Shown here piece after piece: positions 1 to 64,000 of a DNA stretch of 64,000 nucleotides (its first letter is position 1; each line of letters opens with the position of its first letter). Made by a program: the position numbers and the translations under genes. Origin of the DNA: Nitrosospira briensis (GTDB lineage Bacteria; Pseudomonadota; Gammaproteobacteria; Burkholderiales; Nitrosomonadaceae); NCBI RefSeq assembly GCF_900115125.1, contig NZ_FOVJ01000002.1:496001-560000 (forward strand), given 5' to 3'. The notes beneath the pieces are model-generated. The model worked only from the letters and a program-made list of their open reading frames with translations, did no database searches and had not been told where the DNA came from.

Positions 1-1460
1 AGCAGGTTGTAGTCGAATCTTACCTGGGGCAGTATTACAAGCGCAGCAATTGAAGCGATCAAAGTGATGGCATACGTTACCTTGTGCCACCTCAAGGATA
101 GCTCGAGCACTTTACCCACGGAGCTCTTCGTAATGGCTTTCGCTGGCGGTCGCTTCGGCAGGTAACGGAGCAGGGCAGGGCCTACGGTGAGTGTAACGAG
201 CAGACTGATGATCATGCCGGTACCGGAGATGATTCCCAGCTCCGCCACGCCGCTATAGTCGGTGGGTATAAATGCGTAAAAACCGATGGCGTTGGTAATC
301 GTGCATGCAGTCAGGGCGGCTCCGGCATCGCCGCCGGACACGTGTATAGCCTCGGCCGGTGGTGCCCCGCCTTCCAGAATCTCACGATATCGGAGCAGAA
401 AATGGATAGCAAAATCAGCGCCCAATCCGATGTACAAAACCGCGAATGCGATGGATATTATATTCAGATGGCCGACGGCGACGGTGGCGAACGCCGCAGT
501 GAGGATCAGGCCCAATGTCAGACAGACAAGCACGTTGAGTATCAGCCCGGGGGTACGCATGGCAAAATAGAGCACTACCACCACCATGACGAACGTGACT
601 ATCCCTGCATATTCCATACCCCGCAGCGAACTGTTGAGCTCCTCTTCGGCTAACGCTACCTCGCCCGTGATTCGCAGGCTTACGGGGCCATCCTCGGTCA
701 CCCCGGCATCCTTTGCCGCTTCATGCAAGGCCGCAATGGATTGCTCGGCCGGGAATAGCTGGGTGTAATCGAGTCTCGGTTTTACTACAATCAGTTCCTG
801 GTATTTGCTCTTCTGCGGTTCGTTGTTGAATAACGATTGCCATGACAATGCTCTCGGCGATCCGGTGAGCCTTGCGTCCAGAGTCGCGCTCATCCCGCTC
901 AGTACGGGACCGAGTTCCATGGTGCGTCCCTTGTACAACTCCTCGACCGCTCCAGTAAGCACGGCAGCAAAGGCAGTCAGGGTGGGTTCGCGGGCAATGT
1001 GGGCGATCAACGGCTGTGCCGCCGCGAGCCTGTCGGTGATCTGTTCCAACTCCGGAATGCTTTCGTAGAGCAGACCATTACGCACGAAAAAATCGTCTAC
1101 GTTTGGCGGATAAACATCATGAAAATTTGTGGTATCTTTTTTTAACGTGGCAGCAAGGCGTTTCGTTGCGGAGCGGGCCTGTTCGGGTGTCGGCGCATCC
1201 AGCACTACCAGCAGCGTGTCCATATCCTGCGGGAACGTCTTATTGTAGTGCTTCATGTTGACGCGAAACGGCAAGTCCTCCGAAAGCATTTCCGTAGTAT
1301 CGGTATTCATGCCCAGATTGCGCGAAATGTATACGCTGCAACCCGCCGCGACCAGCAGTGCTAAAAGAAGAACCCAGAAACCATAACGATAGGAAATGGC
1401 AGACCAGCGCGCAAAGGAGTCATAGATGCGGCTGTGAGACGCTTTATTTGGATTGGTCAT
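1..1460 (-). CDS. hpnN: HpnN-type hopanoid RND/MMPL transporter, C-terminus cut by window edge
   Basis: This is the N-terminal half (about 486 codons) of an RND/MMPL-superfamily membrane protein; the family is usually near 870-900 residues, so the rest lies outside the window. It starts with ATG at 1460, has a first membrane helix at about residues 22-42, a large periplasmic segment, then clustered helices with typical RND text such as GLGADFAIHFLLRYRE and DYSGVAELGIISGTG. It lies 51 bp downstream of hpnM and in the same direction as hpnH. HpnN proteins move hopanoids to the outer membrane, and HpnM is thought to be the periplasmic partner. The assignment rests on family resemblance plus the hpnH-hpnM context. 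A second HpnN-like gene lies at 33481-36168. Confidence 0.85.
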   Translation of the reverse strand, partial: MTNPNKASHSRIYDSFARWSAISYRYGFWVLLLALLVAAGCSVYISRNLGMNTDTTEMLSEDLPFRVNMKHYNKTFPQDMDTLLVVLDAPTPEQARSATKRLAATLKKDTTNFHDVYPPNVDDFFVRNGLLYESIPELEQITDRLAAAQPLIAHIAREPTLTAFAAVLTGAVEELYKGRTMELGPVLSGMSATLDARLTGSPRALSWQSLFNNEPQKSKYQELIVVKPRLDYTQLFPAEQSIAALHEAAKDAGVTEDGPVSLRITGEVALAEEELNSSLRGMEYAGIVTFVMVVVVLYFAMRTPGLILNVLVCLTLGLILTAAFATVAVGHLNIISIAFAVLYIGLGADFAIHFLLRYREILEGGAPPAEAIHVSGGDAGAALTACTITNAIGFYAFIPTDYSGVAELGIISGTGMIISLLVTLTVGPALLRYLPKRPPAKAITKSSVGKVLELSLRWHKVTYAITLIASIAALVILPQVRFDYNL

Positions 1461-1511
1461 GCTTCAGGAAGCAATTGGGGACGATCGATCCTTGGTGCTG
1501 CCCAGGTTTGT

Positions 1512-2147
1512 TCAACCTTCTTGTTCAGTCAGGACGACCTTTTTCTTCAGCATGTCAATGAGCGCGGCGAAGCCATCGCGCTGCAGGATGGCGCGGTACT
1601 CGACCCGTTTCAAGGCAAGATCACTGACGCCGTCGGCCAGGACGTTTACGATGCGCCAGCCTTCCTTGCCCTCGCGCAGGACGTAGTCGAAACGTACGGG
1701 TTCGCCGGCCTTTTGAACCAGCCGGGTGCGGATCATAATCTGATCTCGGGGCATGGGCTGTCGCTCCAGAAATTCGAAACGCTCTCCCTCATGGCTTTTA
1801 AACCACCCGGCGTAGCTACCAACGCTGAGCTTTCGGAAAACATCCGTAAAGGTACGCTGCTGCTCGGCAGTCAACTGAGTCCAGTTGGCCCCTAATGCGG
1901 TACGGGCGATAAAATCAAGATCATGAGTTTGATCAACAACAGGAGCAAGCAAGTCGTACCGTCCTTGATACCCGAGTTTTGGGCCTTCACGCATCGCCTT
2001 GATCAAGGCCTCATGCAACTGATTCACGATCTGTTCCGGGCCGGTACGCTCCTGAGTCTCGGCCCCCGATGAGAGGGGCATGATCAAAAGCAGGGCCACT
2101 AGTAGCTGAAGTTGCAAAGTGGAACTGATTGCGCGCAGGACATTCAT
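1512..2147 (-). CDS. hpnM: HpnM, MlaC-like periplasmic hopanoid/lipid-binding protein
   Basis: A 211-residue exported protein with a signal peptide (hydrophobic run LLVALLLIMPLSSGAE, residues about 15-30). The rest is soluble and resembles MlaC/Ttg2D: a helical N-terminal half followed by a beta-rich part (for example MIRTRLVQKAGEPVRFDYVL) and the GWRIVNVLADGVSDL segment that marks this family. HpnM-like proteins are encoded in hopanoid gene clusters and are thought to carry lipid between membranes. Here it sits between hpnH and hpnN on the same strand. ATG at 2147 is preceded by a weak AAGG. The call is strong at family level; the exact lipid is inferred from context. Confidence 0.85.
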   Translation of the reverse strand: MNVLRAISSTLQLQLLVALLLIMPLSSGAETQERTGPEQIVNQLHEALIKAMREGPKLGYQGRYDLLAPVVDQTHDLDFIARTALGANWTQLTAEQQRTFTDVFRKLSVGSYAGWFKSHEGERFEFLERQPMPRDQIMIRTRLVQKAGEPVRFDYVLREGKEGWRIVNVLADGVSDLALKRVEYRAILQRDGFAALIDMLKKKVVLTEQEG

Positions 2148-2472
2148 ATGACAACCTTTACAGCAATGCGCTACTCACATTGGAACGCGGCGTCGAAGTG
2201 GGTATCAGGAGAAGTCCAGACCGATACTGTACCGATCACCCCTACCGGTAACCGCCGTCCATGCGTAGGCGCTACCATGTTTCAGACCGGCTCAAGCCCG
2301 CCATGACCATTCTGTCCCATTGAGTCCCCGAGCATTCCTGTCACGCACGTAACAGGCTCATGTGACGCATTGCAGACATGCAACTGCCATGAGGGTGTCG
2401 AACCCCAGTTCCCTCAAGTCCCTTGCCCTTTCCACTGACGGGCTTTAAGGGCGTAACGTATTGCTGCTGCTT
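2148..2472. other. Intergenic stretch upstream of hpnM
   Basis: 325 bases between the stop of hpnH and the start of hpnM. No ORF with coding character is seen, nor a convincing terminator or paired -35/-10 boxes. The gap suggests hpnM-hpnN may have a promoter separate from hpnH, but no specific site could be picked. Confidence 0.4.
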
Positions 2473-3579
2473 TTATTCCACTTTAACCGGAATCCCAGCC
2501 AGTGTTTTTGGAAGCCTGGGTTCTTCAGCCGCCCATTTAGGCGCCGGCTCCGCTACCATTGGACCCGTCGTTTTGGGACCCCTGATAGAAGTGAGCAACG
2601 CCTTTACGGGATGCTGCAACATATCCTCAACCGCTGTTGCCTCATAGCCGCAATGCGCCATGCATTGCGCGCACTTGGGGTTGCTGCTGTTGCCGTATTT
2701 GTCCCATGGTGTATCCTCCAGCAACTCCTTGAAACTGGAAGCATACCCTTCATCGGATAGCAGATAACAGGGTTTTTGCCATCCAAATACATTTCGAGTC
2801 GGATTACCCCAAGGCGTACACTGATAATTCTGATTGCCGGCAAGAAAATCAAGATAAAGCGAGGAGTGATTCAATTTCCAGTTGCGGGTTTTACCGATCT
2901 TGAAAATACCCCGAAACAGATTTTTGGTATCTTTTCCCTTGATGAATATATCCTGCCTGGGCGCCCGCTCATAGCTGAATCCCGGCGCGATGGTAGCGCC
3001 TTCAATACCCAGTTCCATTGCATAGTCCAGAAACTCGGCGACATCTTCGGGCGTCTCTCCCTGAAACAGCGTACAGTTTACGGTAACCCTGAACCCTTTC
3101 GCTACCGCCAGTTTTATAGCTTCAACTGCCCGGTCGAAAACGCCATCCTGGCAAACCGAAGCGTCATGTCTCGCTTTCAAACCATCCAGATGGATTGAAA
3201 AAGTCAGATAAGGAGACGGCGTGTAGTCATTCATCTTCTTTTTCAGCAAAACCGCGTTCGTACACAGGTAGACGTACTTCTTCCGTGCAACGATGCCCTC
3301 CACGATTTGCGGCATTTCCTTGTGTATCAGCGGTTCGCCGCCAGGAATGGATACCATTGGCGCGCCGCACTCATCAACGGCTTCCATGCACTGTTCCACG
3401 GAAAGACGCTGATCAAGAATGTGGTCGGGATAGTCGATCTTGCCGCAGCCCGCGCAGGCAAGATTGCAGCGAAACAGAGGCTCAAGCATCAGAACCATAG
3501 GATATTTTTTTACCCCTTTCAACTTTTGCTTGAGCAGATAAGTGCCGACAGCTATCTGTTGACGTAAAGGAACTCCCAT
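2473..3579 (-). CDS. hpnH: HpnH, radical SAM adenosyl-hopene transferase
   Basis: A 368-residue radical SAM enzyme. The cluster motif CNLACAGC (C-x3-C-x2-C, near residues 38-45) binds the [4Fe-4S] cluster, and the SIPGGEPLIH segment is the glycine-rich SAM-binding part. HpnH adds the adenosyl group of SAM to hopene, the first step in making C35 side-chain hopanoids. The C-terminal region carries further cysteines (NPKCAQCMAHCG). ATG at 3579 is chosen over a TTG six bases upstream because GGAGG lies at suitable spacing. It is followed on the same strand by hpnM and hpnN. The proline-rich last 25 residues look variable. Confidence 0.92.
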   Translation of the reverse strand: MGVPLRQQIAVGTYLLKQKLKGVKKYPMVLMLEPLFRCNLACAGCGKIDYPDHILDQRLSVEQCMEAVDECGAPMVSIPGGEPLIHKEMPQIVEGIVARKKYVYLCTNAVLLKKKMNDYTPSPYLTFSIHLDGLKARHDASVCQDGVFDRAVEAIKLAVAKGFRVTVNCTLFQGETPEDVAEFLDYAMELGIEGATIAPGFSYERAPRQDIFIKGKDTKNLFRGIFKIGKTRNWKLNHSSLYLDFLAGNQNYQCTPWGNPTRNVFGWQKPCYLLSDEGYASSFKELLEDTPWDKYGNSSNPKCAQCMAHCGYEATAVEDMLQHPVKALLTSIRGPKTTGPMVAEPAPKWAAEEPRLPKTLAGIPVKVE

Positions 3580-3994
3580 GAGCAAATCCTCCCTATTAAA
3601 CCAATTTTATGGCCTGCACGAACTGTCGTGCAGTTTTTGTCTGTTATTTTAACCCGGACCTGACAGTCCGGCATTTTTAGATCTTCGAGGACTCGCTTTG
3701 GGCCGTGCGGAAGCGGAAGCAAAACATACCGTTTCGTGCTTTATCCTGAATATATAAACGGGCAAGTCCAACTGCATTCGTACCTGTAGTTGTTCCATCG
3801 GCGCGAGTGGCATTTGACGGGTAAAGCGCTCTATCTCCCCTCATTTGACCCCTCATAACGTTATTGCTTCAGTATATTAGCACGTATATTTCGTAAACTA
3901 AACACACAACTTTTTCAAGGTTAAGAAGCCTCAAAGTCAAGCGCACGCAGGCCCCACAGCGCCCTGCGAATTTCCTCCCGCGTCCTGAAAACAT
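3580..3994. other. Intergenic region between porin terminator and hpnH
   Basis: About 415 bases. It holds the hpnH Shine-Dalgarno (CCTCCC on the plus strand near 3589-3594) and AT-rich sequence around 3850-3920 that could carry the hpnH promoter, although no clear -35/-10 pair could be fixed. No coding ORF is supported. Confidence 0.4.
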
Positions 3995-4021
3995 AAAAAA
4001 TGGGGCGCCGAAGCGCCCCAT
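3995..4021 (-). terminator. Rho-independent terminator of the porin gene
   Basis: A perfect stem, TGGGGCGC pairing with GCGCCCCA plus a flanking A-T pair, around a CGAA loop at 4000-4021. Read on the minus strand it is followed by six T residues (3995-4000). It starts 20 bases after the porin stop codon, in the right orientation for that gene. Confidence 0.93.
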
Positions 4022-4041
4022 TCTCAACTTTTGAGAATCAA

Positions 4042-5313
4042 TTAAAAGTTGTGACGTACGCCAATCGTGTAGGTTGAACGATTGCCGGTCGCATAGCTCG
4101 GCGCGGCGTAGCTAACACCAGACGCAGCGACCCCGAGATCATTGGCGGCTGCACCGTTAGGATTGCTTATATAAACGTGCTGGTAACCACCGAAAATGCT
4201 CGTGCGCTTGCTCAGGTTGTGAATCGCGCCAACGGTGAAGCTGTCGGCTTTGCGAGCTGCGGCAGCATTGACACCGCCCGCGTGCGCTTTGGTCATACCG
4301 CCTTGCGCCACCAGGGTGGTGTTACCCAATCTGTATTGGGCGCCCGCGAACCAGATGTTGCCGTCGCCGCCCCAGTTCATTGCGGAATTACACTGCCCGG
4401 AACCCGAGCCAGGTGTATCAAGCGGATTTGCTACGAGCGCGGCAGCGGTAGAGCAGGTAGCGGAACCAATGGCATTGTTGATGTCTTCGTACTGGCCGCT
4501 AAGCTTGAAATTTTCCCAGGCCCATGAAGCACCTACACGCCAGACCTCTTCGGTCCTGAGGCCGATGCTCTTTTGCAGGTTGTTTGCGTTGTCCCTGGAA
4601 TAGCCGCCGAATATGTCAAACCCCATGCCCATGAAATCGGCATGGTATTTAGCGGCAGCCTGGCCGTCAAACTCACCATTTCTACCGCCGGTATTGCCAT
4701 TGCTGCCCAATCCGCCTGGAAGAAAGCTGGATGCGATACCGCCTGTTTGGAGAGGATCGAGCGTATTAGCGTCGCCGGGCATGAGTAAGGCAGCGAACGT
4801 AAAGCCCTCTATGCTGGCGGAATCGTAACGGATAGCGCTGTTCACAAAAGTGTTTGCACCTGAACCCAGGCCGTTGGCGCCGCCAGACATCGTACCACCC
4901 GCGCCGTTAGCTTGAAGGGTCGTGTAGGCAAACGGATCAATTGTCATACCACCGGCAAAATCCTTGAACGGAGACTGAACGCGGCCGAATTTGACGTCAC
5001 CCCATTGATTGCTGGAGAGGCCGACCCATTGCTCACGAGGCGTGAGTGCTGAACCGGAACCTGCGTTCAAGCCCTGTTCGATGCGAGCATTTGCCTTGAA
5101 CCCATTGCCCAGATCCTCGGTGATGTGCAGACCCCAACGTGAGGAGCGGGAGTTGTCTTGAAGCGCGCCCTGGCTAGGCTGGCTGGCAAAATCCACGAGG
5201 CTGTATTCAGCTTGTACCCGGCCAAAAATCGTGACGTTTGTGCCCTGAGCGGATGCAACCACCGGGGCCGCGAGTGCACCGGCAGCAGCCAGTGCAATCA
5301 GTTTCTTTTTCAT
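4042..5313 (-). CDS. Betaproteobacterial general porin (Gram-negative porin family)
   Basis: A 423-residue outer-membrane beta-barrel porin. A typical signal peptide (MKKKLIALAAAGALAAPVVASA) is followed by the first strand NVTIFGRVQAEYSLV, which is characteristic of this family. Alternating beta-strand sequence runs throughout, and the protein ends in phenylalanine (YTIGVRHNF), the BAM recognition signal. The loops are rich in Gly, Asn and Ala. The ATG has a strong Shine-Dalgarno (AAGGAGA, plus-strand 5322-5328) and the gene ends in a strong terminator, both consistent with high expression as a single-gene unit. Pore selectivity cannot be read from the sequence. Confidence 0.93.
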   Translation of the reverse strand: MKKKLIALAAAGALAAPVVASAQGTNVTIFGRVQAEYSLVDFASQPSQGALQDNSRSSRWGLHITEDLGNGFKANARIEQGLNAGSGSALTPREQWVGLSSNQWGDVKFGRVQSPFKDFAGGMTIDPFAYTTLQANGAGGTMSGGANGLGSGANTFVNSAIRYDSASIEGFTFAALLMPGDANTLDPLQTGGIASSFLPGGLGSNGNTGGRNGEFDGQAAAKYHADFMGMGFDIFGGYSRDNANNLQKSIGLRTEEVWRVGASWAWENFKLSGQYEDINNAIGSATCSTAAALVANPLDTPGSGSGQCNSAMNWGGDGNIWFAGAQYRLGNTTLVAQGGMTKAHAGGVNAAAARKADSFTVGAIHNLSKRTSIFGGYQHVYISNPNGAAANDLGVAASGVSYAAPSYATGNRSTYTIGVRHNF

Positions 5314-5625
5314 TTGGAAAATCTCCTTTAAAGTTGAAACGGTGGGGGCCTCTCACCGACCCTATTTCGGTGGAGTAATGTCCCGCTGCTTGGACCTCTC
5401 TAAATGAGAGGGTTGAGAGATTGTGCCTAAGGCAGCAACGCCTAGCAAGGAAATAACGAGACTTTCGGGATATGGAAGCAGCATGTGTTGCTTTTTTGCA
5501 ACAAACCCCTTTTACCCGGGAATCCGTCGAAGAGATGATATGTGTTCACTCGCAAACCACTGTTACCGACAGCACCGCTCCCAGTGTATCACGGAAGCGC
5601 TCCAGAAGACGCCTTGCAAATATGC
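5314..5625. promoter_or_regulatory. Leader/promoter region of the porin gene
   Basis: 312 bases between trpC and the porin start. On the minus strand it contains the ribosome-binding site next to the porin ATG. Two small hairpins occur at about 5355-5373 (CACCGA with TCGGTG) and 5396-5412 (CCTCTC with GAGAGG), which would lie in the 5' leader. No confident -35/-10 pair was found. No coding ORF is supported. Confidence 0.4.
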
Positions 5626-6462
5626 TTATCCAAACAGCCGCGCCAGTTCCGCTCCCGGATCGGGCGCGCGCATGAAAGCCTCCCCCACGAGAAAAGCGTT
5701 AACCTGATGATCACGCATCAATGCCACATCCGCAGGCGCAAGTATGCCGCTTTCGGTCACCACGATGTGGCCGGGCGGAACCCGTGTGAGCAATTGTAGC
5801 GTGGTATCCAGGCTGGTTTCGAAGGTATGAAGATTCCGGTTGTTGATGCCGATCAGTGTGGTATCCAGCTGCAACGCGAGTTCAAGTTCGTCGCGGTCAT
5901 GTGTTTCCACGAGTACCGCCATGCCCAGCGCCTCCGCGAGAGCTTCCAGCCTGAGCATGCCGGCTATCATTTCCTCATCTCGCGGCTGCTCTCCCATCAG
6001 CAAGGCGAACTCGCGAAAGGCGGCGACGATAATAAGTATGCAGTCCGCTCCCATTGCACGGGCCTCAACCACCTGATATTCATCCAGCATGAAATCCTTG
6101 CGCAGCACCGGCAGATTACAAGCGGCTTTGGCCTGCTTCAAATAATCCTCGCTACCGCGGAAAAATTGCAGGTCGGTCAGAACAGACAGGCAGACAGCGC
6201 CGTGCAAGGCATAGCTCGTCGCGATCGCGGCCGGATCGAAGCGCTCGCGCAATACGCCCCTGCTTGGACTGGCCTTCTTGATTTCCGCGATGACCGCCGC
6301 TGAACCTGCGCTGATTCTGTCATGAAGCGCTTCGATGAAATTCCGGGGCGGGGGCACGGCCTCCGCTTCGCGGCGCAGCGCGAGAAGAGGCCTCACCGCC
6401 TTTGCCGCTTCTACCTCCTGTAGCTTGACGGTCAGAATCTCTTGCAGAATATTAGTAGCCAT
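5626..6462 (-). CDS. trpC: Indole-3-glycerol phosphate synthase
   Basis: A 278-residue (beta/alpha)8 enzyme closing the indole ring in tryptophan synthesis (CdRP to indole-3-glycerol phosphate). Signature text includes [12 protein letters not shown] (catalytic Lys near residue 61), [24 protein letters not shown] and VTESGI. Length is usual for the monofunctional enzyme. The start lies 3 bases after the trpD stop, so trpG-trpD-trpC is one tight operon; trpC is the last gene. Confidence 0.96.
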
Positions 6463-6465
6463 GTG

Positions 6466-7518
6466 CTAAACCAGAGAGGTCTCATCCCGGTTTTCCCTGT
6501 TCGAGAATTCGATCAGTTCCATTAATTTTGCTTTGGCTGCACCGGTCTCTATTGCCGCGCGGGCTTTTTCCAGACCTTGCTCCAGCGACTCCGCGACCCC
6601 GGCAACATAAATTGCCGCGCCTGCGTTAAGCGCAACCACATCAAATGCAGGTCCTGGCCTGTTATCCAGCACCGCCATCAACATCTCTCTCGATTGAGCA
6701 CTGTCCTGTGCTTGTATTGTTTCGATCGCCGCCGTCCTTATGCCGAAATCTTCAGGATTAATGGTGTATTCGGTAACCTCGCCGTGCCTGAGCTCGCCAA
6801 TCCAGGTTTCGCCGGCTATGGTGATCTCGTCCAGTCCACCCTGGCTGTTTTTGCCGTGGACAACCATCACGTGATCGCTGCCCAGGCGCTGCAGCACGCG
6901 CGCAAGTATGCCGACGAGATCGGGGTGAAACACGCCCAGCAACTGATTCTTTGCCCCGGCGGGGTTCGTAAGCGGCCCCAGGATATTAAACAGCGTGCGC
7001 ACGCCCAGGTCGCGCCGCACCGGCGCGGCATATTTCATGGCGCTGTGAAAATTGGGAGCAAACATGAATCCGAGCCCGATTTCCCTGATGTCCTCCGCTA
7101 CCTGTCCAGGCGTCTGGTTGAGGTTGACGCCCAGAGCCTCAAGCACATCCGCGCTTCCCGATTTACTGGAAACGGAGCGCCCGCCATGCTTGGCCACCCT
7201 CGCGCCCGCCGCGGCTGCGACAAAAGCGGCCGCAGTGGAAATATTGAAAGTATGGGCGGCATCGCCGCCGGTCCCGCATGTATCCACCAGATGCCGGCTA
7301 TCAGCCACTTCCACGCGGGTGGCAAACTCGCGCATCACCTGTGCAGCGGCCGTGATTTCGCCGATGGTTTCCTTTTTCACCCGCAAGCCGGTAACGATCG
7401 CAGCAATCAGCGCCGGGGACAGTTCCCCGCGCATGATCTGACGCATGAGCGAGAGCATCTCCTCGTGAAAGATTTCACGGTGCTCGATGATACGGGTCAG
7501 GGCTTCCTGCGGTTTCAT
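6466..7518 (-). CDS. trpD: Anthranilate phosphoribosyltransferase
   Basis: A 350-residue enzyme transferring phosphoribose from PRPP to anthranilate. The PRPP/substrate motifs [17 protein letters not shown] (residues about 79-95), [18 protein letters not shown] and LGPLTNPAG are all present. Length is typical. The start is 9 bases after the trpG stop. It is the middle gene of trpGDC. Confidence 0.96.
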
Positions 7519-7527
7519 GATGATTTC

Positions 7528-8148
7528 CTATTGAGGATGCCCTTCACGCGCTCTTTCACGATGGGCCGCGCTCTTGGCCCGATTTAACCGGTCCAGAAAA
7601 TTTTCAAGCAATTTATGGCCGTGTTCGCTGAGAATGGATTCGGGGTGGAACTGCACGCCTTCAATGGGCAAAGTTTTGTGGCGCACGCCCATGATCTCGC
7701 CATCTTCTGTCCACGCAGTAATTTCCAGGCAATCCGGAAGGCTCTCACGTTCAATGACCAGGGAATGATAACGAGTCGCGATGAACGGATTGGGCAGCCC
7801 GCGAAATACGCCGGCATTATTGTGGGAAATGAGCGAGGTCTTGCCATGCATGAGATGCTTTGCATGAACGATTTTTCCGCCAAAGGCCTGCCCTATGCTC
7901 TGGTGACCCAGGCATACACCCAATAAGGGAACCTGACTATTGTAGCGCTCGATCAACGGTACCGATATGCCTGCTTTACTGGGGGTGCAGGGGCCGGGTG
8001 AAATCACGATGGATGCGGGCTTCAGCCGTGCCACTTCATCAGGCGTAATTTCATCATTACGGAACACCATCACCTCCTCGCCCAACTCACCAAAATACTG
8101 CACCAGATTGTAAGTGAAGGAGTCGTAGTTATCGATCATCAGCAGCAT
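7528..8148 (-). CDS. trpG: Anthranilate synthase glutamine amidotransferase subunit
   Basis: A 206-residue class I glutamine amidotransferase that feeds ammonia to TrpE. The catalytic Cys is in [10 protein letters not shown] (near residue 79) and the His/Glu pair in [12 protein letters not shown]. It opens with the usual [19 protein letters not shown]. In some bacteria the same subunit also serves p-aminobenzoate synthase; trpD and trpC directly downstream favour the tryptophan role. No trpE is adjacent: the upstream neighbour is the secretion-like operon, 200 bases away. Confidence 0.96.
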
Positions 8149-8350
8149 GGGAAATTTTATTCCGGAGTATTATATAAATGGCCTTCACCCTATCTTGACC
8201 ATTTCTACGTCAGGCATGAATGCCATGAGCAGCGGGCATTATCCCTTCTCCACAGCAGACAGACAAGAAAATACACCAGAAGCCTTCTCTGTAACGCTGG
8301 CGTTGAATCAAAGACGGGACACAAGTTCCTTTTGACTTGCATCATAGAGG

Positions 8351-9124
8351 TCAGGGCGGCGCATGCTGCTGCTCCTGTCCATCCTGCCGGAAATGGCCCG
8401 GCAGTTGCGCACCAAAATCTTCCGCTGGGGCTGTTGCATCGGCTGAAGCCGGAGATGGCTCGCGCCGAAAGAAGGGATCCCAGAGTTGTGATTCGGATTG
8501 TTCAGGTTGTACAGGCTGTATTTGCGCCTCCGGCTCTTGCCCTGGACCGGGTGGTGTTTGAAACCCGGATTGCCATTGCGGCTGTGGCGCCGGCTGTGGC
8601 GCCAGTTGTGGTCCGGTATGGCTCGCACCGGGAGAATAAATGAACTTCCAGTCACGATAACTTTCTGCCCCCTTGAAAGAGGCATCGCGCGCATGAAAGT
8701 TTGTCTTTTTAACTGGCGCCTGAGTCGAAAGGCTGTGCACCCCGACAATCCCGATGCCCGGCCGCCTGATCAGACCCCACTCGTCGGACCCTGTCATCGG
8801 ATCAAAATATATTTTACGCAAATGTCGTTTTACCGCAGGGAAGCGGTTGTCCAAAAGCAATTTTTCCAGCGAATCGGGATAACGCCTGGGTATCTCGGGG
8901 GAGCTTTCGTAATATGAGCCGATTGCCTGCCTGAACTGGTCTCCGACAAACATGAGCTCTTTTTCTTTTTCGCGTCTAGTCTCCGTGCGCCATACTTGTC
9001 CTGCGGCGGCCAGGGTAATGCCGGTCAGCGCCACGACAAACATTATCCAGACATAGGTGAAACCTTTTTGCCGGGCTCTGCATGCGCCGCGCCTCACTTC
9101 GCCTTTATCCTCAGTTGTTACCAT
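8351..9124 (-). CDS. Pseudopilin-like protein with proline/glutamine-rich tail
   Basis: A 257-residue protein with a prepilin-like N-terminus: a basic leader, then GFTYVWIMFVVALTGITLAA as the hydrophobic helix. The usual Glu at position +5 is replaced (FTYVW rather than FTLVE), so processing or assembly may differ from a standard pilin. A globular part follows (LEKLLLDNRFPAVKRHLRK, FDPMTGSDEWGLI). After about residue 165 it becomes a low-complexity Pro/Gln-rich tail. It overlaps the upstream pseudopilin gene by 7 bases and is the last gene of the secretion-like operon. It could be a minor pseudopilin; its precise slot (H, I, J or K) cannot be assigned. Confidence 0.7.
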   Translation of the reverse strand: MVTTEDKGEVRRGACRARQKGFTYVWIMFVVALTGITLAAAGQVWRTETRREKEKELMFVGDQFRQAIGSYYESSPEIPRRYPDSLEKLLLDNRFPAVKRHLRKIYFDPMTGSDEWGLIRRPGIGIVGVHSLSTQAPVKKTNFHARDASFKGAESYRDWKFIYSPGASHTGPQLAPQPAPQPQWQSGFQTPPGPGQEPEAQIQPVQPEQSESQLWDPFFRREPSPASADATAPAEDFGAQLPGHFRQDGQEQQHAPP

Positions 9125-9543
9125 GCGCCATAAAAGGTCCCGTCCTTTGCCTGTCCCGCCGCGCCGCTATGGACGTCGTAAACGCCATCTGCCCCCTCTG
9201 GAGGAGGGGCGGCAATCCATGTTTCCGCGCTTTCGGTCAGAGGATCGATTGGAACAGCCCGCAGATACCGCTTCTCCACCAATTCGGCCAGATCACCCGG
9301 ATAGTTTCCGGTATCGCCATGAAATTTGTCGATGGCGTCGCGCATGACGTTTAAATCCTGACGCAGCACGACCTCCTTTGACCTGTCCAGGGAGTTGAAG
9401 TATCTGGGTGTTGCGATGCTGAGCAGAATCGCGATGATCGCCATTACGACCAACAATTCGACCAGCGTAAAGCCCCGGAAACTGCGGTTGATCGTTAACC
9501 GCCCGGCTTTTCCGCTACCTTGCCTGTTTTTTGGAGTAAACAT
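9118..9543 (-). CDS. GspG-like pseudopilin
   Basis: A 141-residue type II secretion pseudopilin. The prepilin peptidase site and helix (RG/FTLVELLVVMAIIAILLSIATPRYF) are canonical, with Glu at +5. The C-terminal domain resembles GspG (DLNVMRDAIDKFHGDTGNYPGDLAELVE, VPIDPLTES). The leader of about 25 residues is long. It lies 18 bases after the previous pseudopilin gene and overlaps the next gene by 7 bases. Confidence 0.87.
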   Translation of the reverse strand: MFTPKNRQGSGKAGRLTINRSFRGFTLVELLVVMAIIAILLSIATPRYFNSLDRSKEVVLRQDLNVMRDAIDKFHGDTGNYPGDLAELVEKRYLRAVPIDPLTESAETWIAAPPPEGADGVYDVHSGAAGQAKDGTFYGAW

Positions 9544-9561
9544 CCGGTCGAATTACCTGGC

Positions 9562-10059
9562 TCACCATTGATCGTAAGCAATACCATTCAAACCAATCTG
9601 CTGTGAACGGGAGTAAACATCGAAAACATCATTCCCCTCCTGGGGATTGTCCGGAGGGCTCTCGTAAGCACGCGTACCCCATGTATCCGCGTCTGACAAT
9701 GAGGGATCCTCGGACATCGGATCGCGCGGCAACCGTCGCAAATAATATATCTTGCGCTTTTCGGGATCCTTGATGTCCGGAACACCGTTAACGAGATCTT
9801 CCAGTTTGCGCGGGTAATCGGATGCTCCCGCTTCTCTTATGGCTCGGCCATCACTGACTGTGCGTTTGTATGTATCCAGCGCTTCACGAATCTGCCGTAA
9901 GGCTATCCGCAGCTCCTGCTCCTTTTCGCGCTTTACCATCAGTTCATACAGCGGCACGGCGGAGGAAGCGAGCACCGCCATGATCGCCACAACAATGGTC
10001 AGTTCGACCAGGCTAAAGCCCCCGTTACCTAACCGGTTTGTAAGCAGAGCTCTTTTCAT
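9562..10059 (-). CDS. GspG/H-like pseudopilin
   Basis: A 165-residue pseudopilin with a leader ending in NGG/FSLVELTIVVAIMAVLASSAVP (Glu at +5). A GspG-like region follows with RQIREALDTYKRTVSDGRAI and RRLPRDPMSEDPSLSDADTW. ATG at 10059 is preferred. A TTG four codons upstream (10071) would overlap the secretin stop by 4 bases and is possible by translational coupling. It sits directly after the secretin gene. Confidence 0.85.
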   Translation of the reverse strand: MKRALLTNRLGNGGFSLVELTIVVAIMAVLASSAVPLYELMVKREKEQELRIALRQIREALDTYKRTVSDGRAIREAGASDYPRKLEDLVNGVPDIKDPEKRKIYYLRRLPRDPMSEDPSLSDADTWGTRAYESPPDNPQEGNDVFDVYSRSQQIGLNGIAYDQW

Positions 10060-10067
10060 TATTCGTA

Positions 10068-12338
10068 TCAATGAATCTCGATATTCGCGGCAGGTGGCAA
10101 TACCACGGGCGCGGAAAGACCGCCGGACTGACCCTGAAACGCGAGATTGCCGAGGGTGATCTGCGTTGTGACCGGCTTTTGTGCAATGATCCTGAACCGC
10201 AAATCAACAGGTTCTCCTCCCCTGCTCAACTTCACCATACGTACTCCGGATTTCTCACCCTCATCAATAGCTTCCAGCGCGCCGGGATCATAATTCAGCT
10301 CCACCTCGGCAGGAGGCAAGGCTTCCGCCCCTGCAATGCTCACGCTTACCGCAAATTCCTGGCCCGCCGATATTTGCGATATTTGTTCTGGCGCCGTCAG
10401 CGTGACAACCGGGAAACCGTCATCAGCGGCAGGGGCGGTTTGCGCTGCACGCGGCTCATCCTTTGGATCAGGAACAACAGGCGGGGAAGCGCTACCGGGA
10501 GTCACCCCAGTTGACGAAGAAGAGGGTGACATGGCAAGTGATCGTGGCGCTACTTTACCGATTGTCATCGGGGAAGTTCCGATTGTGTTCTCTGTGCCGA
10601 AGTGAAGTTCGCTAACCGCCTTCGCTGGCCGCGCGATATTGCGCACAATGCGCGGCGTGATCAACAGCGCGATTTCGGTCTTGTTGCGAGTGGTGTTCTG
10701 ATTCATGAACAGTTTGCCGATCCATGGCAAATCCCCCAAACCGGGAATCTTGGAGAGTGTGGTGCGTTCATCATCACTGATCAGGCCTGCGAGAACCTGT
10801 GTTTCACCATCCCGCAATGCAAGCGTGGTCGCCGCCGTGCGGGTGCCTACCTGGTAGGCCAGCCCGCCACCGGTTATCTCCACTTCCCGCACAATGTTGC
10901 TGACTTCAAGGCTGACCTTCATCGATACTTCATCCTGCAGTGAAATGGTGGACTCCACATCCAGCTTGAGCCCGACATCGAGATAACTCACAGACGATGC
11001 AATACCCACATTGACGGCGGCGGTAGTGGTGACCACCGGCACTTTGTCACCAATGAGAATTTTTGCCTTTTCCCGATTTTTTACACGGATGCGCGGGTTG
11101 GCGAGTACGTTGATAATTCCATCCTGCCGCTTGAGGTTGATCAGCAATGCCGGATTGGCGATGAATCCGGTCAGCTGGTTCAGGTTGAAGCCTTCCCTGT
11201 CGATCCCGGCGCTGCTGATCTGGAAGGGCGCGAATGGGGCGCCGGCGGCAGCACTGGCTGCACTGAGCATATTCACGTTGATCCGGTCAGGGTACTGCAA
11301 GCCGAGATTGAGCAGGCGGTTGCGTCCGATTTCCAGTACCTCGACTTCCAGCACGACTTCAGGGTCGGCCAGATCGTTTATGGCGATAAGCCGTTCAACC
11401 AGGCGAATCGCATCCGGTGTGTCTTTCATGACGAAAAGATTCAGTTTTTCGTCGACATGTATATCCTTGGTTTTGACCAGCCCCTTGACCATCGCGACGA
11501 TCTGCTTCACGTCCGCGTTTGCAACATAAAAACTGCGCACCATCAATTCCTGGTATTCCTTCTGCTTCGCCGGCGTATTCGGATAGATCAGTACCGAATT
11601 TTCGTTAAGCACTTTGTGCGCGAGCTGGTTCGTCACGAGCAAGAGCTTGAGGACGTCCTCGATGTTGGTGTCGCGGACAAAAATGGTTGTTTTGGTATCC
11701 TGCTTGACGTCCTTGTCGAAAACGATATTGATTCCCGCCGTCCGCGCCATGATTTCGAATACCGATTTGAGACCCGTGTCGCGAAACTCGAAGGTGACCG
11801 GTTGCTTGAAAGCTGTTTTTAATACAGGACCCATTTGTCCTGCCTGCAGTTCCATCTCGGCGATACGCTGCATAAGCCGGCGCACTTCCGGTTGCGCCGG
11901 ATTCTCCTGCAGTACCGACCGGACTTGAGCTGATGCTGCAGCATAATCAGCGCGCTCCAGCAATTCTTCCGCATGCTTTATCAAAGCCGCGTGGCGCCGG
12001 CTCATGTCAAGCGCCGCCAAGCCTGCCTGGGCGCGTTCATTGCGCTGATCCATCCGTAGCACGTGGCGATACCCCTGCTCGGCGGCAGCCGGATCACCTG
12101 ACAATCTTGCCTGGTCGGCATCGAGCAACAAGCGTCCTGCTACTGCCTCGCGCTGGCGCGCAAGTACCGCCCTGATCTCGATATTATCCGGCTCCTTGCG
12201 GGCCGCCTCTTCCAGACTGGCAAGGCCGCTATCCACCTGTCCTTCCGCAATGAGCCGTTTACCCTCGACAAATGCCTTATTTGTCGCGCATCCGGCAAAT
12301 GTAGCCAGGATCAAGACAATTACAATGTATTTTCCCAT
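10068..12338 (-). CDS. Lipoprotein secretin (GspD/PilQ/MshL-like) with TPR-like and cohesin-like extensions
   Basis: A 756-residue secretin, the outer-membrane channel of type II secretion and type IV pilus machines. Visible order: lipoprotein signal with lipobox ending FAGC (Cys about residue 17); TPR-like helices (about 20-170); N0/STN-like domain (about 185-240); N1-like domain (about 265-325); secretin core (about 400-580) with VPVVTTTAAVN, TTLALRDGETQVLAGLI and the signature IPGLGDLPWIGKLF; a Pro/Ser linker (about 595-655); and a C-terminal cohesin-like beta-domain (about 660-750: AGQEFAVSVSIAG, VELNYDPGALE). It overlaps the preceding 183-residue gene by 19 bases. It is longer than a minimal secretin because of the two extra domains. 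Confidence 0.9.
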   Translation of the reverse strand: MGKYIVIVLILATFAGCATNKAFVEGKRLIAEGQVDSGLASLEEAARKEPDNIEIRAVLARQREAVAGRLLLDADQARLSGDPAAAEQGYRHVLRMDQRNERAQAGLAALDMSRRHAALIKHAEELLERADYAAASAQVRSVLQENPAQPEVRRLMQRIAEMELQAGQMGPVLKTAFKQPVTFEFRDTGLKSVFEIMARTAGINIVFDKDVKQDTKTTIFVRDTNIEDVLKLLLVTNQLAHKVLNENSVLIYPNTPAKQKEYQELMVRSFYVANADVKQIVAMVKGLVKTKDIHVDEKLNLFVMKDTPDAIRLVERLIAINDLADPEVVLEVEVLEIGRNRLLNLGLQYPDRINVNMLSAASAAAGAPFAPFQISSAGIDREGFNLNQLTGFIANPALLINLKRQDGIINVLANPRIRVKNREKAKILIGDKVPVVTTTAAVNVGIASSVSYLDVGLKLDVESTISLQDEVSMKVSLEVSNIVREVEITGGGLAYQVGTRTAATTLALRDGETQVLAGLISDDERTTLSKIPGLGDLPWIGKLFMNQNTTRNKTEIALLITPRIVRNIARPAKAVSELHFGTENTIGTSPMTIGKVAPRSLAMSPSSSSTGVTPGSASPPVVPDPKDEPRAAQTAPAADDGFPVVTLTAPEQISQISAGQEFAVSVSIAGAEALPPAEVELNYDPGALEAIDEGEKSGVRMVKLSRGGEPVDLRFRIIAQKPVTTQITLGNLAFQGQSGGLSAPVVLPPAANIEIH

Positions 12339-12871
12339 TCCGACGGAGTATTCCCTGCGGTTCCACCCGCGGTGGAAAGCATTTGCTTTGCGTTGAGCGG
12401 AAGATAAGTGAATGTGATATTTTCGTCGCTCACCTCATCCATCCGATATTGGCCGTTGATGTTCTCTCCGGGCTTGACGATATAATTGCGTTCAGCCAGG
12501 GCGAGAAACACCTGCGTATCTCCTCCTTCCATAACCTTGCCCAGATATCTGAATTGGAGTGGAGGCGGGGATGGAGGCTGCGGTTTCATCGAAGGGGGGG
12601 GCGGAGGCAGAGGCGGCGCCCACGATTGGCGGCTGAAGATATCGCCTGCCTGTGAACTGAATTTTCTGCGTTCCAGCCGCTCAAGATGCAATTGTTCAAC
12701 TTCATTTTCCTCAGTATCAATGTGCAGGCGCTTTCGAGGACTCCTTTCTGCAGGCACAGCTTGTTGCCAATCAGTCCCGCTATCGTTTCCGCTTACCCAC
12801 TGGGCAGCGAGAAGCGTCGCCAGCAATGCTCCGCCCAACCACAACGTACGCCCTTGCCTCAACCGTTTCAC
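12320..12871 (-). CDS. GspC/PilP-like assembly protein
   Basis: A 183-residue protein with one N-terminal membrane helix (LWLGGALLATLLAAQWV), a charged stretch, a polyproline linker (PPLPPPPPSMKPQPPSPPP near residues 87-105) and a small C-terminal beta-domain (FRYLGKVMEGGDTQVFLAL, YIVKPGENINGQY). That layout is typical of GspC or PilP, which connect the inner-membrane complex to the secretin periplasmic domains. Position just before the secretin gene supports this. Sequence similarity is too weak to choose between the GspC and PilP names. Confidence 0.65.
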   Translation of the reverse strand: MKRLRQGRTLWLGGALLATLLAAQWVSGNDSGTDWQQAVPAERSPRKRLHIDTEENEVEQLHLERLERRKFSSQAGDIFSRQSWAPPLPPPPPSMKPQPPSPPPLQFRYLGKVMEGGDTQVFLALAERNYIVKPGENINGQYRMDEVSDENITFTYLPLNAKQMLSTAGGTAGNTPSEWENTL

Positions 12872-13446
12872 TTCTTGCCTTCCCTCAGGTAGAGGTTGAA
12901 TTTGAGATTTGCATCCAGCAATTCGGACTCCGCATCTTGACGCTTGAGCGCAACATCAGCCAGCGCCATTGCAGGTACGGTGCGCAGCGTATCGGCGATA
13001 AAGCCCCGCACCTGCGCATATTTGCCGCGGACCGGCAAAACCATTTCATAGCGAACCAACTTCACATCCCTTTCATGTACCATGCGATATTCGGTCCCAG
13101 TGATCTCCACGCCGCGTTGCGCTGCAACCTGTACCAGTTCCTTGATCCAGAACGGGGAGGAGTCGATTTTCGGGAAAAAAGCGTAGAAAGCCTGCAATGC
13201 CTGATCGCCTTGTATTTTTGGAGTCCTGCCGTTGTTTTCCTGCGCTGGCTCCGCTTTCAGGCGCTGCTGAATTGCTTCCGCTCTCATCATCAGCGCTTTG
13301 GACTCGGCCTGCTGCGGCAACACTGCCACAACAAAAAATACCGCCGAGAACACAAACAGCCCAAGTCCGGTTTTTCCCGCAGCGCCAAGCCGCTCCGTTT
13401 GCCAACGCATCCGCAGCAATACATTTCGAGGGAAACTCAAGCCCAT
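12868..13446 (-). CDS. GspM/PilO-like inner-membrane assembly protein
   Basis: A 192-residue bitopic protein: a short cytoplasmic N-terminus, one membrane helix (GLGLFVFSAVFFVVAVLP, about residues 27-45), a coiled-coil-like stretch (SKALMMRAEAIQQRLKAE), then a ferredoxin-like periplasmic domain (LVQVAAQRGVEITGTEYRM, RYEMVLPVRGKYAQVRGFI). This is the GspM/PilO layout. It overlaps the previous gene by 10 bases and the next by 4, so translation is probably coupled. It would pair with the PilN-like protein encoded just upstream. Confidence 0.7.
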   Translation of the reverse strand: MGLSFPRNVLLRMRWQTERLGAAGKTGLGLFVFSAVFFVVAVLPQQAESKALMMRAEAIQQRLKAEPAQENNGRTPKIQGDQALQAFYAFFPKIDSSPFWIKELVQVAAQRGVEITGTEYRMVHERDVKLVRYEMVLPVRGKYAQVRGFIADTLRTVPAMALADVALKRQDAESELLDANLKFNLYLREGKK

Positions 13447-13964
13447 GACGCCGTCAGAGAAAACATCACGGGCCGCTGCGGGTCGTCCCTTTTGACTTCA
13501 TACTTGAGCAGGTAGGCATCCTGGAGGGCGGGTTCACGCTCTAAAGCACCAACAAAATCGAGCATCGCTGGAATGTTCCTTGCCACGCCGCCGATCCGCA
13601 TCGTGCGGGCAACGGCATCCGGCTGGAGCGACAGCAGGGCCACGTCGTGACCTGCGGCGTATTCGACCGAATCGAACAGCGCCTCCCAGGGCAAATCAAT
13701 TTCGCTCATCACTGCATTGGCTTTTTTTACCTCCTGCCTTATTTCACGGCCGCGGTGCCCCGTCAAAATCTGCGGTTTCATCTCGCGTTGCACCCGCCGG
13801 TCCATGCTGGCAATGCGCAAATCCCAATAGGCCACCTCGCCCATCGTTGCCGTGAACTGATACGACACGCCGGCGAAGAAAGTGACGCCCAGCAACATCA
13901 GGCCGTGTCCGGCACGTCTTGCCATTCCTCCATCGCTTGGGAATTTCAGCTTCAGTCGACGCAT
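13437..13964 (-). CDS. PilN/GspL-C-like inner-membrane assembly protein
   Basis: A 175-residue protein with one membrane helix (GHGLMLLGVTFFAGVSYQF), then a helical segment and a ferredoxin-like part (WEALFDSVEYAAGHDVALLSLQPD, GVARNIPAMLDFVGALE), as in PilN. ATG at 13964 is chosen because it follows the upstream stop by 4 bases and gives a normal PilN start (MRRLKLKFP). An upstream in-frame extension to 14243 would read through the neighbouring gene and is not coding. It acts with the PilO-like and PilM-like neighbours. Confidence 0.7.
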   Translation of the reverse strand: MRRLKLKFPSDGGMARRAGHGLMLLGVTFFAGVSYQFTATMGEVAYWDLRIASMDRRVQREMKPQILTGHRGREIRQEVKKANAVMSEIDLPWEALFDSVEYAAGHDVALLSLQPDAVARTMRIGGVARNIPAMLDFVGALEREPALQDAYLLKYEVKRDDPQRPVMFSLTASWA

Positions 13965-13968
13965 GAAT

Positions 13969-14820
13969 TTACCCTGCCTCAGCCACGACAGCAGGCAGGT
14001 AATGTGGATAGTGCGGCGGAGCAGGCCCTTCGTTCTGCAAAGGGATAATTCGCCAGCCGCAATCAGCCGGAAGGTTAAGCTCCGGATACTCAGGGGCAAA
14101 AAGATAGACCCGTTCGACCACCTCCCGGCGCGCAGAAAAAAGCAGTGCTTCGCGCTCCAGAGCCGCAAGCAATCCGTCTTCCGCGTTATGCCACATCCTT
14201 TGGTTGCTGATTCGCCGCCAGGCACCATCCTCCAGCGATGCAAGACAAAGGCGGCCGGTTTCGATCAAGGCAAACCACGCCCGGCTATTATCGAAACGTT
14301 TGTACCAATGGTCGAATGCTCCCGCGAGGTAAGGTTCCATATTTTTCAACCGCATCTTGTGCCGCGCGACGAACTCTTGCAATTGTTCGACAAGGGTATG
14401 CTCTATCGCCGCGCAAACCGCCCCGGTGCCCGGATCCCAGGAACTGACGCTGAGTGACCAGGCGGCTGCCCGCTCTCCATATACCTCACGCATTTGAAAG
14501 GCAGCGTATGCATACAATTCAGCGGGTGTCTCAATCCTTGACTGCGGAGGTATCACCGCGTATCGCACAAAATGGTTGGAAATAACGATGGATATCTCCG
14601 CGCCCGCTCCATCTCCGGTCAATTGTTTCAACAGTGTCAGCGCCGGCTCCCAGGCAGGCACACCGGGTATCCGCTCACACACCACATGCCTGCCGACCTG
14701 CCTTGGCTTTATCGCTCGATATGAACGTACCAGGTCGACTCGCTCCGGAGCAAAAAAGACCTGTATCCTGTCACGCCACAATAGTGACACGGTTGGCCTC
14801 CTGTAAACTCGTGTGTCCAT
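13969..14820 (-). CDS. PilM/GspL-like actin-fold cytoplasmic assembly protein
   Basis: A 283-residue soluble protein between the ATPase and the PilN-like gene, the position held by PilM or the cytoplasmic part of GspL. The sequence alternates beta and alpha as in that fold (ISIVISNHFVRYAVIPPQ, AWFALIETGRLCLASLEDG). No classic PilM phosphate loops are obvious, so the assignment is mainly by position and fold impression. ATG at 14820 overlaps gspE by 50 bases; a GTG at 14790 would reduce the overlap to 20. Confidence 0.6.
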   Translation of the reverse strand: MDTRVYRRPTVSLLWRDRIQVFFAPERVDLVRSYRAIKPRQVGRHVVCERIPGVPAWEPALTLLKQLTGDGAGAEISIVISNHFVRYAVIPPQSRIETPAELYAYAAFQMREVYGERAAAWSLSVSSWDPGTGAVCAAIEHTLVEQLQEFVARHKMRLKNMEPYLAGAFDHWYKRFDNSRAWFALIETGRLCLASLEDGAWRRISNQRMWHNAEDGLLAALEREALLFSARREVVERVYLFAPEYPELNLPADCGWRIIPLQNEGPAPPHYPHYLPAVVAEAG

Positions 14821-16456
14821 CCCGTACCATGTTCAGCGCCGCTTCCCGCAGGAAGCGGGTACCGCTCCTCTTTGCAGCATCTTTTATCCGTCGTATGGGT
14901 TCGCGCGCGACGATGAGCTCGCGGATTTCATCGTTCAATACCAGCATCTCTGCGATCGCATTGCGCCCGCGATAACCGCTTCCCCGACATTGGCCGCAGC
15001 CTTTGCCGGTACGGAAGCGGAACGTGGCCGCATGCCCGGAATCAATTCCCGACTCCGCAATACGTTGCTCGTCCGGACATTCCTCTACTGCACAATGTGC
15101 GCAAAGCAGACGAATCAGCCTTTGTGCGGCGATTCCGTTCAGGGCCGAAACGAAACTGTAGGGGTCCACTCCCATGTGAGAGAAACGGCCGATGACATCG
15201 AACACGTTATTGGCGTGCACCGTCGTGAAAACAAGATGCCCTGTCAATGCCGCCTGTATAGCGATCTGCGCCGTTTCCGGATCGCGGATTTCGCCCACCA
15301 TTATCTTGTCCGGGTCATGGCGCAGAATGGAGCGCAAGCCACGTACGAAAGTCAGCCCCTTTTTTTCGTTAACGGGTATCTGCAGCACGCCGGGTAGCTG
15401 GTATTCGATTGGATCTTCGATAGTAATGATTTTGTCCTGGCCTTTATTGACTTCTGAAATCGCGGCATAAAGCGTCGTTGTCTTGCCGCTGCCGGTTGGG
15501 CCGGTTACCAGCAGCATGCCGTACGGCTCGGCGCTCAGGCGGCGTAAATTCGAGATGGTGGGCGGATCGAACCCGAGATGATCAAGCGTCAGGCCTTCGA
15601 CGTGATCGGCAAGCGCCTGGCGGTCGAGGATCCGTAATACTGCGTCTTCGCCAAAAATGCTGGGCATGATGGAGACGCGAAAGTCGATCTCCCGCCCTTG
15701 AATTGAAACCTTGAAACGCCCGTCCTGTGGTACGCGCCGCTCGGCAATATCCAGATCGGACATCACCTTGATGCGCGAAATGACCTGCTCCGCCAGATCT
15801 CCGCCCTGCATTACGCCGATCACTGTCAGTACGCCATCGATCCGGTATTTGATTGATAATGCACCGGGTATCATTTCGAGGTGGATATCGCTTGCCTGAG
15901 ACTTGTGCGCGTCGTACAGGGTTGAATGCACCAGCCGTACAACCGGGCTCGTGCCTTCGTTGATTGTCTTGAGCGAAAGGTTTTCCTCGCCCGATTGCAC
16001 AGAACCATGCTCCGCCGCAGGCAGTACGCTGTCCATCGCGCGCATTGTCTGCTCCTGCTGCGCAAAAAAGGCAGACAGATCGGCCGGATGGACAAGATGC
16101 CATATCATTGTGACATCGATGCATTCCTCAGCCCACGCCGCCAGATTGGGAGAAAAAGGGTTCCCTACCGCAAAAATATAGCGCCCCTCCTGATGGAGTA
16201 AGACGCACTCCTTGCTAATGGCTTCGCTGAAAGACAATATCTCGAACGCAGGATCTGCTGAGCGCAGATCTTCCATGGTCAACACGGGCATCCGAAGCAG
16301 CCGTCCCAGTTGCGCAACAAGGTGATCCGGCTCGTGTTCGCACGTTTCTTCCAGAATGCTGATCACCGAAACGCCTCGTTTTGATGCCTCCTCGCGCGCC
16401 TCGGCGAGCTGATGCGCATCAATCGCTGGTATGAGGGGCGAGGGCTGGGACATCAA
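14771..16456 (-). CDS. gspE: Type II secretion/type IV pilus ATPase (GspE/PulE family)
   Basis: A 561-residue hexameric assembly ATPase. It has an N1/MshEN-like region in the first 130 residues, then the NTPase core with ASDIHLEMIPGALSIKYRIDG, Walker A GPTGSGKTTTLY (about 319-330), the Asp box IITIEDPIEYQL, Walker B IMVGEIRDPETA (about 385-396) and the His box GHLVFTTVHAN. The C-terminal zinc-binding cysteines C-x2-C (LCAHC) and C-x2-C (KGCGQC) mark it as GspE/PilB type rather than a PilT retraction ATPase. It powers pseudopilus growth for the surrounding operon. Confidence 0.93.
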   Translation of the reverse strand: MMSQPSPLIPAIDAHQLAEAREEASKRGVSVISILEETCEHEPDHLVAQLGRLLRMPVLTMEDLRSADPAFEILSFSEAISKECVLLHQEGRYIFAVGNPFSPNLAAWAEECIDVTMIWHLVHPADLSAFFAQQEQTMRAMDSVLPAAEHGSVQSGEENLSLKTINEGTSPVVRLVHSTLYDAHKSQASDIHLEMIPGALSIKYRIDGVLTVIGVMQGGDLAEQVISRIKVMSDLDIAERRVPQDGRFKVSIQGREIDFRVSIMPSIFGEDAVLRILDRQALADHVEGLTLDHLGFDPPTISNLRRLSAEPYGMLLVTGPTGSGKTTTLYAAISEVNKGQDKIITIEDPIEYQLPGVLQIPVNEKKGLTFVRGLRSILRHDPDKIMVGEIRDPETAQIAIQAALTGHLVFTTVHANNVFDVIGRFSHMGVDPYSFVSALNGIAAQRLIRLLCAHCAVEECPDEQRIAESGIDSGHAATFRFRTGKGCGQCRGSGYRGRNAIAEMLVLNDEIRELIVAREPIRRIKDAAKRSGTRFLREAALNMVRDGHTSLQEANRVTIVA

Positions 16457-16879
16457 CCCGACTCCGCCGATTTTTCCTGACGCAACGGTGATGTGAATTC
16501 CATTTGCCCCAAATCACTTTGCTTGCTCACTGCTTACCCCGACAGATACGTTCTTAATCGAATTTCTTCACATCTATTATCGAACGGTTCAGGAATAGAC
16601 CACCGAAAGAAGAACGTGAAGTTCAGCCCGCAATTCCGCCTTTACCGATGCAGCACTCAGAGAATGCAGTATCGGAAGCAACGGGATAGAAATTCAGCAG
16701 CTACTTTCTGCCCGTTCGTATCCGCGTATCCGCCGATACCAACGGAGGATACATCGATCAACAGCTAACTGGTGTGGCTGAGGCGCTATAGCCGCAGAAC
16801 CTGCCAATGCACCCAGAAGAGAACGGTGGACGTCGTTATCCGGATGTGCAAGCCTGTTATGAAGAACAGCTTGATTAAC
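16457..16879. other. Gap inside the secretion-like gene cluster
   Basis: 423 bases between gspF (stop at 16880) and gspE (start at 16456), all on the minus strand. No ORF with coding character, hairpin terminator or clear promoter was seen. The gap splits the cluster into gspG-gspF and gspE-to-pseudopilin parts, so the second part may have its own promoter. Confidence 0.4.
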
Positions 16880-18064
16880 TCACCCTACACTTCCTGCCAA
16901 CTGGAAAATTGGCATATACATGAGGATAATGATTCCTCCGATCACGCCACCGATCACAGCCATCAACAATGGTTCGATCAGCTTGGTCATCCACTCGACC
17001 CAGCGTGCAATTTCTTCATCGTGAAAATTTCCGATGCGCTCCATCATGTCCCCCATGAGGCCGGTCCTCTCGCCAACCCGCAACATGCGATTCCCAACTG
17101 CGGTGGTCAGCCCTTCCGCCTCCATTGCACTGGAAATCGTTTTTCCTTCACGGATGCGGGCGGCGGCAGCCTGAACTCTTGGCCTGAAGTGCGGCTGAAG
17201 CAGCCCCGCAACCATTTCCAGCGCTTTGACGATAGGGGTGCCTCCGCGTAATAACATACCCAGAGTCCGGTAAAAACGCGCAAGCTGATACACCCGCATG
17301 CGCTCCCCGATGGCGGGGACGCGCCATAATTGCTGTGCCATCCGCACTTTGAAAGATGGCCGGGTTATCACGTATCCAATAATAGTCAGGGTTGCCATGG
17401 CGAGCCCTGCCATTTGCCAGCCCTGCTCATGCACAAAATGCCCCCAACGGATCAGCAGCACGGATAGCCAGGGCAAATCCGTTCCTACATCCTCATAAAT
17501 GGCACTGAACTTTGGTACCACGAAAATCAGCAGAAATGTCGCTACCAGCAGCCCGATTATCAGCAGAAGAACCGGGTAAATCGAGGCGCCGATCAGTTTC
17601 TTTCGAACCAGGTCCATCTGGTTCTGATAGGTGATGAAACGTGTCAACGCTTCAGGCAGGTCGCCGGTGCGTTCGCTCGCCCGTGCGGTAGCAATATAGA
17701 GAGGCGGGAAGGCTTGTGGATAGAGTTCCAGCGCCCGCGAAAAGGTGATTCCCTCGTAAAGCCGCGCAAGAAGCCCTTCGATGATCTTGCGCACCCTGGC
17801 ATCCTGCTCCTTATCGGCGAGTGTTTCGATGCTCTCCACGAGGCTGAGCCCGGCTAACAACAGGGAAAGCAACTCCTGACTGAAGTGTGCAAGCGGAAAC
17901 CGTAGTCTGGGCTTTGAAATCCAGCCAGTGAATCTTCGCCGGATATTCAAAACCATCCCGCCCCGCGCCGTAACCTGAAGGCGAACATCCTCCTCACTAT
18001 CGGCGTCGAGTTCCAGGAATACCGTGCCCTGTCCGGCAAGCACGGCTTTTACTTCATATCGCAT
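16880..18064 (-). CDS. gspF: GspF/PilC-type inner-membrane platform protein
   Basis: A 394-residue polytopic protein with two copies of the GspF domain, each a helical bundle followed by membrane helices. Visible hydrophobic segments are YPVLLLIIGLLVATFLLIFVV, a second near WQMAGLAMATLTIIGYVI, and the C-terminal LLMAVIGGVIGGIIILMYMPIF. Family text includes FSQELLSLLLAGLSLVESIE, RASERTGDLPEAL and RVGERTGLMGDMMERIG. It is the platform that GspE works against. It begins 6 bases after gspG stops. Confidence 0.93.
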   Translation of the reverse strand: MRYEVKAVLAGQGTVFLELDADSEEDVRLQVTARGGMVLNIRRRFTGWISKPRLRFPLAHFSQELLSLLLAGLSLVESIETLADKEQDARVRKIIEGLLARLYEGITFSRALELYPQAFPPLYIATARASERTGDLPEALTRFITYQNQMDLVRKKLIGASIYPVLLLIIGLLVATFLLIFVVPKFSAIYEDVGTDLPWLSVLLIRWGHFVHEQGWQMAGLAMATLTIIGYVITRPSFKVRMAQQLWRVPAIGERMRVYQLARFYRTLGMLLRGGTPIVKALEMVAGLLQPHFRPRVQAAAARIREGKTISSAMEAEGLTTAVGNRMLRVGERTGLMGDMMERIGNFHDEEIARWVEWMTKLIEPLLMAVIGGVIGGIIILMYMPIFQLAGSVG

Positions 18065-18070
18065 CGCAAG

Positions 18071-18505
18071 CTACCAGTTCGTGATATCGGCTGCTTCACC
18101 CGCACCACCTGACTGTCCATCCTTCCCGTAGGAAAATAAATCATATTCCCCATGCTCCCCGGGATATTTATAGACGTATGGCTTTCCCCAGGGATCGGGT
18201 GGCACTTGTTTTTTGAGGTAAGGCCCCTGCCATTTCAGTTCGTTGGGTGGACGTGTCATCAATGCATCCAACCCTTGTTCAGTATTTGGATAGTGCCCGG
18301 TATCCAATCGATATTGATCCAGCGCTTTTTCGAGAGAATCAATCTGGGCTTGAGCCATCTTCACCTCGGATTTTCCCACCTGGGAAAAATACTTGGGCGC
18401 CACATAACCCGCCAGCAAACCGATGATGACCATTACAACCAGCAACTCAAGCAGCGTAAATCCATATGACGCCCGTACGAACTGCTGGGTGCGCCAATGC
18501 TTCAT
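18071..18505 (-). CDS. gspG: Major pseudopilin GspG
   Basis: A 144-residue pseudopilin with cleavage context YG/FTLLELLVVMVIIGLLAGYVAP. The GspG core is fully recognisable: LEKALDQYRLDTGHYPNTEQGLDAL, YLKKQVPPDPWGKPYVYKYPG and YDLFSYGKDGQSGG, including the calcium-site region. It is the first gene of the minus-strand secretion-like cluster and forms the pseudopilus shaft. Confidence 0.95.
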   Translation of the reverse strand: MKHWRTQQFVRASYGFTLLELLVVMVIIGLLAGYVAPKYFSQVGKSEVKMAQAQIDSLEKALDQYRLDTGHYPNTEQGLDALMTRPPNELKWQGPYLKKQVPPDPWGKPYVYKYPGEHGEYDLFSYGKDGQSGGAGEAADITNW

Positions 18506-18770
18506 CTAGTACCCCTTATAGGTTTTCAGAACTACGCGGAGTGTAAGCGCCTTGCTCACAAAACGATTACAGAAAATGGCGAAGCGGCTGAAACGATGGA
18601 CTAAATGCCAACGGGGTGGCATTCGTAGTGCTTGCAAGCCCTGCTGCGACCTGGCGGTGGCGGCTTGATCGCAGAGGTTTCACATGGAAAAAACAGTAAA
18701 CGCAAAACCCCGTATAAAAAATGTGGGCATTATATAGCAAAACCAGCGGAAGATGGGCAGGGGAACTGAT

Positions 18771-18845
18771 CAATTGTCCGAGCTATGGAACGGAAGGATA
18801 CGTTCCTGGACACATCTGATCGTTCAGCGTTAGAAAAAAGAAGGC
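18771..18845 (+). pseudogene. Decayed fragment of a lexA-like coding region
   Basis: These 75 bases align without gaps to 19014-19088 inside the intact lexA-like gene, with 11 mismatches by hand count (about 85% identity). Translated in the matching frame they give QLSELWNGRIRSWTHLIVQR followed by a TAG stop (18831-18833), against QLSVLWNGKARSWTHRIMQR in the live gene (residues 28-47). No start codon or S24 domain is present. It is a relic of a duplicated or replaced repressor gene. Confidence 0.8.
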
Positions 18846-18873
18846 ACTCGTGCTACTCCATCCATTGAATGAA

Positions 18874-18924
18874 TTGAATTAAGAACAATCGTTCTCTATA
18901 ATGAGGACAATTGTTCTTAATTCA
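18874..18924 (+). promoter_or_regulatory. SOS-type promoter with two LexA-like operators
   Basis: A -35 box TTGAAT (18874-18879), a 17-base spacer and a perfect -10 TATAAT (18897-18902). Two dyads overlap it: AGAACAATCGTTCT (18882-18895) in the spacer and AGGACAATTGTTCT (18904-18917) over the expected transcription start, 22 bases centre to centre. The whole block is also a large inverted repeat with 15-base perfect arms at 18875-18889 and 18910-18924. Binding here would block polymerase, so LexA-like autorepression of the downstream cassette is inferred. The GAAC-N4-GTTC form differs from the E. coli CTGT-N8-ACAG box. Confidence 0.85.
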
Positions 18925-18932
18925 TTCTCATC

Positions 18933-19562
18933 ATGCAACAACTCGATATCTTTTCCTACCTCGGCAAGCTTCAGGACTACTATGCCCGGGAAAGAATCAT
19001 TCCCTCGACAACCCAATTGTCCGTGCTGTGGAACGGAAAGGCACGTTCCTGGACACATCGGATCATGCAGCGTTTAAAAGAAGAAGGCTTTCTGGAAAAT
19101 GCGCCGGGGGGGCGTTTGCGCCCGGGCCCCCGCTTTTTCGAGCGAACGGTTGGGCACACGATCCGGGCGGGGCTGCCTCAACAGGCTTCCGATGTCCAGC
19201 CTGAATTGCTGCGCATAGATGACTATCTTATCGAAAATCCCTCCCAAACCATTCTGTTTCCTGTCAAAGGCGATTCGATGGTTGATCTGGGAATACTCGA
19301 GGGCGATATGGTGATTATCGAACGCAGTCATTCAGCTTCCCCCGGCCAGATTGTATTGGCAATCGTGGATGACGAATTCACGCTCAAAGTCCTGTCCAAA
19401 GATCAAAAAGGTTATTACCTCGAAGCACGCAACGACAGGCGAAGCAAGGACTATCCGCCTATCCGGCCCGAACAGAAACTGGAAATATACGGCTTTTATG
19501 TCGGCCTGTTTCGAAAAACCCGGATTGCGGGACATCGCCTCGGTTCCAGCCGTAATCCATGA
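18933..19562 (+). CDS. LexA-like SOS repressor of the mutasome cassette (S24 family)
   Basis: A 209-residue repressor. The first 60 residues form a winged-helix-like DNA-binding part. A candidate self-cleavage bond Ala79-Gly80 (HTIRAGLPQQ) follows, then the S24 catalytic domain with nucleophile Ser115 in VKGDSMVDLGILEGD and general-base Lys152 in FTLKVLSK. This is the LexA2-type gene often found ahead of imuA-imuB-dnaE2. RecA filament would trigger self-cleavage and release the promoter upstream. The N-terminal domain (PSTTQLSVLWNGKARSWTHRIMQRL) differs from E. coli LexA, matching the different operator. Confidence 0.88.
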   Translation: MQQLDIFSYLGKLQDYYARERIIPSTTQLSVLWNGKARSWTHRIMQRLKEEGFLENAPGGRLRPGPRFFERTVGHTIRAGLPQQASDVQPELLRIDDYLIENPSQTILFPVKGDSMVDLGILEGDMVIIERSHSASPGQIVLAIVDDEFTLKVLSKDQKGYYLEARNDRRSKDYPPIRPEQKLEIYGFYVGLFRKTRIAGHRLGSSRNP

Positions 19563-19572
19563 AGCTTTCATC

Positions 19573-20307
19573 ATGTCAATGCTCGCCTCCCCGCCTTCGC
19601 TTCTACAGATCGAATCTCGATTCAAAAACAGAATCTGGCGCGGAAATGCATTGGGATTTTCGAATGATCCGGTTATTTCCAGCGGCTTCGATAAGCTGGA
19701 TAAGGAACTGCCTGGAGGGGGATGGCCCACGCGCAGCCTGACCGAATTATTGCTGCCGGCGGAAGGAATGGGGGAAATAAGATTATTGAGCCAACCGCTT
19801 GAGCAGACCACCCGGAACGGGAGGAATATTCTGTTGGTGAGCCCGCCTTATATTCCTTATATGCATGCATGGGAACACCTGAATATTGATAGCCGGCGCA
19901 TTGTAATTGCCAGGGTCTACAAGCCTGCCGAGCGATTATGGGTACTTGAACAGGGCATCAAAAGCGCTGCCTTCGGAACTGTTATCGGCTGGCTACCCGA
20001 GGTAAGCCAGCAGACGACGCGGAGACTGCAAATCATTGCACGAACCGTCCCCAGCCTCATTTTCCTGTTCAGGCCGGCAAGCGCGCAATTTGAACCCTCC
20101 GCTGCCCCGTTAAGAATACTGCTCGACTCAGGGCGAAGACATGCTCTTTCCTTGTACCTGCTGAAGCGCCGGGGTACTCCCGTCGCCTTGCCGATTCGCA
20201 TCTCTCTCCCCTGGACCCGGCGTTTCTCCATCTTCGCCTCATCTCCATCCGCTTCAGCCCGTCGCAATGCTGTGGATCGCTCTTCATTGCCCGACATTAT
20301 CGCTTGA
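19573..20307 (+). CDS. imuA: ImuA, RecA-like mutasome protein
   Basis: A 244-residue RecA/SulA-related protein of the SOS translesion cassette. It shows the RecA-like opening (SSGFDKLDKELPGGGWPTRSLTELLLPAEGMGEIRLL) and a central RNILLVSPPYIPY, but the nucleotide-binding loop is degenerate, as is usual for ImuA. ATG at 19573 is chosen: it lies 10 bases after the repressor stop and gives the standard length. A longer in-frame opening back to 19351 runs inside the repressor gene. Its 3' end overlaps imuB by 41 bases. Confidence 0.9.
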   Translation: MSMLASPPSLLQIESRFKNRIWRGNALGFSNDPVISSGFDKLDKELPGGGWPTRSLTELLLPAEGMGEIRLLSQPLEQTTRNGRNILLVSPPYIPYMHAWEHLNIDSRRIVIARVYKPAERLWVLEQGIKSAAFGTVIGWLPEVSQQTTRRLQIIARTVPSLIFLFRPASAQFEPSAAPLRILLDSGRRHALSLYLLKRRGTPVALPIRISLPWTRRFSIFASSPSASARRNAVDRSSLPDIIA

Positions 20308-21781
20308 CTGGATTGAACGCCGGTTTCCCGCCGCGTTAATTCCCGCCATGGCGGTAACTGTTCGCAAAGGTAATCAGATATATATCCAGCAGGCCAACAA
20401 ACCGGCGCAACAGCAGGGCGTGATTGCTCATCAATCCCTGGCGAGTGCCTTGTCTCTTTTTCCCCATTTGGTAGTGGTGGAGCATGACCCGAATGAAGAA
20501 AAGAAAGCGCTGCGGGAAGCGGCGTATGCCGCATTACGTTTCACGCCCAGTATTGTGATGCAGGGCAGCGGCCTGATTGCCGAAGTCTCCGCCAGCCTGA
20601 AATTGTTTGGCGGTCTGAAAAAATTATGCCAGTTGCTCAACCGGGCAGTGGCTGCGCAAGGCTTGCAACTTTGCGCAGGTGTTGCTCCTGCCGCCGGGGG
20701 AGCATGGCTGCTGGCCCGATCCGCATCGCCGCAAACCGTGATCAATGGGGCAGGTGCCAAATTCCGCTCATTGCTCGATTCCTTACCCGTCAGTTTGCTG
20801 GAATCGGCCCAGCCTCATCTTGAAGTTATTCACGGCATAGGCTGCAAAACGCTGGCTGAGTTACAGCAGTTGCCGCGTGGCGGAATTGCACGCCGATTTG
20901 GTCCGGATCTGCTGTCGGAACTGGACCGCGCCTACGGCGACTCTCCGGATCCACGAAAATGGCTTGAAGTACCGGAATATTTTCGGCAGAAGATGAGGCT
21001 GATGGCGCAAGTTGAAAGTGCAGAATTATTGCTGGTTCCCGTGCAGCGCATGATCGAGCAGATGTGCGGTTGGCTGGCTTCCCGTCACGCGGCGGTCTCG
21101 GCATTTTCATTCGTTCTGCATCATGAGTATTCTCTCCGCCAGCCGCATAAATCCACTCCCATAAACATAAGGCTCTCCGGACAAAGCAGTGATTCCAGGC
21201 ATTTAATGATTTTGCTCCGCGAACGCCTGGAGCGTACAAAAATATTCGCTCCGGTTTGCGAACTGGAGTTGGCAGCCGACGAAGTCACAGCAGGGGACGA
21301 TGCCAATCTGGAACTGTTCCCCACCGCGCAATCAGAATCGACTTCACTGAACCGGTTTATCGAGAAACTTTGCTCCCGCCTGGGGCCGCCAGCCATCACG
21401 GGTTTAAAGCTTGTCTCCGACTACCGCCCTGAATGCAGCCAGAGATTTGAGCTACTGGAAACGGATGGAATGAATGGATTGAGGGAATCACCTCGGGAAA
21501 CAATCCCGAAGGAACTGGTCCGTCCAGCCTGGCTGATGGACCCCCCCCTGGAACTGAGGGTGCAACGCCGCCAACCCGTCTATGGCTCGCCCTTGAAACT
21601 GATCGAGGGGCCGGAACGGATCGAGGCGGGGTGGTGGGATGATGCGGGGATCGCACGCGATTATTTCATTGCGGAAAACGAGTCAGGCCAGTTGTTATGG
21701 ATCTACTGCGAGGCCGTTGCAGCAGAAAAAGGTAAAAAAGAAGAAAACAAGAGTTGGTATTTGCAGGGACTATTTGGATAA
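20267..21781 (+). CDS. imuB: ImuB, catalytically inactive Y-family polymerase homologue
   Basis: A 504-residue DinB/UmuC-like protein that bridges DnaE2 and the sliding clamp. The Y-family fold is recognisable (ALHCPTLSLDWIERRFP, VIHGIGCKTLAELQQLPRGG as the helix-hairpin-helix). The acidic catalytic residues of active polymerases are missing: the usual DxD start is replaced by ALHCP, and the SxDE motif by LIAEVSASLKLFGG. That loss is the known hallmark of ImuB. The C-terminal RQPVYGSPLKLIEGPERIEAGWWDD is also typical. It ends 1 base before dnaE2. Confidence 0.93.
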   Translation: MLWIALHCPTLSLDWIERRFPAALIPAMAVTVRKGNQIYIQQANKPAQQQGVIAHQSLASALSLFPHLVVVEHDPNEEKKALREAAYAALRFTPSIVMQGSGLIAEVSASLKLFGGLKKLCQLLNRAVAAQGLQLCAGVAPAAGGAWLLARSASPQTVINGAGAKFRSLLDSLPVSLLESAQPHLEVIHGIGCKTLAELQQLPRGGIARRFGPDLLSELDRAYGDSPDPRKWLEVPEYFRQKMRLMAQVESAELLLVPVQRMIEQMCGWLASRHAAVSAFSFVLHHEYSLRQPHKSTPINIRLSGQSSDSRHLMILLRERLERTKIFAPVCELELAADEVTAGDDANLELFPTAQSESTSLNRFIEKLCSRLGPPAITGLKLVSDYRPECSQRFELLETDGMNGLRESPRETIPKELVRPAWLMDPPLELRVQRRQPVYGSPLKLIEGPERIEAGWWDDAGIARDYFIAENESGQLLWIYCEAVAAEKGKKEENKSWYLQGLFG

Positions 21782-21782
21782 C

Positions 21783-24700
21783 ATGTATTCCCCTCCTTCT
21801 TACCCCCCTTACGCCGAGCTTCATTGCTGTTCCAGCTTCAGCTTCCTGAAGGGAGCCTCCCTGCCGGAAGAGCTGGTTGAACATGCTGCAGCCCTGGGTT
21901 ATGCCGCCCTGGCCATCACCGATGAATGCTCCATGGCGGGTGTGGTGAGAGCCCACTCCGAGGCCAGGAAAGCCGGCCTGCATCTTCTGATCGGCAGTCA
22001 ATTCCTTCTGGAGGATGGATTACGGCTGGTCTGCCTGGCCATGAACCGGGAAGGCTACGGCAATCTATGCGAGTTGATAACACTGGCAAGGCAACGTGGC
22101 GTGAAAGGGACTTACCGTATAAACCGCACAGATTTCGAAAGCTGCCCCGATGCGCCCCATCTTGCTCTGTTACAGGATTGCCTGGTCCTATTGATCCCCC
22201 GTTTCATTCAGGCGGACAGTTCTTTAAAAGAAGACATGAACTGGGCAATGTCGCTATTCCCGGGACGCTGCTGGGCAGCCGTCGAGCTATTGCTTCATTC
22301 CGGCGAGGACCTGCTGTTCGAGAGAATACGGCAGGCATCGAATATCACCGGCATGCCACTCGTAGCCGCGGGGGACGTGCATATGCATGACAGTTCCCGC
22401 AAACCTCTGCAAGATACCATGACCGCCATCCGTCTCGGTAAACCGCTGGGTGAATGTGGTTACGCACTGCAGCCTAATGCCGAGCAACACCTGCGTACAA
22501 GGGGTCAGCTGGGCCAAATCTATTCACCCCAACTTCTGCGGGAGACGGTTTCAGTCGCGGCCCGTTGTGCCTTTTCGCTGGACGAACTGCGCTATGAATA
22601 TCCCGAAGAACTGGTCGAGACGGATGAAGCGCACGCAGCCTACCTCCGGCGCATGGTCGAGGAAGGCATGGCGAGACGTTTCCCGAACGGACCTTCAGGC
22701 AAGGTCAGAAAACAGGTCGAGCATGAGTTGAAATTGATCGCCGAGCTTGATTATGAGCCTTATTTCCTGACGGTATTCGATATTGTGAGATTTGCCCGAT
22801 CAAAGGGCATTCTCTGCCAGGGCCGGGGATCGGCGGCCAATTCGGCAGTCTGCTATTGCCTGGGGATTACCGAGATCGATCCGGAGCGCAGCAATCTGTT
22901 GTTTGAGCGTTTCATTTCCAGGGAACGTAACGAACCGCCCGATATCGATGTCGATTTCGAGCATCAGCGCCGCGAGGAAGTCATCCAGTATATCTACGAG
23001 AAGTATGGCCGGGACCGCGCCGCTATCGCCGCGACGGTCGCCACCTACCGTACACGTTCCGCAATTCAGGACATCAGCAAGACTCTGGGACTCGATATCG
23101 AAAGGACCAGGCGGCTATCCGCTTCCTTGGCCTGGTGGGATAAAACTTCTGATATTGGCCAGCGCCTGATCGAGAACGGCTTCGATCCCGATAGTCCGGT
23201 CATCCAGAAGTTGATTCAATTGATTCCAGTCTTATATGGATTCCCGCGCCATTTATCTCAACATGTAGGCGGCTTTGTCATTTCGCGTGACAAGCTGTGC
23301 CGTATTGTGCCCATCGAGAATGCGGCCATGGCGGACCGTCGCATTATTCAATGGGATAAGGACGACCTCGCAGCGGTAGGGCTGATGAAAATAGACGTGC
23401 TCGCGCTAGGCATGCTATCGGCCATCCGCCGCACGCTCGATCTGGTTTCTGCCCGGCGTGGCACGCCATTCCGGATTCAGGATATTCCGGCAAAAGATGA
23501 GGCAACGTTCGACATGATCTGCAGGGCCGACACTATTGGCGTCTTCCAGATTGAATCCCGCGCCCAGATGTCCATGCTGCCGCGCTTGAAACCACGGACT
23601 TTCTACGATCTGGTCATAGAAGTCGCCATCGTCCGTCCAGGACCGATTCAGGGAGATATGGTGCATCCTTATCTGCGCCGCAGGCAGGAATTGGAAGTCG
23701 TTGAATACCCAAGCGAAGAAGTGAGATCCGCCTTGAAGCGCACCTTGGGCATACCGATTTTCCAGGAACAGGTGATGCAACTGGCAATACTTGCTGCAGG
23801 CTTCACCTCGGGCGAAGCAGATCAACTGAGGCGCTCCATGGCTGCCTGGAAAAAGAAAGGAGGGCTCAGCCCCTTTCACAGGAAAATAATCGATGGAATG
23901 ACCAGCCGTGGTTATACCATCGAATTTGCTGAACGGATCTTCCGTCAAATAGAAGGCTTTGGCGAATATGGATTTCCTGAATCTCATGCGGCAAGTTTTG
24001 CGCTGCTGGTTTATGTGTCGGCCTGGCTTAAATGCCATGAGCCCGCTGCTTTCCTGTGCGCAATGCTGAACAGTCTGCCCATGGGTTTTTACAGCGCCTC
24101 GCAATTGATTCAGGATGCCAGACGGCACGATGTCGGCATCATGCCGGTGGACGTGACGGTCAGCGGTTGGGATTGCACAATTGAGGAACAGATCGACAAG
24201 ACCTCGCAATCTGCACAGCCTGATGTCCGGCTGGGATTGAACAGGGTAAAAGGGATTGGCCTGGAGGCTGCCAAACGCATCGTTGAGGCAAGAAAGATTT
24301 CATCTTTTCAAAATCCAATCGATCTGGCAAGCCGCGCATCTCTCAATACTTCGGAAATTCGCGCCCTTGCCAGTTCAGACGCACTAAACACCTTGTCAGG
24401 GCATCGACGGCAAACCCTATGGGCGGTGGCGTCCCACATAAAGCAACAGGATATGCTGAAAGATGCTCCCGTAAGGGAAGCAGCGCCAGCCATTACCGCT
24501 GCACGGGAAGGAGAGGAAATCATGGCTGATTACGCCAGCATGGAACTCACCCTGCGCAAGCACCCGCTCGCCTTGTTGCGCCCGAAACTGGCCAGGATGA
24601 ACCTGGATTCGGCCATCGAGCTGGATAATTACCCGACGGGGCGGCTGGTTCGAACCACTGGCATTGTCACATGTCGGCAGCGCCCTGGAACTGCAAGCGG

Positions 24701-24923
24701 CGTAGTGTTTGTGACACTCGAGGATGAAACCGGGATAACGAATGTGGTGGTATGGAACCAGCTTGTCCTGAAACAACGGCGCGAAATATTAAACTCACGG
24801 CTTTTAACGGTGTATGGGGTATGGCAATGCGAAGGCGAAGTGAAGCATGTCATTGCCAAACGACTGGTGGACCACAGCCATTTGCTGGGTAATCTCAAGG
24901 TCGAAAGCCGGGATTTTCATTAG
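21783..24923 (+). CDS. dnaE2: Error-prone DNA polymerase DnaE2
   Basis: A 1046-residue C-family polymerase for SOS mutagenesis. In order: PHP domain (AELHCCSSFSFLKGAS, ALAITDECSMAGVVRAH), polymerase core with the acidic motif PDIDVDFEHQRREEVIQYIY, the QGRGSAANSAVCYCLGIT loop, fingers and helix-hairpin-helix (LNRVKGIGLEAAKRIVEAR), and a C-terminal OB fold (TGIVTCRQRPGTASGVVFVTL). ATG at 21783, two bases after the last base of imuB, gives the normal DnaE2 start (MYSPPSYPPYAELHC); an opening back to 21639 lies inside imuB. It is the last gene of the LexA-regulated cassette. Confidence 0.95.
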   Translation: MYSPPSYPPYAELHCCSSFSFLKGASLPEELVEHAAALGYAALAITDECSMAGVVRAHSEARKAGLHLLIGSQFLLEDGLRLVCLAMNREGYGNLCELITLARQRGVKGTYRINRTDFESCPDAPHLALLQDCLVLLIPRFIQADSSLKEDMNWAMSLFPGRCWAAVELLLHSGEDLLFERIRQASNITGMPLVAAGDVHMHDSSRKPLQDTMTAIRLGKPLGECGYALQPNAEQHLRTRGQLGQIYSPQLLRETVSVAARCAFSLDELRYEYPEELVETDEAHAAYLRRMVEEGMARRFPNGPSGKVRKQVEHELKLIAELDYEPYFLTVFDIVRFARSKGILCQGRGSAANSAVCYCLGITEIDPERSNLLFERFISRERNEPPDIDVDFEHQRREEVIQYIYEKYGRDRAAIAATVATYRTRSAIQDISKTLGLDIERTRRLSASLAWWDKTSDIGQRLIENGFDPDSPVIQKLIQLIPVLYGFPRHLSQHVGGFVISRDKLCRIVPIENAAMADRRIIQWDKDDLAAVGLMKIDVLALGMLSAIRRTLDLVSARRGTPFRIQDIPAKDEATFDMICRADTIGVFQIESRAQMSMLPRLKPRTFYDLVIEVAIVRPGPIQGDMVHPYLRRRQELEVVEYPSEEVRSALKRTLGIPIFQEQVMQLAILAAGFTSGEADQLRRSMAAWKKKGGLSPFHRKIIDGMTSRGYTIEFAERIFRQIEGFGEYGFPESHAASFALLVYVSAWLKCHEPAAFLCAMLNSLPMGFYSASQLIQDARRHDVGIMPVDVTVSGWDCTIEEQIDKTSQSAQPDVRLGLNRVKGIGLEAAKRIVEARKISSFQNPIDLASRASLNTSEIRALASSDALNTLSGHRRQTLWAVASHIKQQDMLKDAPVREAAPAITAAREGEEIMADYASMELTLRKHPLALLRPKLARMNLDSAIELDNYPTGRLVRTTGIVTCRQRPGTASGVVFVTLEDETGITNVVVWNQLVLKQRREILNSRLLTVYGVWQCEGEVKHVIAKRLVDHSHLLGNLKVESRDFH

Positions 24924-25204
24924 CCCGGAATGAATGTCTCTACACTAGAAAGGCGAAAACAAAGCTTTGTGCAAAGTGCATCGATTCGACCAACCCGGAA
25001 CTTGAATTCGTATTATTTCACTTGACGATGTTACTTCAACCGCATCCTTGAGCCGCCTTATAACGTTCTATAATATCTCAGGTTGCTGCTCGTTCTTGGC
25101 TTGGCATCGCAGATAGCGGCAATGCATATGAAACCCTGGAAAGTTGATTAAATCCATAAGCCAACTGAAAGTATAATGATCGATAACATTTTGCGAGAAC
25201 AGGC
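24924..25204. other. Gap downstream of dnaE2
   Basis: About 280 bases with no supported gene. AT-rich sequence at about 25050-25080 and 25140-25190 could hold a promoter for the small ORF that follows, but no paired boxes are convincing. No clear dnaE2 terminator was found. Confidence 0.35.
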
Positions 25205-25426
25205 ATGGATGCCTCCGGTGGACCTCAAACGATGACTGACGAAAGCATGGCTCAACTTCTTCGGCTGGGGATGGATAATGATGGCACAACTTTCTTAAGC
25301 TTGATGATGCTGTTGATACTCATAATTGGAGTGATACATGCGTTCTTCTTCACGGAAGACGGTTCGATGATGTGGCCAGTGGTGGTGGTCCTTATGAGTC
25401 TCGGTGGATATTTCTTGGTGACCTGA
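25205..25426 (+). CDS. Small two-helix membrane protein of unknown function
   Basis: A 73-residue ORF with two strong hydrophobic segments, TFLSLMMLLILIIGVIHAFFF and WPVVVVLMSLGGYFLV, joined by the acidic loop TEDGSMM. The N-terminus is polar. There is no strong Shine-Dalgarno, so the start (ATG 25205, or internal ATG at 25232) is uncertain. The hairpin topology is more protein-like than a random ORF. No family is recognised. It lies in a gene-poor, mosaic stretch. Confidence 0.45.
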   Translation: MDASGGPQTMTDESMAQLLRLGMDNDGTTFLSLMMLLILIIGVIHAFFFTEDGSMMWPVVVVLMSLGGYFLVT

Positions 25427-25633
25427 TTCCCTTCCATTAGCTCTTCGGCAAACCCGCCGTCTGCTGTCCACGGAGCAGCTCTATTCACTCGGTGCACTGG
25501 GCCTAAAGTCTCTGCCATCCAATTAGGATACCTTTTGCAAACTTCCTCATAAAGATTTTCGCGTTCCGAGGGCGTGAACCAATCGCTAAAAAAATGATCA
25601 GCAATACCAACTCCAACTGATGCAGTACGAAAC

Positions 25634-25846
25634 ATGATTCAAAACACGCTGGCGGGGAGAGTTCTCCATCTGGGCCGTGGAGGTCTGAGGCAGGCGATGG
25701 GGACAAGCGCGCGCTTTGCAGCGGACATGGGATCGCATCTTGCAAAAGGCAGTATGGACGTTGTGAAGACAAAGATCGCCGACACTGGGACCGCGTTAGC
25801 CAAACTCCAGGCAGAAAAGTTGCCTCAGCAATTAGAGCCAATATGA
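25634..25846 (+). CDS. Possible small helical protein, unknown
   Basis: A 70-residue ORF rich in Ala, Gly, Met and Lys (SARFAADMGSHLAKGSMDVV, KTKIADTGTALAKLQAEKL) that would be almost all alpha-helix. The composition is reasonable for a real protein or for the tail of a larger broken gene. There is no ribosome-binding site and no recognised family. Treat it as a weak prediction. Confidence 0.25.
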   Translation: MIQNTLAGRVLHLGRGGLRQAMGTSARFAADMGSHLAKGSMDVVKTKIADTGTALAKLQAEKLPQQLEPI

Positions 25847-26220
25847 AGCAACCTGAATTCACCGGAAACAAATTTGCCGGTTCCACGGATACGACAGGTA
25901 AACCAAAAACCAACTGCATAAGTCTCCTGACGCGACCTTTGGCACCAGGTCGAACAGCTTAAGGGGAACGGGCAGCCTCCTGGATGAAGCACCCAACTAC
26001 AGGTGCAAGCCGAAGACTGGGCAAACGGGGCAGGCGGGCCAAGCTTGAGACGTGCGGCGAACAGAGACGCCTTTGCGTGCGCATCGACAAGACCACAGGC
26101 TGTGGCAAGGATGGAGACTACTTCGTGTTGCGGGTGCCCGTGATGAGGCGGCGCCGCAAGCCGACATCGTCATCGCCTCGCCATGTAACCTAGCTGGAAA
26201 ATCTGGAACCGATTGAGGGT
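25847..26220. other. Gene-poor gap before the oxygenase gene
   Basis: About 370 bases. An open frame at 25984-26193 exists, but its very basic, Arg-rich composition and lack of a ribosome-binding site do not support it as a gene. Base composition is GC-rich around 25990-26180 and AT-rich on both sides, consistent with a patchwork of old insertions. Nothing definite is recognised. Confidence 0.3.
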
Positions 26221-27090
26221 ATGATATTAATTGCTCGACCTAGCAAAATGGACGCTCTAATGGCCCCTGGAACGAATCGGACCGCAATAGCCAACCACAT
26301 AGTCAGCCGGCTTCAGGAAACGCTTGTGCAAGCGCGTGAACAGTGGCAACGATCGGGAATCGTGTCTAATTGCTACATCGACAATGTACTACCGGTTGAG
26401 GTTGCTCTACTGATTCGACAAGCCTTTCCTGCCGGGGATTTGTTGAAGATACGCAGCAGCTTGCGCGAACTCAAATTCATTGGCACTCAGATGAACCAAT
26501 ACGATCCTATCGTGGAAGAAGCTCTTTACGCATTTCAAGACCAGAGAGTGGTTGATCTGGTGAGCCAGATTACCGCGCTGCAAGGATTACTGCCGGACGA
26601 ATTGCTGTATGCAGGAGGTATATCCGTAATGACCAGAGGACACTTCTTAAATCCACATATTGATAATTCACATGACAAGAATCGTGCGCTATACCGCGTG
26701 CTGAATCTGCTTTATTACGTTTCGCCGGAGTGGAGCCTGGAAAAAGGGGGCAATCTCGAAGTATGGCCGAATGGAATGGGAGAAAAACAGCAGACAATAG
26801 AGAGCCGGTTCAATAGGCTGGCGATCATGGTAACAAACAAACATTCTTGGCATTCGGTATCGCCTGTTGTGGCTCAAGATACGCGATGTTGCGTGTCGAA
26901 TTACTATTTTTCACGATTTCCCGCCGAGAAAGAAGACTACTTTCACGTTACATCATTTCGTGGGCGTCCAAATCAGCCAGTTCGCAATCTGGTACTAAAA
27001 GCAGACGCAGGGCTACGCAATGCCGTTCGCAAGATTTTCCCAAAGGGAGTAGTTCGGACTAAGCATTACTACAACAAAGGCAAAGACTGA
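26221..27090 (+). CDS. 2-oxoglutarate/Fe(II)-dependent oxygenase-like protein (prolyl hydroxylase fold)
   Basis: A 289-residue protein with the iron-binding facial triad of this superfamily: H-x-D in GHFLNPHIDNSHD, a distal His in NKHSWHSVSPV, and a following Arg in TRCCVSNYYFS that would bind the 2-oxoglutarate carboxylate. The segment between them (VLNLLYYVSPEWSLEKGGNLEVWPNG) is typical of Ofd1/P4H-like enzymes, where GG-x-L-x-W/x precedes the turn. The substrate is unknown. The ATG at 26221 may be too far upstream; 26248 or 26260 also fit. It stands alone in an AT-richer, gene-poor region, which suggests acquisition. Confidence 0.75.
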   Translation: MILIARPSKMDALMAPGTNRTAIANHIVSRLQETLVQAREQWQRSGIVSNCYIDNVLPVEVALLIRQAFPAGDLLKIRSSLRELKFIGTQMNQYDPIVEEALYAFQDQRVVDLVSQITALQGLLPDELLYAGGISVMTRGHFLNPHIDNSHDKNRALYRVLNLLYYVSPEWSLEKGGNLEVWPNGMGEKQQTIESRFNRLAIMVTNKHSWHSVSPVVAQDTRCCVSNYYFSRFPAEKEDYFHVTSFRGRPNQPVRNLVLKADAGLRNAVRKIFPKGVVRTKHYYNKGKD

Positions 27091-27472
27091 GGTTGATTGA
27101 GAATTTAGTGGCGAGGAAATCAGCGCTTATCAAGCAAGGTCCATATTCTGGCAATGCTTGCGCTGCAACGTGACTGAAGTTTGCGCCGTTTACACCATGA
27201 GCGTCCAGGCCCTTCAAGGCATCGCGCTACACCTGTGTACACAGGCGTAGCGGACAGCGCTCCTGGATGAAGTCGCGACAGCAGGTCTGTCCCGTGTTTC
27301 CATTTAAGCTGTTTTCTGTGGCAAAACGACTCCCTTTTGCGACACTGAAAACGAACACAACGGAAACCTTTGCTCGTCTCTCGCCTGAGAGACAAGAAAA
27401 AAATATTAATCGACCCCCCCTCATGACTCGGCATGAAGGGAGTGGGGAGCAGCAAAAGAGGTGCCGCGAGGC
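27091..27472. other. Gap containing a long palindrome
   Basis: About 380 bases between the convergent oxygenase gene and the minus-strand unknown operon. The only structure seen is the palindrome at 27225-27252, listed separately. No supported ORF. Confidence 0.4.
27225..27252. repeat. 28-bp near-perfect palindrome
   Basis: The centre CCTGTGTACACAGG (27232-27245) is a perfect 14-base palindrome. It is flanked by CGCTAC and GTAGCG, with a single mismatched pair (A at 27231, C at 27246), giving a 28-base dyad. No gene start is close. It could be a protein-binding site, a transposon-end relic or a cruciform-type sequence. Confidence 0.7.
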
Positions 27473-27898
27473 TTAGGAGATAATGAGACGAGCAGTCCCT
27501 CTAAGCGTTAGCGTTTCGTACGTCTCGACCTGCAGCCCATTACCAGTGCCTCCGGGAGCGGTAAAAGGAGTTTGCTGGGTGGTGATTATCGCTGTTGTCT
27601 CAATAGGGAATTCTCTCTCTTCCTCTGGCAGATGAATCGTGGGTAACAGCAGGGTCAGGAAAACGACGTGCGAATCCGGGACTTGCTCGATCAACACCGT
27701 GACAAGCAGTTTACTGATTTGAATCTCGCTTATACTTATCTCATCTCCACGGAAAGTGCGGCTTTCGCCGTCCTCATCCTTATAAGTGAGCACGGGTTCT
27801 CCGGGAAAGCTCGTTGTCGCAAAGATGATCTCCTTATTTTCTCCTTGCAGGGTGTATTCATTCGGTTCTCGTTGTGGGGTAGCTGCACCATTAGCCAT
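27473..27898 (-). CDS. Conserved-looking hypothetical protein
   Basis: A 141-residue soluble acidic protein of unknown function with beta-rich character (EYTLQGENKEIIFATTSFPG, PVLTYKDEDGESRTFRGDEI, SKLLVTVLIEQVPDSHVVFL, ETLTLRGTARLIIS). ATG at 27898 is chosen because GGAAGGAGAATTGAA precedes it, a strong Shine-Dalgarno; the frame stays open further upstream without one. The pattern EIIFATT...TLRGTA suggests a small barrel. It follows a 54-residue ORF with its own strong ribosome-binding site, so the two probably form an operon. No family recognised. Confidence 0.72.
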   Translation of the reverse strand: MANGAATPQREPNEYTLQGENKEIIFATTSFPGEPVLTYKDEDGESRTFRGDEISISEIQISKLLVTVLIEQVPDSHVVFLTLLLPTIHLPEEEREFPIETTAIITTQQTPFTAPGGTGNGLQVETYETLTLRGTARLIIS

Positions 27899-27954
27899 TT
27901 CAATTCTCCTTCCGGTTGATTGTTGATCGTATCTTCCTGTGTGGACAGTGACTT

Positions 27955-28119
27955 CTAAATGGGGCGGCACAATCCCTTCGGTAAAACACCCTCTATTTTC
28001 GTTACTATTACCCTATACCCAAGGGGATGATCGGTATCTTCTGGCGGTAATTTTCCTACTGCGTCTTTTAGCGCGTCGCCGAAGTCAAAATTTGCCGACC
28101 ATCCTGTAGCTTGACTCAT
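27955..28119 (-). CDS. 54-residue hypothetical protein
   Basis: A short ORF (MSQATGWSANFDFGDALKDA at the N-terminus, then VGKLPPEDTDHPLGYRVIVT, ending LPKGLCRPI). ATG at 28119 is preceded by TAGGAGGAAAC, an almost ideal Shine-Dalgarno at good spacing, which is the main support. It ends 56 bases before the 141-residue gene on the same strand. The composition is that of a compact soluble protein. No family recognised; it could be a small partner protein. Confidence 0.65.
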   Translation of the reverse strand: MSQATGWSANFDFGDALKDAVGKLPPEDTDHPLGYRVIVTKIEGVLPKGLCRPI

Positions 28120-28723
28120 GTTTCCTCCTATCTGTCAGCCTATGAAGTGGTTAAAAGCGCAACTAAAGTTGCATCTACCGCATACCGCTTTAGTTGACTG
28201 TCCACGTCGTCATCTTGCGAGCACATTACCCCGCAATCTGTGCGGAAACGAACTCTGTTAGAAGTGCAACTTAATGAAGCGAGCATTAATATTTTCGAGG
28301 CATATCGTTTCGCCCTTGCCCCCACAAGCGCCCCCAATCCTCTGCGAAGAGGGCTTGGGGGGATAAGCATCATGCGGATGCATGAAACACAGGCCAGCCA
28401 TGTATGACGCACCACCTTTATTTTCACTTGGAAAAGTTGTAGCAACGAGCACCGTGGCGGGATCAAGCGAAGCGCATTGCGCCGCATGGAGCTATATGAA
28501 GCTGGTTAACCGCATGAATACCAACCCGCCTCCCTGGAAACATCACAGTTTAATTTAGGGATGCCAGCCATCACTTTTATAAAACTTGTTTTTCCTGCAT
28601 TGCCATCTATAAATGAAATGAAATGGCTGCTGCGACTACAGTTCGACTGTTAAGAAAACACCCAGCGCGAGGGGGACCGGTTAATGCAATGAGCATTGGC
28701 CCGGCACCAAAAAGGAGTCCGCC
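28120..28723. other. 600-base gap with one strong hairpin
   Basis: No convincing ORF on either strand. A strong hairpin lies at 28331-28361. The gap separates the divergent small unknown operon (minus) and the secreted HExxH protein (plus), so promoters for both should lie here, though none could be fixed. Confidence 0.35.
28331..28361. repeat. Two-step GC-rich hairpin
   Basis: Outer stem CCCCCAA with TTGGGGG (7 pairs) and inner stem CCTCT with AGAGG (5 pairs) around a GCGA tetraloop. There is no T-tract on either side, so it is not a standard terminator. It could be a structured RNA element or a repeat relic. Confidence 0.6.
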
Positions 28724-29518
28724 GTGTTCCACATCACCGTATTTGCACTTGGCGCAATCATCGCGAGCAATGCTTCCGCACATCAGGTGATAAATGCCGA
28801 GGCCGGTCGGGTTGGCCCCGGCAGTACCCCGGCCGTAAATTACCGAATGCATAAAGCGATCGAGTTGCCGAACAAACCCGGCCATTTAAACCGGTTGGCT
28901 GCGGTAGATACCCAGGATAAGCCCCGTTGCGCCGCGGACGGCGTGTGTAACCTTGCGGTGTGCAGCGCGACACAAGATCCGGATTGTCCCAACGACCTGC
29001 CGCCGGGCGCGGGAGCCGAACCCGCAACCACTGCGGCGGTTTCTCTTGAAACTGTCGATTGCACCAGCACGCAATCTGTGGATATCCTCGCCGTAGCCTG
29101 GAATTTGGTAGATGACTGGACCAACTTTGAACGCACGATCGAGTCGGCTACCGGTTCCAATCTGGGTAATTGCATTCGGAGCCGATTCAGGGATAACGCC
29201 CGTGTGATCTGCGAGCAACAGACTAACTGCAACAACAAAGGCCGCTGCGTCTTGGGCCGGTCTTCGCCTCTCAACAAGACCACCCGGATTTTTGGCACCT
29301 TCTTTAACAATATTGCCAACGCTGCGGCCCCTGACCGCCGCGCCTGCTATGCGGCGCTGCTGATGCATGAATTCTCGCATTCCTGTGATCGAGTCTTTGA
29401 ACAGCCGCGCGCCGAAGCCCGCGAAACAGCCGCTTTTACTTATTGGCGAACACGCTTTCCTGGAACATCGGGCTGGACCAGGACTGGCACCAATGGAACA
29501 GGTTGCGGCCTGGATTAA
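28724..29518 (+). CDS. Secreted cysteine-rich protein with HExxH metallopeptidase-like motif
   Basis: A 264-residue exported protein. GTG at 28724 has AAGGAG nine bases upstream; a signal peptide (FALGAIIASNASAH) follows. The middle has clustered cysteines (CAADGVCNLAVCSATQDPDC, NCIRSRF, CEQQTNCNNKGRC) likely to form disulphides. Near residue 220 it reads LLMHEFSHSCDRVF, giving the zinc motif HEFSH, with ARETAAF 18 residues on as a possible third-ligand region. That pattern is that of a small zinc metallopeptidase, but no named family is recognised. It could also be a non-enzymatic relative. It lies alone in the gene-poor stretch. Confidence 0.7.
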   Translation: MFHITVFALGAIIASNASAHQVINAEAGRVGPGSTPAVNYRMHKAIELPNKPGHLNRLAAVDTQDKPRCAADGVCNLAVCSATQDPDCPNDLPPGAGAEPATTAAVSLETVDCTSTQSVDILAVAWNLVDDWTNFERTIESATGSNLGNCIRSRFRDNARVICEQQTNCNNKGRCVLGRSSPLNKTTRIFGTFFNNIANAAAPDRRACYAALLMHEFSHSCDRVFEQPRAEARETAAFTYWRTRFPGTSGWTRTGTNGTGCGLD

Positions 29519-29678
29519 GCTTTTATTGGGGGGACAATGGCTGTGGAATGGAATTCCGTTCCAGCCTACCTGCTGAGCCAACCGGAAACATGCTCTTCTT
29601 GATATCAGGATTTCACGGAAACAAGCAACTCTTAGTCCCAGTCATCCCATCCCTTGCAAGCCCAAACTGGAGAAATGT

Positions 29679-30176
29679 ATGGAAAGCACTCAGAGGATCA
29701 CCCCATGCTTGTGGTTCGATGATCAAGCAGAAGAGGCAGTTGAGCTTTATACCGGTATTTTTCAGAATTCAAAGATACTGAATATTTCCCGCTATGGAGA
29801 AGCAGGCCGTGAGATACACGGGAAATCAGCGGGAACCGTAATGACTATTGCATTCGAACTTGATGGACAAACTTTTACCGCGCTTAACGGCGGCCCGGAG
29901 TTCAAGTTTAATGAGGCCATCTCGTTTCAAGTCAATTGTGAGACTCAAAAAGAAGTGGACTATTACTGGCAGAAGTTGTCCGAGGGTGGAGATGAAAAAG
30001 CACAGCAGTGCGGCTGGCTCAAGGACAAATACGGCGTTTCCTGGCAAATTGTTCCCGGCGTTTTGTTCGATATGCTGAATGACCCCGAATCCAAAAAATC
30101 GCAAAGAGCCATGGAAGCCATGCTTCGCATGAAGAAAATCGACATTGATGAACTGAAGCGCGCATATGCTGGATAG
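29679..30176 (+). CDS. VOC-family protein (PhnB/YjdN-like, '3-demethylubiquinone methyltransferase' fold)
   Basis: A 165-residue protein of the vicinal-oxygen-chelate superfamily. It opens with RITPCLWFDDQAEEAVELYTGIF, typical of the PhnB-like group, and has GTVMTIAFELDGQTFTALNGGP and a C-terminal KYGVSWQIVPGVLFDML. The group is often misnamed a ubiquinone methyltransferase; no methyltransferase motif is present. Substrate unknown. ATG at 29679 has no strong ribosome-binding site. Confidence 0.85.
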   Translation: MESTQRITPCLWFDDQAEEAVELYTGIFQNSKILNISRYGEAGREIHGKSAGTVMTIAFELDGQTFTALNGGPEFKFNEAISFQVNCETQKEVDYYWQKLSEGGDEKAQQCGWLKDKYGVSWQIVPGVLFDMLNDPESKKSQRAMEAMLRMKKIDIDELKRAYAG

Positions 30177-30279
30177 CTTTGGTGTGCTTGAAAGTGGTAG
30201 CGTTGTGTATGAATGGCTGCTCTAAGTTATGCTGCTTACAGCCCATTCCTGATAACTGCTACATACATTTCAGCAGAAT

Positions 30280-30960
30280 ATGAACCTGACAGTTGCAATG
30301 CCTGGCCTTCCTTCTAAACATGTGGTCCGGCAAGCGCAATACTTTGATGCTCCGATGCTCACGCTTACGCTGGCAGCGGCGTTTGAGAACGATCCGGTTG
30401 CGAACTTTTGTATTCGTGCCGATGCAGGCCGCAAGCGGGTGATGAGAGCCGGTTTCAAGCGAGCTCTGGACTTATATCAACCGTACGGCTTGACCTTCAT
30501 CGCTAACAATGGAGCAGGTACCGCAGTCTGGACCCGCCATGATCAGTGGCAACTTACGTTCTGGCAGGAATGTTCGCTCATTCCACTATATATACGCGTC
30601 TGTGGCATCAATCGCTTCATGCGCCTCAGCCGGGGATTCGACGCGATGAAGTCGCATCACCCGGTCGAGCGGCATTATTATCTATACTTGCTCGGGGTAC
30701 ATCCCGATTACCAGTCCCAAGGCCTGGGCAGTGCTCTGCTGTGCGCCATGCTCGAGCGTTGCGACCGCGAGCAGATGCCGGCATACCTTGAAGCATCCAG
30801 CCCCCGTAATATTCCCTTCTACCAGCGACATGGATTCAGGGTAATCAGGAAATTCCAGTTCGGCCCTGGAGGTCCCCCTATGGCAGCGATGTGGCGGGAA
30901 CCGCAGCAAGGCGGCAAAGCTGCTCAATACCGTAATACCGCGTTGCAGGCCAAATTTTAG
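30280..30960 (+). CDS. GNAT-family N-acetyltransferase
   Basis: A 226-residue acyltransferase. The acetyl-CoA motif A is clear (YLLGVHPDYQSQGLGSALL, near residues 143-162; the Q-x-x-G-x-G core binds the pyrophosphate), followed by PAYLEASSPRNIPFYQRHGF, the usual motif B. The N-terminal half is typical of the larger GNATs that act on small molecules. Substrate unknown. The start is uncertain because no Shine-Dalgarno is seen; ATG at 30298 is an alternative. Confidence 0.88.
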   Translation: MNLTVAMPGLPSKHVVRQAQYFDAPMLTLTLAAAFENDPVANFCIRADAGRKRVMRAGFKRALDLYQPYGLTFIANNGAGTAVWTRHDQWQLTFWQECSLIPLYIRVCGINRFMRLSRGFDAMKSHHPVERHYYLYLLGVHPDYQSQGLGSALLCAMLERCDREQMPAYLEASSPRNIPFYQRHGFRVIRKFQFGPGGPPMAAMWREPQQGGKAAQYRNTALQAKF

Positions 30961-31161
30961 CGTCCCTTCACCCTTCGTTGGCTTGCCCGGGCTTGCTCAC
31001 CAGGTTCAGCGACATTACACCTTCACACAAGACGCTTGACGATGGCTTGCGTTAAAATGAAAACGGCACCACAAGTTTGGAGCCACTCGGCTGTACTCCG
31101 CCAGGCGTCTCCCGCCAGGTAGACGAATCATTCCATCGAATTGCACGCCTGTGAGAACACG

Positions 31162-31365
31162 ATGACAACGAATAACACAAAAAACGAGATTGACAACCAG
31201 TCTCTTGAAAACATGAGCAAGTTATTATCCAATCAATCGGTTCTCGGGGAACCTGAACCCTGGGAAAAGTGGGAAACCCAGTTGTGCTTGTGGAGCATAG
31301 GCATCGGTATAGCGGGACTTGTAATCCTGGGTGTTCTAGTAGACCTGTTCCTGCTCCCCGGATAA
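31162..31365 (+). CDS. Small single-helix membrane protein
   Basis: A 67-residue protein with a polar, Asn-rich N-terminus and one C-terminal membrane helix (LWSIGIGIAGLVILGVLVDLFLL). ATG at 31162 is preferred over a TTG seven codons upstream. It ends 4 bases before the DUF5395-like gene and is probably co-transcribed with it and the YeiH-type exporter. Function unknown; it may be a small subunit of that module. Confidence 0.65.
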   Translation: MTTNNTKNEIDNQSLENMSKLLSNQSVLGEPEPWEKWETQLCLWSIGIGIAGLVILGVLVDLFLLPG

Positions 31366-31369
31366 ACGG

Positions 31370-31648
31370 ATGACAGCCGATCTGGAGGTCCGGTTGATAC
31401 ATGACGGCATCAAGTGGGTCGCGTACCACCAAAGCTTCGAAGCCTGCGGACATACCCTGCTCGATCTGGACCAGGACCTGACCCGGTGTCTTCTGGATAC
31501 GCAATTATTCCCCGACAATACCCAGGTCACCGTATTCATGGTTTTTGACTATAACTGTATCCCCACCTGGATACGGCAGTACGCGTATCATTACTTCAAC
31601 CGCCACGTTCGGTTGAATTTGAAATCACCCCTACTGAAAGGACAGTAA
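31370..31648 (+). CDS. DUF5395-like small soluble protein
   Basis: A 92-residue protein with sequence LEVRLIHDGIKWVAYHQSFE, LLDLDQDLTRCLLD and FDYNCIPTWIRQYAYHYFNR, matching what is remembered of DUF5395, a family found beside YeiH-type transporters. It sits between the small membrane protein (4 bases away) and the exporter gene (23 bases away). Function unknown. Family membership is from memory of the motif and should be checked. Confidence 0.65.
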   Translation: MTADLEVRLIHDGIKWVAYHQSFEACGHTLLDLDQDLTRCLLDTQLFPDNTQVTVFMVFDYNCIPTWIRQYAYHYFNRHVRLNLKSPLLKGQ

Positions 31649-31671
31649 ACCGGAGGCAGGAAACAAGCGAA

Positions 31672-33126
31672 ATGAACAGAAAATGGTATTCCGGCATGGC
31701 AAGAACGGAAGACTGGTGGGCTGTCTGGCTGGGGCTCACCATGTTCCTGGCAAGCGTCAGTTCACTCTGGGGATTGGATCTGACCGGGTGGATGGCAAAG
31801 CCCAACACCTGGGTATGGGGAAAGTTTTCCTTTGACGCCGTATTGAAAGCCAGCGGCAAACAGGGCTGGCATCCAGTACTGTCATGGCTGGTAACCTATC
31901 TGGTATTCACCGCGCTGACTTGTCTGGCTGCGTGGGCGATGAAATTCGATCTAAAACGGTTCGTCGCCGGATGGACCGTGCTTTTTGTAATGACCTGGAT
32001 CATATGGATCATTGGACAGGAAGCGCATTTCAAGGTGCCCGTCAATGAGTTCGCCAAGTTCGGCTTATCCTGGGGATTATCACTTGGAGGTGGTTTCTCT
32101 TATCTGCTGGCCCTCTTGGTCGGGCTGATCATCGGAAACTTTTTCAAGGGTACCGCGGGGTTTCTCAGCGAAGCTGCGAAGCCGGAATGGTTTATCAAAA
32201 CAGCAATCGTCTTTCTGGGTATTAAAATCGGCGTCATGTCCATGGAGGCAGCCGGTTTCATTACCGAGCTCGTCATAACCGGCATTGCGGCCACCTTTGT
32301 CGCGTACATGTTGTTCTGGCCAATTGTCTATGCTCTGGGCCGCAGAGTGTTCCACCTGTCGCGCGATGCTTCGGCCGTACTCGCTTCCGGCATTTCCATT
32401 TGCGGCGTATCGGCTGCCATTGCCACTGCCGGCGCCATCCGCGCCCGTCCTGTAATTCCGGTCGTCGTCTCGATACTGGTCGTGATCTTTGCCATGTTCG
32501 AACTCATCATCCTGCCCGGTTTTTATACTGCAATAGCGCCAAACCAGCCCATCGTCAACGGATCTGCCTTGGGATTGACGGTTAAAACCGATGGCGCCGA
32601 CGCAGCGGCCGGGGCAATGCTCGATGAACTGATGCGGGCCAATGCCGAGGCTAATCTGGGTGTGAGATGGAAGGAAGGCTGGATTTTAATGGCTTCACTG
32701 ACCACTAAAATCTGGATTGATATGTTCATTGGCGTTTGGGCTTTCGTATTGGCGCTTGTATGGGTCTACAAAGTGGAGCGCCAACCCGGGCAATCAAAGG
32801 TCGGACTCATGGAAATCTGGCACCGGTTTCCCAAATTCGTACTGGGCTACCTGCTGGTGTGGTTTTCATACATCACCATTGCTTCCACCGGACCGGAAAT
32901 TGCCAAAACCTTGCATGAAGCTGCGACTCCGGTGGAAGGGTCCATGCGTACCATGATGTTCATGCTGACTTTCCTCAGCATAGGCGTCATAACCGATTTC
33001 AGTAAACTCAGGGGTATGGGCAAGCTCGCATTACTTTATGCAATTGCCTTATTCGGAATCATTGCCCCCATCGCTTACGCTGTTGCCTGGATATTCCATC
33101 GCGGCATGATGCCGCCTGCTCTTTAA
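31672..33126 (+). CDS. YeiH-family (UPF0324) putative sulfate/anion exporter
   Basis: A 484-residue membrane protein with about eleven hydrophobic segments. It carries the family text GLIIGNFFKG, KTAIVFLGIKIGVMS, SGISICGVSAAIATAGAIRA and the late MMFMLTFLSIGVITDFSKL. The group is annotated as putative sulfate or sulfonate exporters, but few members are characterised, so the substrate here is inferred. It is the third gene of a likely operon with two small proteins. The N-terminal extension (about 60 residues) makes it longer than the E. coli YeiH type. Confidence 0.88.
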   Translation: MNRKWYSGMARTEDWWAVWLGLTMFLASVSSLWGLDLTGWMAKPNTWVWGKFSFDAVLKASGKQGWHPVLSWLVTYLVFTALTCLAAWAMKFDLKRFVAGWTVLFVMTWIIWIIGQEAHFKVPVNEFAKFGLSWGLSLGGGFSYLLALLVGLIIGNFFKGTAGFLSEAAKPEWFIKTAIVFLGIKIGVMSMEAAGFITELVITGIAATFVAYMLFWPIVYALGRRVFHLSRDASAVLASGISICGVSAAIATAGAIRARPVIPVVVSILVVIFAMFELIILPGFYTAIAPNQPIVNGSALGLTVKTDGADAAAGAMLDELMRANAEANLGVRWKEGWILMASLTTKIWIDMFIGVWAFVLALVWVYKVERQPGQSKVGLMEIWHRFPKFVLGYLLVWFSYITIASTGPEIAKTLHEAATPVEGSMRTMMFMLTFLSIGVITDFSKLRGMGKLALLYAIALFGIIAPIAYAVAWIFHRGMMPPAL

Positions 33127-33480
33127 TAAACGCTGCTGTGAGGAGGTCCGGGTAGCAGGGGCGAACCGGAACGCCTATCGAAAGATGAAACTTGAACATC
33201 TGTCGTGTTATTCCCCTTAAGCTTCAATCAGGTTGATTCATCCAGTACCAGAGCGCGCCTCATGCGCTCCTTGTTACTTTTTCATTGCGGCGAGATTCAC
33301 CTGCGCTTGATAACCCTTGGCTGGGCACTACACTACTAATGGAAGTCATCTCTTTGCGCTAACGTATCGCCATTTGATAAAGATTCGCAACGGAAATCAG
33401 GCAGAATTGCCTTTTCTTCCCGAAGGCCACGGCAGGATCAGCGAATCTCCCCACAAATTATCGGGTCGGCCAAATCGATT
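33127..33480. other. Gap between YeiH-type gene and second HpnN-like gene
   Basis: About 350 bases with no supported ORF or hairpin. It presumably contains the promoter for the downstream RND gene, but no clear boxes were found. Confidence 0.35.
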
Positions 33481-36168
33481 ATGTCAATTAGCCGCAGTTA
33501 CACAATTTGGGGAAACTGGACGCTTGCCCATCCTTTTACGGCGCTGTCCGTATTAGTTGCGCTCGGAGTTCTGGCCGCCCACTACACAGTCGGTCATTTG
33601 ACCATCGATACCGATACCACCAAGCTCGTTGCTCCCGATGCGCCTTTTCAGCAATACCGCCGCGTTTATGAACAGGCTTTTTCACAGGATTTGAGCACAC
33701 TGCTGCTTGTGGTTGAGTCGGATACGCCTGAATTGACCAAATCCTCCAGCAGAAAACTGCTGGACCTGCTCAACAAGGATGCGGATCACTTCAATTCGGC
33801 CTACATTCCCAATGACAACGAATTTTTCCGTCAGAACGGCCTGCTTTATCTGGATACTGACGAGTTACAGGCCTTATCAAATAACCTGTTGGTCGCCCAG
33901 CCGTTTCTCGGCAGAATTGGCCAGGAACCCAATCTGAAAGGTTTTTTTTCTATTTTTGAGGATGCCCTGAAGGCCACAGCCAAGGCTACGGATAATGAGG
34001 CAAGCGGCACAGCCCAGGTTATCCCCATCGATCTGGCCGCGCTGGCCGACAAGATCGCGCTGGTTTTGCACAAAACGGCCAATGGCGAAAATGCTCTGCT
34101 CTCCTGGGAGTCGCTGATCACCGAAAAAAGAAGACATTCCAGCGAGGAGTTCATCATAGCTTCGCCCAAGCTCGATCACTCGGAAATCCGTCCCGCCCAA
34201 GGCGCGATCGAGGCCATCCGGAAAGCCGCGGCCATTATTCAGGAACCCGGCTTGCCGGCTGTCAAGGTTTGGGTGACGGGCGAGATCGGCCTTGAAGATG
34301 ACGAGCTTGCGGGCATCAGCACGGGCACCTTTACCGCCAGCGTTTTCTCCATTGTCCTGGTGTTATTTATTTTGCTGGTTGCCTACCGGTCCATCCTGCT
34401 TACACTCGCCACCCTGCTGACCTTGGCCTTGGGCATGCTTTTCTGCGGGGCATTCGCGGCTATTGCAGTGAAGGAATTAAACCTGATTTCACTCGCTTTC
34501 GCGGTATCCAATATCGGCTTGGGCGTGGAATATGGGATTCATTTTTGCTTGCGCTACAAGGACAATTTAAAGGAGCACGGCAATAAAGAGGTGGCGCTGC
34601 GCAATGCCTTCATGACAGTTGGCCCGTCACTGTTGCTGGCTGCCGGAACCACATCCATCGGACTGTACGCTTTCATGCCCACCGATTACAAGGGCGTCGC
34701 CGAGCTTGGCCTGCTGGCAGGAACCAGCCTTTTTATTTGCCTGTTAATCACGCTGGTTTCCCTGCCATCCCTGCTAAAAATCCTGCCGGCGCCTGCGAAG
34801 CCCGGCTTGAAGAAAGGTCAACACCCCCTCTCGAACCTGTCCGGGAAGCTGGCGGCCTTACCGATCCGATATGCCAAACCCGTTTCCTTTACCGCCCTCG
34901 TTCTCGCTCTCATCTCCATCGTATTGGCATTTGACGTGAAGACGGATTTCAATCCGATCGAGCTTCGCGACCCCCATACCGAATCGGTTATCGCGTTCAA
35001 GAAATTGATGGAAGACGAAGACACCTCACCGATGATGTTGAACGTCCTGGCCAAGGATGAGAACAGCACAAGAATTCTGCAAAAAAAACTGTCGGCACTG
35101 GATTCCGTTGGCAAGACCATCAGTCTTTTTGACCTTCAGCCCACGGACCAGGAGGAAAAACTGGCCCTGGTTGAAGAACTGGGGCTGATACTTGGGCCGC
35201 AGGTGCAGCATTTCCCCCAATTGGAAACCAATGTCGACCCGGTCCCCGGCATCATCCGGCTGATAAAAGCCATCGATATTGTCCTGCTCCAAAAAGCCGA
35301 TGCCCGTAACCGCGCGTCGTTGACGAAGTTAAAAACAGAATTGCAGAAAATTTTGAGCGAGCTCGATGCACAATCGCAATCCAGCCGAAAGATTTTTATC
35401 GAAAAAATACAGACTGCACTGCTTGGCACGTTGCCGCAGGTAATGAGGGAATTATCAACCAGCCTGAAAGCCGGACCTGTCAGCCTGGACGACCTGCCTG
35501 CCGACATCAAGGATCGATGGCTGAGCAAGGACGGCTGGTACCGGATCCAGATTTTTCCTAAAAAAAACCTGAATGATCTGACCAATCTGAAGGAATTTAT
35601 TATCGAAGTGCAATCGGTCGCCTCCGAAACAACCGGCCTGCCAATCATTTATTGGGAATCCATGAAGGAAGTCATCGCAGCCTTTCAACAGGCTATCGTG
35701 ATTGCTCTGGTCGCGATTGCGCTGGTTTTGCTTGCTATCCGGCGCGACGTCCTGGATACAACGCTGGTCATGATAACGCTTATACTAGCAGGGCTTTTTA
35801 CCATTGCCTGCGCCACTCTCACCAAGACACCCATCAATTTCGCCAACATCATTGCCCTGCCGCTGTTATTGGGACTGGGAGTCGACAATGGCATCCACAT
35901 GCTCGTCAAGCTGCGCGAGTCACTTTCCGGCCCGGAAGATGAGGATATTTACCAGTCCAGCACCGCCAGAGCCATATTTTTCGGGGCTCTGACCACTTCA
36001 TCCAGCTTTGGAGGATTGGCTTTCTCGCCGCATGCTGGCATCTCCAGCATGGGTTTGATCATTACCATAGGCATATTCTGGATCATGGTTTGCACATTTA
36101 TTATTCTTCCTGCGCTGAGCAAGCTGATATTAAGCCGCAAGGAGCTTGAGCAACGACGGGTGGGATAA
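33481..36168 (+). CDS. Second HpnN-like RND/MMPL transporter
   Basis: An 895-residue RND-superfamily protein of the same type as the edge gene at 1-1460. Both share the opening layout, the NDNEFFRQNGLLY-type periplasmic segment, GLGVEYGIHFCLRYKD and DYKGVAELGLLAGTS. It has an N-terminal helix, a periplasmic domain, six helices, a second periplasmic domain (about 460-740) and a second helix set ending LIITIGIFWIMVCTFIILPAL. HpnN proteins transport hopanoids to the outer membrane. This copy is away from other hopanoid genes, so a different lipid is possible. ATG at 33481 lacks a clear Shine-Dalgarno. Confidence 0.85.
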   Translation: MSISRSYTIWGNWTLAHPFTALSVLVALGVLAAHYTVGHLTIDTDTTKLVAPDAPFQQYRRVYEQAFSQDLSTLLLVVESDTPELTKSSSRKLLDLLNKDADHFNSAYIPNDNEFFRQNGLLYLDTDELQALSNNLLVAQPFLGRIGQEPNLKGFFSIFEDALKATAKATDNEASGTAQVIPIDLAALADKIALVLHKTANGENALLSWESLITEKRRHSSEEFIIASPKLDHSEIRPAQGAIEAIRKAAAIIQEPGLPAVKVWVTGEIGLEDDELAGISTGTFTASVFSIVLVLFILLVAYRSILLTLATLLTLALGMLFCGAFAAIAVKELNLISLAFAVSNIGLGVEYGIHFCLRYKDNLKEHGNKEVALRNAFMTVGPSLLLAAGTTSIGLYAFMPTDYKGVAELGLLAGTSLFICLLITLVSLPSLLKILPAPAKPGLKKGQHPLSNLSGKLAALPIRYAKPVSFTALVLALISIVLAFDVKTDFNPIELRDPHTESVIAFKKLMEDEDTSPMMLNVLAKDENSTRILQKKLSALDSVGKTISLFDLQPTDQEEKLALVEELGLILGPQVQHFPQLETNVDPVPGIIRLIKAIDIVLLQKADARNRASLTKLKTELQKILSELDAQSQSSRKIFIEKIQTALLGTLPQVMRELSTSLKAGPVSLDDLPADIKDRWLSKDGWYRIQIFPKKNLNDLTNLKEFIIEVQSVASETTGLPIIYWESMKEVIAAFQQAIVIALVAIALVLLAIRRDVLDTTLVMITLILAGLFTIACATLTKTPINFANIIALPLLLGLGVDNGIHMLVKLRESLSGPEDEDIYQSSTARAIFFGALTTSSSFGGLAFSPHAGISSMGLIITIGIFWIMVCTFIILPALSKLILSRKELEQRRVG

Positions 36169-36290
36169 GAAGCGGCTTCAAAATGGCGATTAAAAATCTC
36201 AACCTTCTTTGCCCGCGAACTGAAATGCCTGTTGACCAGTTCGTGAATCGCAAAGAAGGCTGTCCCCGCACAGAAAAACGGCGGATGCTA

Positions 36291-36566
36291 TTACTGCTTA
36301 TACGGTTTTTTGTCCATTACTTCCTGATCTCTGTATTCGTGTTTCACTCCCGGCGGCAAATTCTCCGGCATCTTTTCGCGCATGATCTCCGAGGTTGAAC
36401 TCGGCTGATCCCCCTTCTTGCCTCCGTCCCGCTTGCTCGTGTCTTGAGGAGAGGGTTTAGTCGTTGTTTCCTTGTTCTTGTCGGAATCATGCGATCCAGC
36501 GGCCGCACCGAAGCTGCAAACAGCCGTGAAGGCGGCCAGAATAACAGTACTTGTGAATTTATTCAT
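36291..36566 (-). CDS. Small exported charged protein, unknown
   Basis: A 91-residue protein with a signal peptide (STVILAAFTAVCSFGAAAG). The mature part is very polar and probably disordered (DKNKETTTKPSPQDTSKRDG, PSSTSEIMREKMPENLPPG). ATG at 36566 is preceded by AGGAGC. It converges on the RND gene. No family recognised. A periplasmic or outer-membrane-associated role is inferred only from the signal. Confidence 0.7.
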   Translation of the reverse strand: MNKFTSTVILAAFTAVCSFGAAAGSHDSDKNKETTTKPSPQDTSKRDGGKKGDQPSSTSEIMREKMPENLPPGVKHEYRDQEVMDKKPYKQ

Positions 36567-36907
36567 TTCAAGCTCCTATGGTTGCGAGGGTAGAAAAAAT
36601 ATCGTTTCGGGTGACTCATATCGGTGCTGTTTTTCCGAAATAGGTCCCGTGAAGCCAGAGGCGACCGGCTTTCGCTGATTTTCCCGTCGACGTACTTGCA
36701 GAGACGATACGTATAGGCTTCGATAGTATCGGTGCGCTAACGCACCATAGGATCGCATTGCTGCGGATTGCCAAATTCAGGCATTAGAGCCATAAAGTAA
36801 AAACAAGGGTCAAGAAAATGGGAAGCGGAGCCAGCCTGTATTTTCCTTGCATTAACCCCTTCCTTGTAAGCAGGCAAATGCATCCGCTTCCAATAATGTC
36901 CAGAATG
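36567..36907. other. Gap with small hairpin
   Basis: About 340 bases without a supported gene. It contains the hairpin at 36731-36746 and would hold the promoter of the small exported protein, which was not identified. Confidence 0.35.
36731..36746. repeat. Perfect 6-bp hairpin, REP-like
   Basis: GGTGCG and CGCACC around a CTAA loop. Short palindromes of this kind (GGTGCG-N4-CGCACC) recur between genes in many proteobacteria. No T-tract follows, so a terminator role is unlikely. Confidence 0.5.
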
Positions 36908-37915
36908 CTAAGGGTGTCCTTCCCCGCCCGAGGCACCGTACACTTGTCCGGTTACGTAGCTCGATTCCTGTGATGCTAGGAACACATACAATGGACCCAA
37001 TTCCGCCGGTTGTCCGGGCCGGCCAAGGGGCATATCCCTGCCGAACCTGCTAAGGTCAGGCCATCCAGTGGTTTGCAATGGTGTCCAGAATGGTCCCGGC
37101 GCCACCGCGTTTACCCGTATACCCTGCCGGGCTACCTGCCTTGCCAGCGATTTTGTGAAGGCGATGTTGCACGCCTTCGTCTGCGCGTAGTCGAGAAACC
37201 CCTCCGAAGGAGTGTAAGCCTCAACGGAGCTTGTATTGATAATCGTCGCGCCGGGCTTAAGGTGCGGCATGGCGGCCCTGGTGATCCAGAACGGCGCATA
37301 GACGTTGCATTTGAATACCGAGTCGAACTGCTCTGTCGTGAGATCAACGATCGAGAGCTGCCCGGCTGCCATGGCGGCATTGTTGACAAGGATGTCCAGC
37401 CCGCCCAGCTCGCGGACGGCGTCGGCGACGAGCCGGGAGCAAAAATCCTCGTTCCGGATGTCGCCAGGGATCGCAACGGCCTTTCGCCCTTCCGCCCGTA
37501 TCAGTTCCACGACCTCCCGAGCGTCGGGCTCCTCGACCGGGAGATAGTTGATCGCGACATCGGCACCCTCGCGCGCAAAGGCGATGACGGCGGCGCGGCC
37601 AATCCCGGAATCGCCGCCGGTCACGAGCGCTTTTCTGCCCACCAGCCTGCCCGAACCTTTGTAGCTTGTTTCGCCATGATCGGGTCGCGGTACCATCTTG
37701 CTCGCAAGGCCGGGCGGCTCCTGTTTTTGCTGCGGGAAGGGGGGAGCTGGATATTGCGTTGTCGGGTCCTGTTTACGGGACTGGCTGAGCCCTTGCAGTG
37801 AACCCTGCTGCCCTTGCTGACCGAAAGCAGGGGAAACGAATGCCGTAGCAAGGCCGGCAGTCATACCACCAACAAATTGGCGCCTGGAGGCGCTCGCGTC
37901 GTCTTCTGGTTTCAT
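36908..37915 (-). CDS. Tat-exported SDR oxidoreductase (YghA/GSP39-like)
   Basis: A 335-residue short-chain dehydrogenase. The NAD(P) motif is TGGDSGIGRAAVI, with NNAAMAAGQ and the catalytic set Ser in NTSSVEAYTPS and Tyr-x3-Lys in LDYAQTKACN. The N-terminus is a twin-arginine signal (SRRQFVGGMTAGLATAFVSP), followed by a Gln/Pro-rich linker, so export in folded form is predicted. ATG at 37915 has AGGGAGAACAGGT-like sequence upstream and gives the Tat signal a normal position; the open frame extends to 38020 without a better start. Substrate unknown; close relatives include general stress proteins. Confidence 0.88.
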   Translation of the reverse strand: MKPEDDASASRRQFVGGMTAGLATAFVSPAFGQQGQQGSLQGLSQSRKQDPTTQYPAPPFPQQKQEPPGLASKMVPRPDHGETSYKGSGRLVGRKALVTGGDSGIGRAAVIAFAREGADVAINYLPVEEPDAREVVELIRAEGRKAVAIPGDIRNEDFCSRLVADAVRELGGLDILVNNAAMAAGQLSIVDLTTEQFDSVFKCNVYAPFWITRAAMPHLKPGATIINTSSVEAYTPSEGFLDYAQTKACNIAFTKSLARQVARQGIRVNAVAPGPFWTPLQTTGWPDLSRFGRDMPLGRPGQPAELGPLYVFLASQESSYVTGQVYGASGGEGHP

Positions 37916-38280
37916 ACCTGTTCTCCCATGAAAGTTGCTGAGGTGGTTTCCGATCAGAAATTCTCGCCAGGGGCGATCAGGCCCAGAAGCTGTCTTCGCG
38001 GTGAACGGCCACAAAGACAAGCAATAATTGTTCGGCCGGGAAATATGATTTCGCGTTTCGCTTATCTCTGCCGTGCGTTAAAGCACATTATAGAGGCAAG
38101 TGTGTAATTGCGGACGAACTGAGCTGACGCAGTTTTCCCGACGGTTTAATTTGGAATCTCGCTGCTCGTTGTTCAGATGCTACCGGTCTGACAGATACCC
38201 AATGTTTGAGGGATCGGTGGCGATAATTGACAGCTCGATAGCTCAAGACCGCAGCCATTGGCGCTTTCCTAATTTAAGAG

Positions 38281-38357
38281 GTCTGCATAATGAACGAGTT
38301 CGTTTTTCAAGTTGGAAAAGAAGCTCTCAGTCGCTGCATCGCCCTAGGCGTCGCCGA
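38281..38357 (-). pseudogene. IS3-family transposase relic
   Basis: Read on the minus strand in one frame this gives GDAATESFFSNLKNELVHYA, the well-known segment around the catalytic Glu of IS3-family OrfB (consensus like DNAAMESFFSSLKNE-VH). The frame has stop codons just before (at the GDA-stop-GDA junction) and soon after, so only about 25 codons survive. No inverted-repeat ends were seen. It shows past insertion and loss next to the kinase island. Confidence 0.8.
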
Positions 38358-38462
38358 GTTAGGTAAGCGCGACACCGGAGCCTTTGTGCGCGAGATGCTT
38401 AATGATCGCCCCGCTGATACAGGGGCTCACCTCTGATAACTAACACGTTGAATACACGTCGC

Positions 38463-39563
38463 TTACTGGTCGCTACTAGTCGGCCGAAGGGGTAAAATAG
38501 GATGTGCACGACCATTACCTCCACCGGCATGAAAACAACAAGAGACTCGCCTACCAACTTTGATAAGATTAGGAGCACCATAAAAACTATCTTGGTGGAA
38601 AAAATAATCATCCATTCCTGCGTTTAAAAACCCCCAAGCATGCCCTTTTGGCCTCCAACTTGAGATGTTTGCAATAATGCGAGGCTGAATATCAAATGAT
38701 AAGTTTGAAAACCATTCCACAAGAGTAGGCGCCGTCGGTCGATCTAAAGGGGCTTTGGACATGCACTTAACCGCAATATCCCAAATCTCGTTACCGAGAG
38801 CACGATACTGGATGAACTGATCAATGAGTTGCGGCTTATCAGGGATCTTGGCTGCATAGATTCGTGGAACAGCCGACAGCCCAGTTCCGAAAGGATACTC
38901 ACCAGTTAAAAGCCTATAAAGGATGGCCCCAAAGGCCCAAATATCGACTGGCTTATCAGTAAGTTTAGGTGTTTCGATCATCTCCGGGGCCATGTATGGT
39001 AAGGCCCCTACGATAGTTGATGAACCTGCTGTACCTAAAGACTCGTTGTTATAGACCGCATCGTCTAATTGTTGCTCCACTAGACGCGCAATACCGAAAT
39101 CAGTAACTTTAAATGTGTAAGAGCCATCTTTCACCTCAGCGATTATATTACTCGGCTTCAAATCACGATGAACAACATTAACATGGTGCGATGCCATCAA
39201 TGCTTTGCTGAAATGGTGACCGAATTGAGCGACAAGATGGGGATCAAAATATAAATACTCCCGTTCAAGGAGTGATTCTATATTGCTGCCCTCAACAAGC
39301 TCCTCAATCAATATTTCCACTCCTTCGTCATAAAGATAGTCCAAAGTCTTAGCGACGTTAGGATGATTAATGCGTGCTGCTAGAACAGCGCTTCTCTTAA
39401 AACGTTTTGCACCGGAGCTGGTGAACGGTGACTTAAGAGCTACATTGCGATTCAGCAGGTGGTCTCGGGCAACATAAACTTCTTGCATACCCCCTGCATC
39501 AAGAAACGAGATGACTTCATACCTTTCGGAGAACCTCTGTCCAGCACTAAAAAGCTTACTCAC
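38463..39563 (-). CDS. Atypical Ser/Thr protein kinase fused to a cold-shock-like domain
   Basis: A 366-residue Hanks-type kinase. Seen: VALK (Lys44), catalytic loop HRDLKPSN (132-139), DFG (155-157), APE (192-194) and VDIWAFG. The glycine loop is degenerate (LDAGGMQEVYV rather than LGxGGMGEVY), and the alpha-C Glu expected in the RFKR-x-A helix is Ser58. Residues about 303-358 form a C-terminal cold-shock-like unit: KGHAWGFLNAGMDDYFFHQD then VGRRVSCCFHAGGGNGRAHP. That fold binds nucleic acid in other proteins. It overlaps the second kinase gene by 4 bases and is the last gene of the operon. The fusion suggests a kinase that senses or acts on nucleic acid, which is an inference. Confidence 0.88.
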   Translation of the reverse strand: MSKLFSAGQRFSERYEVISFLDAGGMQEVYVARDHLLNRNVALKSPFTSSGAKRFKRSAVLAARINHPNVAKTLDYLYDEGVEILIEELVEGSNIESLLEREYLYFDPHLVAQFGHHFSKALMASHHVNVVHRDLKPSNIIAEVKDGSYTFKVTDFGIARLVEQQLDDAVYNNESLGTAGSSTIVGALPYMAPEMIETPKLTDKPVDIWAFGAILYRLLTGEYPFGTGLSAVPRIYAAKIPDKPQLIDQFIQYRALGNEIWDIAVKCMSKAPLDRPTAPTLVEWFSNLSFDIQPRIIANISSWRPKGHAWGFLNAGMDDYFFHQDSFYGAPNLIKVGRRVSCCFHAGGGNGRAHPILPLRPTSSDQ

Positions 39564-40612
39564 ACAAGGACCTCCGGATGACTAACATCGAATGTTACAA
39601 AACGTCTAGAACCTGACGCGCCTAAGACAATGACATATGATCCATCAAGAATATCACCAACCGCCGCGGGTCGATTATTGATAAAGATATCTCCGTAAAT
39701 TTGCGAAAATTTAAAATCATAGCCATCGTAGATTATTTCGATGGAATCGAAGGTGCCGCGAGCAGCCTTGATTCTTGGATTATTACGATCCAATATCAGT
39801 ATATTTGTACCGTCGGCTACTAGGGCGCGGTGACGATTAACGAGAAGCTCTCGCTTCAACGCTTTCGCAATGGTATCTAAGTCTGGGCGAACCGGAGGCG
39901 CGAGATCGAGGCATGCATCTATCAGTTGCGCAACAGTAGACGCTACAGCAACATGGTTTGATATCGTTGCTCCAACTGGAAGCGGATGAGGTGGGGCAAG
40001 GCCATTAGCAGTAGGAGGAAGTGCTCCGGTTGCGAGAAAGAAAGCTGTGGCGCCGAACGCATATGCATCAACCGGCTTATCAATTATTGGTGTCGTCGAA
40101 AAAAGTTCTGGGGCCATGAATCCCGGAGTACCTGTCAAAACTGCGGTGGTTTTTGGAAGTGGCCCAATTTTGGCGAGACCAAAGTCAAATATCTTTATAG
40201 CGCCATCTTGATCGCGCTTTATGTTATTTGGTTTTAAGTCTCGATGCACTATGCCGCATGAATGGATATCCCGAACTCCACAAGCTACTTGATATAGTAC
40301 ATAATAGTAATCTAAGACTTGGAAACCTGAGCTGTAAAACTGCATAAGATCATCGTTCGGAAGAAACTCCTCCACTAGCGCAAAATCATTATTGTCATTG
40401 ATAATGATCATGTCATATATCTGAACAACGTGCCGAGATTTTATCTTTTGAAGTGCGGTGATTTCATCGATTAAGCGCGGCATTTCGGTTTTTTCAGTAA
40501 TCATTTTGATGACGACATCCCGCATTAGATGCTGGTCATCGCAGATGAAAGTAGTCCCAAAGCCACCGCTGATGGGATCCTGCTTTACAACATATCGAGG
40601 AGGAAACTTCAT
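39560..40612 (-). CDS. Ser/Thr protein kinase with C-terminal FHA-like region
   Basis: A 350-residue Hanks-type kinase with all core residues: glycine-loop GGFGTTF, Lys36 (VVIKM), alpha-C Glu50, HRDLKPNN (123-130), DFG (143-145), APE (167-169). It is therefore likely the active kinase of the pair. After residue 258 a beta-rich 90-residue tail follows (DIFINNRPAAVGDILDGSYV, then FVTFDVSHPEV), which has the rhythm of the C-terminal half of an FHA domain but lacks a clear SRxH signature. It overlaps both neighbours by 4 bases (ATGA-type junctions), so the three products are probably made together. Confidence 0.88.
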   Translation of the reverse strand: MKFPPRYVVKQDPISGGFGTTFICDDQHLMRDVVIKMITEKTEMPRLIDEITALQKIKSRHVVQIYDMIIINDNNDFALVEEFLPNDDLMQFYSSGFQVLDYYYVLYQVACGVRDIHSCGIVHRDLKPNNIKRDQDGAIKIFDFGLAKIGPLPKTTAVLTGTPGFMAPELFSTTPIIDKPVDAYAFGATAFFLATGALPPTANGLAPPHPLPVGATISNHVAVASTVAQLIDACLDLAPPVRPDLDTIAKALKRELLVNRHRALVADGTNILILDRNNPRIKAARGTFDSIEIIYDGYDFKFSQIYGDIFINNRPAAVGDILDGSYVIVLGASGSRRFVTFDVSHPEVLV

Positions 40613-41787
40613 TCTTTTTCGGGAATAAACTGCAGGACCAAAGTATTAGCTTGCCTGTCATCTTTTTTGACTGTTGTTTTTTTGCTTCTCTTGTTTCTGG
40701 GCATATTAGTGCTGATATTAGATCGGGATTTTCGAGAAACCTTCTCAGCAATTTTGGTCGTTCTGACCCGCTCCGGCGGCGACCCAGATGTTGACCCTAA
40801 AGCTGAGTTATTAGCAGTTGACTTGGGCCGTTCGGCGTAAGTAACATTTTTTGGCACAAAGATAACGAGGGTCTCGCCAAATGCGGTTAGCGTTAGACAG
40901 GAACTTGCACCATTACGGCCAATGTCTGCAAAATTGGGATGGCATGGGTAAATAGCAATTGACGCATTGTCATCGCCACCAAGCCATTCAGCCATGGTCA
41001 TGACTCGATGAGCCAATTCTCTTGTCTCGAGTTTCTGTTTGAACAAGATCTCAAGAACTTCTTGACCGATAAAGTAGGCGCCATCGGTCATCAGAGCTAG
41101 TCGCGCGTCACTCGTCATCATGTCGTATGATGGCAGAGTGATAACATGAGGTTCGATGCCATCACCCATGCCGATAAATTGTGAGAGTCGATTATCCACC
41201 GAGTCTGGGTAACGCCACGGCTCCAACCGCTTGCTAGATGTCGCGAGAGACGCTGATACGGTGTCATCTTTAGTTAATTGCAATAAACCTTCATCAGAAT
41301 TTAAATAAATTCGACTATCGCCCACACTCAAACCTGCAGCGCCCTGCTTACCAAAAAGCACGGCACAAATGGTCGTTCCGCCCCGTGCCTGGTATCGCTT
41401 ATAAACCGTCTCATTAGAAAACCGCGCCGCTTCTAATAGAAGGCTTTTGATGCCTCGAGTACAGTCGCCGAAACTTAGATAGATTGCAAATGATGCTAAT
41501 GCCAGAGATGCTGAACTACCGCCGGCAGCCATCCCGCCAATGCCATCTAACAGGACAATAGCCTTCACATCGGCACCGTTTGATGCTTGGTTCTGAACAT
41601 CTATCAAAGCTATACGATCTTGATTTTCTGAACGCACCGCACCACTTGATGTAGCGATAACCGCGGCGCCATCAAAGAAAATATCGTTCTTTTTTCCCGC
41701 TCGCGCCTCAAGCCAGGAGAAAGCGGTCGATATATACTCCTGGAGTTCTGTACTCATTGGGTCTACACCAGCTTCGCTTTTTCTCAT
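40609..41787 (-). CDS. PP2C-family Ser/Thr protein phosphatase
   Basis: A 392-residue phosphatase of the PPM family. All metal-site motifs are present: RSENQD (52-57), LLDGIGGMAAGG (79-90), GGTT (136-139), GDSRIY (156-161), LMTDG, and GGDDNASI. After about residue 300 there is a Ser/Lys/Arg-rich low-complexity tail (KIAEKVSRKSRSNISTNMPR). It is the first gene of the operon, followed by two kinases; it would reverse their phosphorylation. ATG at 41787 has no clear Shine-Dalgarno; an internal ATG (41757) is possible. The region is AT-rich compared with ubiD next door. Confidence 0.9.
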   Translation of the reverse strand: MRKSEAGVDPMSTELQEYISTAFSWLEARAGKKNDIFFDGAAVIATSSGAVRSENQDRIALIDVQNQASNGADVKAIVLLDGIGGMAAGGSSASLALASFAIYLSFGDCTRGIKSLLLEAARFSNETVYKRYQARGGTTICAVLFGKQGAAGLSVGDSRIYLNSDEGLLQLTKDDTVSASLATSSKRLEPWRYPDSVDNRLSQFIGMGDGIEPHVITLPSYDMMTSDARLALMTDGAYFIGQEVLEILFKQKLETRELAHRVMTMAEWLGGDDNASIAIYPCHPNFADIGRNGASSCLTLTAFGETLVIFVPKNVTYAERPKSTANNSALGSTSGSPPERVRTTKIAEKVSRKSRSNISTNMPRNKRSKKTTVKKDDRQANTLVLQFIPEKE

Positions 41788-41833
41788 CTAAAATAACCAT
41801 CTTTCTTTGATTGCTGCGTCGACAATACAGACC

Positions 41834-41852
41834 GCTTTATCCCCGATAAAGC
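41834..41852. promoter_or_regulatory. Perfect 8-bp hairpin upstream of the PP2C-kinase operon
   Basis: GCTTTATC and GATAAAGC around a CCC loop, 47 bases upstream of the phosphatase start, in a 212-base gap after ubiD. There is no T-tract, so it may be an operator or leader hairpin rather than a terminator. Role inferred from position only. Confidence 0.5.
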
Positions 41853-41999
41853 AACATACTCTTAACTTGGCTTAAACGTAAGGAAGTTAAAGTAAAAGGT
41901 GAACTTCGATACCATATTTCTCTTAGTCTAACCGACCAATATCTCTCAGGCGGCTTTTCAGCGGGTCGAAGTTCAATCCGATAAAAAGCGGAATCCCAG

Positions 42000-43463
42000 T
42001 CACAATCCCAAATCCTTCCAAATCTCATCCACCCTCGCCTTCACTGCCCCATCCATCACAATAGGAGCACCCCATTCCCGGCTAGTCTCTCCAGGCCATT
42101 TGTTAGTGGCATCCAACCCCATCTTCCCACCCAGCCCAGATATGGGGCTGGCAAAGTCTAGATAATCTATCGGCGTATTTTCAACGATAAGCGTGTCGCG
42201 CGCCGGATCGACCCGGGTAGTAATCGCCCAGATAACTTCCTTCCAGTCACGGATATTAACGTCATCATCTGTGACAATAATGAATTTGGTGTACATGAAC
42301 TGCCTGAGGTAACTCCACACGCCGAACATGACGCGCTTGGCGTGGCCGGCGTACTGTTTTTTCATGGACACCACCGCCATTCGGTAGGAGCAGCCTTCCG
42401 GCGGCAGGTAGAAGTCGACGATTTCGGTGAACTGCTTTTGTAATAGAGGCACGAATACTTCGTTGAGCGCAACGCCAAGTATCGCCGGCTCGTCCGGAGG
42501 CTTGCCGGTATAGGTGGAATGGTAGATTGGGTCACGGCGCATGGTGATGCGCTCGACGGTGAATACCGGAAAGGTCTCCTGCTCATTGTAGTAGCCGGTG
42601 TGATCGCCAAAAGGGCCTTCCACGGCTGTCTCATCGGGGTAGATATATCCTTCCAGCACGATTTCGGCGCTAGCCGGAACCTGCAAATCATGGCTCAGGC
42701 ATTTGACGATCTCGGTTTTTGCCCCTCGAAGCAAGCCGGCGAATTGATATTCGCTCAAGCTGTCCGGAACAGGCGTCACGGCACCTAGAATGGTCGCCGG
42801 GTCAGCCCCTAGCGCCACTGCGATGGGATAAGGTTTTCCCGGATTGGCCAGACAAAAGTCCCGAAAATCCAGCGCCCCGCCACGGTGGGCCAGCCAGCGC
42901 ATGATCAGTTTATTTGGCCCGATCACCTGTTGCCGGTAAATGCCGAGATTCTGCCGCGTCTTGTGCGGCCCTCTGGTGACGGTCAAGCCCCAGGTGATCA
43001 GGGGGCCCACATCTCCCGGCCAGCAGGTCTGAATCGGCAGCCGGCCGAGATCCACGTCTTTGCCTTCCCATAGGACATCCTGGCAGGGGGCTCGCGAAAG
43101 CTCTTTCGGCGCCATGTTCAGTACCTGTTTCAGCACCGGGAATTTGTCCCACGCATCTTTCAAGCCTTTGGGCGGGTCGGGCTCTTTAAGATACGCAAGA
43201 AGCTTCCCGACTTCCCGTAACGCTCCAACGGAATCCTGCCCCATGCCCATGGCCACGCGCCGAGGCGTGCCGAACAGATTTCCCAGCACGGGAATAGTAT
43301 GCCCTTTGGGCTTTTCAAACAGAATGGCCGGACCACCTGCCTTCAACACCCGGTCACAGATTTCGGTCATTTCCAGATGGGGATCGATTTCGACGCTTAT
43401 GCGTTTCAGTTCGCCCTGATTTTCCAGCTGGGCGATAAAATCGCGCAGATCCTTGTATTTCAT
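42000..43463 (-). CDS. ubiD: UbiD, 4-hydroxy-3-polyprenylbenzoate decarboxylase
   Basis: A 487-residue prenylated-FMN decarboxylase of ubiquinone synthesis. Family text includes [51 protein letters not shown] and [22 protein letters not shown]. Length matches E. coli UbiD. It follows ubiA by 9 bases, so ubiC-ubiA-ubiD form one operon of the first ring steps. It needs the flavin prenyltransferase UbiX, which is not in this window. Confidence 0.96.
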
Positions 43464-43472
43464 CTGGATCGC

Positions 43473-44345
43473 TTATGAGGTTGCCGTGATGAGGTAATCA
43501 AGCGCAATGCCGGCAAATATCGTTGCGCCCACCCAGTTGTTGTGAAGAAAAGCCTTGAAACAGTTTGCCCGGTTGCGATCGTGAATCAGACGGTACTGAT
43601 AACGTATCAACCCTGACGCGACCGCCAGACCTGCGTAATAAATAATGCCCAGCTGCTCTATCAGCCCTATGACAGCCATGGTGGCGATAAAAGTAATATG
43701 GCACAGCATCACGCCCGCCACGTCGAAGCGGCCAAAAGTGATGGCGGAGGTCTTGATGCCGATCTTGAGATCGTCAACTTTATCCACCATTGCGTACTCT
43801 GTATCATAGGCAATCACCCAAAGCAGGTTCGCCGCCATCAATAGCCATGCCATATGGGGCACTTCGCCGGTTTGCGCGGCAAAAGCCATGGGGATGCCGA
43901 AGCTGAAGGCAATGCCGAGATACGCTTGTGGCATGGCGAAGAAGCGCTTGGTGAAGGGATAGCTTGCCGCAAGAAATAGTGCAAGCACGGATAGTTCAAG
44001 CGTGAGACGGTTGAGCGGCAGTATCAGCAGAAACGCGCACAGACTTAACCCGGCCGCCAGCAGCAGCGCTTCTTTGGAACTCAGCTTGCCGGTAGCCAGG
44101 GGGCGGTTTTTGGTGCGTTCGACATGCGCGTCGAAATTGCGGTCGGCATAGTCGTTGACGACACAGCCCGCGGAGCGCATCAGCACCGTGCCGAGTATGA
44201 ATATCACCAGAATGTTCGTGCTGGGCACGCCATCCGCGGCAAGCCATAAACCCCATAAAGTGGGCCATAGCAGCAGCAATATACCGATGGGCTTATCGAG
44301 CCGCATCAGCTTTTCATAATGGCCCAGGCGCTGCGTTAACGTCAT
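43473..44345 (-). CDS. ubiA: UbiA, 4-hydroxybenzoate polyprenyltransferase
   Basis: A 290-residue integral membrane enzyme that attaches the polyprenyl tail to 4-hydroxybenzoate. The first Asp-rich motif [15 protein letters not shown] and the second [12 protein letters not shown] bind Mg-diphosphate. It begins [21 protein letters not shown], and ATG at 44345 overlaps the ubiC stop by one base; an in-frame extension to 44432 lies within ubiC and is not coding. About eight to nine membrane helices. Confidence 0.95.
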
Positions 44346-44887
44346 TATCCCAACTCCAGAATGGAAGGAAGAAATACTTCGGTAACGAGTATGGACTGCC
44401 CGTGCAAGCTGAATAAGGAGCGCCGCGCCCACAGGCCGGACGGCTTTGCTTTCAAATTCCTGCAGGCACGATTGAAAAGTGGATGAACGGAATTCAATCT
44501 TTTGAACCGGAGCGGTGTGCGTTTTATCACTGGATTAGTAAATAATACGGTGCCCAATGACCTGTTACCCAAGCCGTTCAACCCCCGCCATGCGCCGCGC
44601 AGATCTTTTCTCGCCACTACCGAATGAGCAAATACCACCGGCGTATCGCCACAATACAAATACACTTCCCGTATCAGCGCCCGTTCCTGCCGGCGCAAGT
44701 TCATAAGGGCAAGTTCATCTCCGCATGCCGTTGCCAGTGACTGGAACACTGGCTTGACGCGAAATTCGCCGCAGCAACGCTGCTGAATGAGCTGCGTAAG
44801 CGAACCCCGATTCTGCAACCAGCCACGAGCATGGGGTGATACGGAAGACGGCGCAGGATGCCATGGCAATGACTGGACAGCATTCAT
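44345..44887 (-). CDS. ubiC: UbiC, chorismate-pyruvate lyase
   Basis: A 180-residue cytoplasmic enzyme converting chorismate to 4-hydroxybenzoate plus pyruvate. Typical text: [16 protein letters not shown] near residue 25-40, [34 protein letters not shown] and [23 protein letters not shown] at 44887 gives the usual length; the frame is open to 44980 but that extension is not family-like. It is the first gene of ubiC-ubiA-ubiD. Confidence 0.9.
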
Positions 44888-45056
44888 TAAAGTGAAACTG
44901 AAAAAGGGTGAATTATGCCGCATAATCCAGTGCGGCTGAACCTTTATCCCCAAAGGTGATCCGCCAGAGAATTTCGCCAATTTATTTCCAGGCGGGAAAA
45001 ACTTTCTGGTTGAGCTAATTCACATTGAAATCTCGATGAAACTGACTGAGTTTTGG

Positions 45057-45833
45057 TCACTGCGCCGAATGATCTCTTACTTCTGAGAACAACCGCTCCA
45101 GCAGCACGCCTGAGCCGTAATCACGCAACTCAACCACTTTGGACGCAATGTCCACGGCGACGCAGCCCAGTACGTTCCGGCCGGGCTCGAAAAGCAGCAG
45201 CCGCCATGAATTCGGAAGGGTATTATCGTCCGAATCAAAGAGAATCTTCGGTTCCCTGCTTTTCGCAAGGCTGATTTCAAAACTGTCCAAGGGCTTTGAA
45301 AGTCCCAGCCCCAGGGCCTTGATGTAAGCTTCCTTACAGGTCCAGAGGGTAAAAAAACCGGCATTCACCTCATGAGAGTCCATCGCAAGCAGCCATGCTT
45401 GTTCGCCCGGCGCAAAATACGACGAAATCGTTTCAGGCTCCTCAAAATCCCGGAAAGTCTCGACATCTACTCCGACCCCGGTTCCACGGGCAACTGCATG
45501 GATTATGCAATCGCCGGAATGCGCCACATTAAATTGCACTGAGCTGACCGGATACTCAAGAAACAACTTACCGTATTGATTTTGTTTGAACCGGATCCGG
45601 GCAGGATGAGCGCCTGTATATCGTGCTAGCAAGCAACGCAGGAAGGCGCGTCCCAAAACAAATAGCTTCCGGTCGCGCTCGAAGTGGAATCGGGCTGCAC
45701 GGTCTCGCTCCTCCTCATCAAGGACCGACAGCAGATCATCGAACGGAATACCTGTTTGCGCGACGGAGGTATACCAAAGGTGAACCGTACCTGCATGAAG
45801 TTCGATAGGCGACGGGGAAGTCATGGGATTCAT
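45057..45833 (-). CDS. 4'-phosphopantetheinyl transferase (Sfp/HetI type)
   Basis: A 258-residue enzyme that activates acyl-carrier or peptidyl-carrier proteins with coenzyme A. The Mg-binding motif GVGVDVETFRD and the second motif FTLWTCKEAYIKALGLGLS are both intact. RFHFERDRKLFVLGRAFLR is the usual N-terminal signature. ATG at 45833 follows GGAGG at good spacing; a TTG two codons upstream is less likely. No polyketide or peptide synthetase is nearby, so it may serve fatty acid ACP or a distant cluster. Confidence 0.93.
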   Translation of the reverse strand: MNPMTSPSPIELHAGTVHLWYTSVAQTGIPFDDLLSVLDEEERDRAARFHFERDRKLFVLGRAFLRCLLARYTGAHPARIRFKQNQYGKLFLEYPVSSVQFNVAHSGDCIIHAVARGTGVGVDVETFRDFEEPETISSYFAPGEQAWLLAMDSHEVNAGFFTLWTCKEAYIKALGLGLSKPLDSFEISLAKSREPKILFDSDDNTLPNSWRLLLFEPGRNVLGCVAVDIASKVVELRDYGSGVLLERLFSEVRDHSAQ

Positions 45834-45906
45834 CCGCAACCTCCGGCTCGAAATTCGGGAGTCAGATTATCAAAGTCCATATTGACCGGACGCACGGATA
45901 TAAAAA

Positions 45907-46896
45907 CTAAGAGCGCTTTTTTGACAGCAGCAGCAACAGCGTGGGCACGCCCAGCAACGCCGTCAATACTCCCACCGGCAATTGCTGAGGCGCCCACATG
46001 GTGCGGGCAAGGGTATCGGCCAATGTAAGGAAGCCGCCCCCTAAAAGTATAGCGAGGGGCAGGAGCCAGCGAACGTCGTTGACTCCCAGCAGGCGAACGG
46101 CATGCGGCACGATCAGGCCGACGAAACCGACTGCGCCGGCCAGCATCAGAGCCGCCACCGTTGCCAATGACGCAAAAAAATAGATTCCCATCTGCAGCGG
46201 TAACACGGCAACACCCAACGTTTTCGCTTTCATCTGGCCAAGGCTCAGAACGTTGAGGCTGCCGGAAAAAAGCATGCTCACCCCTGCTGCAAGAATCAGC
46301 GCCAGCCATGCGGGCAGCAGTCCTTCGGCGCGGGAAACGTCGCCCATCAGCCAGAACAGCATGCCTTTTACATCGCTGGCCGGCGCCAGGGTCAGGATCA
46401 GCGTTGTCAGCGCGGTACTGCCGGCGGACAACACTACCCCTGTCAAAAGCAGACGGTAGAGATTCCAGTCCCCGGTGCGGTAGCTCAAGCCGAAAACAAT
46501 GGCAATCGCGGTCAACGCGCCGGCTAGGGAGGCAACATTGGTCAGCATGAGCCCCCCTCCCAGCAGCATTGCGAGGAGGGCGCCCACCGCCGCGCCGCCG
46601 GACACCCCCAGAATATAAGGATCAGCGAGCGGGTTACGCAATAACACCTGCAATAAGGTTCCCGCCAGGGCCAGCAGGCCGCCACACGCGAAAGCCGCCA
46701 GAACGCGGGGTAAGCGAAGCTGCCAGATAATTTGATGCGCGACGCTGTCGTTCCTATCGTTTGGCGACAACAGGACCTGGACAATACGGCCAGCAGCGAT
46801 GTCGACACTGCCGAAAAGCAGGCCGGTGAACACGCCGCCAAAAGCCAGCAGACAGAAGAGAGTCAGCAGCAATAAAGGATATTTCGCGGCTGTCAC
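45907..46896 (-). CDS. FecCD/BtuC-family ABC transporter permease
   Basis: A 329-residue permease with about ten membrane helices. Family text: RLPRVLAAFACGGLLALAGTLLQ, NPLADPYILGVSGGAAVGA, GAVGFVGLIVPHAVRLLGVNDVR and LPVGVLTALLGVPTLLLLL. Such permeases import ferric siderophores, haem or vitamin B12. No ATPase or binding-protein gene lies on either side in this window, so the substrate is unassigned. The symbol btuC is not used for that reason. Confidence 0.92.
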   Translation of the reverse strand: MTAAKYPLLLLTLFCLLAFGGVFTGLLFGSVDIAAGRIVQVLLSPNDRNDSVAHQIIWQLRLPRVLAAFACGGLLALAGTLLQVLLRNPLADPYILGVSGGAAVGALLAMLLGGGLMLTNVASLAGALTAIAIVFGLSYRTGDWNLYRLLLTGVVLSAGSTALTTLILTLAPASDVKGMLFWLMGDVSRAEGLLPAWLALILAAGVSMLFSGSLNVLSLGQMKAKTLGVAVLPLQMGIYFFASLATVAALMLAGAVGFVGLIVPHAVRLLGVNDVRWLLPLAILLGGGFLTLADTLARTMWAPQQLPVGVLTALLGVPTLLLLLSKKRS

Positions 46897-46978
46897 GCCA
46901 ATACGCGAACATTCATATTTCCCGGCAGCGGATCAACAGCGATAGCATGTCATTGCATTTGCCATTTCCACCGACCCC

Positions 46979-47641
46979 CTAGCGCAAACTGATGATGGGC
47001 CATTTGTTTTTTTCAGCATAGGCCTTGAGTGTTGGATCAGGATCGACCGCCACCGGATGGGTGACCTTTTTTAGCAGCGGCAGATCGTTCAAAGAATCGC
47101 TGTAGAACCAGCTTTCCAAAAATGACAGCCAAGTCAGATTGTGCTCGTCAAGCCAACTTTCCAGGCGAGCGATCTTGCCCTCCCTGAAACAGGGGAGGCC
47201 GGAAACCCGGCCCGTGAATTCACCATCCTTTTGTTCCGGCTCCGTAGCGATGAGATGACTTATACCCAGTGCCCGGGCAATGGGCGCGGTTACAAAGCTG
47301 TTGGTCGCGGTAATGATGACGCATAGGTCACGGCCGAGCCTGTGCCTGTTGATCAGTTCCTTCGCACTGGGCGTTATCAAAGGCAGAATCCTTTTCTCCA
47401 TGAATTCGCGGTGCCAGGCATCAAGTTGGGTTCGGGGATGGCGCGACAGGGGCTTTAGCTGAAAATCCAGAAACTCATGTATGTCGAGGGTGCCGGCTTT
47501 GTACTGTTCGTAGAATTCCACATTCCGGGCTTCGTAAACTTCACGGTCGAGCACGCGCTGCTCTATAAGGAATTGCGCCCATTGGAAATCGCTATCGCCG
47601 TTTAAAACCGTATTATCGAGATCGAACAGCGCCAGATTCAT
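46979..47641 (-). CDS. HAD-family phosphatase (SerB-like, subfamily IB)
   Basis: A 220-residue haloacid-dehalogenase-type hydrolase. Motif I is LFDLDNTVLNGDSDFQW (nucleophile Asp near residue 7, acid/base Asp near 9). The IITATNSFVTAPIA segment holds motif II, GKIARL has the motif III Lys, and FYSDSLNDLPLL is motif IV. The group includes SerB and related phosphatases; the substrate cannot be fixed. It overlaps hda by 4 bases and is co-transcribed with it. Confidence 0.9.
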   Translation of the reverse strand: MNLALFDLDNTVLNGDSDFQWAQFLIEQRVLDREVYEARNVEFYEQYKAGTLDIHEFLDFQLKPLSRHPRTQLDAWHREFMEKRILPLITPSAKELINRHRLGRDLCVIITATNSFVTAPIARALGISHLIATEPEQKDGEFTGRVSGLPCFREGKIARLESWLDEHNLTWLSFLESWFYSDSLNDLPLLKKVTHPVAVDPDPTLKAYAEKNKWPIISLR

Positions 47642-48315
47642 GAGGTGGCCTGCAATAGTTCACGTACCAGGGGAACGGTGATTTTCCGCTGACTGGCCAG
47701 GGAATAGCTGTCAAGGGCATCGAGGGTCGCCATCAAGGAGGGCAAGTCGCGTCGTTCGTGCCGCAGCAAGTAGTCGCATACCTCCTGCGACAAATCAAGT
47801 CCGCGACTGATTGCATGGCTTTTCATGGCTTCCACTTTTTCCTCGTCGGTCAGTTCATGAACCTGGTATACCAGACCCCATCCCAGGCGCGTGACAAGGT
47901 CTTCCCGCAGCTTTAATTGCGCCGGTGCGGCCGGGCCGGTTACCAGCAGAAATGCGGCGCCTTCATCACGAATACGATTATAGAGATTAAACAAGCCGAT
48001 TTGTGCCCCGTCGTTAAGGCGGTCCACATCGTCCACGAGAACGCAATCGGTTTCGCTGCCATCAGCAAAATGGGTATTTTCATCACAGGCAAAGTACGCC
48101 GTGCTCATTTTGTTGCGCATACAGACTCCGGCTACGCCCTGAAGCAGGTGGCTTCTGCCGCATCCCGGCGGCCCCCACAGATAAATAATACGTTCACTCT
48201 CCCGTCCCGCGAGAACGCCGTCCAAAGCCTGCAATAGCTCGGCATTGCGCCCGGGCACGAAATTAATCAGCGTGGGTTGCGGCGACGGCGTGATGCCCAG
48301 CAAGAGCTGTTCCAT
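47638..48315 (-). CDS. hda: Hda, DnaA regulatory inactivator
   Basis: A 225-residue AAA+ protein homologous to DnaA domain III, which stimulates ATP hydrolysis by DnaA after replication starts. It opens MEQLLLGI, a possible sliding-clamp binding motif, then [15 protein letters not shown] as the phosphate loop (GRSH is usual in Hda), [11 protein letters not shown] as Walker B, and [17 protein letters not shown]. There is no DNA-binding domain IV. It is transcribed divergently from purM, as in other betaproteobacteria. Confidence 0.92.
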
Positions 48316-48426
48316 CTAATGTTTATTGTCCAGGTATTACCGGCGTGCGTGGCGCAGCCTTGCATTTACGGTAAAATTGCCTTTTTTGAAAGCAGCACTC
48401 TAACCGCAACCAGGCGAGAACTCAAC

Positions 48427-49485
48427 TTGACTTCATCCCGACAGGAAGATTCCAGCTCCATCCCTCTCTCCTACCGCGCAGCGGGTGTGGATATTGACGC
48501 GGGTGATCGCTTGGTGGAGAACATCAAACCCTATGCCAGGCGCACGATGCGTCCGGAAGTACTCGGAGGCATAGGCGGGTTTGGGGCGCTATTCGAGATT
48601 TCCAAAAAATACCGTAACCCGGTCCTGGTATCGGGTACCGATGGCGTCGGCACAAAATTGAAGCTTGCCTTCCAGTTTGGCAAGCATGATGGAGTGGGTA
48701 TAGACCTGGTGGCAATGAGCGTCAACGATATCCTGGTCCAGGGAGCGGAACCGCTATTCTTCCTGGATTACTTCGCGTGCGGGCGCCTGGACGTGGACAC
48801 GGCAACCCGGGTAGTGAAGGGTATTGCGGCAGGCTGCGAACAAGCAGGGTGCGCTTTGATCGGCGGCGAAACGGCCGAGATGCCAGGCATGTACCCGGAA
48901 GGAGAATACGATCTTGCGGGCTTCGCCGTGGGTGCCGTCGAGAAAGACAGCCTCATCACCGGCTTGACCATTCGGGAAGGCGACGCGGTTTTGGGGCTTG
49001 CTTCCAGCGGCGCCCATTCCAACGGCTACTCGCTGATTCGCAAGATTGTCGAAAAAAATAACATCGACTTGTGCACCGATTTCAACGGCGAAGCGTTAAT
49101 CGACGTCATCATGGCGCCAACGCGGATTTACGTGAAACCGCTGCTCGAACTGATGAAGCGTCTGCCGGTTAAAGGCATGGCCCATATCACAGGTGGTGGG
49201 CTATCGGAAAACATACCCCGTGTTCTGCCAGACGGTGTCACGGCGATTCTCAAAAAAGAGACATGGGACATGCCTCCGCTTTTTCGTTGGCTGCAACAGC
49301 AAGGCAACGTGGCGGATAGTGAAATGCATCGCGTGTTTAATTGCGGCATCGGCATGGTGGTGATAGTGGCGCCGGAACTGGCCGATGCCGCAATGCAATC
49401 TTTGCGGTCCTCCGGCGAAACTGTACGGCGTGTAGGCACAATTCGACACCGCAATGCAAATGAAGCTCAAACCATCATCGAGTGA
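48427..49485 (+). CDS. purM: PurM, phosphoribosylformylglycinamidine cyclo-ligase
   Basis: A 352-residue AIR synthetase of purine synthesis. Signature text: [70 protein letters not shown] and [15 protein letters not shown]. The start is TTG at 48427, with AGGCGAG upstream; the frame stays open further upstream but only into the hda promoter side, and no ATG is suitable. It is followed by purN 55 bases downstream. Confidence 0.95.
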
Positions 49486-49540
49486 TTGACCGGGTACATA
49501 AAAATAGCCAAGCCACGGTGATTCAAGCCAGTTGCTGACA

Positions 49541-50179
49541 ATGAAATCCCTTGTAATTCTCATCTCCGGCCGCGGCAGTAATATGCAGGCGCTGATCGAA
49601 GCAAAACTTCCAGTCAGGGTAGCCGCCGTCATCAGCAACAAGCCGAATGCGCCGGGATTGGAAATCGCAAAAATGCATGGTTGTGAAACCATCGTGGTAG
49701 ACCAGCGGTCTTACCCCGAACGCGCGGCGTTTGACGCCGCGTTGATGGAAACAATCGACGCTTATCAGCCGGATCTGATCGCCCTTGCGGGCTTCATGCG
49801 CATTCTCGGCAACGATTTTGTCAACCACTATCAGGGCAGGCTGCTGAACGTTCATCCCTCGTTGCTGCCTGCTTTTCCGGGTCTCAACCCTCACCGGCAG
49901 GCGTTGAAAGAGGGCGTAAAGATACACGGCTGTACAGTACACTTTGTCACCGCGCAAATGGATTGCGGGCCAATCATTATTCAGGCTGCGGTTCAGGTAC
50001 GGCCCGATGACACCGAGGAAACGCTCGCGGCACGGGTGTTGCAACAAGAACACCGCATTTACCCGGAAGCCGTGCGCTGGTTTATGGAAGACCGGTTGAA
50101 GCTCTCCGAGAATCGCGTAAACGTGAGCAATGCCGGATTTAATGGCTCAGTCTTATATTCACCGGGATCAAACAAATGA
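49541..50179 (+). CDS. purN: PurN, phosphoribosylglycinamide formyltransferase
   Basis: A 212-residue GAR transformylase using 10-formyltetrahydrofolate. It has LISGRGSNMQALIEA, LAGFMRIL, the catalytic loop LNVHPSLLPAFPGLNPHRQAL (His and Asn), and AQMDCGPII with the catalytic Asp. ATG at 49541 is chosen over a TTG three codons upstream. Its last 4 bases overlap the DUF3108 gene. Confidence 0.96.
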   Translation: MKSLVILISGRGSNMQALIEAKLPVRVAAVISNKPNAPGLEIAKMHGCETIVVDQRSYPERAAFDAALMETIDAYQPDLIALAGFMRILGNDFVNHYQGRLLNVHPSLLPAFPGLNPHRQALKEGVKIHGCTVHFVTAQMDCGPIIIQAAVQVRPDDTEETLAARVLQQEHRIYPEAVRWFMEDRLKLSENRVNVSNAGFNGSVLYSPGSNK

Positions 50180-50940
50180 AACAGCTAGCAGTTGCCCTAT
50201 TGTGCGGTTTAAGTTTTTCCACTTTTTCCGCTTTCTCCGCTTGTGCCGCCGATATTCCTCCTCGCGTGGATATCAGTTATTCGGTCACTTCCGGCAGCCT
50301 TGAAGCGGAAATGAATGACACATTGGAAATCAGGCAGGAAAACGGTGCGCGCCGGTATGCAATCTCCAGCGAAGGCCGCGCCAAAGGCCTGCTGGCGCTG
50401 ACACAGCCAGACAGCTTGGTACGTGATAGCGAAGGGATCATAACCGCAAAAGGAGCGCTGCGCCCCGAACGCTTTTCGGATCAGCACGGGGCAAAAATCC
50501 CGAAGGTCGCTATTTTCGACTGGAGTAACAAGCTGCTGACCCTTCAGCACAAACGCGGGGAGGAAAAAAAGGCCCTGCCCGCTGACGCTTTGGACAGACT
50601 GAGCCTGCTCTACAGCTTCATGTTTTCTCCCGCGCCCGGCAAGGTAATAAACCTGCACGAAACCGATGGCCGGCGCCTCGAAGTGGCAAGTTATACCGTT
50701 GGCAAGGAAACCCTGGATACACCGATGGGCAAACTTGAAACTATCGTGCTGACAAAGAGACTGGAAAAGGAAGGCGATCGGGACAAGAAAATATGGCTTG
50801 CCGTCGACCATCATATGCTACCAGTGCGCGTCGTCTCTGCGGAAAAACTCGGTATCGTGACCGATCAGATGGTCAAGAAAATAAGATATGGAGAAACGCC
50901 AAAGACGCCAAACACCTTCCAGCAGGGCCGCCTGCAATGA
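50176..50940 (+). CDS. DUF3108 exported protein
   Basis: A 254-residue protein with a signal peptide (LLCGLSFSTFSAFSACAA) and a beta-rich body (YSVTSGSLEAEMNDTLEIRQ, RYAISSEGRAKGLLAL, ETIVLTKRLEKEGDRDKKIW), matching DUF3108, a periplasmic or outer-membrane-facing family of unknown role. It overlaps purN by 4 bases (ATGA), so translation is coupled, and purM-purN-DUF3108 is a conserved arrangement in related bacteria. Function not known. Confidence 0.87.
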   Translation: MKQLAVALLCGLSFSTFSAFSACAADIPPRVDISYSVTSGSLEAEMNDTLEIRQENGARRYAISSEGRAKGLLALTQPDSLVRDSEGIITAKGALRPERFSDQHGAKIPKVAIFDWSNKLLTLQHKRGEEKKALPADALDRLSLLYSFMFSPAPGKVINLHETDGRRLEVASYTVGKETLDTPMGKLETIVLTKRLEKEGDRDKKIWLAVDHHMLPVRVVSAEKLGIVTDQMVKKIRYGETPKTPNTFQQGRLQ

Positions 50941-51060
50941 GTAAAAAGCGGGAATGATCCTATAAACCCGCTTTTCCCCGCGCACCTCTTTCCCAGGATG
51001 ATATGCGCTCCATCTTGGCAAGGGGTGTCTTAGCCTTACTTTTTGCCGAACCGACAATAA

Positions 51061-52326
51061 ATGCGTCTCACCCCTGCCCACTTGGACATGGCTACCGCTG
51101 CACTGCGTGCCGTGCTTCCGCTGGAATACCCTGCTGATTCGATATTGCGGCATTTTTTTCGTGATAATCCAAAGCTTGGAGCAAACGATAGGGCTTTTAT
51201 CGCAGAAACAGTATTTGGCGTCCTGCGCCACCGGTTCTTTCTTGAAAGCGCCGTCGAAATTGCAACGCCTCGTTCACTACTGCTCGTATATCTGGCCAAA
51301 TTTCAAGGTTTGAATTTGCGCGAACTCATACCGCTTGCCAGCGAGGCTGAGGCAAAGTGGCTCATGGGCATCAAGGCGGTATCCGTGGAATCACAACTGC
51401 TTGCAGTCCAGGCCGAGTTTCCGGATTGGCTGATGGAAAAACTGCACGGTTTTATGGAAGACAACGAGATTCTCGATCTGGGACGCTCCCTGCAACACGC
51501 CGCACCCCTCGACTTGCGCGTAAATACGCTCCTTGCAACTCGGGACGAAGTCATTGCTTCACTAGCCAAAGATGGGATCGAGGGCGGCGCCACGCCTTAT
51601 TCGCCCATTGGCATTCGCCTTGCAGGCAAGCCGGCTATCAACCGCCAGGAGTTGTTTCTCTCGGGCAAAGTGGAAGTCCAGGATGAAGGCAGCCAATTGC
51701 TAGGCTATCTGCTGGCACCAAAGCGGCGGGATATGGTGGTTGATTTCTGTGCGGGAGCCGGGGGCAAGTCGCTCATGCTGGGTGCGTTGATGCATTCGCA
51801 AGGACGCATCTATGCTTTTGATAATTCCGAAAAACGACTGAACAACCTCAAGCCGCGCCTCAAACGCTCAGGCTTATCCAATCTCTACCCGCAACTGATC
51901 ACGAACGAAAACGACATCAAGGTAAAACGGCTGACGGGGAAGATCGACAAGGTGCTGGTGGATGCGCCGTGTAGCGGCTTGGGGACGCTGCGCCGCAATC
52001 CTGATCTGAAATGGCGGCAGTCATCGCAGAGCGTGGAAGAACTCAAGCGCAAGCAGGCGGCAATTCTGTCCTCTGCGGCAAACCTGCTTAAACCAGGCGG
52101 CAGGCTGGTCTATGCTACCTGCAGCTTTTTGCCGGAAGAGAATCAGGAAATCGTCCAGAATTTTCTGGACTGTCATCCCCGGTTCATACTGCTGACCTGC
52201 TCCGAATTGCTGGCGCAGCAAAAAATCCCGCTCGACACGGGCACATTCCTGCAACTGTCACCCCGTCTGCACGGTACAGATGGGTTTTTTGCCGCTGCGC
52301 TGGAATTATCGGGGACCGAAGCGTGA
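51061..52326 (+). CDS. RsmB/NOP-family RNA (cytosine-5)-methyltransferase
   Basis: A 421-residue SAM-dependent methyltransferase. The N-terminal NusB-like part (residues 1-140) is followed by the Rossmann domain: motif I VVDFCAGAGGKSLMLG, motif IV DAPCSGLGTLRRNPD and motif VI YATCSFLPEENQEI. The two Cys (PCSG and TCS) are the catalytic pair. Homologous enzymes make m5C967 in 16S rRNA. The N-terminus is somewhat unlike E. coli RsmB, so the exact target is left open. GTGA overlap couples it to the next gene. Confidence 0.9.
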   Translation: MRLTPAHLDMATAALRAVLPLEYPADSILRHFFRDNPKLGANDRAFIAETVFGVLRHRFFLESAVEIATPRSLLLVYLAKFQGLNLRELIPLASEAEAKWLMGIKAVSVESQLLAVQAEFPDWLMEKLHGFMEDNEILDLGRSLQHAAPLDLRVNTLLATRDEVIASLAKDGIEGGATPYSPIGIRLAGKPAINRQELFLSGKVEVQDEGSQLLGYLLAPKRRDMVVDFCAGAGGKSLMLGALMHSQGRIYAFDNSEKRLNNLKPRLKRSGLSNLYPQLITNENDIKVKRLTGKIDKVLVDAPCSGLGTLRRNPDLKWRQSSQSVEELKRKQAAILSSAANLLKPGGRLVYATCSFLPEENQEIVQNFLDCHPRFILLTCSELLAQQKIPLDTGTFLQLSPRLHGTDGFFAAALELSGTEA

Positions 52327-52910
52327 TATCGCTAAACCGTAGCGCTTTCATAACGGGTTGCCTGGCGATATTTCTTTCGGCGTCCGCGGCAGCCTTTGAG
52401 TCGCCCTCAGACAGGGATCGTAAAACTCCTCCTGTTCTATCCGCCACCGGCACAGTGCAAGTGGCTTTCACGCCGGGAGATGATGCAGACAAGCTCATCG
52501 CTGATGCGATTCATGATGCTCAGCGCCAGATCCTGGTGCAGACATTCAGTTTTACCCATCGCAAGATAGCGGACGCATTGATTGCAGCCAGGCAGCGGGG
52601 AGTGGACGTTAAAGTTCTTGCGGACAAGGACCAGATCCACAGGATTGCCACGAGCTTGATTTCGAAGATTGCCGCTGAGGGTGTACCGGTCTTTACTGAC
52701 TCCGAGCACACCAGCGCCCATAACAAAGTCATGGTGATCGACGCGGGGAGCCCGGAAGCGACGCTGATAACCGGCAGTTTCAATTTTACTCAGGCCGCGC
52801 AGTATCGAAACGCGGAGAATGTGCTGGTGATACGCAATAACGCTCCGCTTACCAATCTCTACCTGAAAAACTGGCACCGCCATTACGAGCACTCACGGCC
52901 TTACCGGTAG
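52323..52910 (+). CDS. Exported phospholipase D-family nuclease (Nuc-like)
   Basis: A 195-residue protein with a signal peptide (FITGCLAIFLSASAAAF) and one PLD catalytic motif, HNKVMVID (H-x-K-x4-D), followed by LITGSFNFTQAAQYRNAENV. The single-motif, about 180-residue form is that of the Nuc/endonuclease group, which works as a dimer on DNA. Start is GTG at 52323, overlapping the methyltransferase stop by 4 bases. Confidence 0.9.
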   Translation: MISLNRSAFITGCLAIFLSASAAAFESPSDRDRKTPPVLSATGTVQVAFTPGDDADKLIADAIHDAQRQILVQTFSFTHRKIADALIAARQRGVDVKVLADKDQIHRIATSLISKIAAEGVPVFTDSEHTSAHNKVMVIDAGSPEATLITGSFNFTQAAQYRNAENVLVIRNNAPLTNLYLKNWHRHYEHSRPYR

Positions 52911-53211
52911 GCGCAATTACGGTTTTTAACCGCACGCATCCATTAGTGAGCCCAGAGTCTGCCGGTCATTCCCTGATTCCGGTTCCAGCATCACCTACCT
53001 GTCAGACTACGCCGGCTCACTGATGTACCGTCCTTGATATAAAGCCTGATTTTGGATAAGATAACACAATCAACCAGTTGGAATTTTTATAAATGAAATT
53101 CCCGGTTCCAAAAGGAAAATAATCACGCTAATTGCTGTAGGAGACCGCTGCATTATCAGGCGCCGCGACAATCTGTTCGTAGAAACCAACCCTGACGTTT
53201 TATCAAGAATC
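52911..53211. other. Gap downstream of the PLD nuclease
   Basis: About 300 bases, AT-rich from about 53030, with no supported ORF. TTGGATAAGATAACA-like sequence near 53051 is the only promoter-like text and is weak. Confidence 0.35.
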
Positions 53212-53439
53212 ATGAAGAAAACTTTCCTGGTCATATTCTTTACGCTACTGTCCACATACGTTTTTGCGCAAAAAGAGGCTCAGGAATTCCCCTGGAGCAG
53301 GGCCGCAAAAATCATGGATGCAGATGAGGCAAAGGCCTCTACAAGAAAAAAGGCAGAGCGACCGTCCGAGGCGGACATGAAAAAGCCTGAGAGGAGAGAG
53401 AATACTAAAGAGGATACGAACAACAAGAAGAGTAAGTAG
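53212..53439 (+). CDS. Small exported lysine/glutamate-rich protein
   Basis: A 75-residue protein: signal peptide KKTFLVIFFTLLSTYVFAQ, then a short segment (EFPWSRAAKIMDADEAKA) and a highly charged, probably disordered tail (KPERRENTKEDTNNKKSK). No family recognised. It is similar in style, though not clearly homologous, to the exported protein at 36291-36566. Confidence 0.65.
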   Translation: MKKTFLVIFFTLLSTYVFAQKEAQEFPWSRAAKIMDADEAKASTRKKAERPSEADMKKPERRENTKEDTNNKKSK

Positions 53440-53498
53440 AGCTTGGTTCCCTGGCATCAAGTTTTATTTCAGACGCGAACTCTTGATCCGGGGGCTTT

Positions 53499-53795
53499 AT
53501 GGGCGCTTTAATCTTCTATATCGGGATCTACTTCCTCGGTTACTATGCCGCGTATCTGATCAATCAACTGGCAGGCCGAATCGTGATCAAGAACCGCCGC
53601 CTGCTGGGGCTTGTTGCGGCTCTCGCTGTCGGCGTGATTCACGGCTACAAGATAATCAGCAGTCCTCCTCCTCATCATGGCGACGGGGCAGGCTATGCAC
53701 TCGCCTTATACGTTATCCTGCCTCTCACAATAATCATGGCTGGCGTCTTGTTTCTCAGGTGGCAGGACAAACAGGACGAAGAAGACGGGCGTTAG
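53499..53795 (+). CDS. Small membrane protein, unknown
   Basis: A 98-residue protein with three hydrophobic segments: LIFYIGIYFLGYYAAYLIN, LLGLVAALAVGVIHGYKII and LALYVILPLTIIMAGVLFL, followed by a charged end (RWQDKQDEEDGR). ATG at 53499; no strong Shine-Dalgarno. It is 59 bases downstream of the small exported protein. No family recognised. Confidence 0.6.
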   Translation: MGALIFYIGIYFLGYYAAYLINQLAGRIVIKNRRLLGLVAALAVGVIHGYKIISSPPPHHGDGAGYALALYVILPLTIIMAGVLFLRWQDKQDEEDGR

Positions 53796-53817
53796 TTACA
53801 ACCGTAGGAGCTGAAAC

Positions 53818-54207
53818 CTATACCGTCTTTTTCTGTATGAGCTCTACCTTGTAACCGTCCGGATCTTCCACGAAGGCAATGACCGTGGCGCCATGCTTCA
53901 TGGGCCCCGCCTCACGCGTAACCCGGCCGCCACGCTTTTTCACTTCCTCGCAGGCTTGATAGGCGTCGTCCACTTCTATGGCGATATGTCCGTAGCCCGT
54001 ACCCAGATCATATTTTTCAACATCCCAGTTGTGGGTCAGCTCCAATACTGCGCCAGCCGCCTCATCCTGATAACCGACAAACGCCAGCGTGAATTTCCCC
54101 TCGGGATAATCCTTGCGGCGTAACAGCTTCATCCCCAGCACATCTGTGTAGAACGTAATGGATTTTTCCAGATTTCCAACACGCAGCATGGTATGAAGAA
54201 TGCGCAT
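53818..54207 (-). CDS. gloA: Lactoylglutathione lyase (glyoxalase I)
   Basis: A 129-residue VOC enzyme detoxifying methylglyoxal. The metal ligands are in place: His5 ([10 protein letters not shown]), Glu56 (AVLELTHNW), His74 (GYGHIAIEV) and Glu122 (YKVELIQ). Sequence is close to E. coli GloA ([20 protein letters not shown]). ATG at 54207 gives the normal start, one base after the rubredoxin stop; an extension to 54228 is not family-like. The two genes are probably co-transcribed. Confidence 0.95.
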
Positions 54208-54208
54208 T

Positions 54209-54397
54209 TCAGATCTCCACCATCTCAAAATCTTCCTTCCGGGCAGCGCATTCCGGACAAGTCCAATTCATGGGCACGTCTTCCCATAAAGTGCCTGGCG
54301 GAATACCTTCCTGCGGCGAACCCTCCGCTTCGTCGTATATATAGCCGCAAATGAGACACATGTAACAACGGTAAACGCGAGTTTCGGTCGGAGGCAT
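54209..54397 (-). CDS. Rubredoxin
   Basis: A 62-residue iron protein with the two C-x2-C knuckles that hold a single Fe: [15 protein letters not shown] and [14 protein letters not shown]. The core from MCLICGY is standard; the first 12 residues are a short extension. It is an electron carrier. Located 1 base upstream of gloA and divergent from thiD, with a 49-base AT-rich shared promoter gap. Confidence 0.94.
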
Positions 54398-54446
54398 GAT
54401 GAATGAGAGTAATTTGGGTTAAAATATTATTTTACGGTATTAGCCC

Positions 54447-55286
54447 ATGTCTCAGCCACCCCCCGCAGTACTTTCTTTCGCGGCCAGCGACTCTACCGGG
54501 GGCGCTGGCATTCAAGCCGATATCCTTACGCTTGCCAGCATGGGATGCCATCCTCTCACCGTAATTACCGCCATTACGGTGCAGGATACTGCGGGCGTGG
54601 AAGACGTAATGGCGCTGGACCCGGAATGGGTTGCGGACCAGGCGCGCGCCGTGCTCGAAGACATGCCGGTGCACGTATTCAAGATCGGGCTATTGGGCAG
54701 CGTCGAAATCATCACGGCCATTGCCGAAGTGGTTTCGGATTACCCCGATATCCCGCTGGTACTGGACCCGGTACTCGCCTCGGGTCGGGGCGACGAACTA
54801 GCCAGTGAAGAAATGGTGGCGGCGATGCGCGAATTGCTGCTTCCCCAGGCGACCATCATTACCCCCAACAGCATCGAAGCAAGGCGGCTCGCGCAGGATG
54901 ATGAGGACGACGATGACACCCCCGGCCTGAGCCAGTGCGCTAGCCGGCTTCTGCATATGGGGTGCGAGTACGTGTTGATCACTGGAACCCATGAAAATAC
55001 ATCGCAGGTGGTTAACCATCTGTATAGCGCCGGCGGTGTTGTCCGTGCCGATACCTGGGACCGGCTGGCAGGCTCCTACCACGGTTCCGGCTGCACCCTT
55101 GCTTCGGCGATCGCCGCCGCGCTTGCCAATGGGCTGCCGATTGCGGACGGAGTATATGAAGCGCAGGAGTATACCTGGCAGTCGCTAAAAGCGGGATTTC
55201 GCCCGGGGATGGGGCAGCATCTGCCAGACAGGTTATTCTGGGCCCGTGATGATAACGATGCCGCAAATGGAAACAAAACAGAATAA
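54447..55286 (+). CDS. thiD: ThiD, hydroxymethylpyrimidine (phosphate) kinase
   Basis: A 279-residue ribokinase-fold enzyme making HMP pyrophosphate for thiamine. Family text: GGAGIQADILTLASMGCHP, VLDPVLASGRGDELASEE, ITPNSIEARRL and the anion hole GSYHGSGCTLASAIAAALA. A run of acidic residues (DDEDDDD) near residue 150 is unusual but within a loop. No TPP riboswitch was seen upstream. The end overlaps the longest thiE frame. Confidence 0.94.
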   Translation: MSQPPPAVLSFAASDSTGGAGIQADILTLASMGCHPLTVITAITVQDTAGVEDVMALDPEWVADQARAVLEDMPVHVFKIGLLGSVEIITAIAEVVSDYPDIPLVLDPVLASGRGDELASEEMVAAMRELLLPQATIITPNSIEARRLAQDDEDDDDTPGLSQCASRLLHMGCEYVLITGTHENTSQVVNHLYSAGGVVRADTWDRLAGSYHGSGCTLASAIAAALANGLPIADGVYEAQEYTWQSLKAGFRPGMGQHLPDRLFWARDDNDAANGNKTE

Positions 55287-55299
55287 CGTGGCCCGTAAA

Positions 55300-55971
55300 A
55301 TGATGCGACGGCAGATTTCCGGCCTGTACGCGATCACTCCCGATATGGCGGATACCGCCAGCCTCGTTGAGATGGCGCGGCAGGTGCTGGCAGGAGGGGC
55401 ACGGCTGGTCCAGTATCGCAGCAAGATCAATGACGGCACGCTGCGCTTGGAACAGGCGCATGCACTCGCTCATCTTTGCAGGAGGTTTCGCGTGCCCTTC
55501 ATTGTTAACGATCATCCCGATCTTGCCGTGGAGGTCGACGCTGATGGCGTACATCTGGGCAGGGATGATGCGGGGATATCCGAAGCACGACGCGATTTGG
55601 GGCCCGAAAAAATTATCGGGGTCTCCTGCTATAACCGTCTGGAGCATGCCGTTGAAGCCGAGCGACAAGGAGCGGATTATGTCGCGTTCGGCGCTTTTTT
55701 TGCTTCCGTCACAAAACCTGGCGCGGTGTCCGCGCTCATTGGCCTATTATGTGACGCACAGCGTAAATTGCATATTCCCATCGTCGCCATCGGGGGTATT
55801 ACGCCGAAAAACGGCCTTGAATTGATTGGCCACGGCGCGGATGCAGTGGCCGTGAGCAACGCTTTGTTTTATGACGGCAACATTCAGTCTGCGGCGGAGA
55901 GTTTTTCCCGATTATTCAAGCCGGGTCAGTCTTCAATTTCTCATCATGGGTTAGTCAATAATGTCACGTAA
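55300..55971 (+). CDS. thiE: ThiE, thiamine-phosphate synthase
   Basis: A 223-residue TIM-barrel enzyme joining HMP-PP and thiazole phosphate. Family text: [55 protein letters not shown] and [15 protein letters not shown]. The start is uncertain: ATG at 55300/55303, GTG at 55288, or ATG at 55246 inside thiD all fit the frame, and none has a good Shine-Dalgarno. The 3' end overlaps hemL by 11 bases. Confidence 0.93.
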
Positions 55972-57241
55972 CCAGCAATTATTCGAACGATCTCAGGAAT
56001 ATATTCCGGGCGGCGTCAACTCGCCGGTTCGCGCCTTTAAATCAGTGGGCGGCACCCCGGTATTTTTACAGCGCGGGCAAGGGGCCTATGTGCTGGATGC
56101 AGACGATAAAACCTATATCGATTACGTCGGCTCCTGGGGTCCATTAATTCTTGGCCATGCTCATCCGGAAGTGATTGAAGCGGTACAGGCGGCAGCCCGA
56201 AAAGGTTTGACGTTTGGCGCACCCACCGAGGCGGAACTGGAAATAGCGGAACTGCTGTGCAAACTTGTTCCTTCAATCGAGCAAGTGAGAGTGGTGAGTT
56301 CCGGGACTGAAGCCACCATGAGCGCCATTCGCCTTGCACGAGGCTATACCGGCAGAAATCGAATAGTGAAGTTCGAGGGTTGCTACCATGGCCATGACGA
56401 TGCCTTACTGGTCAAGGCAGGTTCAGGAGCGCTGACTTTCGGCCACCCAAGCTCCGCCGGCGTTCCGGTGGAAACCGCTTCCAGCACCGTAGTGCTGGAT
56501 TACAATGATCTCGACGGCGTGGAACAGGCCTTCAGCCAATTTGGCGAAGAGATCGCCACGGTTATCGTCGAACCCGTCGCGGGAAATATGAATCTTATAG
56601 CACCGAAGCCTGGCTTCCTGCAGGGGCTGCGCGAGCTATGCACCAGGCACGGCAGCGTACTCATCTTTGACGAAGTCATGACCGGCTTTCGTGTCGGGCT
56701 GGAATGCGCCCAGGGCCTCTACGGCATAAAACCCGATCTTACCACCTTGGGCAAAGTGATCGGTGGCGGCATGCCGATGGCCGCCTTCGGCGGCAGACGA
56801 GACATCATGCAGTGCCTGGCGCCGGTTGGAGCGGTATATCAGGCAGGCACCCTTTCAGGTAACCCGGTGGCAGTAGCGGCCGGACTTGCCACGTTGAAGC
56901 TGGTACAAGCACCGAATTTTTATGAAGAACTCGCCTCCAGGACCCGGCAGCTTACTGAAGGCCTCGCCGCTGCCGCTGAAAAACATGATATTGCTTTTTC
57001 CGCGCAGTCGATAGGAGGCATGTTCGGCCTTTATTTCCGGAAAAATCTGCCGGAAAGCTATGTTGAGGTAATGAGCTGCGACAGGGATGCTTTCAACCGC
57101 TTTTTCCATTCGATGCTAAAGGAAGGCATTTATTTCGCCCCGTCAGCATTTGAAGCGGGATTTGTTTCCGCGGCACATGGCGATGCCGAAATCAGCAAGA
57201 CACTGCTTACGGCTGAAAAAATTTTCAGTGCCGGAAACTAA
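55961..57241 (+). CDS. hemL: HemL, glutamate-1-semialdehyde 2,1-aminomutase
   Basis: A 426-residue PLP enzyme making 5-aminolevulinate in the C5 haem pathway. Family text: [48 protein letters not shown], and the PLP Lys in [18 protein letters not shown]. Length is normal. It is the third gene of thiD-thiE-hemL and is followed by a hairpin terminator. Confidence 0.97.
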
Positions 57242-57244
57242 AAA

Positions 57245-57277
57245 GCGGCCCGAGCCGTTTTAATTGGCTCAGGCCGC
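57245..57277. terminator. Terminator between hemL and the convergent cytochrome gene
   Basis: GCGGCC-C-GAGCC pairs with GGCTC-A-GGCCGC (eleven pairs, one C/A mismatch) around GTTTTAATT. Read on the minus strand it is followed by TTTT, making it a proper terminator for the cytochrome gene, 40 bases after its stop. It lies 3 bases after hemL and may serve both. Confidence 0.85.
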
Positions 57278-57317
57278 CTCGATTGCCGCCATTCCCTAGA
57301 ATCAGTTCGTTCAGCGT

Positions 57318-57971
57318 TTATTGGCGCAGGCCCGAAATAAACTCGGACACAGCCCTCAGTTCCTTTTCTGTCATGCGCGAGGTGATCGTGTGCATCACAT
57401 CGTTTTCGTCGTTTGCACGCTGCTCTGTGCGGAATGCCCGGAGTTGCCCGAGAGTGTATTCCGAGTGTTGCCCGGCAAGCCGGGGATATTTAGGCGGAAG
57501 ACCAGTCCCGTTGGGTGAATGGCAACCGGTACAGGCGGGAACGCTGGTTTCGAGATTTCCGCCCCGGTATAATTGCTCGCCTTGCTCAGCCAGTGATTTA
57601 TCCTGAGCTACCCCAGGCTTGGGTGTCTGCTGGGCATAGTAAGCGCCAAGATTCCTGATGTCCTCCGCCGAGAGCGGCTCAACCATTGCGGTCATAATCG
57701 CACTTTCCCGTTCAGCAGGCTTGCCGTCCTTCGACTTGAAATTATTCAGTTGCTTGATGATATACTCGGCATGCTGACCGGCCAGGCTTGGATTTGCGGG
57801 AATAATACTGTTGCCGTCAGGATTGTGGCAAGCCGCGCAAACCTGAGTCGCAATTTGCTGGCCCTTGGCTGCATCTCCTTTGTCACTGCCGGGCTCGGGA
57901 GCGGTTTCGGCGAAAACCTGACTGGATAAGGCCAATGCCACCGAGACCGCAATGTTCGAAATTAGCTTCAT
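57318..57971 (-). CDS. Dihaem cytochrome c4-like protein
   Basis: A 217-residue periplasmic protein with a signal peptide (LISNIAVSVALALSSQVFA) and two CxxCH haem sites, VCAACHNPDG and ACTGCHSPNG, one in each homologous half. Distal Met ligands are probably in the second parts of each half (SAIMTAMVEPLS, DVMHTITSRM). This is the cytochrome c4 layout, an electron carrier to terminal oxidases. ATG at 57971 is chosen over a start three codons upstream because it begins MKLISNI as usual. Confidence 0.92.
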   Translation of the reverse strand: MKLISNIAVSVALALSSQVFAETAPEPGSDKGDAAKGQQIATQVCAACHNPDGNSIIPANPSLAGQHAEYIIKQLNNFKSKDGKPAERESAIMTAMVEPLSAEDIRNLGAYYAQQTPKPGVAQDKSLAEQGEQLYRGGNLETSVPACTGCHSPNGTGLPPKYPRLAGQHSEYTLGQLRAFRTEQRANDENDVMHTITSRMTEKELRAVSEFISGLRQ

Positions 57972-58066
57972 GCCTTGCATTCCTGGAACTCCGAAAAAAG
58001 GTTTTTGCGATTAACATGGCATTTTAACAAGGCAAAGGCTGAATAACAACAATAAGCTATCGGCAG

Positions 58067-58675
58067 ATGAGAACATTATTTTTTTTATTGCTGTTTATCA
58101 ACCTCGCCTTTGCGGTTTATATTCAACTGGAGCCGGTTGCAAGAAGCGGACCACAGCCCGCGCCCGAGTTCCGGCCGGAAAAAATCAAGCCTCTGCCCGC
58201 GATTGCCGCTCAGGCAACAACCACCTGCCTGGAATGGGGAAGGTTTGTTGAAGCGGATCTGGAGCGTGTGGAGGCCGCAATTGCAAAGCATGGGCTGAGC
58301 GAACAGGTGAGCCGGCAGGATATAGGTAAAGCGCCTGTTTACTGGATACACATTCCCCCTTTGAGAAGCAGGCAGCACGCCGAGCGGAAGATGGGAGAGC
58401 TCAAGAGGCTGGGGGTTACCACTTATACCCTCGTTCAGGACGACAGCAAATGGAATAACGCCATCTCCATGGGGTTTTTTGAAAACATAGAAGATGCGCA
58501 GGCTTTTATGGCGGCGCTGAGAAGTAAAGGCGTAAGATCAGCGATTATCGGCGCACGCAATCTGGAGCAGGTGAAGTTTGTGGCAAGAGAGCCATCGGAG
58601 AGCGTAACAGGTAAAATGACGGAGTTGAAACAGGAATTCCCCGGCAGCGAACTCAAGACAACCAAGTGTAATTAG
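58067..58675 (+). CDS. SPOR-domain protein
   Basis: A 202-residue protein with one N-terminal membrane helix (LFFLLLFINLAFAVYIQL), a Pro-rich linker and a SPOR-type fold at about residues 90-160: YWIHIPPLRSRQHAERKMGE, then GVTTYTLVQDDSKWNNAISM and GFFENIEDAQAFMAALRSKG. SPOR domains bind denuded peptidoglycan at the septum. A cell-envelope or division role is therefore inferred. Confidence 0.85.
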   Translation: MRTLFFLLLFINLAFAVYIQLEPVARSGPQPAPEFRPEKIKPLPAIAAQATTTCLEWGRFVEADLERVEAAIAKHGLSEQVSRQDIGKAPVYWIHIPPLRSRQHAERKMGELKRLGVTTYTLVQDDSKWNNAISMGFFENIEDAQAFMAALRSKGVRSAIIGARNLEQVKFVAREPSESVTGKMTELKQEFPGSELKTTKCN

Positions 58676-58941
58676 AAAAAAATTGGCCTGTTCAAGCGCT
58701 GCTCACGATAGCAACCAGGGGGCTGCCTTGATAGGGATAAACTCGGCTTTATCGCACTTGCCTGCGGAAGCGATGCTGCGCATCGCCGCCTCCTACTCGC
58801 CTTAAAAAGCATTTACCGAACGTCGAATCGCCTGTTCCTGATCCCAATACGGCTAGCTTGATACGGGACTTGCAATGCCATGTCCGCACCCCCATCATAC
58901 GTTTTTTCCACCGAAAGCGTTATCACCGATCCGGAATCATT

Positions 58942-59742
58942 ATGACAGTACCTCTCAAAACCCCTCAAGAGATAGAAAAAATGCGCGTGGCAGGTAAACT
59001 CGCATCAGAGGTGCTGGACTACATCGCACCCTTCGTCAAACCCGGCGTTACTACTGAGGAGCTTGATACACTGTGCCATGACTATATGGTCAATGTTCAG
59101 AATACAATTCCGGCGCCACTGAACTACGCCCCGCCCGGATATTCGCCGTATCCGAAATCCATCTGCACATCGGTCAATCACCAGGTTTGCCACGGGGTGC
59201 CGGGCCAGAAAACGCTGAAATCCGGCGATATCGTCAATATTGATGTGACCGTCATCAAGGATGCATACCACGGCGACACCAGCCGAATGTATTACGTCGG
59301 CGAACCAGGAATCCAGGCCCGGCGCTTGTGTGAAACTACCTACGAATCCATGTGGCGAGGTATCGAGGAGATCAAGCCGGGAAGGCACTTGGGAGATATC
59401 GGCCATGCCATCCAGCAATTCGCGGAAAGTCACGGATACAGCGTGGTGAAAGAATTCTGCGGCCACGGGATCGGCGTGAAATTCCATGAAGAACCGCAAG
59501 TGCTCCACTATGGCCGAGCCGGCACCGGGCTGGAGCTCAAGGCCGGCATGATTTTTACGGTGGAGCCGATGATCAATGCGGGAAAGGCTGCGATACGCCA
59601 GATGGCCGACGGCTGGACCATCGTAACCAAGGATCACAGCCTGTCTGCACAGTGGGAACATACCGTGCTGGTCACCGATAAGGGATATGAAGTCCTGACT
59701 CTCTCGTCCGGCTCGCCTGCAAAGCCGGTTTTTCGTTCGTGA
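58942..59742 (+). CDS. map: Methionine aminopeptidase, type I
   Basis: A 266-residue dinuclear-metal enzyme removing N-terminal Met. Metal ligands are Asp in VNIDVTVIKDAYHGDTSRMY (two Asp), His in EFCGHGIGVKFHEEP, and Glu in IFTVEPMINAG and WEHTVLVTD. ATG at 58942 gives the standard start (MTVPLKTPQEIEKMRVAGK); the frame is open upstream to 58858 without family similarity. It ends 3 bases before glnD, the usual map-glnD pair. Confidence 0.96.
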   Translation: MTVPLKTPQEIEKMRVAGKLASEVLDYIAPFVKPGVTTEELDTLCHDYMVNVQNTIPAPLNYAPPGYSPYPKSICTSVNHQVCHGVPGQKTLKSGDIVNIDVTVIKDAYHGDTSRMYYVGEPGIQARRLCETTYESMWRGIEEIKPGRHLGDIGHAIQQFAESHGYSVVKEFCGHGIGVKFHEEPQVLHYGRAGTGLELKAGMIFTVEPMINAGKAAIRQMADGWTIVTKDHSLSAQWEHTVLVTDKGYEVLTLSSGSPAKPVFRS

Positions 59743-59745
59743 TTA

Positions 59746-62427
59746 ATGGACCGGCTTGATGTAAGGCCATTGGAAAGTCCTTTTAACCCTGAAGCCGTCA
59801 AGGAAGCACTGCTTCAGGGCCGCGAGTTGCTACACCGACGTTACGGCAAGAACAGGAATGGCGCAGCCTCCTTGCTGCGCCGCCACAGTCGATTGGTGGA
59901 TGGCATCCTGCGACATGTCTGGCGAGAAACCGGAATGCCCGATTCCATTGCCCTGGTGGCAGTGGGAGGCTATGGCCGCGAGCAACTCTTTCCTCATTCC
60001 GACGTCGATCTGCTGGTATTGCTTTCAACTGAAGGAAGCGGTGCGAACACGGTGGCTGGCGGTAATGAGGCACGGCTGGAACAATGGGTGGGATTGTTGT
60101 GGGATATAGGGCTGGAGGTCGGCCACAGCGTTCGCACCATTCCGGAATGTGTTGAAGAAGCCGCCAAGGACATCACTGTTCAGACCAGCCTGCTGGAAGC
60201 CCGGCAGCTTGCGGGACGCCGGCAACTGTTCAAGGAACTTTCGCGCTCCATGCAGGCCTTGCTTGCGCCCCGCACATTTTTTACCGACAAGCAGCTTGAG
60301 CAACGGCAACGCCATAGGCGTTATCAGGACGCGACATACAAGCTTGAGCCTAATATAAAGGAAAGCCCCGGCGGCCTGCGGGATTTGCAAAACATTCTCT
60401 GGGTCAGCCGCGCGGCAAAATCGGGGAACTCCTGGAAAGACCTTGCCAAGGGAGGATTCATTACCCCTCGGGAAGCCCGTCTCGCTCAACGCAACGAAAG
60501 CATCCTGCAGGACCTTCGTATTCGGCTGCACTACCTCGCGGGCAGGCGTGAAGACAGGCTGCTATTCGATTACCAGACTCCCCTGGCAGATGAACTCGGT
60601 ATAACTGGAAAGCCGCCGCGCCGCGCCGGTGAAATGCTGATGCAGCGGTATTATCGTGCCGCGAAGTCGGTAACACAGATCAATACCATACTGCTGCTCA
60701 CCCTGCGCGCCGAGATTTTTCCCGATCAGGTTGCCGCTCCTGTCATTATCAATGAACGTTTTCAAAAGCGTGGGGAATGGCTGGAAGTACGCGATGAGAG
60801 CGTGTTCAGCCAATATCCAGGTGCCATTCTTGAAAGTGTTCTGCTGTTGCAGCAGCATCCCGACCTGATGGGCCGTAGCGCGGCAACGCTTAGAGCAATG
60901 TGGCGGGCAGCGCCACTCGTTAACGCAGCATTCCGGCGCGATCCTCGCCATTGTGCCCTGTTCATGGAAATCTTGCGCCAGCCCCGCAGATTGACGCGTG
61001 AACTGAGATTGATGAATCGCTTTGGCATTCTGGGACGCTACATTCCAGCGTTCGGCCGTATCGTCGGGCAGATGCAACACGATCTATTCCATGTCTATAC
61101 GGTGGATGAACATATCCTGATGGTAGTGAGAAACCTCCGGCAGTTCATGGCGCCCGAGTTCGCCCATGAAAATCCGCTGTGCAGCCGGCTCATCCGCGAT
61201 TTCGAACGGCCTGAAGTGCTGTATCTTGCCGGACTGTTCCACGACATCGCCAAAGGGCGCCAGGGAGATCATTCGAAGCTTGGCAAGGTGGATGCCGTGC
61301 GTTTCTGCAAGCGGCATGAAATGTCGCCCGAAGACACTGAACTGGTCGCGTGGCTGGTGGAAAACCATTTGCTCATGTCTGCCACAGCGCAAAAAAAAGA
61401 CATTTCCGATGTGAACGTGGTTGGGGATTTTGCCCGGCGGATGGAGAATGAGCGACGCCTCATCGCGCTTTACCTGCTTACCGTTGCGGATATTCGAGGC
61501 ACCAGCCCGAAGGTATGGAATGCGTGGAAAAGCAGACTGCTGGAAAATCTGTTCCGAAGGGCGCAGCGCCACCTGTGCGGCGAGATTACTGACGCCGGCG
61601 GGACGCTGGAAAGCCGCAAGCAACAGATTCGGGAATTACTTCAACTCGACGATATCGATAATACTTCCGCAGGGACGCATGAACGATTCTGGTCCGCGCT
61701 TGATCCTGCCTATCTGCTGGCGCATGATCCACAGGAAGTCGCCTGGCATACGCATCACTTGAGCGGGCAAATGAAAACAGCGATGCCCGTGGTGAAGGCG
61801 CGTACCGCACCATCCGGAACGGGCGTGGAGGTGCTGGTTTATACTGCCGATCAAAAGGATTTGTTTGCCCGAATCTGCGATTTTTTCGATCGCATCGATT
61901 ACAACATCGTTCAGGCTAAAATTCATACTACCCTTCATGGCTATGCGCTGGACAGCTTCCTGGTACTCGATCCCTTCGATGTTTCCCAGCCCCCCCGTGA
62001 TGAGTTCAACTTTTTAGAGCATGAGCTGTCGCGGCAGCTAGAACAGCAAGCGCCCCTGGAACCACCGTTGAGCGGACGCCTGAGCCGTCACCTCAAGCAT
62101 TTTCCAATAACACCGGAAGTCAATGTCCAACCGGACGAAAAAGGCATGTGCCATGTCCTGTCGATCGTTGCCGGCGACCAACCGGGGTTGCTCTCGCGTA
62201 TCGCACAGGTGCTGGTGCATTTCGAGGTAAATGTGCGAAGCGCGCGAATAAATACCCTGGGCGGACGCGTCGAGGACACATTTCTGGTTACGGGAAACGT
62301 ATTGAATGAATCAAGAACCGTGATCCGACTGGAAACAAAGCTGATAAAGGTACTAGAGACTTCATGCGAAACAGATATGGAATCTGCCGACAGCCTATCT
62401 TCAGGACGTGCTGTTGATGCGACTTGA
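59746..62427 (+). CDS. glnD: GlnD, bifunctional uridylyltransferase/uridylyl-removing enzyme
   Basis: An 893-residue nitrogen sensor that adds or removes UMP on PII. In order: nucleotidyltransferase (VGGYGREQLFPHSDVDLLVL, about residues 70-90), PII-UTase linker (YKLEPNIKESPGGLRDLQ), HD domain (FHDIAKGRQGDHSKLG, about 500), and two C-terminal ACT domains (VLVYTADQKDLFARICDFFD; SIVAGDQPGLLSRIAQVLVH) that bind glutamine. Length matches E. coli GlnD. Start ATG at 59746, 3 bases after map. Confidence 0.97.
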   Translation: MDRLDVRPLESPFNPEAVKEALLQGRELLHRRYGKNRNGAASLLRRHSRLVDGILRHVWRETGMPDSIALVAVGGYGREQLFPHSDVDLLVLLSTEGSGANTVAGGNEARLEQWVGLLWDIGLEVGHSVRTIPECVEEAAKDITVQTSLLEARQLAGRRQLFKELSRSMQALLAPRTFFTDKQLEQRQRHRRYQDATYKLEPNIKESPGGLRDLQNILWVSRAAKSGNSWKDLAKGGFITPREARLAQRNESILQDLRIRLHYLAGRREDRLLFDYQTPLADELGITGKPPRRAGEMLMQRYYRAAKSVTQINTILLLTLRAEIFPDQVAAPVIINERFQKRGEWLEVRDESVFSQYPGAILESVLLLQQHPDLMGRSAATLRAMWRAAPLVNAAFRRDPRHCALFMEILRQPRRLTRELRLMNRFGILGRYIPAFGRIVGQMQHDLFHVYTVDEHILMVVRNLRQFMAPEFAHENPLCSRLIRDFERPEVLYLAGLFHDIAKGRQGDHSKLGKVDAVRFCKRHEMSPEDTELVAWLVENHLLMSATAQKKDISDVNVVGDFARRMENERRLIALYLLTVADIRGTSPKVWNAWKSRLLENLFRRAQRHLCGEITDAGGTLESRKQQIRELLQLDDIDNTSAGTHERFWSALDPAYLLAHDPQEVAWHTHHLSGQMKTAMPVVKARTAPSGTGVEVLVYTADQKDLFARICDFFDRIDYNIVQAKIHTTLHGYALDSFLVLDPFDVSQPPRDEFNFLEHELSRQLEQQAPLEPPLSGRLSRHLKHFPITPEVNVQPDEKGMCHVLSIVAGDQPGLLSRIAQVLVHFEVNVRSARINTLGGRVEDTFLVTGNVLNESRTVIRLETKLIKVLETSCETDMESADSLSSGRAVDAT

Positions 62428-62478
62428 ATCCCTGCCGATGACTAGCTCAAGCTATTGAGCTGGTACCGGGCAGTACGG

Positions 62479-62508
62479 GTAGGTCGGGTTAGCGTAGCGT
62501 AACCCGAC
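62479..62508. repeat. REP-like inverted repeat, copy 1
   Basis: 30 bases downstream of glnD containing GTCGGGTTA and TAACCCGAC as a 9-bp perfect stem. It is matched in inverted orientation by copy 2 at 62608-62637 (27 of 30 bases identical). The core GGGTTAGC-GTAACCC resembles intergenic REP elements common in proteobacteria. Confidence 0.85.
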
Positions 62509-62607
62509 AAAAAACTGTTGCAGCAGCAGCGCGAGCCTGCGAGACAGGAAGGATGCATTTCCTTCCTTGAAATCGTGAATCATTTTTGCCGAGAAATAAA
62601 GAAAGCT

Positions 62608-62637
62608 GTCGGGTTACGCTGTGCTAACCCGATCTAC
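62608..62637. repeat. REP-like inverted repeat, copy 2
   Basis: Inverted partner of copy 1, 99 bases away, with 3 mismatches over 30. It overlaps the 3' end of metE: the last few MetE codons (VDRVSTA and stop) lie in it. The pair could fold into a long-range hairpin between convergent glnD and metE. Confidence 0.85.
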
Positions 62638-64000
62638 CTCTACCTCCCTGACAGATTCAAACTGCGAAGTTCCCAAACGGGCGCGTAACAAAACGGCGGC
62701 TTCAACCATTCGCTTCAGAGCTGTGACGACTTCCGGCCAGCCCCTTGTCTTTAAGCCGCAATCGGGATTCACCCATAGTTGCGCCGGGTTGATCACCAGG
62801 CAAGCTTTTTCCAGCAACTCCAGCATCTCCCTGGTTTGAGGAATCCGCGGCGAGTGAATGTCGTATACGCCGGGCCCTATCTCGTTGGGATACTTGAAAT
62901 GGCCGAATGCATCCAGTAACTCCATGCGCGAACGCGAGGTTTCGATGGTAATCACGTCCGCATCCATATCGGCAATGGCTGGCAGAATATCGTGGAATTC
63001 CGAGTAGCACATGTGGGTGTGTATCTGGGTCTCATCCCTCACACCAGAACTGGCTACGCGGAATGCTTCCACTGCCCACCTGAGATATTCGTTCCAATCA
63101 CGCTTCTTTAGTGGCAATCCTTCACGAAAGGCGGGTTCGTCGATCTGAATAACGCCTATTCCGGCCTGCTCCAGATCTGCGACTTCGTCACGAATGGCGA
63201 GCGCGAGCTGAAGAGCAGTGTGAGAACGTGGCTGATCGTCGCGCACAAATGACCACATCAGCATGGTGATAGGGCCGGTCAACATGCCTTTGACGGGCTT
63301 TTCGGTCAGGCTTTGCGCATATTGGATCCAATCCACGGTCATCGGCTCGGGCCGAAAGATGTCGCCATAGAGAATAGGCGGCTTTACGCAACGGGACCCA
63401 TAACTTTGCACCCATCCATTTTCGGTAAAGACGTAGCCCCACAGTTGTTCGCCAAAATACTCCACCATGTCATTACGCTCGGGTTCTCCATGTACGAGCA
63501 CATCCAGCCCGATTTCCTCCTGCTTTCTTATCGCCAACTGTATCTCATCTCGCATTGCTTCCAGATATTGCAAATTTCCGAGCTCGCCTTTTTTGAAAGC
63601 GGCGCGCGCCTGGCGAATTTCCGGCGTCTGGGGAAATGAACCTATGGTTGTCGTGGGCAAAAGGGGAAGTTGTAAACGCTCCCGCTGCCGCGCCTGCCGA
63701 ACGGAGAACGGATTTGTACGTCCTATATCATCCTGCGTCAGCCGCTTCAGGCGCTCCTGCATCACCGGCCTGTGTATTCGCGGCGATTCTGCGCGAGCTT
63801 GCCTGGCCTTGGCAGAGGCGATCAAGGTCTCACGTATCGCATTTTCTCCCTCGTTCAGACCTCGTCCGAGGATAGAAATTTCGTTCAATTTCTGCGCGGA
63901 AAACGCCAGCCAGCTCTTGATTTCCTCATCCAACCGGGGTTCCAGTTCAAGATCCACCGGGCAGTGCAGCAGGGAACAACTGGGCGCAACCCACAACCTT
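62614..64000 (-). CDS. metE: Cobalamin-independent methionine synthase, N-terminus cut by window edge
   Basis: The C-terminal 461 or so codons of MetE (family length about 760). The window starts within the first half ([17 protein letters not shown]), and the C-terminal catalytic barrel is complete: [63 protein letters not shown] and [12 protein letters not shown], which together supply the zinc ligands His, Cys, Glu and Cys. It transfers the methyl group from methyl-tetrahydrofolate to homocysteine. The first in-frame TTG at 63996 is internal, not a start. Its last residues come from a REP-like repeat. Confidence 0.96.

Follow-up and report, generated by a model that had tools for sequence, protein, structure and literature searches.

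A divergent chromosomal member of the kinase-kinase-phosphatase (KKP) family beside ubiD in Nitrosospira briensis

The window, by which we mean the whole 64 kb stretch of Nitrosospira briensis DNA analysed here, contains a triad of genes for a PP2C phosphatase and two Ser/Thr kinases, all located on the minus strand and running from 41787 down to 38463 (Table 1). The phosphatase gene overlaps the gene for kinase 1 by 4 bases (40609-40612), the latter overlaps the gene for kinase 2 by another 4 bases (39560-39563), and all three frames are open and of full length. ORF coordinates and Pfam matches both agree with the original prediction of a PP2C-kinase-kinase operon with successive 4-base overlaps. 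Promoter-like sites showed no excess over chance (6 found, 6.8 expected), and terminator-like sites were somewhat more frequent than chance (8 found, 3.8 expected, sd 2.2).

Table 1. Features of the ubiD-side locus, in positions of the window.
Feature	Position	Strand	Remarks
PP2C-type phosphatase, PfpC-like	40609-41787	-	392 aa, 1179 bp, ATG start
Ser/Thr kinase 1, PfkB-like	39560-40612	-	350 aa, 1053 bp, ATG start
Ser/Thr kinase 2, PfkA-like	38463-39563	-	366 aa, 1101 bp, GTG start
Stretch missing from closest syntenic relative	36812-41997	.	contains a G+C-rich SDR gene besides the operon
G+C-rich SDR gene	36908-38020		in the inserted stretch

The operon has a G+C content of 45.7%, as compared to a mean of 53.8% (sd 1.6%) for windows of equal length elsewhere in the 64 kb (z -5.2), none of which falls below 49.4% outside the operon. 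The G+C content at third codon positions (GC3) is 39-43% in the triad genes and 57-67% in a hand-picked set of 12 other genes of the window. The hand counts on which the original prediction had based its claim of a base compositional contrast were correct (38.3%, 31.7% and 66.7%) and the contrast is real, but its size was overstated by the choice of 60-base windows from close to the extremes of the distribution: across the whole 64 kb, 2.0% of such windows have a G+C fraction of 0.38 or less, 0.5% of 0.32 or less and 2.1% of 0.67 or more.

To place the operon in its chromosomal context, we compared the ubiD flank for 17 of the 22 other genomes of the genus. The names ubiD, ubiA, hpnN and SDR are our own presumptive assignments, made by reading of the sequences. 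The ubiD gene is present in all 23 genus genomes, and both flanks of the operon are in place only in genome G020, where they are separated by 687 bases as compared to 5186 bases in the window, which corresponds to a net insertion of about 4.5 kb adjoining ubiD. In the other 16 genomes, ubiD alone, or ubiD and more distant genes, could be aligned. No direct repeats were found at the ends of the insert, in which the SDR gene is the only ORF of at least 150 aa, by reading, besides the triad. A search for kinase 1 at E 1e-40 recovered only the window's own copy among the 23 genomes. Because of the low G+C content, the low GC3, the absence of kinase 1 from all 22 relatives and the insertion beside ubiD, we conclude that the operon is foreign, horizontally acquired and sporadic. 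This upholds the foreign origin put forward in the original prediction; vertically inherited core genes of normal G+C content, which would have spoken against it, were not seen.

Several relatives carry other genes next to ubiD. We searched Pfam with 10 proteins from 8 of the 17 regions, chosen by eye among 17 proteins, and found DNA methylases (L198, L206), GmrSD-type restriction domains (L198 and L212, the latter with HNH), AIPR (L209), FRG (L201), DUF4062 (L204), DUF2806 (L203) and an HSP90-like ATPase (L206); the protein from L200 gave no match. Methylase, restriction-type or AIPR domains were thus present in 4 of these 8 hand-chosen regions, a count that has no control set beside it. It provides a lead that the ubiD side may be a site for defence genes in the genus.

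The gene set corresponds to a module that has already been named and characterised, and in this respect the original prediction of an undescribed system does not stand. The kinase-kinase-phosphatase (KKP) module was presented by Guo et al. (2024, Nat Commun, PMC11341870) as a toxin-antitoxin system of three parts that also acts against phages. Its parts are PfpC (a PP2C phosphatase) and the kinases PfkB and PfkA, which contain an FHA and a cold-shock domain, respectively, and the name recurs in later papers as far as these were covered. The string 'nitroso' is absent from the main text of Guo et al. More than 1200 clusters are reported there, about 90% or more of them in prophages, after a selection for genes of 900-1300 bp in which only clusters with the FHA and cold-shock domain organisation were kept (PMC11341870). 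The three genes of the window lie in the order PP2C, kinase, kinase on one strand, with lengths (Table 1) inside this range. Among KKP clusters outside prophages, 70 of 114 were linked to mobile elements according to the same text (PMC11341870); here the insert is foreign, yet no integrase, transposase, recombinase or phage gene was recognised beside the operon among ORFs of at least 150 aa, by reading.

The phosphatase contains a catalytic core at about residues 44-278, followed by a tail rich in Lys and, at the end, a short hydrophobic stretch. It matches Pfam PP2C_2 (E 1.2e-5) and NCBIfam Stp1 (E 7.7e-26), the latter below the cut-off of the model (91 of 230 bits), and had zero matches in PADLOC 2.0.0. 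Residues D56, D80-G81, D234 and D272 are conserved in all 16 aligned KKP phosphatases; we take D56, D80, D234 and D272 to be metal-binding.

In kinase 1, the kinase domain (about residues 5-250; Pfam Pkinase, E 3.6e-38) is followed by a beta-rich C-terminal domain at about residues 258-349, for which eight strands are predicted in a model with a pLDDT of 87. This domain is conserved among relatives and sits where PfkB has its FHA domain. By eye, it is a candidate FHA domain, for which neither Pfam nor a PDB profile search gave support: Pfam FHA matched 0 of 16 family members, 0 of another 6 members of full length and not the isolated domain of the window, and the profile of the kinase 1 C-terminus yielded no FHA match in the PDB. 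In Foldseek searches with the whole models of both kinases, the matches listed were kinases, and the searches were therefore uninformative about the small C-terminal domains.

Kinase 2 is composed of a kinase domain at about residues 12-285 (Pfam Pkinase, E 6.8e-38) and a C-terminal domain at about residues 293-360, which we assign by family profile to the cold-shock (OB-fold) domains. A profile of 15 rows, the window's own row among them, matched the cold-shock protein CspB in the PDB over nearly its whole length (E 1.1e-7), while the best match in the same search, to Unr (E 7.2e-9), covered part of the profile. The predicted model has a pLDDT of 87 overall and about 90 over the last 70 residues, and contains five C-terminal strands. 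Pfam recognised the cold-shock domain in 6 of 16 family members and, even at E 1, not in the window's own kinase 2. According to the main text of Guo et al., the cold-shock domain of PfkA is a possible defining feature of KKP and its GFI/GFA motif is conserved, although the motif is not listed among the filters in the Methods (PMC11341870). The window's kinase 2 has GFL in place of GFI/GFA, a departure of one conservative residue; the 16 members comprise 14 with GFI, 1 with GFA and 1 with GFL. The original prediction overlooked the C-terminal domains, notably the cold-shock domain of kinase 2, which is a pointer to the KKP family.

We also examined the catalytic motifs of the kinases. HRD and DFG are present in both, and the glycine-rich motif is GGM in kinase 2 and GGF in kinase 1, where the 16 aligned members comprise 8 with GGF, 6 with GGM, 1 with GGL and 1 with GGQ. 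The Gly-Gly loop, the catalytic Lys, HRD...N and DFG are retained in every one of the 16 members aligned for either kinase, which contradicts the original description of one of them as atypical. In a tree of kinase 2, the window's copy is located on a long branch with a poorly supported placement, while a copy from a Klebsiella phage falls inside the alphaproteobacterial copies (five-row group, support 100/100), as is expected under horizontal transfer.

Searches for conserved synteny and for nearby defence genes had both been proposed as checks on the original prediction. The order PP2C-kinase 1-kinase 2 was found in 33 of 35 loci, equal to 28 of 30 distinct records with the window's own counted and near-copies included (e.g. 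L036/L041; L037/L048/L084). The exceptions were L056, where a contig end cuts the locus, and the Planktothrix phage PaV-LD (L087), which is without kinase 2. Except for the window and L084, identified by a DNA search with the triad, every locus was reached by way of a kinase, so that the count is independent with regard to the partner genes. The settings include plasmids, P2-like prophages and viral contigs, and no constant fourth gene was seen in 11 flanks. A plasmid search with kinase 1 and the phosphatase recovered the triad on 6 records from Agrobacterium, Rhizobium, Xanthobacter, Pantoea and E. coli, to which kinase 1 of the window is 34-41% identical; in the Xanthobacter record, a gene for an IS5-type transposase separates the phosphatase from kinase 1. 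Proximity to defence genes was borne out in half of these records: the neighbours of the triad are annotated as an ABC-three-component system or a Shedu-domain protein, which we take to be defence genes, in 3 of the 6, while no recognisable defence gene lies beside the triad in the other 3.

The kinase 1 homologues are well separated from other kinases. With a kinase 1 profile, scores of 282-509 bits were obtained in 3 of 398 genomes of the phylum, the window's own included, and the next match scored 124 bits; at E 1e-40, kinase 1 was present in 2 of 399 genomes of the order, again including its own. A scan of genome contigs with one short pattern of the kinase 1 C-terminus confirmed at least 4 loci among 12 matched stretches. 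Viral scans yielded 8, 14 and 80 loci, and 12 of the 80 match kinase 1 almost end to end (E <=3e-62; next E 7e-15). Close copies are present in 14 of 5426 E. coli genomes, or 18 of 5426 if lower identity is allowed. Three chromosomal E. coli copies were examined; all are located inside P2-like prophages, with the replication gene on one side and the portal gene on the other. Other genes, most of them hypothetical, occupy this interval in 5 of 5 E. coli prophages without the triad, and include genes for a DNA adenine methylase and for a DprA-like protein; the interval presumably corresponds to the old/tin region of P2, home of defence genes.

The gene order, the clean separation of kinase 1, the cold-shock domain and the gene lengths identify the operon as a divergent chromosomal member of the known KKP family, and we are confident, short of certainty, that it is a KKP module which works as the tested ones do. 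In a resting cell, the PfpC-like phosphatase would hold both kinases dephosphorylated. An infecting phage would inhibit the phosphatase and release the kinases, which, active only jointly, would phosphorylate themselves and many host proteins, arrest growth and thereby halt phage production. Growth arrest upon inhibition of the phosphatase by infection is the most likely outcome by analogy. The joint toxicity, the antitoxin role of the phosphatase and the phage protein as trigger are inferred, carried over from the main text of Guo et al., where toxicity depended on the presence of the two kinases with their two C-terminal domains, the phosphatase acted as antitoxin, modules from five hosts gave protection against phages, E. 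coli and P. aeruginosa were protected by tested modules, and Gp59 of T4 bound the phosphatase and inhibited it modestly (PMC11341870). The best reading of the operon is probably the one originally proposed, a self-contained switch that works by phosphorylation, has the phosphatase as its brake and plays a role in defence; partners such as TerY or a methylase, which the original prediction had found to be absent, are not required.

A bolder version of this reading, which we consider improbable though worth stating, is that the operon represents a stand-alone chromosomal KKP, free of prophage control, at a defence site next to ubiD that is specific to the genus, and that the cold-shock domain of kinase 2 directly senses phage RNA or single-stranded DNA and switches on the kinase pair. 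If the sensing part were true, KKP would be triggered by nucleic acid in addition to inhibition of its phosphatase, and the module would be a bacterial counterpart, in logic, of the kinase PKR, itself a sensor of nucleic acid.

It is also improbable that the module mainly controls resident prophages or mobile elements, with defence secondary or absent. KKP was discovered in this role, through the control of Pf prophages by phosphorylation of MvaU, as in P. aeruginosa Pf6 (main text of PMC11341870), and a single gene for an HK97-type capsid protein (PF05065) occurs in the genome studied here, on a contig other than that of the operon. However, the genome has no portal gene by PF04860 and no H-NS family protein by PF00816, a model that may miss proteins of the MvaU type, and the operon lies outside any prophage recognisable in the ORF list. 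These were single-family searches, which other prophages or MvaU-like proteins could escape, and we regard prophage control as the less likely role here.

That the operon is a decayed, inactive KKP remnant is very improbable. The long branch of kinase 2 and its altered GFI motif would fit decay, which is known in the family, where 4 of the 30 records (L037, L042, L045, L090) have one of the genes broken up between frames, but the open frames, the intact overlaps and the retention of all checked catalytic residues argue against it. Even less credit is due to a common signalling switch for housekeeping or stress, of a PASTA-kinase/Stp1-like or a secretion-linked type and AT-rich by accident: in its favour, the PknB and Stp1 models do match in a general way, but they fall far below the curated cut-offs (169 of 450 bits for the former), and such a switch predicts vertical inheritance in the genus, where the search showed none, kinase 1 being found at E 1e-40 outside the window's own genome in 0 of 22 genomes of the genus and 1 of 398 of the order. 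Hardly any weight can be given to another kinase-bearing defence system (MADS with MAD6, PD-T4-6, BREX with PglW, or TerY-P), since the PADLOC mad6 and PD-T4-6 matches to the kinases (E down to 7.8e-49) come from generic models, of which 34 match each of the two unlike kinases at E up to 1, the NCBIfam MAD6 scores are 96.2 and 92.8 of 460 required bits, and no partner genes of these systems were recognised around the operon. The labels mad6, PD-T4-6, PglW and PknB from PADLOC and NCBIfam were dropped as generic kinase similarity.

As a KKP module, the operon is the sole one among the 23 searched genomes of the genus, and it offers a natural test of KKP protection in the setting of no partner prophage. 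Since PADLOC 2.0.0 left the phosphatase unmatched and matched the kinases only generically, the library would misname the set. Membership in the KKP family also makes the question of the ligand of the cold-shock domain testable.

Among known systems, the TerY-P triad is expected to include the vWA protein TerY, and none was read in ORFs of at least 150 aa in the insert. MAD6 of MADS, PD-T4-6 and PglW of BREX share a Ser/Thr kinase domain with the window kinases, a generic similarity; the MAD6 and PglW scores are below the NCBIfam cut-offs, and PADLOC supplies no cut-offs. Stk2 of Staphylococcus, by its description in the main text of Guo et al. (PMC11341870), shares the kinase-driven phage defence but differs in being a single, host-encoded kinase. 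In contrast to the published KKP, the operon is chromosomal and outside any recognisable prophage, has GFL instead of GFI/GFA and a kinase 1 in which the searches gave no FHA match, and resides in a host without an H-NS family protein by one model (PF00816). The kinases are 34-46% and the phosphatase 24-30% identical to the homologues that were fetched, which apparently include none of the experimentally tested KKP proteins. With KKP, the triad shares gene order, strand, gene lengths and catalytic motifs, two kinases with different C-termini of which the last carries the predicted cold-shock domain, and horizontal mobility, with homologues in P2-like prophages.

The cargo on the 3' side of ubiD in other genomes of the genus (loci among L197-L213) included DNA methylases, GmrSD, AIPR, FRG and DUF4062 genes, among others, and this content suggests, judged from the ubiD regions alone, that the flank is a defence-type insertion site. 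In the same comparison, the 3' side of ubiD (window 41998 and below) was a variable accessory site within the genus. Since the GC content of the SDR-family gene in the insert is unlike that of the AT-rich operon beside it, the insert may consist of two segments of different origin.

Coordinates of the features discussed in this section
Feature	Location	GC	Description
SDR-family gene	window 36908-38020	~61%	same insert as the AT-rich operon
Phosphatase C-terminus	window 40609-40850		basic, poorly alignable tail in KKP phosphatases
L222 (G135)	9125-12482		another chromosomal KKP, same gene order
L087, Planktothrix phage PaV-LD	4838-6807		KKP-type phosphatase and kinase 1

An alignment of the members placed a short hydrophobic motif, QLxIxF-like, at the C-terminus of many KKP (kinase-kinase-phosphatase) phosphatases, and the tail possibly serves in docking or nucleic-acid binding. 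A triad gene was broken across two frames in 4 of the 30 records examined (L037, L042, L045 and L090), the phosphatase being the split gene in two of them; in NZ_CP083887 (L037), intact kinase genes adjoin the broken phosphatase.

The triad at the L222 locus is bordered on both sides by genes that, judged by eye, are housekeeping-like, with no prophage recognisable around it at this locus. At the PaV-LD locus, kinase 1 is without its C-terminal domain and kinase 2 was not found in the stretch of L087 that was read. The phage pair could represent a two-gene variant of KKP or, alternatively, a phage-borne antidote against a host KKP.
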